A program made the translations under genes and the position numbers. A DNA stretch of 21,492 bases from a virus. Shown here piece by piece: positions 1-21,492 of the stretch. The DNA lies in IMG/VR virus record IMGVR_UViG_3300032676_001184, positions 1 through 21,492 of that record; one strand, 5' to 3'. The number at the start of each line of letters is the position of its first letter. Position 1 is the stretch's first letter. The notes under the pieces are model-generated. The model was given only the letters and a program-made list of their open reading frames with translations. It searched no databases and had not been told where the DNA came from.

Positions 1-1386
1 TCTGTTTTGCACCTCTAGTGCCCTTGCTGCTTCAGCTTTAGCTTGTCTTTCCTTTTCTAGATCTTCGGCAGACATTTTGCTTCTTCTACGCTCTGCATCA
101 ATAGCTTGTTGAGTTTGCTGCTGCCAAGAATTTATTACTTTTCCAGCTTCAGGAAATGATACCATAAGATTTCGTACTTTAGCAGGATCCATAGCACCAA
201 TAGCGTCACGCATTTTTTTAGCGCCTTCAGGGTCGCCTCGACTGGCTGATATCATAGCCTGTTGCAAACCTGGTACCAGATTTACTATGGATGCCATTTC
301 TCCCGGAAGTGTGCCTAAACTTCCGCCAGCTAGACCAACTTGTGCTACCATACTAGCCATCTCGTTACTGCCCTCGCCAAACTCAGCAGACAAACCTGCC
401 ATTGTTTTGGCAAATTTTTCTTGTTGGTCTGGCGGAAACATACGTTGCAACACATTAACGTCTGGCATTTTCATAATTTCAGTTGTAGTTTTCGCAATCT
501 CCGCGCGGTTTCTTCCTGTTTCTACGGATAGGTCATTAAATGACTGTACAAGATTTTTTCCAGTACGTACGAGTTGATCTTCGCTCATGCTAGCAAGCCT
601 GCCGGAACTGCGCAAGGTTTCCAAGCTATCAAAAAATGCCTCACTTGCTTCTTGTTGTGTCATCATTAGGTCTGCACCTAAATGTGTCTGTTCTAAAAAC
701 ATACCATTAACTTTGGCCAACGTATCTACACCTAATGTAGCACCAACAGCACCATATTTTGACAGCATTTTAGCAAACGTTTCCACGCTTACACCAGCAG
801 CGCTAGCAGCGTCAGTTAATCCTCGCATACCGCCTTGGAAGATCATTCCAGACGCGTACAGTTCCTCAGTTGATTTGGTTACTTTAATTATTTTTTCGTA
901 TAAAACTGCCGCTGCTCCTGCAGTTAGTCCAAATGATTTAATGGCAAATTGCAAAGGCTTTGATAATTTTCCAAATCCATCAAAATAGTCCTGTAAGTGT
1001 TGCGTACTAGCTGCCAGTCCTCTAAATATTCCTTCAGCCGAAGTTGCATTAGCTAGGTCTCTAATGCTTAAATTAAATGCTCTACCTAAACCTCTTAATT
1101 CGGCGTTGTTTTTTCCAGTTTCGTCAGTTAAATCTGCCAAACCGTTGGTAGTCCTTTGCTGGCCAGCCTTTAAGGTATCATCTACAGTCTGCAGTCCATT
1201 AGCTGATTTTTCAATTGCTTCTAAAAGGTTTTTATCATCTTTCGCTAAAATTTTGCCAATTTCTTTAAGTTGGCCAACGGTCACAATACCATTATTAAGA
1301 AGTTTTTTCAATGTGTCTTCAGTGGCCCAGCCTGCATCTAGTGCAACTTGTTTGTCAATAGCAGTAATTTTGACGTTATCAACCAT
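1..1386 (-). CDS. Probable tail tape measure protein, N-terminal 462 residues (runs off the left edge)
   Basis: This reading frame is open without a stop from the ATG at 1386 down to base 1, giving 462 residues, and the gene continues outside the window. The protein begins MVDNVKITAIDKQ and is largely helical. It has a small hydrophobic, alanine- and glycine-rich stretch (around IKSFGLTAGAAAVLYEK) and a charged, Ala/Glu/Lys/Gln-rich helix at the visible end (RRRSKMSAEDLEKERQ, then AKAEAARALE). This composition is typical of phage tape measure proteins, which fix tail length and pass through the tail tube. The call rests on composition, expected large size and position: the gene diverges from a tail-assembly-chaperone-like pair, the usual partners of a tape measure. 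A TATAAATA late promoter lies upstream on the same strand. Another large tail protein is possible. Confidence 0.65.
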   Translation of the reverse strand, partial: MVDNVKITAIDKQVALDAGWATEDTLKKLLNNGIVTVGQLKEIGKILAKDDKNLLEAIEKSANGLQTVDDTLKAGQQRTTNGLADLTDETGKNNAELRGLGRAFNLSIRDLANATSAEGIFRGLAASTQHLQDYFDGFGKLSKPLQFAIKSFGLTAGAAAVLYEKIIKVTKSTEELYASGMIFQGGMRGLTDAASAAGVSVETFAKMLSKYGAVGATLGVDTLAKVNGMFLEQTHLGADLMMTQQEASEAFFDSLETLRSSGRLASMSEDQLVRTGKNLVQSFNDLSVETGRNRAEIAKTTTEIMKMPDVNVLQRMFPPDQQEKFAKTMAGLSAEFGEGSNEMASMVAQVGLAGGSLGTLPGEMASIVNLVPGLQQAMISASRGDPEGAKKMRDAIGAMDPAKVRNLMVSFPEAGKVINSWQQQTQQAIDAERRRSKMSAEDLEKERQAKAEAARALEVQNR

Positions 1387-1436
1387 TATAATACCATTTC
1401 TTCATGCGTTGTTTCATTAACCGCAGTTTTTATGCA

Positions 1437-1444
1437 GATAAATA
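1437..1444 (+). promoter_or_regulatory. T4-type late promoter GATAAATA for the gp26-like gene
   Basis: GATAAATA matches the NATAAATA late-promoter motif recognised by gp55-type sigma factors, and gp55 is encoded in this window. It lies 27 bases upstream of the ATG at 1472, leaving room for a leader with a Shine-Dalgarno-like AGAGG at 1462-1466, five bases before the ATG. Confidence 0.6.
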
Positions 1445-1453
1445 AATGTAAAG

Positions 1454-1463
1454 CTATTTATAG
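1454..1463 (-). promoter_or_regulatory. T4-type late promoter (CTATAAATAG) for the tape measure gene
   Basis: The minus strand reads CTATAAATAG here, containing the full T4 late consensus TATAAATA (1462-1455). It faces left towards the tape measure ATG at 1386, giving a leader of roughly 60 bases. It lies only about 10 bases from the rightward motif at 1437-1444, so the two promoters face through each other and their initial transcripts overlap. Confidence 0.65.
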
Positions 1464-1471
1464 AGGTTAAA

Positions 1472-2344
1472 ATGACGTCAAATCCGTTACAACAGTTTTT
1501 CAGACAACCAAGCGTTTACTTGCGCCTACCTACTAAGGGCAAATGGTATACTAGTGAAATAGTTGAGACTACCGCAGATAACGAACTAGCAGTTTACCCG
1601 CTGTCTGCTATGAACGACATCATGTTGAACACGCCGGATGCCATGCTCAATGGACAAGCATTAGAAAACGTGATTAAGGATTGTGCACCTGGAATAAAAG
1701 ACGTTAAAAGATTTCTGTTGCCAGATGTTGAAGCACTTTTTTTAGCTATTAAGTCAGCTAGTAACGGTGGAAAAATAGACATTGACCGTAAATGTCCAAA
1801 ATGTGAGGCAGATAACACATACGAACTTAATTGTAGCTATCTGCTAGATTCATCTACATTTTTAAACGAAGACGATTTAACCACTCAATTTAGTGACGAA
1901 CTTGTTATACACGTACGTCCTTACGATTTTGAAATGCGTCAACTATTTCTAAAGCGTGAATTTGAAGAAGAAAAAACTTTTCGTAACATCAATGCGCAAG
2001 GTGATGCTATAGATGATATTACGAAAGCAAAATTAATGGCAGAAAGTATAGAGCGTCTGTCTAAGCTTACCTTTAGTTTGGTTAGTCGTAGCATTGAAAA
2101 AATTGTAATTTTAAAACAAAATGTTACAGTAACTGATCGTGAACATATAAACGAATGGCTTGTAGGTATTAGTAAGGCACAAGCTGAAATAGTAATGGAA
2201 GCGGTTGACAAAATTAATAAAATTGGCATACCAAAAACACTTACTGCACAGTGTACATCATGTGGACACAGTTGGGAGGACGCATTGTCGTTTGATCCAG
2301 CAAGTTTTTTCGGCAAACGCTCGCTACAGGGGATGGCGAGCTGA
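1472..2344 (+). CDS. gp26: gp26-like baseplate hub / tail assembly chaperone protein, with zinc-ribbon cysteines
   Basis: This 290-residue protein resembles the T4 gp26 family (T4_baseplate), which acts in hub and tail assembly. Two CxxC pairs, C108/C111 (CPKC) and C261/C264 (CTSC), could bind one zinc ion. The end shows the SFDPASFF motif that I associate with marine T4-like gp26 homologues. The ATG at 1472 follows AGAGG at a good distance and lies behind a late promoter. In T4, gene 26 is linked to gene 51, and a small gp51-like ORF follows here. The FF codons (residues 279-280) form a UUUUUUC slippery heptamer with a downstream hairpin, so some ribosomes probably continue in the -1 frame to make a 356-residue fusion (280 + 76 residues). 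The 290-residue product would be the unshifted form. Confidence 0.72.
   Translation: MTSNPLQQFFRQPSVYLRLPTKGKWYTSEIVETTADNELAVYPLSAMNDIMLNTPDAMLNGQALENVIKDCAPGIKDVKRFLLPDVEALFLAIKSASNGGKIDIDRKCPKCEADNTYELNCSYLLDSSTFLNEDDLTTQFSDELVIHVRPYDFEMRQLFLKREFEEEKTFRNINAQGDAIDDITKAKLMAESIERLSKLTFSLVSRSIEKIVILKQNVTVTDREHINEWLVGISKAQAEIVMEAVDKINKIGIPKTLTAQCTSCGHSWEDALSFDPASFFGKRSLQGMAS
2305..2341 (+). other. Programmed -1 ribosomal frameshift signal (slippery T TTT TTC plus hairpin)
   Basis: In the gp26-like frame the codons read agT TTT TTC, so the heptamer at 2305-2311 is a canonical X XXY YYZ slippery site. A 7-base spacer (2312-2318) follows, then a hairpin. The arms are 2319-2326 (GCTCGCTA) and 2334-2341 (TGGCGAGC): six perfect pairs, mostly G-C, plus one G-U and one A-T. 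The loop is 7 bases (2327-2333). Heptamer, spacer length and GC-rich stem in AT-rich DNA match the standard bacterial and phage -1 frameshift layout. After slipping, the next codon is CGG at 2311 and the frame stays open to the stop at 2539-2541. Confidence 0.8.
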
Positions 2345-2352
2345 TAGCTAAA

Positions 2353-2541
2353 ATGCTTGAAATAATGGAAAAAAATAGAAAGGCTATTCAACAAGAATTA
2401 GGAATGCTTGCCTTTTACATGCAAGGTGGCTTAGGCTTTAACGAGGCACATATGCTCAGTTTAGAACAACGTCAAATTCTGAGCAAAGTGATTCAAAGGC
2501 ACTACGAAGCTATGGATCCAAAAAAGAAAAGTATGCTGTAA
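2353..2541 (+). CDS. gp51-like small tail/hub assembly protein, probably also the C-terminal part of a frameshift fusion
   Basis: This is a 62-residue ORF from the ATG at 2353, with a Met codon again at 2365. It is rich in helix-forming residues, with a MQGGLGFNEAHML segment followed by SLEQRQIL. Its position directly after the gp26-like gene matches T4 gene 51 (hub assembly) or the distal half of a G/GT-type chaperone. The frame is open upstream to 2296, and the residues just before the Met (GDGELIAK) look like continuous protein. There is no convincing ribosome binding site for the ATG at 2353. This fits synthesis mainly by -1 frameshifting from the upstream gene, although reinitiation after its stop 9 bases earlier is an alternative. 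The stop lies 1 base from the converging next gene. Confidence 0.6.
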   Translation: MLEIMEKNRKAIQQELGMLAFYMQGGLGFNEAHMLSLEQRQILSKVIQRHYEAMDPKKKSML

Positions 2542-2542
2542 A

Positions 2543-3361
2543 TTATCTACGTTTACGCCTTTCTACATAATCTGTTATTCCAAGCAAATACCCAGCCGAA
2601 GCATCATCTCTAAAATCGAGCTGCCATCTGTTTTGATTCTCGCTATATAGATGAGGAGCTCGGAGAATTAATAATCTAAACATTTGACTTGTCAGATTAT
2701 AATGAGGAACCGAGATAGGCATCTTAGAATAAGGAATTTGCACATAACTGGTATGTTCTTCTTCATTATACGAAATTTTTACCAAACTATACGGAATCTG
2801 TAAATGACGTTTTGTATCAACTGATTGCTCTTGTATCACTTGTATAGGTGCATGTAGTGATTCCATTTTTAAAGCTTGAATAAACGCATTGCATTGGCCA
2901 ATTAAATGTCGCAAGACCTCACTTGCCATAGCACGCCTAACAGTAGCATGTATACGAGCAGGTGCAGCAGCAATTTCAATTATAGAAATATGCGCAGGGC
3001 TAATTCGTTTCTGTCCTGTGCTATCATATACCAATTGATGCAAGTAATGCAAATGTTGAGGCCATTGTTCTAACGGATATTCAATTAAATTTCTAGGATT
3101 AACAGCTCTTTCTGCACATTCATTCCACAGCTTTCGTTCGTTGTCTTTCATAGCCGAAAGCTCAGCAGGATATGCTCTTAAACGCGGTGTTAACCCTTTT
3201 ATCAAAGCATTGAAATATTCAAGTTCCTGTCGTACAAAATACGACAAATCATTTGAAAGTTGAGCTGGAAGCTCAATTTCAAAATTCTTCATGTATGACG
3301 CGCGATTACGCATAGTTGGCGTAACAGATGAAGTGCTGCGCTTTGTATTTCCTTTTTTCAT
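2543..3361 (-). CDS. Phage protein of unknown function, 272 residues
   Basis: I do not recognise this protein with confidence. The N-terminal 20 residues are basic and Ser/Thr-rich (MKKGNTKRSTSS), then a helical region starts at about residue 25 (MKNFEIELPAQLSNDL). The middle has an alanine-rich helix (IIEIAAAPARIHATVRRAM) and the C-terminal third contains two similar short motifs, QIPYSLVKI and QIPYSKMPI, before a basic end (VERRKRR). No signal peptide, membrane segment or catalytic motif is evident. The gene is long, clean and normal in composition, so it is very probably real. It converges on the gp51-like gene with a 1-base gap and diverges from the nuclease gene at 3448. The N-terminus is not certain: the predicted -10 box lies very close to this ATG, and Met-17 or Met-24 are alternatives. 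Confidence 0.7.
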   Translation of the reverse strand: MKKGNTKRSTSSVTPTMRNRASYMKNFEIELPAQLSNDLSYFVRQELEYFNALIKGLTPRLRAYPAELSAMKDNERKLWNECAERAVNPRNLIEYPLEQWPQHLHYLHQLVYDSTGQKRISPAHISIIEIAAAPARIHATVRRAMASEVLRHLIGQCNAFIQALKMESLHAPIQVIQEQSVDTKRHLQIPYSLVKISYNEEEHTSYVQIPYSKMPISVPHYNLTSQMFRLLILRAPHLYSENQNRWQLDFRDDASAGYLLGITDYVERRKRR

Positions 3362-3367
3362 ATAGTT

Positions 3368-3395
3368 AGTTTAATTTATGTAGAAAAAAAGTCAA
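3368..3395 (-). promoter_or_regulatory. Possible sigma70-type promoter for the 272-residue gene
   Basis: On the minus strand TTGACT (3395-3390) is followed after 16 bases by TAAACT (3373-3368). The -35 box matches 5 of 6 consensus bases and the -10 box 4 of 6. The -10 box ends 6 bases before the ATG at 3361, so a transcript from here would be nearly leaderless. An imperfect late-type motif, CATAAATT (3380-3373), overlaps it. The call is tentative. Confidence 0.35.
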
Positions 3396-3447
3396 CAACC
3401 TACATCAAATAGCTTAAATAGATAACATTGAACTTATTGGAGATATA

Positions 3448-3960
3448 ATGGCTACTAAAGGTAAGGCTAAAGGCAACACAGGCGAACGTAAAATTGCAGA
3501 TTTTCTCACCAAATTATATGATGCAAAATTTATAAGGGTCCCTAATTCCGGTGCATTTTTAGGAGGCTCAAATAATTTTAGAAAAGCATCTCTAGATGAA
3601 GGGCAGATAGCAAGTTTTAAAGCAGATTTAATACCTCCTTCGCACATGCGGAAATTGGTAATCGAATCAAAATTCTACAGCGATTTTCCATTTCATAATC
3701 TCATGAAAAATGCTGATATACCACTGTTAGATAAATGGATTGCACAAGCCAAAGCAAGTGCAGACTACGGCGATTTTTGGGTAGTAGTTTTTAGAATTAA
3801 TCATAAAGGTAGTTTTGTCGTATTTGACTACGAGCATTATCCAAAGTTTTCCTTAGGGAATCATGTAAAATATCACAGTAATATAGTAACCGATTTTGAA
3901 CAGTTTTTCACCGAAAACAAAGAAACTATATTGTCAATGGTTCAAACAGCAGGCACATAA
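3448..3960 (+). CDS. PD-(D/E)XK nuclease, Holliday-junction-resolvase-like
   Basis: This 170-residue protein begins with a basic stretch and then GNTGERKIADFL, resembling the first helix of Hjc-type resolvases with its conserved glutamate (E13). It continues with RVPNSGAF, similar to the strand-turn of that family. The catalytic core is visible as D60 (KADLIPP) and E73-S-K75 (VIESK), the D...E-x-K triad that binds metal in PD-(D/E)XK nucleases. A resolvase of this kind would cut branched replication and recombination intermediates before packaging, the role of endonuclease VII (gp49) in T4. The ATG follows GGAG with seven bases between. The gene overlaps the end of gp46 by 19 bases on the opposite strand. 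Activity on Holliday junctions, rather than another DNA end or branch, is an inference. Confidence 0.65.
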   Translation: MATKGKAKGNTGERKIADFLTKLYDAKFIRVPNSGAFLGGSNNFRKASLDEGQIASFKADLIPPSHMRKLVIESKFYSDFPFHNLMKNADIPLLDKWIAQAKASADYGDFWVVVFRINHKGSFVVFDYEHYPKFSLGNHVKYHSNIVTDFEQFFTENKETILSMVQTAGT

Positions 3961-5717
3961 TCCCACGAAAATGACGAAAAGGAATTTTCTTTGAGTACCG
4001 TTAAGACAGCAGAAACTCTTGTTATCAGTTCTTCGCGATGACTAATGACAAAAATATTTTTTGCCCGTTCTCTTTCCATTTTCTTCAATATGCCTACTGA
4101 TCCTTCAAGCCCTTGTGCATCCATACCGTTATCTAGTAGTTCGTCTACAAATACAAGATTAATAGCATGAGACGTATTTTCAAATATATCTCTAAATGCC
4201 CAGCTTAATGCCAATATTAGCCTAGTTCTTTCTCCTCGCGAGAAATTGCCAAAATCTAAGTCTTGCCCTAGCAAACTTATTTCTACGCTCAAATCATTTA
4301 TAAATTTAACTTTGTGCGGTAATCCAAGCTTGTCTAGATATTCATTTAATCTTAAATTTAGGTACGATAAATTTTGGTCTATAATACGTTTACGAATGAA
4401 GCTTTCTTTACTTGTTAACAATTTAAGTAAAAATTCTTGATGATCTCTAGATCTTACCAGTTTGTTTAATTCGTCATATGTAACTTCTTGCATCGTGTCT
4501 TGCAAACTGATATTTTGATCACTATACGGATTAACAGCAGCCTGCTCTTTAGCTAATTCCTTATAAAGAGCATCAAGTGTGCTTCTGTGATTTAATGCCT
4601 CTTCTATATTTTTGTACATAGTCGCAGGCTTTGTTGTAGTGGATAGTACATCTTCAATTTCAGCTAGTTGAGTTTTACAAATATCAAGTTCTTGCTGTTC
4701 AGTGTTTACCTGCGAATCTAATTCTATAATTTCTAGCTCAAGTGTTTTACGTATGTTTTCGTGTTCAGAATCATGTATCTCTTGTCCACAAGTAGGGCAT
4801 TCGTGATTCACAGCTCTATCATAATTTGCAAGTGCAGTTTGCAACCTAGCCGAATGCTGCTGAAAATGCCTAGTTTTAGTGGTAAGATCACGTAATAATG
4901 TGACTTTTGATTGACTCAATTGCGAATAAAGCTCTTTGTCTCTGTGTGACTGCAATTCAGCATCAATATCTAGTTTTTCAAGTTCACTTATAGATAACAC
5001 AATTTCGTTTATCAGTGTTTGTTGTTTATCGTCCCATGCTTGAGATTTACGTATTAAATCCTCAATGTGCCCACGAATACGCTCATTGCTTTGTTTAATT
5101 GTTCGAATTCTAAATTCTTCTTGCTCAATGTTGGTTTTAGTAGTGCGTATAAGTTCTTTTAGATTCTCTGCTTTTTGGCTAAGTTGTGTGATACCTAATA
5201 GTTCTTCTATTATTTCTCGCTGTTTAGCAGCACCCATGTCTAAAAATGGTTCTGTATATGTGTTAAGTGCAACAATATGCTTGAAGAGTCCGTAACTCAT
5301 GCCAAGCAAACTATCAATTTCTTTTTGGGTTTCTCTATTCTCTCCCTGTGCTTCATCTGTACTTTCGTCAACATTTTTATTGTCAACTATGTATCGGAAG
5401 AAATTTGGTTTTCTGCCCCTCTCTATGCGATATTGATGTCCATCTTTTGAAAATTCAATGGACACCATCATATTTTTTTGGTTAATATTGTTAATCAAAT
5501 TGTTGATTTTTATGTTTGTTAGGCTTTGACCATAGAGTCCGTATGAAATAGCTTGTAGTATAGTACTTTTGCCTACTCCGTTACGTGATCCGTTTCCGCC
5601 TAAATCTAAATTTTCGCCAAGTACCAATGTTAACCCATTTTTATTCAGCTCAACTGTTTGTGAAACATTACCACAGCTCAAGAAATTCCGCATGGTAACG
5701 TGTTTAATTGTTAGCAT
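3942..5717 (-). CDS. gp46: Recombination endonuclease subunit gp46 (SbcC/Rad50-type ATPase)
   Basis: This 591-residue SMC-like ATPase partners with gp47 to process DNA ends for recombination-dependent replication and host DNA breakdown. The N-terminal lobe has the Walker A motif SRNGVGKST, with catalytic K50. A long coiled coil follows, interrupted at C307 and C310 by a zinc hook (CPTCGQ) that dimerises two molecules. The C-terminal lobe carries the ABC signature (FSRGERTR, about residue 490) and Walker B (LVFVDELLD, about 520-528), followed by a D-loop-like segment, and an ISHRE switch histidine near 560. All key elements are present and the length is close to T4 gp46 (about 560 residues). 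It lies 3 bases downstream of gp47 in one operon. Confidence 0.95.
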   Translation of the reverse strand: MLTIKHVTMRNFLSCGNVSQTVELNKNGLTLVLGENLDLGGNGSRNGVGKSTILQAISYGLYGQSLTNIKINNLINNINQKNMMVSIEFSKDGHQYRIERGRKPNFFRYIVDNKNVDESTDEAQGENRETQKEIDSLLGMSYGLFKHIVALNTYTEPFLDMGAAKQREIIEELLGITQLSQKAENLKELIRTTKTNIEQEEFRIRTIKQSNERIRGHIEDLIRKSQAWDDKQQTLINEIVLSISELEKLDIDAELQSHRDKELYSQLSQSKVTLLRDLTTKTRHFQQHSARLQTALANYDRAVNHECPTCGQEIHDSEHENIRKTLELEIIELDSQVNTEQQELDICKTQLAEIEDVLSTTTKPATMYKNIEEALNHRSTLDALYKELAKEQAAVNPYSDQNISLQDTMQEVTYDELNKLVRSRDHQEFLLKLLTSKESFIRKRIIDQNLSYLNLRLNEYLDKLGLPHKVKFINDLSVEISLLGQDLDFGNFSRGERTRLILALSWAFRDIFENTSHAINLVFVDELLDNGMDAQGLEGSVGILKKMERERAKNIFVISHREELITRVSAVLTVLKENSFSSFSWDYVPAV

Positions 5718-5720
5718 GTA

Positions 5721-6740
5721 TTAGATCTCCTGGTATATGCGTATAAGTTCGTTTTTGTCAATACTTTGTGAATCAATACTTTGCAAATGACTTATTACTA
5801 TTGTGTCAACACTTTCAAAATCAATGTCGGCTTCATCTAATTGATCTTGATCATCTATTTTAGATGTAATTAATTGTATTTCTCTAGCATTTAATTCAAT
5901 TTCAAGTAATTCTCGAATAAAGTTAATATCTTCATAGGATGCATCTAAATCTATGGTAATTTTGGCAAATGTTTTGTCATCTATGTACGAAGTAGGGTTA
6001 GCAACCACTTGACTTAGAGATAATGTTCTATATTTTGGAGCTTGCGGCCATGATTTGAATACAGGTGTTTCGCCTGGTTTCCAAAACATAATTCCTCTTT
6101 CATCATCCCATGCATCAGAATAATTATGTGGAAATGCGTTGCCTATGTACCAGATTTTGCCACTATTTTGACGCTTGTGGAAATGTCCAGAAAATACCTG
6201 TTTTTGATGTACAAAATGTGTTGCATTTAACAACCCATGATCTGGCATTTCAACCATTGCATTCATTTTAAATTTAGGCAGTTCAAAGTGTCCAAACATA
6301 TATGGTGCTTTTAAAGTTGGTACACGCTGCCAATCATCGCTTACTAGCCATGGTACAAATGCTACGTCTCCAATCTCTTGCATAGAGTCAACTGGAATAA
6401 TATTTTTAAACTGAGAAATATATGGTAGACTGTGAATTTCATACTTGTCTCTATAAAACAGGTCGTGATTACCAATTAGGAATATTGTGTGATCAAAATA
6501 GTCGTTTAATAACTTCAGCCCGCTTACAGAATAATTTAGTGTTGAAATATTGATAGATGATCTCACATGATGGAAATCTCCGCCAAAGATACATGTCTTA
6601 ATGTTTCTTTCTTCTGCTTGTTCAATCATCCATTTTATAAAATTCTCACAGTTATCATTATGTTCGCGACTGTTATTTTTCATACCGTAATGAATGTCGG
6701 TAAAAACAACAACCTCCGAAAAATCTGGAATAGGCGTCAT
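5721..6740 (-). CDS. gp47: Recombination endonuclease subunit gp47 (SbcD/Mre11-type nuclease)
   Basis: This 339-residue calcineurin-like phosphoesterase is the nuclease partner of gp46. The metal-binding motifs occur in order: D15-x-H17 (FTDIHYG), G53-G-D55 with following histidines (GGDFHH), G90-N-H-D93 (IGNHD) and GHFHKRQ near residue 185. I chose the ATG at 6740 because AAGGA lies five bases upstream, whereas the adjacent GTG at 6743 would leave only two. The C-terminal third (after about 240) is acidic and helical and probably forms the gp46-binding and capping region. The order gp55-gp47-gp46 on one strand follows the T4-like arrangement. The 70-base gap from gp55 has no strong promoter that I can see, so co-transcription is likely. 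Confidence 0.95.
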   Translation of the reverse strand: MTPIPDFSEVVVFTDIHYGMKNNSREHNDNCENFIKWMIEQAEERNIKTCIFGGDFHHVRSSINISTLNYSVSGLKLLNDYFDHTIFLIGNHDLFYRDKYEIHSLPYISQFKNIIPVDSMQEIGDVAFVPWLVSDDWQRVPTLKAPYMFGHFELPKFKMNAMVEMPDHGLLNATHFVHQKQVFSGHFHKRQNSGKIWYIGNAFPHNYSDAWDDERGIMFWKPGETPVFKSWPQAPKYRTLSLSQVVANPTSYIDDKTFAKITIDLDASYEDINFIRELLEIELNAREIQLITSKIDDQDQLDEADIDFESVDTIVISHLQSIDSQSIDKNELIRIYQEI

Positions 6741-6810
6741 CACTGTCCTTCAAATATTTTGTGAATACTTAAACAGTTTAGATACGAAACAAAATGGTAA
6801 CAATAAATTG

Positions 6811-7626
6811 CTAGTCTTTGTTTTGTTTCAGTGCATCATCAGTTTGCCGTGTGTAGCTAGGTGATACTCCGTGCATTATAAGAATATCATCGCGTATTGT
6901 TTGATTTTTCTTTTCTATGTTGAGAATTCGCATAAAGCTGTTTGTTATGGTCTGAGTGTAGTATGCAAAGGGATTTGGACTTTCGCTTCTGCTTTCATCA
7001 AACTGCAAACCAACTTGTGATAATTGCAATAGTGCTTGACTTTTCATTTCTTCCAAATATGTATAACCTCGCCAATTGCCTCTGTGTCCGTATCTGTCCA
7101 CAAGTTTCATAAACATCAAGGCAAGATTATTTGTCATTTTACCGTGATCTTTAGAAAAGTAACCATTTTCTATGCCTCCGACCCAATGACTTTTTAAAAC
7201 ACACACTGGTTGATCATCTTTAAGTATATAATGTTGAAAAGGAGGGAAATTGCATCTTATACGTTTTTCATTCTCAGTTTTAGCTTTGTTGACCTTTTCT
7301 GGATCCACCGGAATATGTTCCATAGTCATTACTCTTGCTACAATGCTTTCGGTTGGAATATTATTTAATGTTAACTTTGATTCAAAATCTTTAGAGTTTT
7401 TTGTTGTTTGTTGTTTTTTTTCAGCTACAATTAGATCATGTAATTTCTTTTTCCTAGCCTCTTCAACACGTTTTGCAGTTATATCTGCTACATTTTGAAC
7501 AATAAAATCATAACGGTTGTATGCAGGATCTATGCAAGAACAGTAAGTTAACTTGCTTAAGTGTATTTCCTCTAGTAAATCTTTGTTGGTAAGATATTTT
7601 ATTTTTGGTTGAACGGTTACAGCCAT
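6811..7626 (-). CDS. gp55: Late transcription sigma factor gp55
   Basis: This 271-residue protein resembles the gp55 family, the highly reduced sigma factor that directs host RNA polymerase to TATAAATA late promoters in T4-like phages. The recognisable core lies in the C-terminal half: KMTNNLALMFMKLVDRYG, RGYTYLEEMKSQALLQL and PFAYYTQTITNSFMRIL correspond to sigma region 2-like helices. The tail GVSPSYTRQ is also seen in marine T4-like gp55 proteins. It is longer than T4 gp55 (185 residues) because of an N-terminal extension of about 120 residues with a Lys/Glu-rich helix. The ATG follows AAGGAAG and is preceded by a strong sigma70-type promoter, so it should be made before late transcription. 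Its target motif is found at least five times in this window. Confidence 0.9.
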   Translation of the reverse strand: MAVTVQPKIKYLTNKDLLEEIHLSKLTYCSCIDPAYNRYDFIVQNVADITAKRVEEARKKKLHDLIVAEKKQQTTKNSKDFESKLTLNNIPTESIVARVMTMEHIPVDPEKVNKAKTENEKRIRCNFPPFQHYILKDDQPVCVLKSHWVGGIENGYFSKDHGKMTNNLALMFMKLVDRYGHRGNWRGYTYLEEMKSQALLQLSQVGLQFDESRSESPNPFAYYTQTITNSFMRILNIEKKNQTIRDDILIMHGVSPSYTRQTDDALKQNKD

Positions 7627-7658
7627 TAGCTTCCTTTATAAATGCAATTAAACATATC

Positions 7659-7687
7659 ATTTTAATTAATTTAGCCCAAAATGTCAA
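7659..7687 (-). promoter_or_regulatory. Strong sigma70-type promoter driving gp55 - gp47 - gp46
   Basis: On the minus strand a perfect -35 box TTGACA (7687-7682) is followed after exactly 17 bases by TAAAAT (7664-7659), which matches 5 of 6 bases of the -10 consensus. Transcription would start near 7652, about 25 bases before the gp55 ATG. A host-polymerase promoter here explains how gp55 is made before late promoters work. Confidence 0.7.
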
Positions 7688-7722
7688 AAACTATACTTTG
7701 TTCTTCAAGGGGTTAAAAGCGA

Positions 7723-7731
7723 CTATAAATA
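7723..7731 (+). promoter_or_regulatory. T4-type late promoter CTATAAATA for the hub/spike operon
   Basis: CTATAAATA contains the full T4 late consensus TATAAATA (7724-7731). Start of transcription is expected about 6 bases downstream, near 7737, which leaves a leader of about 22 bases before the ATG at 7759. It stands back to back with the sigma70 promoter of gp55. Confidence 0.75.
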
Positions 7732-7758
7732 TAAGTGAACCTTATATTTGAGATTGCA

Positions 7759-9024
7759 ATGAGCGATACTTTAACAACGCCTGCTGGAAATGCACCAACA
7801 TTTAGCATTGAAGAACTTAACAACCCTGGTATTACACTACAAGCAGTTGTTGATTATTTTGCATCTAAAGGAGATACTATTTCTCCAGCTGCTGCTCAAC
7901 AATTAATAGATTATGCAAAATCTATAGCACAACCGGCTGCTCAACAAAGTGTAGTAACTGGTACAACAGCAACAAATTCCCTGCAACTTGCCCCACCTCA
8001 ACAATTCACAAATACTCCGTTGCCGGCTTCAGTAGGGTCAACCACAGCTGATCCAATTATACCACCGGGCGGTATTCCAACTGCACTGCCCGGTAATGCT
8101 GCATCAACCGGACTTTCAAACGCTGCTCAGCAATTAGGAACGCAAGGAAGTATAATAGGAGTTCCAAATAATGTCGCTGGTGCAGCCGTATCCGGCAATT
8201 TTCAAGGTTATATAACAACTGCAAACGCAAACGGGGTACCGTTAGTTCCGCAGGCACCACAAAATTTAAACGATGCAGCCGGTAGACGTGTAAGATTAAG
8301 ACCTAAACCAAATGCATCATCACAAATATACGGAGCGTCCGGATTAATGACGCCACTGTCAAGCACAAACGGTATGCTTTTTCCATACCAGCCTGCTATC
8401 ACATGGAGTCAGGATGTAACTTATACCCAGATGGAAATTGTACACGCAAATCAAGATTTTTATTCGTACAGCAAAACTCCTGCTCTTAAACTGACTGTAG
8501 AAGGTGATTTTACTGTACAAAATCAAAAAGAAGGTTTGTACTCTCTTGCCTGCATCCATTTTTTGCGCACCGTAACTAAAATGTATTTTGGTGGAACAGG
8601 AGGAGTAGGTGACTTATCTGGAACTCCGCCGCCGGTCTTGCTTTTTGACGCATATGGCCAGTTTATGTTTAATGCCCTACCAGTAATTGTAACCCAATTT
8701 AGTGTTACATTACCAAAAGATGTAGACTATGTACCGGTACAAACTGCTTATTCCGTGAATACAGAATACGAAACAGGGCAACAGAGTTTTAGTTTTACAC
8801 AAAACTCTGCGTCGGCATATGATCCCGGTTTAGCTGCTACAGCATTTAACAATTTGATAAAACCTACACCGGCTGCTACTTATTCTCAAGGTTTTGCATG
8901 GTTACCGGCTGTGTTTACTATCAGCGTGCAACTAACTGTACAGAATACTCCTCAGAGGCTGCGTGCTTTTAATCTAGATCAATTTAGAACTGGTCAACTT
9001 TTGATTAACGGAACTTGGATATGA
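7759..9024 (+). CDS. Baseplate / tail-tube-initiator-like structural protein, 421 residues
   Basis: The N-terminal 180 residues or so are low in complexity, rich in Ala, Gln, Pro, Thr and Asn, and begin with a short helical SIEELNNPG region. The folded part starts near residue 205 (ITWSQDVTYTQMEIVHANQ). It contains HFLRTVTKMYFGG, then TPPPVLLFDAYGQFMFN and VTLPKDVDYVPVQ, features I associate with structural proteins at the tube-baseplate junction of marine T4-like phages. A gp48/gp54-type tube initiator role is inferred from position before gp53, hub and spike; it is not proven by motif. The ATG at 7759 is chosen because the GTG at 7735 would lie upstream of the expected late transcript start. 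The end overlaps the next start in an ATGA junction (9021-9024). Confidence 0.6.
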   Translation: MSDTLTTPAGNAPTFSIEELNNPGITLQAVVDYFASKGDTISPAAAQQLIDYAKSIAQPAAQQSVVTGTTATNSLQLAPPQQFTNTPLPASVGSTTADPIIPPGGIPTALPGNAASTGLSNAAQQLGTQGSIIGVPNNVAGAAVSGNFQGYITTANANGVPLVPQAPQNLNDAAGRRVRLRPKPNASSQIYGASGLMTPLSSTNGMLFPYQPAITWSQDVTYTQMEIVHANQDFYSYSKTPALKLTVEGDFTVQNQKEGLYSLACIHFLRTVTKMYFGGTGGVGDLSGTPPPVLLFDAYGQFMFNALPVIVTQFSVTLPKDVDYVPVQTAYSVNTEYETGQQSFSFTQNSASAYDPGLAATAFNNLIKPTPAATYSQGFAWLPAVFTISVQLTVQNTPQRLRAFNLDQFRTGQLLINGTWI

Positions 9025-9332
9025 CACAGGCATTTTACAAAGGGACAAGTCCCTATTACACAACACCACAAATAAACAACTATCTTCCATATTTGGATTT
9101 CTGGAATACGCCTGTTATTACACCAGATCAAAATGATACACTTTTTACAGTAACTGCCGGATATCAGCATAGACCAGATCTACTGAGTTATGATATTTAC
9201 GGAACTACTGGATATTGGTGGGTATTTGCAATACGAAACCCTGATGTGATTCAAGATCCAATTTATGATTTAGTTACAGGGCTGAATATCTATTTGCCTG
9301 TTAAAACTAACTTACCATCAGGTGGATATTAA
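9021..9332 (+). CDS. gp53: Baseplate wedge protein gp53-like (LysM-type)
   Basis: This 103-residue protein resembles T4 gp53 and related LysM-like tail proteins that clamp wedge to hub. The diagnostic part is LSYDIYGTTGYWWVFAIRN, then DPIYDLVTGLNIYLP, matching the usual pattern of LysM-like baseplate proteins (a small domain with YG.-YWW-A--N followed by D----L--G-----P). The ATG at 9021 overlaps the previous stop as ATGA, which indicates translational coupling; the in-frame TTG at 9015 is a less likely start. In T4 gene 53 precedes gene 5. Here the hub protein gene sits between them. The protein is about half the length of T4 gp53, so it is a minimal version. Confidence 0.65.
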   Translation: MTQAFYKGTSPYYTTPQINNYLPYLDFWNTPVITPDQNDTLFTVTAGYQHRPDLLSYDIYGTTGYWWVFAIRNPDVIQDPIYDLVTGLNIYLPVKTNLPSGGY

Positions 9333-9334
9333 TT

Positions 9335-11818
9335 ATGGGAATTTTAAACTACTTAGGGTTATCGTCACCAGCATCCCAAGCACAACAAGGGCCTACTCCT
9401 AATCCACAACCTGATCAAGCTGCTGGAACATCCAAACCGCAAACAAATACCAGTCAATCACAGTCGCTTGGTGGTCAAGTATCTAGTCTACTCGCAAGCG
9501 ACAGTGGTGCTAGCACAGTTGGATTGTTAAACAGTTATCTAAATGCTCCAGGTGTTAACAATGCAAAATTTACGTTTGCCCCAAATGTTTTATGGAATTA
9601 TGCCAACTATACATATCACATACGCTGGAGTCTTACAGGAGATAAAAATGCAGCGTTGGTTCAATCGGCAGGCAGTAGCGCATATGCTAACAATGGAAAA
9701 ATTATTATTGCCGAAAGCGGAGCAACAGCATTATACAATATCACAGAATTTAAATTTACAAACCTGCTGCCAGGGAATCCATCTACTGCTACAAATGATT
9801 TGAAAATGGAAATGACAGTTGTAGAGCCTTACGGCTGTACGCTTGTGGATAATTTATTCAATACAGCACAATCACTTGGTATAGGAAATTATTTTACAAC
9901 CACATCTTATTTTATTGAAATATGGTTTACAGGATATAACGAAGACGGGACCGTTGCGACAACTGATCTGCATAGTAAACAGTATAAACTTTACATGGTC
10001 CAAGTTATTGAAATAGATATTGATACAACAGAGTCTGGTACTACCTATCACATTACTCTTTTACCACAAAATATGTTTCCGTTGGCAGATAGTGTTGGTA
10101 TAATGTCAAACGCAGCTAATATAGGTCCAGTTGCAACTGTTGGAGAATTTTTTACTAAATTAGCCGACGTATGGACCGCTCAAAACGCCGCTCTTTACGG
10201 TGGTAAAGCAAGAATTATATACAAAATCAACACACCTAATTGGATGAAAACTTGGCAATTTAGTCAAGCACCAACCGATAACCAGCGTAATAGCAACATT
10301 GATATTATAGGTGGTAATTTACAAAAACCAACTATTAGTATTGCAAGAGGTATGGACTTAGTGTCTATTTTAAACTTTGTCATGAGCATGACAACAGATG
10401 GTCAAAATTTTACAGCAGGTGAACCAACCAGTGCCAGTACATCAGCTACCGCAGCAGCTAATATAAGAATAAACGGCATGGCTAATCGTATTGTAATCAA
10501 ACCAGTTACTAAATTACTAACGCCAATAGATCCGCAAACTAAAGATTATGTGAGACAGGTGACTTATAATTTTTTTCCGTTTGCAACAAATAGATTACTA
10601 ATTGATCAAAAAACTGCGGAAATGACACGCCAACCTACACAACAAATTCCTAGAAAACAAAGCCTTGCTAACTCATTACGTTTCGCAAAAAGATATTTTT
10701 GGACGTACACTGGGCAAAATCTTGATGTATTAAAGTATGAACTTAAACTAAAAATGTCTGCACAAATTGGAATAGCCAATAATCTTGGTCATAACTTGTA
10801 TGACAATTTTACGTCAGGGCCACAATTTAATGCAAAAGGTGTATCAACGGAAGAGTTACTTAAATACAATACTTTAAAAGGTAATTTGCAAAATGCACAG
10901 CAGCAGTTATCTACAACAAGTGATCCTACGCAAAGACAGTATTATAACCAGCAAATACAAGATTACAATCAACAACGCAATCAATTAACAAGCAGATATC
11001 CAGGAACCAATTTTGATCAACTATCTGCTAATCAAACAATCGCTGGACAATCTACAGCTCAAGCTGAAGCTCAAGCTAAAGCTGCGGAAAATACAGCTAC
11101 ACAAGCCAGTAATAATGTTACAAATCAATCTTTAAATTTAGCTAATACCGCGGTAACATTATTGCGCGAAACCAAATATTTAGAAGATATAGCTAATACA
11201 CTGTCCCCCGCAAGCCCAGTTCCAATTAGCACTAGAGTTAATCCCATGCCAACACAACAAAATGCAGCGCTTGGCGGTAGCGGACAATCTGAAAATGCAA
11301 CGTCGAGCGAAAATCCTGCAAACTTGCCGCCAAATCGCAGTTTGGTAGCAAGTATATTATACGAAACTACACAGACCTCATATGCAAACATAGATTTGAG
11401 CATTAGAGGTGATCCTTTTTGGTTAGGGTTAGGCAACATAGATGAAGATTTCAAATGCGGCGATGGCAATAGTCCAACTCCCAATACTACAGATGCTTTG
11501 TGGCCGTGGAATGGTGATACTGGCTTTCTTTTTACTCTTAGAACCGGTACCGCATATAACGAGCAAACAGGATTTATGGACTTAAACGACACAACACTTG
11601 TTTGGAATGCTTTTTATACTGTAATTAAAGTTGAAAGTTTGTTTAAAGATGGACAGTTTACACAAACTTTGCACGGTATTAGAGATAACTTAACACAAGC
11701 TCCTCAACCAAGTGAAATATCCAATAATGTTCCAAATAATGCACAGGCTGTAGCTGCACAGGCTAAACTTACCGCCGCAAATGCATTTACAAGTGTCACT
11801 GGTCAGTCAGCATATTAA
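9335..11818 (+). CDS. Large baseplate hub protein (gp27/gpD-like role), 827 residues
   Basis: This large structural protein lies between the LysM-type protein and the spike, the position of gp27 (T4) and gpD (P2) hub proteins. After a Gln/Pro/Ser-rich start (about 1-50), a folded region has YANYTYHIRWSL, an FKFTNLLPG strand and MTVVEPYGCTLVDNLF. A middle region (about 490-630) is rich in Gln, Asn and Ala and probably forms coils. The C-terminal part (about 670-810) has LSIRGDPFWLG, then FYTVIKVESLFKDGQFTQTL and IRDNL, strongly reminiscent of the last domain of phage hub proteins, where a GDP(Y/F)W motif and a final FxxGxFTQxL strand recur. The start follows GGTGG at 9321-9325, three bases after the gp53 stop. 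The exact T4 counterpart is inferred; the family membership rests on my recognition of these motifs. Confidence 0.6.
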   Translation: MGILNYLGLSSPASQAQQGPTPNPQPDQAAGTSKPQTNTSQSQSLGGQVSSLLASDSGASTVGLLNSYLNAPGVNNAKFTFAPNVLWNYANYTYHIRWSLTGDKNAALVQSAGSSAYANNGKIIIAESGATALYNITEFKFTNLLPGNPSTATNDLKMEMTVVEPYGCTLVDNLFNTAQSLGIGNYFTTTSYFIEIWFTGYNEDGTVATTDLHSKQYKLYMVQVIEIDIDTTESGTTYHITLLPQNMFPLADSVGIMSNAANIGPVATVGEFFTKLADVWTAQNAALYGGKARIIYKINTPNWMKTWQFSQAPTDNQRNSNIDIIGGNLQKPTISIARGMDLVSILNFVMSMTTDGQNFTAGEPTSASTSATAAANIRINGMANRIVIKPVTKLLTPIDPQTKDYVRQVTYNFFPFATNRLLIDQKTAEMTRQPTQQIPRKQSLANSLRFAKRYFWTYTGQNLDVLKYELKLKMSAQIGIANNLGHNLYDNFTSGPQFNAKGVSTEELLKYNTLKGNLQNAQQQLSTTSDPTQRQYYNQQIQDYNQQRNQLTSRYPGTNFDQLSANQTIAGQSTAQAEAQAKAAENTATQASNNVTNQSLNLANTAVTLLRETKYLEDIANTLSPASPVPISTRVNPMPTQQNAALGGSGQSENATSSENPANLPPNRSLVASILYETTQTSYANIDLSIRGDPFWLGLGNIDEDFKCGDGNSPTPNTTDALWPWNGDTGFLFTLRTGTAYNEQTGFMDLNDTTLVWNAFYTVIKVESLFKDGQFTQTLHGIRDNLTQAPQPSEISNNVPNNAQAVAAQAKLTAANAFTSVTGQSAY

Positions 11819-11841
11819 TAAAATTTATACCATTAAACACG

Positions 11842-11849
11842 CATAAATA
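11842..11849 (+). promoter_or_regulatory. Possible late promoter CATAAATA immediately before the gp5-like gene
   Basis: CATAAATA fits the NATAAATA late motif but ends only 5 bases before the ATG at 11855, so the expected start of transcription coincides with the start codon. It lies in the only 36-base gap of this operon. It may be a secondary late promoter giving a leaderless transcript, or a chance match in AT-rich DNA. Confidence 0.4.
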
Positions 11850-11854
11850 TTTGC

Positions 11855-14800
11855 ATGGTAGAACTAACAAAGCATATCAATGCGCCAAAAGAATATTCGC
11901 AACAACCAATCGGTAGAGCTACATTACAGGATAAAATTTACGTAGGTTTCGTAAAGTACGTAGAAGATGCTAATACTATGGGCCGACTAAAAGTTTGGAT
12001 TCCTGAGCTCAGCGGAGATCCAAATGATTCAAATGGCTGGTACATAATGAGCTACTGTTCCCCGTTTGCCGGTGCTACAAATGTACTGGATAACAAAAAC
12101 GATAATAGTTTTCCTAGTACTCAAAAAAGTTATGGTATGTGGTTTGTGCCGCCAGATATTAACAATGAGGTTGTTTGTGCATTTATAAATGGCGACCCTG
12201 GTAGAGGCATTTGGTTTGGATGTTTGTATCAACAAAATATGAATCAAATGGTACCTGGATTACCAGGCAATAATAACCAAGCTACTCTTCCTGTGGCAGA
12301 GTACAATAAAAAAATTACACAATCGAGTCTCAAAACTCCAGACAGACCATTATATTATCCTCTTGCAGATCAGCTGAAAATACAAGGACTTGATCAAGAT
12401 ACAATAAGAGGTGTTTCTACAAGCGGTGCCCGCCGATTTGATCCACCATTAAGTGTGTATGGTTGGTTAACACCCGGCGGCAGTCAGCTGGTATACGACG
12501 ATAATCCAACTAACACATATATTAGACTTAGAACACCAAGTGGTGCTCAAATCATGATAAATGATACCACAGGTTGCATATACATGAATTCAGTTGACGG
12601 TAAAAACTGGTTAAGTATGGACGCCGGTGGTCGTATAGATGTTTATGGATATGGTGATATTAGTATTCGCAGCCAAGGCAGTTTGAATTTTAGAGCCGAT
12701 CAAGATGTTAACATAGAAGCTGGACAAAATATTAACATTAGAGCAAGAGGCACTACAGCCGTAACTCCGGTTGTCAATCCACAAGCTAATGCCCCTCAAC
12801 CTGCTCCTCCTACACCCGGACCTTCGGCTATAGTCGGAGATGGCACTGCATTAGCACTAGCATCACGTATTCCTGGCTCAACATCACTGGCACAGCCTGG
12901 ATATAGCAGTAGCGACGCATTGGTTGCAGTTCAGAATAACTTTAATACAGCTGATGGTATAGTAAATGGTGTAGTTAGTGTAGGAGCATCTGACAGTGAT
13001 CAAACTTTATTGTTAACTAATATTAGTTTAATAAGAGGAGCATTGAACGCAACTAGTTATGTTTGGATACTGCCTTACAACACAGCATCTGCCAACACGA
13101 TAAAAACTTTTGCCTTATCAAAAGGGGATCAAACCCTACCGTTGTCTAATTATCCTACGTCTGATAATATTGTTCCAAGAGATTACAACGTAGTGACAAA
13201 CGATCTAACACCCCTGTTAAAACCAGCAAATACTGCCGGATCTGGACCAACGCAGACAGGCTCAACGGGCAATATTCCTACTTCAACAACTTCTACACAA
13301 CCTCAAAGTGGATCAGCTGTAATTGGCACAAGTAACTTTAGTTCAGCTACCCCAACAACCGGTAGTCCAGCACCAGTCCCGCCTCCGGCTACATCAAATC
13401 TGCCAGGGAGCACTGTTCCTGCTGCGACATCAACGTCGGGTAGTGTAGGTAACGCAGCACCAGCTGGTACAACCACTACTAGCGTTTTAGTGCCGTTTCT
13501 CAAACAAGTAGAAGGCAAATCAAATAAAGCATATTGGGATACAGTATCAAATAAGCACATTAGTATCGGTTATGGGCATCAAATTAAACCCAATGAATAT
13601 GCGCAAGGTTATATAGATACAGGAACGGCAGGCAGAATCGCAGTATCACCTATGCCAAGTACGTCTGTAAATCCACCAAATAATGCTAATGCAACCGACG
13701 ATCAGTGTTCTGCATTGCTTTCAATTGATGTTCAAATTTACATAGCCGGTGCTCACAGTACTTTAGGCGGTGCGTGGGATATACTTGGCCCTTATCAGCA
13801 GGCCGCGCTAACCAGCGTACAATATAATCTTCCAAGCGCACTAAAGTGGATGGTAGCCAATGGCCTTAACAACTTTATCACCAACAATGATCTACAAGGC
13901 GCTGCCAATCTTATTATACAAGCACCAAGAAAGGGTATTGGTGATCGCGCAACCAAAGAATCAAATCTGTACATGCAACGCCCAGATTTACTAGGTTCAG
14001 GCGGTAGCACGCCTGTTCCGGGCCAGCCCGCAGGCGGAGTCAATAACACAGTTCCTGGTACCGGAAGCGCATCTCGCCCTTCATGTGGATTGGTAAATGA
14101 AAATCCTAGTATACAAAATGGGTATATTAGAATGCAGAGTACCAATAGTATGCATCTGCTGGCAAATCAGTATATGTTCCTAACCTCCGGTGCTGACATG
14201 CATCGGTTTGCAGGGGCAAACATGTTTGACACCGCCGGAACCAACTGGAACCGGGCAGCAGGCGGATTCGTACACGAAAGCGTTGGACAGGACTATGCAC
14301 TTGGAGCTTCCAGTGAAATTAACCTTTTTGCAACCCGTGTGGACATAAACGGCACGGCTCCGCCGTTGGCCGTTGCTGCGGTCGCTGCGCAGGGTCCAAA
14401 TGACATCAATCAACAGGATGGAATTTTAGATACACTTGGAAATGTAATACCCATATTAACAGATACAATTGTATATCATTTGCCTTATCACGAACCTTAC
14501 GACGATCATGGTGGTAGAAATGCATATGGCATACAAAATGCTACTCAGTACAATACTAATACCGGACTTAGACCCGGCGAAGTTATTACAAACAGTCAAC
14601 AACCTTTGAATATTATAGGTTCACCGCTGTCAAATATGCCGCTTGGAATCTACCAAGGAGCAGGTTATAATGCGCAGAATCAACCTGTGTATGCATTCAA
14701 AGGACCAATTAGTTCAAGCAATGCTGCTCTACAACCATCTGCTAGTGTGCAACTATCTCAACAAGGTACGCAATTTATGGAAGGTTATGAAAATGGAAGT

Positions 14801-15328
14801 TACATACCAATAATCGTAGGCGAGCCGCCTGTTTCGCAGATAGGTTACGGACATAACCTCACACCTGTCGAAATAAGCACCGGTCAAGTAAGCATCAACG
14901 GAACAAGTTATAGTCTATTAAGTCCATTAAGCCAACAGCTGATAGGTCAGCTGTTTCAACAAGATATGGTTGCTGTTCAAAATTGGATGCGTCCAGTGAT
15001 AAACAATGTACAAGTAACACAGACACAATACGATATGCTTTGCAGTCTTGCATTCAATATTGGTCAGACAAACTTTACTAATGCACCTGTTATAAAAGAA
15101 CTGAATGCAGGAAATTACCAAAATGTTCCAAATTTATGGATGCAATGGACTATAAACGGTGCAGGTAAACTTGTGCCACAGTTAGTTCAACGTAGATTAG
15201 CAGAGGCTACAAATTTCATGCTGTCGCCGTTCCAGCAGACTGTGCCAAATCAAAGTCCTAACGGCCTAAACGCTAATTTTTCCAATACAGGAACAGGACA
15301 GGTAACACCGTTGCAGCCAAATCAGTAA
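11855..15328 (+). CDS. gp5: gp5-like baseplate central spike with two lysozyme-like domains, 1157 residues
   Basis: The N-terminal OB-fold (about 25-135) matches gp5/VgrG spikes: IYVGFVKYVEDANTMGRLKVW, then MWFVPPDINNEVVCAFING. A first beta-helix (about 242-300) has DISIRSQGSLNF, DVNIEAGQNINI. A long Pro/Ser/Thr-rich linker follows (about 300-545). Lysozyme-like domain 1 (about 545-700) carries E553, D562 and S570 before IGYGH, equivalent to the E-D-T triad of T4 lysozyme. A second beta-helix follows (about 752-832). Domain 2 (about 970-1145) keeps E976, IGYGH and a typical GH24 end (LCSLAFNIGQ, LVQRRLAEA), but the aspartate position reads Pro985 and the Thr position Ser/Gln, so it looks catalytically weak. 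T4 gp5 is 575 residues with one lysozyme. The spike should puncture the envelope and open peptidoglycan. No Shine-Dalgarno is seen. Its stop abuts that of the RimK-like gene. Confidence 0.85.
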   Translation: MVELTKHINAPKEYSQQPIGRATLQDKIYVGFVKYVEDANTMGRLKVWIPELSGDPNDSNGWYIMSYCSPFAGATNVLDNKNDNSFPSTQKSYGMWFVPPDINNEVVCAFINGDPGRGIWFGCLYQQNMNQMVPGLPGNNNQATLPVAEYNKKITQSSLKTPDRPLYYPLADQLKIQGLDQDTIRGVSTSGARRFDPPLSVYGWLTPGGSQLVYDDNPTNTYIRLRTPSGAQIMINDTTGCIYMNSVDGKNWLSMDAGGRIDVYGYGDISIRSQGSLNFRADQDVNIEAGQNINIRARGTTAVTPVVNPQANAPQPAPPTPGPSAIVGDGTALALASRIPGSTSLAQPGYSSSDALVAVQNNFNTADGIVNGVVSVGASDSDQTLLLTNISLIRGALNATSYVWILPYNTASANTIKTFALSKGDQTLPLSNYPTSDNIVPRDYNVVTNDLTPLLKPANTAGSGPTQTGSTGNIPTSTTSTQPQSGSAVIGTSNFSSATPTTGSPAPVPPPATSNLPGSTVPAATSTSGSVGNAAPAGTTTTSVLVPFLKQVEGKSNKAYWDTVSNKHISIGYGHQIKPNEYAQGYIDTGTAGRIAVSPMPSTSVNPPNNANATDDQCSALLSIDVQIYIAGAHSTLGGAWDILGPYQQAALTSVQYNLPSALKWMVANGLNNFITNNDLQGAANLIIQAPRKGIGDRATKESNLYMQRPDLLGSGGSTPVPGQPAGGVNNTVPGTGSASRPSCGLVNENPSIQNGYIRMQSTNSMHLLANQYMFLTSGADMHRFAGANMFDTAGTNWNRAAGGFVHESVGQDYALGASSEINLFATRVDINGTAPPLAVAAVAAQGPNDINQQDGILDTLGNVIPILTDTIVYHLPYHEPYDDHGGRNAYGIQNATQYNTNTGLRPGEVITNSQQPLNIIGSPLSNMPLGIYQGAGYNAQNQPVYAFKGPISSSNAALQPSASVQLSQQGTQFMEGYENGSYIPIIVGEPPVSQIGYGHNLTPVEISTGQVSINGTSYSLLSPLSQQLIGQLFQQDMVAVQNWMRPVINNVQVTQTQYDMLCSLAFNIGQTNFTNAPVIKELNAGNYQNVPNLWMQWTINGAGKLVPQLVQRRLAEATNFMLSPFQQTVPNQSPNGLNANFSNTGTGQVTPLQPNQ

Positions 15329-16219
15329 TTATGAAATTCTAAAGTTGATGTATTCAACAATAGCTTTAGCCATATCGTGTTGACAGTAGGTTTCAAAGCC
15401 GTAAAAACCAGGCGCACTATTTGCTTCACAAACTTTGAAACCGTCTTTGTCAAATAATAAATCAACACCTGCAATATCTAGATTCAGTATTCTTGCCGTT
15501 TCGCCTGCAATAAATTCAATCTCAGGTGTAATTGCAAATTGTGCCCCAGACCCACCGTTTGAGATATTTGCTCTAAAATCATTTTGAGCTGTGCGTTGCA
15601 TTGCTCCTATTACTTTTCCGCCGATTACCCAAACTCTTAAATCAGTTCCAACTTTGTATCCAATGTATTCTTGAATAATCAAGCTTTTATTAGTAGACAG
15701 GCTGTTGATAAGCTCCATGAGCTCCGCAAAACTTGATTTATTTTTACACAGATAAACACCTTTACCATGGCTGCTTGTTATCACTTTAACTACACAAGGC
15801 CAACCGATTTCTCGGTCAACAAGCTCTTCGTTAATAGGCCAACGCACCAACATGGTTTTTGGTATAGGAAGTCCGTGCTTAGCAAGTAATTGGCTAGTTT
15901 CTAGTTTGTCTTTTACTCTATCTATACTTGCACTCGAGCTAATAACTGGAACCCCTAGATTTTCTAGTTGGCGCATAGCAGCCAAACAAAAATAATTAGA
16001 ACCAGAGCCTGTTCTAGCTAGAACCGCATCTGGTAATTCTGGTTTTTTACCATTTAGCCAAACGTTAGTATTGTCTTTCTTAGTAACAATTAAATCAAGA
16101 GAATTTGGATGAATTAACTTGGCATCAATGTTATATGCAGAAAATGTTTCTAAGAGCCGATGATTTTCATATTCTTCATTTGTTTTTCTACTTAAAATCC
16201 AAATATGTGCCATCCACAC
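15329..16219 (-). CDS. RimK-like ATP-grasp ligase
   Basis: This 296-residue ATP-grasp enzyme resembles RimK and related alpha-L-glutamate ligases, which join glutamate (or another amino acid) to a protein or small peptide using ATP. The visible motifs are: N-terminal domain with AHIWILSR and VLARTGSGSNYF; ATP-binding strand CVVKVITSSHGKGVYL; adenine loop LIIQEYIG; DLRVWVIGGKVIGAMQR; glycine-rich NGGSGAQF; and metal site AGVDLLF ... CEANSAPGF with E265 and N267. Length fits the family (about 300). Known bacterial RimK adds glutamates to ribosomal protein S6; the phage substrate is unknown. AAGAAAAG lies six bases before the ATG at 16219, although Met-3 is also possible. It is the last gene of a four-gene leftward island that includes an acyl carrier protein. 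Confidence 0.85.
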   Translation of the reverse strand: MWMAHIWILSRKTNEEYENHRLLETFSAYNIDAKLIHPNSLDLIVTKKDNTNVWLNGKKPELPDAVLARTGSGSNYFCLAAMRQLENLGVPVISSSASIDRVKDKLETSQLLAKHGLPIPKTMLVRWPINEELVDREIGWPCVVKVITSSHGKGVYLCKNKSSFAELMELINSLSTNKSLIIQEYIGYKVGTDLRVWVIGGKVIGAMQRTAQNDFRANISNGGSGAQFAITPEIEFIAGETARILNLDIAGVDLLFDKDGFKVCEANSAPGFYGFETYCQHDMAKAIVEYINFRIS

Positions 16220-16242
16220 ATATTTAGCTTTTCTTAAAATTT

Positions 16243-16527
16243 TTAATGTATAGTGAAAAAGTCTAGCATCTGCTCATCACAGAAATCTTCTGCATCAAAC
16301 ATACCGATCATATCCTGATATTCAGGCCATATGCAATTACAATTGCAACAAATTTTGTCTGCAAATTTGTTATGCTCTGTTGCTTTGCGAACAATCTGCG
16401 ACGATTCGCAAATAGCACACCATCGCTTACCGTTATCAAAATATTGACCATGCGATGTAGGCATGTTCTCAAATAACTCAATAAGCATCTGTCTTGCTTC
16501 GTCATCACCAACTTGTGCCACAAACAT
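16243..16527 (-). CDS. Small cysteine-rich protein, 94 residues, unknown function
   Basis: I do not recognise this protein. The first 30 residues form a likely acidic helix (DDEARQMLIELFENM). It then has C37-x2-C40 (WCAIC) and a cluster C60, C61, C63, C65 (KICCNCNC), which suggests a zinc-ribbon-like or other metal-binding fold. The C-terminus is acidic (MFDAEDFCDEQMLDFF). The ATG has AAAGGA seven bases upstream, a good ribosome binding site. It lies 23 bases upstream of the RimK-like gene and 11 bases after the preceding small gene, so it is probably co-transcribed with both. Confidence 0.65.
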   Translation of the reverse strand: MFVAQVGDDEARQMLIELFENMPTSHGQYFDNGKRWCAICESSQIVRKATEHNKFADKICCNCNCIWPEYQDMIGMFDAEDFCDEQMLDFFTIH

Positions 16528-16538
16528 GTTTTTGTCCT

Positions 16539-16754
16539 TTAGTTAATTAAAGTCTTTACTAAACTTTTTTGTATGAGAAAATTTAAAACAGCTTCTGCTT
16601 GCCCTCTGCAAAAATTTCTCTGTGTTTCACTGGTTTTTTTCCAATGATCAGCCGTACATGTTCCATACTGTGTATAACTATCAGCGTAGATTATACGAGC
16701 CATCTCTTCAATTAAATTTTGCTTAATCAAGGCTGTATTTTCGTTTAATTTCAT
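16539..16754 (-). CDS. Small phage protein, up to 71 residues, unknown function
   Basis: This short helical protein contains MARIIYADSYTQ, then W and R residues followed by GQAEAVLNFLIQKS. Many phages encode small proteins of this pattern (an aliphatic N-terminal helix, a mid Trp, and a C-terminal A-AVL--L helix) without known function. From the ATG at 16754 it overlaps the end of the acyl carrier protein gene by 32 bases in another frame and has no ribosome binding site. The internal Met (MARII) has GAAGAG directly before it, so neither start is well supported. It is probably real because it fills the gap between two genes and has a coherent helical pattern, but confidence is moderate. Confidence 0.5.
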   Translation of the reverse strand: MKLNENTALIKQNLIEEMARIIYADSYTQYGTCTADHWKKTSETQRNFCRGQAEAVLNFLIQKSLVKTLIN

Positions 16755-16985
16755 TTATAAAGGGCCCAACCTGCGAGACTTTTTGATATATGGTGTCGTC
16801 TTCAATGGCAATAGCAAAGGTTTCCTCTAAATAAAGCAGCAGTTCTATACGTTCAAGGCTATCAAACTGTAAATCGATAAAAAATCCATTAGAGGATGTA
16901 TTTTACAATCTGGAATTATAGAGTGTATAAAAGTGAACACTGCGTTTTCAACATTTGGTTTTTTATTCAAAATAGGTTTGGTCAT
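16723..16985 (-). CDS. Acyl carrier protein, split by an apparent -1 frameshift at T TTT TTA
   Basis: From the ATG at 16985 the first frame reads 36 residues, ending PLMDFL, and without a shift stops at 16845 (46 residues). The -1 frame then gives IDLQFDSLERIELLLYLEE and a C-terminus to the stop at 16723. Joined at the heptamer (16884-16878) these give an 87-residue protein with a near-perfect acyl carrier protein signature. It has FDSLERIELL with Ser43 as the 4'-phosphopantetheine attachment site and LEETFAIAIEDD, at the normal length of about 80. The second frame has no plausible start codon of its own upstream of the ACP motif, because it opens just after a stop. So either ribosomes shift, or the run of six Ts has lost one base (mutation or sequencing error). 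It is the first gene of the leftward island ending with the RimK-like ligase. Confidence 0.8.
16840..16884 (-). other. Candidate -1 frameshift site in the acyl carrier protein gene
   Basis: On the minus strand the codons GAT TTT TTA place the slippery heptamer T TTT TTA at 16884-16878, in the correct phase for a -1 shift into the ACP frame. After an 8-base spacer there is only a weak possible stem: CAGTTT (16869-16864) with GAACTG (16845-16840), including one G-U pair, and an 18-base loop. This is much less convincing than the signal at 2305-2341, so a one-base loss in the T run is a serious alternative. Confidence 0.4.
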
Positions 16986-17015
16986 AGTCTAACTCAAAAA
17001 CGGTGATTTTTTAAG

Positions 17016-17023
17016 GATAAATA
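17016..17023 (+). promoter_or_regulatory. Late promoter GATAAATA for the gp25 - gp6 wedge operon
   Basis: GATAAATA matches the late motif and heads the wedge operon in the 43-base gap between divergent genes. It ends 5 bases before the ATG at 17029, the same spacing as at 11842-11849, so the transcript would begin at or next to the start codon. An AAGGA at 17013-17017 lies 11 bases from the ATG, too far for ideal use and inside the promoter. Confidence 0.6.
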
Positions 17024-17028
17024 TCATT

Positions 17029-17412
17029 ATGGTAACTTTGACAAGTAAAAATCTCTTTGTTGGTTATACTACTGTTAATACGTTTGGTAGTCAACAGCTT
17101 GCCGACATTAAATTAGTGAATCAAGATCTTTATAATGCGTTTAATACTCGCAAAAACGAAAGATTAATGATGCCAGGATATGGATTTGGAGGGTGGGAGT
17201 ATCTATTTGAGCCTATTGATAGCGTGAGAGATCTTATAGTTTATGAGGCGCAACAAATAATAAACAATGATCCAAGAGTACAGTTACAGTCAATAAATGT
17301 TACTCAGCAACAATTTGGTGTAAGAATACAGATGCAACTCTATTATGTACCTTGGAATGCCGTTGGAAATTTTCAGGTAGATTTTGACAACCGAAGTGCA
17401 GCATTAGGATAA
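17029..17412 (+). CDS. gp25: Baseplate wedge protein gp25
   Basis: This 127-residue protein belongs to the gp25/gpW wedge family, which links the wedge to the hub and starts sheath assembly. The characteristic region is DLYNAFNTRKNERLMMPGYGFG followed by WEYLFEPIDSVRDLIVYEAQQII and NDPRVQLQSINV: the family's N-R-GER-M-P--G---W--LFE motif and DPRV turn are plainly visible. Length agrees with T4 gp25 (132). It is the first gene of a rightward wedge operon and is followed by gp6, the usual neighbour. Confidence 0.92.
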   Translation: MVTLTSKNLFVGYTTVNTFGSQQLADIKLVNQDLYNAFNTRKNERLMMPGYGFGGWEYLFEPIDSVRDLIVYEAQQIINNDPRVQLQSINVTQQQFGVRIQMQLYYVPWNAVGNFQVDFDNRSAALG

Positions 17413-17430
17413 GCTAGGAATTTACAAGAT

Positions 17431-20400
17431 ATGGCAACAACACAGCAAGTCAGACAAAGCCAATTATTTGCAGCACAAGACTGGCAGGTAATTTATACTG
17501 CCTTTACTCAGATTAACTTCAATGCATACGATTTCCAAACAATTCGTACAGCAATGATCAATTATATCAGACTAAATTATCCAGAAGATTTTACAGATTG
17601 GATTGAAAGCTCTGAATTTGTAGCCATTATTGATCTACTGGCTTATCTTGGTCAAAGTCTTGCTTTCCGTATGGACCTTAACACCAGAGAAAATTTTCTT
17701 GAAACTGCAACACGTAGAGATAGTATTTTTAAACTTGCTAGAATGCTATCCTATCAACCTCAGAGGTGCATTCCAGCTAGTGGACTATTGCAAATTACAA
17801 GCATAATTACAGATCAACCCATAATTGATCCAGATGGTAACAACCTTCAAAATGTACAAATCAATTGGAATGATTTGAATAATCCAAACTGGTATGAACA
17901 GTTTATATTGGTATTAAATGCTACTCTTAACACTACTAATACCTTTGGAAATCCAAGCCAAAAGGGCACAGTGAACGGAATTCTTACCGAGCTGTATGAA
18001 ATGAATAACACAAGTATTCCAACAAGTGTTATTCCTTTTACAGCAAGTGTAAGTGGCAATACTTTAAATTTTGAATTAGCAAATGCAGGATTTAATACTG
18101 GTACCACTCAAAATATCTTAAATTCTGGATCTTTTTACGAAGTCAACCCGAATCCTTTGAACAGCTGGAATATAATTTATCAAAATGACGGTAATGGGTT
18201 TTCAAGTCCAAATACTGGATTCTTTTTCTATTTCAAACAAGGAACAATGCAGTATCAGGATTATCTTTGCGAGCAACCAATTGCCAATAGAATAATAGAC
18301 GTAAATGCTGACAATGTTAATCAAACTGATATTTGGGTACAAAATGTTGATACAACCGGTCTTGTTACCACCCAATGGACACAGGTTCCAAGCGTAGCAG
18401 GATTTAATATTATCTACAATAGTATTGCAAACAACGTTCGTAACATATTTGCTGTAATCAGCAGAAATGTAGACACAAGCGATCAGATATCTATACGTTT
18501 TGCCGACGGTACATTTGGAAATGTACCAGTAGGTGTAATTAGAGTATGGTATAGAATAAGCAATAATCTTACATATCAAATTTTACCGGCAGACATTACT
18601 GATCAAACTTTTGCATTTAGTTATGCAGATCAGCTTAATAATATCTATAACGTAGCCTTTACAACCAATTTACAATATACTGTTACAAATGCACAAACAG
18701 CCGAAACTAATCCTCAAATTGCACTAAATGCTCCACAGGTCTATTATACGCAGGATAGGATGGTAAACGGTGAAGATTATAATCTTTTGCCATTAAGTAA
18801 TCCTGCAGCATTAAAGGTCAAAGCTGTTAACAGATATTACAGCGGTCAAAGCAGATACCTTGATATAAATGATCCAACTGGTAGTTATAACAGCCTAAAC
18901 GTTGTATGTACCGATGGCATTTTTTACAGCGAAAACGATCTGAATACAGTGTCAATTTTAAATTCACCCGGTATTAATCTATCTGTTATTGTGAACACAC
19001 AAATTCAACCGCTTATAAATGGTAGTCTGGGCCAGCAAAATGCTGCATCAGAATTAGAGGATTTTTATTATTATAATTATCCTCGTATATCCGTGCCATT
19101 TGGTTACACATGGAATACTATTACAAGTTCTACTAAAAGTTGCACAGGTGCAATTTATGTAGGATCCGTGGCTGTACAAATTGGCAATTATGCACCTATG
19201 CTAAGTTTCCTCGGTTATATTACAACAGGATCAATAATTAAATTTGCTAGCGGTACAATAGCATCTGTAGTTGGTATTATAGGTGACGGCACTGGTGTAA
19301 ATTTAACAGGATCTATAAACGGTATTGCATCGGGTCCTAATGCTGGCCCAGGAGCTGTAACTCTAAGCGTTACGGTTGCCAGTAACGATGTCCCTGTTCA
19401 AATAATTACAGCTTACAATGCCACTTTGACTCAATCTTCTGTTAATTCTATTGCCGCAGCTATGGCGTCGCATACAACCTTTGGAATCAGATATGCTGCA
19501 CAAGGTATTCTTAATTCACAAGGCACCTTAGATTACTGGGTGGTAATTCCAACATCTGATCTCAATTCAGCGACTACATTTAGTACTGCATATGCTGGCA
19601 ATACATCAAATACCAATAAAGATAATAGTTGGTTACTCATTGTTTCCTGGAACGGAGCAGGCTGGACTGTTAACAGTAGAGCATTACGTTATATCTTCGA
19701 AAGTGCTACACAGACACAATTTTATTTTGATAGCTTTGAAAAATCTTTCGATCCAAGTACCGGATCTGCAGAGTATGATTATATTTCAATACTAGGTACA
19801 AATGAAAATTCAAATACAGCATCAATACAGACTGTAGTTACATCGATGACAGCTGGTAACAATACTGTTATCGTAGCAAGTTCATTAGGGATCGAAACTG
19901 GACAAATAGTTTTGGGACCCGGAATTCCACCAAATACAATAGTATCTTCACTTTCTTTAAATTTGATTACACTTTCAAACCCTGCAAGCCTCACCCAAAC
20001 AAATAGCCAGATAATTTTTTACCCTCAACCATCATTGGGACAAGATTATCTATGGCAAATAATTGGACAGCAAATTGAGCCAGACGGCTATGCCGATCCT
20101 AGCAGTGTTAGAGTAACTATGTGGCAGTCTAATAATTATGGCGTTCCAAATAACCCAGATGAGTACAATGCCGTTGTAAATCCTGCTGTAAATGCATCGC
20201 ATTTATTATTTTGGCAACAAATTTCTTCATCTGAAGGATATCAATACTGGCAACCAGTTGAATTAGACCCTTCTCAAATATTCCAAGACGTAAGTCAACT
20301 TCCGCCTATTACCGTGATAATTAATGGACAATTAACAGTCAATACCTATTGGGTACCTGGCAAGATTGTTTATACAATAAATCAGCAAATAGTTTATCAA

Positions 20401-21108
20401 TATCAAAGCATTGCCGCAGACATTGTTGGAACTTTGGTAAATGTAACAACCAACTGGAAAGTAAGAATAGGCCGTAATAACCTAGCATTTACCTGGGTCC
20501 ATTATGCTCCTACTGACCAAAGAATTAATCCTGCTGTGACAAATGTAATAGACATGTATGTGTTGACTAGCTCTTATAATCTTGCTTTACGAAATTGGAT
20601 AGCAACAAATGGCAGCTTGGCATCAATACCATTACCTGAAACAAGTGCAGAACTTGCGGCCACGTTTAGTAATCTAGATCAATATGCAATGATGACTGAT
20701 CAAATGATTTGGCATCCAGTTAGTTACTTGCTTTTGTTTGGTCCACAAGCAGCACAAGAATTACAGGCAAATTTTCTTGTGGTCCCTGTTCCAGGTACAA
20801 CTTACACAAATAATCAAATTCAAAGTTTGGTTATACAAACTATAAATCAATATTTTGCATTGGTGAATTGGGATTTTGGGGATAGCTTTTTCTTTACAGA
20901 AATGGCAGCATATGTACATCAAAACCTGGCTACAATTATAGGCAGTATCGTAATGGTTCCTCAAAATTCGCAGTCAGCTTTTGGCAATTTATTTGAAATA
21001 GAGTGTTTGCCTGATCAAATACCAATCAGCTGTGCTACAGTTCAAAACGTGCAAATAGTTCAAAGTCTTACCGATTCAGTTTTAAGGATAAGCAATAACA
21101 ATGGCTAA
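17431..21108 (+). CDS. gp6: Baseplate wedge protein gp6, extended (1225 residues)
   Basis: The N-terminus is typical of gp6/gpJ wedge proteins: a DFQTIRTAMINYIRLNYPEDF stretch, then WIESSEFVAIIDLLAYLGQSL, FRMDLNTRENFLETATRRDSI and ARMLSYQPQRC. gp6 dimers form the inner ring of the baseplate. The conserved core continues to about residue 550 (RFADGTFGNVPVG, YYSGQSRYLDINDP). A region of about 550-850, rich in Gly, Thr and Asn, looks inserted. The C-terminal part has WKVRIGRNNLAFTWVHYAP, IDMYVLTSSYNLALRNWI and a final FFFTEMAAYVHQNL. T4 gp6 is 660 residues, so this one is nearly double; marine T4-like phages also have long gp6 proteins. It starts 18 bases after gp25 and overlaps the next gene by 8 bases. 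Confidence 0.9.
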   Translation: MATTQQVRQSQLFAAQDWQVIYTAFTQINFNAYDFQTIRTAMINYIRLNYPEDFTDWIESSEFVAIIDLLAYLGQSLAFRMDLNTRENFLETATRRDSIFKLARMLSYQPQRCIPASGLLQITSIITDQPIIDPDGNNLQNVQINWNDLNNPNWYEQFILVLNATLNTTNTFGNPSQKGTVNGILTELYEMNNTSIPTSVIPFTASVSGNTLNFELANAGFNTGTTQNILNSGSFYEVNPNPLNSWNIIYQNDGNGFSSPNTGFFFYFKQGTMQYQDYLCEQPIANRIIDVNADNVNQTDIWVQNVDTTGLVTTQWTQVPSVAGFNIIYNSIANNVRNIFAVISRNVDTSDQISIRFADGTFGNVPVGVIRVWYRISNNLTYQILPADITDQTFAFSYADQLNNIYNVAFTTNLQYTVTNAQTAETNPQIALNAPQVYYTQDRMVNGEDYNLLPLSNPAALKVKAVNRYYSGQSRYLDINDPTGSYNSLNVVCTDGIFYSENDLNTVSILNSPGINLSVIVNTQIQPLINGSLGQQNAASELEDFYYYNYPRISVPFGYTWNTITSSTKSCTGAIYVGSVAVQIGNYAPMLSFLGYITTGSIIKFASGTIASVVGIIGDGTGVNLTGSINGIASGPNAGPGAVTLSVTVASNDVPVQIITAYNATLTQSSVNSIAAAMASHTTFGIRYAAQGILNSQGTLDYWVVIPTSDLNSATTFSTAYAGNTSNTNKDNSWLLIVSWNGAGWTVNSRALRYIFESATQTQFYFDSFEKSFDPSTGSAEYDYISILGTNENSNTASIQTVVTSMTAGNNTVIVASSLGIETGQIVLGPGIPPNTIVSSLSLNLITLSNPASLTQTNSQIIFYPQPSLGQDYLWQIIGQQIEPDGYADPSSVRVTMWQSNNYGVPNNPDEYNAVVNPAVNASHLLFWQQISSSEGYQYWQPVELDPSQIFQDVSQLPPITVIINGQLTVNTYWVPGKIVYTINQQIVYQYQSIAADIVGTLVNVTTNWKVRIGRNNLAFTWVHYAPTDQRINPAVTNVIDMYVLTSSYNLALRNWIATNGSLASIPLPETSAELAATFSNLDQYAMMTDQMIWHPVSYLLLFGPQAAQELQANFLVVPVPGTTYTNNQIQSLVIQTINQYFALVNWDFGDSFFFTEMAAYVHQNLATIIGSIVMVPQNSQSAFGNLFEIECLPDQIPISCATVQNVQIVQSLTDSVLRISNNNG

Positions 21109-21492
21109 CGAAAATACAACCTACATAAAGCGTACTCCAATTGATTTACTACCAAGTTATTTTCAAACTGATTCGCTTAAAAAATTCTTTAATGCAACTG
21201 TAAATCATTTATTTCAGCCTGCTAGCGTTGAATTTTTAAATGGATATGTAGGACAAATACCAGCGTGGTATAATTCTACAACTGATTTTTATATCCCAGA
21301 GCCAAATTCTAATAGAAAAAATTATCAGCTTGATCCAACTATAGTTAGCGCAACTTATCAGAACTCTGAGTTGTCAAATGCAATGTTCTATGAAGATTTA
21401 ATTAACCAGTTAAATTTCCAAGGGGCTATTACCAATAATCATAATAGATTGTTTAACCAAGAGTATTATTCCTGGAGTCCTCCAATAGAACT
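21101..21492 (+). CDS. Baseplate/virion structural protein following gp6, N-terminal 130 residues (runs off the right edge)
   Basis: The frame opens with an ATG at 21101, overlapping the gp6 stop by 8 bases, and stays open to the window end. The visible part has RTPIDLLPSYFQTDSLKKFF, then FLNGYVGQIPAWYN, DFYIPEPNSNRKNYQLDP and NRLFNQEYYSWSPPIE. I recognise this pattern (LP---QTD---KFF, GY-G, DFY-PEP---R--YQL, RLF--EYYS) from the large structural protein that follows gp6 in marine T4-like phages, where gp7 would sit in T4. A role in the wedge is inferred from position. TAAGGA at 21083-21088 is about 12 bases upstream. Confidence 0.75.
   Translation, partial: MANENTTYIKRTPIDLLPSYFQTDSLKKFFNATVNHLFQPASVEFLNGYVGQIPAWYNSTTDFYIPEPNSNRKNYQLDPTIVSATYQNSELSNAMFYEDLINQLNFQGAITNNHNRLFNQEYYSWSPPIE

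Follow-up and report, generated by a model that had tools for sequence, protein, structure and literature searches.

We find it very probable, from comparison of sequences, that -1 frameshifting at the heptamer T TTT TTC (positions 2305-2311) of an AT-rich, 21.5 kb viral contig yields a minor long form of a tail assembly chaperone, as in lambda G/GT. This contig, analysed over its whole length of 21,492 nucleotides, is referred to below as the window. Its chaperone gene appears to be a well-supported further case of a frameshift already known from T4-like phages; our analysis adds jumbo phages, in which it has gone unannotated. The initial annotation of the window had proposed such a -1 frameshift, with a short and a long product of the lambda type, and the comparative evidence strongly supports that proposal.

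Phage lambda reportedly produces its tail assembly chaperones G and GT through a -1 programmed frameshift (Levin 1993; Xu 2004). By the mechanism that we propose, most ribosomes would read the window gene to its zero-frame stop (2342-2344) and release a 290-residue short form, whereas a minority, with two tRNA-Phe molecules paired to the TTT TTC of the heptamer, would slip one base back, pair anew with TTT TTT and read on in the -1 frame as far as 2541, giving a 356-residue long form with an additional C-terminal domain. If lambda gpG/gpGT is a guide, the tape measure protein might be coated by many copies of the short form and few of the long form, whose tail might recruit tail tube subunits. 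The likeness to lambda lies in a short product with a minor -1 extension, a location near the tape measure gene (a candidate, and divergent, in the window) and a chaperone role, presumed in the window. The two systems differ in heptamer and efficiency, lambda not sharing the T TTT TTC of the window, and the likeness implies no sequence relation.

The short ORF is a member of PF12322, T4_baseplate (74.5 bits against a curated cut-off of 24.5; E=1.3e-20), and also matches phrog_150 (E=3e-20). Its AF2 model (pLDDT 85.7; only 38 when run without an alignment) is ordered up to the slip site, with residues 283-290 disordered, and the conserved fold, as modelled, ends at F279-F280, exactly where the ribosome would slip. 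The best BFVD match of the model was a T4-like baseplate hub assembly protein (TM 0.92), and only T4 hub-type models were found among the BFVD matches; a search of the PDB by fold and sequence returned no match at E<=0.001 and no solved tail assembly chaperone. We assign the gene to the T4_baseplate-family tail assembly chaperones, as the putative short form, with a presumed function in assembly. The divergently transcribed neighbour, which runs off the contig edge, matches phrog_14121 weakly (E=0.09), while its counterparts in PBECO4 and RaK2 match the same family at E<1e-175 and the RaK2 record describes its copy as similar to a tape measure protein. Elsewhere in the tail module, the window carries a gene for a RimK-like ATP-grasp ligase (15329-16219, minus strand; PF08443, E=1.8e-44).

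Table 1 Features of the chaperone locus in the window.
Feature	Position	Strand	Basis
Divergent neighbour, 462 aa, off contig edge; candidate tape measure protein	1..1386	-	Position and sequence character
Shine-Dalgarno AGAGGT of the gp26-like gene	1462..1467	+	Anti-SD pairing, -6.5 kcal/mol
gp26-like short product, 290 aa	1472..2344	+	PF12322, phrog_150, AF2 model, BFVD match
Slippery heptamer T TTT TTC, in phase; codons 279 (TTT) and 280 (TTC)	2305..2311	+	Sequence, conservation
-1 extension, 76 codons after F280 (2311-2538); frame open 2296-2541	2311..2541	+	pN/pS, hhalign
7-nt spacer between slip site and hairpin	2312..2318	+	Sequence
Candidate stimulatory hairpin, contig-specific; 8-bp arms 2319-2326/2334-2341	2319..2341	+	RNAfold
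First -1 frame ATG, poorly supplied with a ribosome binding site; a free protein begun here would have 62 aa	2353..2355	+	Anti-SD pairing, -2.7 kcal/mol

Across the slip site the zero frame reads ..GCA AGT TTT TTC GGC.., and joining this frame up to F280, which ends at 2311, to the 76 codons that follow in the -1 frame predicts the 356-residue product, with its junction peptide in the FFRQTLATGDGELIAK region. These features agree with the initial annotation in the sequence, phase and coordinates of the heptamer, in the 7-base spacer, in the open -1 frame (2296-2541) and in the sizes of both products. The downstream ATG at 2353 had also been described as poorly supplied with a ribosome binding site, as borne out by its Shine-Dalgarno match of -2.7 kcal/mol compared with -6.5 for the gp26-like ATG at 1472. 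In-phase homopolymer heptamers are not rare in so AT-rich a window (7 in 6235 codon positions), so that a single copy of T TTT TTC proves little.

Alignment of homologues, from which conservation of the heptamer had been expected, gave far stronger evidence. T TTT TTN was found in phase in 125 of the 128 homologues outside the Ackermannviridae, which argues for a programmed site. It is kept in 18/19 homologues of the window lineage (40-100% identity; one at 24% lacks it), in 79/80 environmental cyanophage-type loci and in all 15 annotated jumbo phages (Cassandra, Phosso, PBECO4, Atu_ph07, RaK2, Vibrio 2.275, XaC1, Munch, BF, CBB, Hallingskeid, GAP32, XbC2, XacN1 and RAS14), as well as in P-SSM7, S-RSM4, phiAS5, V07, Cr30, P10VF and Bhz51. 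The variants seen are T TTT followed by TTC, TTT or TTG. Two profile alignments (A1 and A2) proved unsuitable for scanning loci because of their excessive diversity. A PF12322-like ORF with an in-phase T TTT TTC and a -1 frame open past its stop is also present in a 595 kb uncultured phage (LR756511; locus L040, 2156-3420).

From the zero-frame stop to the first ATG, the -1 frame alone shows the pattern of change expected of a protein. Among 13 members of the lineage this stretch has a pN/pS of 0.46 in the -1 frame, with stops at 0/104 codons, against 1.06 (12 stops) and 1.76 (10 stops) in the other two frames; for 51 cyanophage-type sequences the corresponding values are 0.28 against 1.21 and 1.76. 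These data bear on the possibility that the downstream ORF is an independent small gene of 62 aa that starts at ATG 2353 and is expressed either through an initiation event of its own or through reinitiation following termination at the gp26-like stop. It is so annotated in PBECO4, BF, CBB, P10VF, Cr30 and other public records, and in several phages stop and start overlap at a TAATG or TGATG junction, but the -1 frame is under protein-level selection already upstream of the ATG. Moreover, the first Met varies in position and is absent near the junction in Cassandra and some others, and its median Shine-Dalgarno energy (-1.0) is that of random sequence, compared with -3.95 for gp26-like starts. 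Taken together, selection, the variable or missing Met and the random-level Shine-Dalgarno match do not fit a free downstream gene and fit read-through from the slip site; a separate gene would also leave the conservation of the heptamer unexplained, and we regard it as very improbable. As judged from these sequences, the extension begins at the heptamer and has neither a start codon nor a ribosome binding site that recurs consistently, and what had been called a gp51-like ORF is probably the C-terminal domain of the long product, not a gene. None of the public records that we examined (L024-L038, L039, L041, L044 and L047) annotates a joined frameshift CDS; the extension is recorded as a hypothetical protein, as a 'baseplate hub assembly catalyst', or is missing.

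The T run could alternatively reflect nothing but a Phe-Phe motif in AT-rich codon usage, with no recoding. Relatives do conserve Phe-Phe in the zero frame, and of the two Phe codons TTT is used more often (59-69%). Against this, all 39 heptamer-bearing representatives (<70% identity) code the motif as nnT TTT TTN, the T before FF included, although TTT makes up just 62% of the other Phe codons and a final T is found in 67% of comparable codons. Were the lineages independent, such uniform coding would have a chance of about 1e-15; this overstates the case because they share ancestry, and, as the representatives were picked from heptamer-bearing loci, the statistic is to be taken together with the survey counts. 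The selection on the -1 frame downstream also speaks against this reading, as does the loss of the run in T4 and RB43, which own separate full-length gp51, and we find it scarcely credible. Transcriptional slippage, in which RNA polymerase slipping on the T run would produce the long form, has in its favour that T runs can cause it and that one distant homologue (L021) has a run of seven Ts and a homologous extension in the +1/-2 frame. It nevertheless appears very improbable: the run has just six Ts, held in phase as T TTT TTC (with TTG and TTT variants), which fits slipping of tandem tRNA-Phe, and both the Shine-Dalgarno-like element upstream in T4-like members and the folded RNA downstream in the window lineage are of the kind that stimulate ribosomes. 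These three alternatives (a separate gene at ATG 2353, a chance T run and transcriptional slippage) were each rejected for the reasons given above.

With regard to stimulators of ribosomal frameshifting, a stem 3' of the slip site is common in -1 frameshifting, yet not required. The 8-bp stem originally described is present in the window, and positions 2312-2380 fold with -14.6 kcal/mol (RNAfold; z -2.5, 3/200 shuffles equally good), but the hairpin is specific to this contig: across relatives 57% of cells are paired, and it is absent as such even in a relative of 80% identity, so that its stimulatory role is unproven. Conservation of the stem, which the alignment had been expected to reveal, was thus not observed; an alternative 5-bp CGCTC/GGGCG stem showed no covariation, and for the more distant subgroup no shared structure emerged from RNAalifold. 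What is kept in the lineage is the strength of folding, while the structures differ, and no conserved stem was found. The 55 nt 3' of the slip site have a mean z of -2.46, compared with -0.27 for gene controls, and jumbo phages reach -1.5; this folding may assist slipping. Cyanophage/Straboviridae-type members carry instead an SD-like element (GGAGGG, GAGGG or AGAGG) about 9-10 nt upstream of the slip site, with a median of -6.1 kcal/mol against -1.05 for gene controls (p=1.5e-7), which was absent in the window and jumbo members compared. Frameshifting in E. coli dnaX is stimulated by a similar upstream SD. The element overlaps a conserved EGL/RGL protein motif, and its role is therefore not separable from sequence.

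Some relatives depart from this pattern. Ackermannviridae (L042 and L137-L151, for example Salmonella phage GG32) keep a homologous -1 extension without the canonical heptamer, and their junction, GAGATTTTCATTTAATTTTTGAAATTGATTTA, hardly varies among homologues that share 70-100% identity, which suggests that these relatives use another recoding site or mechanism. In a 236 kb cyanophage-type contig (L133, 1201-2094) the short ORF and the extension lie in one continuous frame, with one T fewer, as the result of either a natural fusion or a sequencing indel. The distant homologue with seven Ts (L021, 4001-4979) has its similar extension in the +1/-2 frame, which may be due to slipping by -2 or +1, to slippage during transcription or to an error in sequencing. 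Vibrio phage K474 (L046, about 3210-3405) has no canonical heptamer, and the stop of its short ORF overlaps an ATG (TAATG), so that reinitiation is possible there.

The extension also appears to connect the window to T4. Compared directly with T4 gp51, the window fusion gives only a weak hhalign match (9%); the link runs via the cyanophage and Straboviridae fusions. Jumbo and window extensions align with each other (hhalign, 99%, E=4e-18), and profile comparisons join the window fusion to the T4-like fusions (98%, E=3e-13), the T4-like extensions to the last part of T4 gp51 (97%, E=2e-11) and the T4-like fusions, end to end, to the whole of T4 gp51 (99.5%, E=3e-22). By this route the window extension would correspond to the tail at the C terminus of T4 gp51. 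The term gp51-like holds for that tail and not for gp51 as a whole, which is a gp26 paralogue plus the tail: T4 gp26 and gp51 both match PF12322, and the tail is present in gp51. T4 gp26 ends near the slip position without a T run (GAG TTC TTT GAG), and the run is likewise missing from RB43, which, as T4, has a separate full-length gp51; the two genes are adjacent but separate in RB43, and on opposite strands in T4, Aeromonas phage 31 and KARL-1. Because of this arrangement T4 itself cannot join genes 26 and 51 by frameshifting, and since gp51 is a gp26 paralogue with a tail, the pair matches short and long chaperones made from two genes. On sequence grounds, T4 gp26 resembles a short form and T4 gp51 a long form that has become hard-wired, and T4 seems to have replaced the slip site by two separate genes, in contrast to the one gene with a -1 slip of the window lineage and jumbo phages.

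The initial annotation knew of no established link of this kind for T4 gp26/gp51, but the idea is not new. According to passages in PMC10885494 and PMC12846349, the tail assembly chaperones of T4-like phages were identified by Vladimirov, Gautam and Davidson 2022 (Virology 566:9-15), who are credited in the former with the view of T4 gp26/gp51 as short form and hard-wired long form, and in the latter with poly-T slip sequences in the short-form genes of T4-like phages; for some phages, a long gene that is separate and fused is reported as well. As described there, T4-like gp26/gp51 share with the window the PF12322 family, short and long forms and the poly-T slip site reported for short-form genes; T4 and RB43 differ in having two separate genes and no slip site. 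In Vandenendeviridae and Andersonviridae, a myovirus chaperone gene conserves a -1 site of the poly-T type (GTTTTT), and the ORF that follows has been mis-annotated as a gene (PMC12846349), a likeness in the poly-T -1 site and the misread ORF between different phage families, for which we claim no homology. Our literature searches for chaperone frameshifting of this type in jumbo phages found no report.

As a tentative generalisation, which we hold at somewhat short of even confidence, single-gene -1 frameshifting may be the usual state of PF12322 chaperones, leaving aside Ackermannviridae and the two-gene phages of T4 type. Two stimulators may have evolved round one invariant slip site: in cyanophage/Straboviridae-type members the SD-like element that lies 9-10 nt upstream, and in the window lineage, together with some jumbo phages, the folding of the downstream RNA. 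On this view T4 gp51 may be the long form hard-wired. A 2016 review described G-T frameshifting as conserved 'except T4'; as predicted from sequence, the tail-length chaperone switch thought missing from T4 would be present in T4-related jumbo phages and cyanophages. One slip site with two ways to stimulate slipping would offer a natural comparison, and T4 gp26 and gp51, whose function has long been uncertain, become testable as short and long chaperones.

Follow-up and report, generated by a model that had tools for sequence, protein, structure and literature searches.

Features of the locus

The window analysed here is a 21,492-base IMG/VR virus record from an uncultured, AT-rich tailed phage. 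On sequence grounds the phage is a myovirus whose baseplate is related to those of jumbo phages; its gp25 is about 40% identical to that of the nearest named phages, jumbo phages including Erwinia phage Kaldavass, GAP32, CBB and Atu_ph07. A minus-strand cassette of four genes (RimK-like ATP-grasp ligase, 94-aa protein, 71-aa protein and acyl carrier protein, ACP) lies inside the baseplate operon at 15329-16985. Pectobacterium phage CBB carries its hub-lysozyme, gp25 and wedge genes consecutively, and the cassette is absent. The gp25 gene, the divergent neighbour of the ACP gene, served as synteny anchor. The features considered are the following.

1472-2344, plus strand: intact T4_baseplate-family gene, 290 aa, which offers an in-genome control for the slippery site
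11855-15328: gp5-like hub lysozyme gene, flanking the cassette on the side opposite gp25
15329-16219, minus strand: RimK-like ATP-grasp ligase, cassette member (PF08443, E=1.8e-44)
16243-16527, minus strand: 94-aa Cys-rich cassette gene, with homologues in six related loci (36-40% identity)
16539-16754, minus strand: 71-aa gene, next in the accessory cassette, with homologues in the related loci L012, L014 and L015
16723-16985, minus strand: whole ACP gene, with its two parts in frames 0 and -1; the joined 87 aa match PF00550 and phrog_5934
16845-16985, minus strand: frame-0 open reading frame, 46 aa, seen from codon log-odds (16985-16880) and alignment
16878-16884, minus strand: T TTT TTA heptamer at the frame joint, with six Ts at 16879-16884
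16723-16878, minus strand: ACP core in frame -1, 51 codons and a stop, seen from a relatives-only profile and codon log-odds
17029-17412, plus strand: gp25 baseplate wedge gene (PF04965, E=2.6e-10)

The 71-aa gene overlaps the 3' end of the ACP gene, as it does in relatives. Identity across relatives is about 80% for the RimK-like protein, against 36-40% for the 94-aa protein and 20-34% for the ACP.

The two frames of the ACP gene

An earlier note on this DNA described an ACP gene split between two frames, readable through a -1 shift at TTTTTTA. This is confirmed: once joined, the 87 residues match PF00550 (E=1.6e-5; 25.5 bits, above the curated cut-off of 20.8) and phrog_5934 'acyl carrier protein' (E=1.2e-7), and by these matches the gene is identified as a phage acyl carrier protein of family PF00550. 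The core was detected by itself in the genome scan as one open frame (PF00550, 23.4 bits); helix I is encoded in the other frame, and no single frame holds the complete protein. Residues D42, S43 and L44, which include the DSL serine, are invariant across the ACP alignment. The DSL serine and the D-L-x-x-D-S-L and V-G-x-x-I motifs are shared with bacterial-type ACPs (PF00550; best PDB profile match 2ehs, E=3.2e-16), although the window copy, unlike these, is unreadable in a single frame. Phage ACPs of phrog_5934, such as MAM_092 of Serratia phage phiMAM1, are likewise small stand-alone ACPs of large myoviruses, and ACPs have been reported in Eneladusvirus jumbo phages (PMC7760394). Those phage ACPs that were examined are single CDSs located outside the gp25 neighbourhood, whereas that of the window is split and lies beside gp25.

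Frame 0 starts with ATG at 16985 and ends with TAG at 16847-16845. By alignment, its residues 1-36 correspond to helix I and loop 1 of ACP and residues 37-46 form an out-of-frame tail. The core codons run from 16878 to 16726, include that of the DSL phosphopantetheine serine, and are followed by a stop at 16725-16723. The two frames overlap by 18 codons, with T TTT TTA inside the overlap in the correct phase; the 36-residue N-terminal part and the 51-residue core do meet at a canonical heptamer (16884-16878), as had been claimed. The core frame is closed upstream by a stop at 16905-16903, and no ATG, GTG or TTG occurs in it between this stop and the DSL motif, in agreement with the earlier statement that the core has no start of its own. 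Internal initiation in the core frame is thereby ruled out; its product would also be missing helix I.

Codon usage supports the view that the coding signal is real. Log-odds were positive in the claimed frames only, at +12.3 bits for the N-terminal part (16985-16880) and +18.4 bits for the core, against -12 to -39 bits in the other frames; 35-codon pieces of the phage gave medians of +16.5 in frame and -24.6 out of frame. A second, compensating frame change within the N-terminal part is ruled out, as the other frames there contain three to four stops and have negative coding scores. A profile built from four in-frame relatives gave 46.8 bits for the core and 54.5 bits for the joined protein, the latter being reached by 7 of 5000 shuffles of the whole N-terminal part and by 4 of 5000 when its last residues were kept. 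Scored alone against the same profile, the N-terminal part did not rise above shuffles; its recognition depends on its being in register with the core. The frame-specific codon usage and the joined profile score together point to one ancestral ACP gene that now occupies two frames.

The predicted structure of the in-frame relative L012 has four helices (residues 7-18, 38-52, 60-64 and 68-79; pLDDT 86.7). Alignment places the break in the loop that leads to helix II, the DSL serine marking the start of this helix. A 46-aa product made up of helix I and the loop, and lacking the serine, would very probably not function as an ACP.

Relatives and copies of the split gene

Related loci comprised 15 anchored on gp25 and six anchored on RimK. 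An ACP gene lies beside gp25 in a single unbroken frame in four lineages, represented by eight contigs (L008/L009, L010-L013, L015 and L022). The codons at the joint in these lineages are CTT TTA TGG GTC, ACG TTA ATT GAC, CGG TTG ATT GAC and AAA TTA ATA GAA. The comparison of six with seven Ts in relatives, proposed in the earlier note, did not turn up seven: none of the four in-frame lineages has a T-run at the site, and their ACP frame is unbroken. Phage ACPs at a greater distance likewise each occupy one open frame. In L014, L016/L017 and L018 the ACP is absent from beside gp25, and a profile search of these contigs, which are fragments, finds none. The 71-aa gene is present in L014, and in L018 RimK directly adjoins gp25. 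At L015:1886-3641 an IS200/IS605-type insertion (TnpB/OrfB_IS605, 433 aa, and a Y1 transposase, 168 aa) lies between the ACP gene and the 71-aa and RimK genes.

The in-frame relatives and the lineages lacking the gene together indicate that the split is derived, having arisen in the lineage of the window, and that the gene it affects is one that some lineages lack; the ACP looks dispensable at the gp25 locus, being absent there in three lineages. Near copies are identical across the ACP gene and the next relatives share 20-34% ACP identity; no moderately close relative was found. A tblastn search with the joined ACP through 50,697 phage records gave no match at E<=0.1, and a scan of the genome collection gave only weak matches to cellular ACPs (30-42%) and no close kin.

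The identical gene, with six Ts, is present in three more contigs (records 3300032117, 3300021127 and 3300031884). A pattern scan of IMG/VR that tolerated 0-6 bases in the run returned the same three contigs and no other run length, so that the broken form is found in 4/4 contigs and the unbroken form in 0/4. The four contigs, window included, fall into at least three SNP haplotypes. The SNPs at window positions 20476 and 11366 are private and those at 20612 and 21013 are shared; the contigs are therefore not copies of one assembly. They are nearly clonal, and the shared split gives no date for the break.

These records bear on two explanations. Omission of one T from the run during assembly or sequencing, to which a homopolymer site lends itself, is very improbable, since the same six Ts recur in three further metagenome records with distinguishing SNPs, and the 17 other genes of the window are unbroken. 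The earlier note had rightly not decided between recoding and a lost T; assembly error is now unlikely, and a derived frameshift mutation is favoured over translational control. The frame could be restored in some transcripts or genomes if RNA polymerase slips at the T-run or if replication slippage produces phase variation, and a T-run does lie at the break. Its length is six bases, short of the about 9 or more of known bacterial transcriptional slippage runs (PMC5009743), and with no contig of another run length in the gap-tolerant scan this explanation is very improbable.

Signs of decay in the gene are weak, all in one direction. The window ACP has the longest branch in its tree (1.41, against 0.39-1.19 for the others), in a comparison of only about 81 columns, while the baseplate branch of the phage is 0.085, against 0.03-0.05 for the other tips. 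The N-terminal part of the window ACP is the most divergent, at 7-23% identity to relatives compared with 20-40% among relatives. The Shine-Dalgarno (SD) pairing energy at the start site is -2.2 kcal/mol, a random level, compared with -3.3 to -6.5 kcal/mol in relatives; some intact genes of the phage likewise have no start-site SD pairing. The core speaks against decay: it contains no stop and retains every residue invariant in relatives, which implies either that the break is recent or that the gene is still used.

The slippery heptamer and the origin of the split

Programmed -1 frameshifting (dnaX, IS911/IS3, phage tail assembly chaperones, and HIV-1, which uses U UUU UUA) has an in-phase X_XXY_YYZ heptamer at the joint, as is the case here. 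Heptamers of this type occur in phase 46 times in 6805 codons of the phage, and the chance of at least one canonical heptamer in the 18-codon overlap is about 11%. T TTT TTA, within a seven-T run, is also found in phase near gene offset 266 of the intact T4_baseplate gene. If a longer T-run begins at codon position 3, removal of one base inevitably yields the heptamer in the same phase. Its presence therefore hardly separates mutation from recoding; it is weak evidence for recoding, to which its phase adds nothing independent.

Heptamers lacking stimulators were reported to shift in E. coli at rates 2.1-10 times the background, which is about 0.055% (PMC4066793), by arithmetic at most roughly half a percent, and U_UUU_UUA is much less shift-prone than A_AAA_AAG (PMC5009743). 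These rates may not apply in the host of this phage. Structure downstream of the heptamer, scored as nested folds in three segments, was in none of them better than dinucleotide shuffles (z = +0.64, +0.26 and -0.14), which bears out the earlier description of the downstream stem as weak. An SD-like stimulator was not found 8-20 nt upstream (AAAATACATCCTCTAATGGA, duplex -2.4 kcal/mol, random level). The inverted repeat TCCTCTAA/TTAGAGGA (16823-16830 and 16889-16896) straddles the site and holds the heptamer within its 58-nt loop; with its 5' arm upstream of the heptamer, it was rejected as a stimulator.

Under functional -1 frameshifting at U UUU UUA, ribosomes would make full-length ACP in a fixed, low proportion to the 46-residue peptide, as a form of translational control. 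The in-phase heptamer at the joint is consistent with this, as are two coding halves, an intact core, a joined length that aligns without gaps over 82 aa with one in-frame relative, and the fixation of the split in four contigs. It is nevertheless unlikely. The site differs from programmed -1 systems in having no structure or SD stimulator, in its gene type, and in an arrangement that occurs in no other lineage, the eight contigs of the four divergent lineages being single-frame. In addition, the motif is weak in E. coli without stimulators (PMC4066793, PMC5009743), the short product has no evident use, and phages that keep an ACP elsewhere encode it in a single frame. Translational control, one of the two options of the earlier note, thus has little support without structure, an SD-like stimulator or conservation. 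That a lineage-specific -1 frameshift sets the dose of a phage ACP, and so adds a new gene class to phage recoding, is improbable; no case of a phage ACP under recoding was found in the literature searched.

The best account of the split is probably a frameshift by one base, particular to this lineage, in an accessory ACP gene. The ancestor would have carried the ACP in one uninterrupted frame, as do all relatives that still have the gene. Loss of a single base in the lineage of the window, most simply in the T-run at 16879-16884, would have put the first 36 codons out of frame with the last 51. Most ribosomes would then make the 46-residue peptide, which has helix I and the loop but not the phosphopantetheine serine and should be non-functional. 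The broken run would read U UUU UUA, and rare unassisted slippage may leave a trace of full-length ACP. On such an account the split would be mutational in origin and presumably recent, and the gene would have lost its function. The stop-free conserved core, the broken state of 4/4 contigs and a joint placed exactly on a canonical heptamer count against the mutational account. Comparable cases are the 'savior' or compensated indels and pseudo-pseudogenes discussed in PMC5009743, in which a homopolymer indel leaves a slippery site with a possible trace of full-length product; for the window ACP such a product is only a possibility.

Functional recoding, if true, would be translational control of a phage ACP without a precedent known to us. 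The locus also carries a warning: in an AT-rich homopolymer the loss of one base is enough to generate a textbook slippery heptamer in the correct phase, and recoding should not be called at such a joint unless it is conserved or has a stimulator. If the split is a simple frameshift, little is at stake, and the locus records how an accessory ACP has been gained, has been lost and has decayed within the baseplate region in this phage group.
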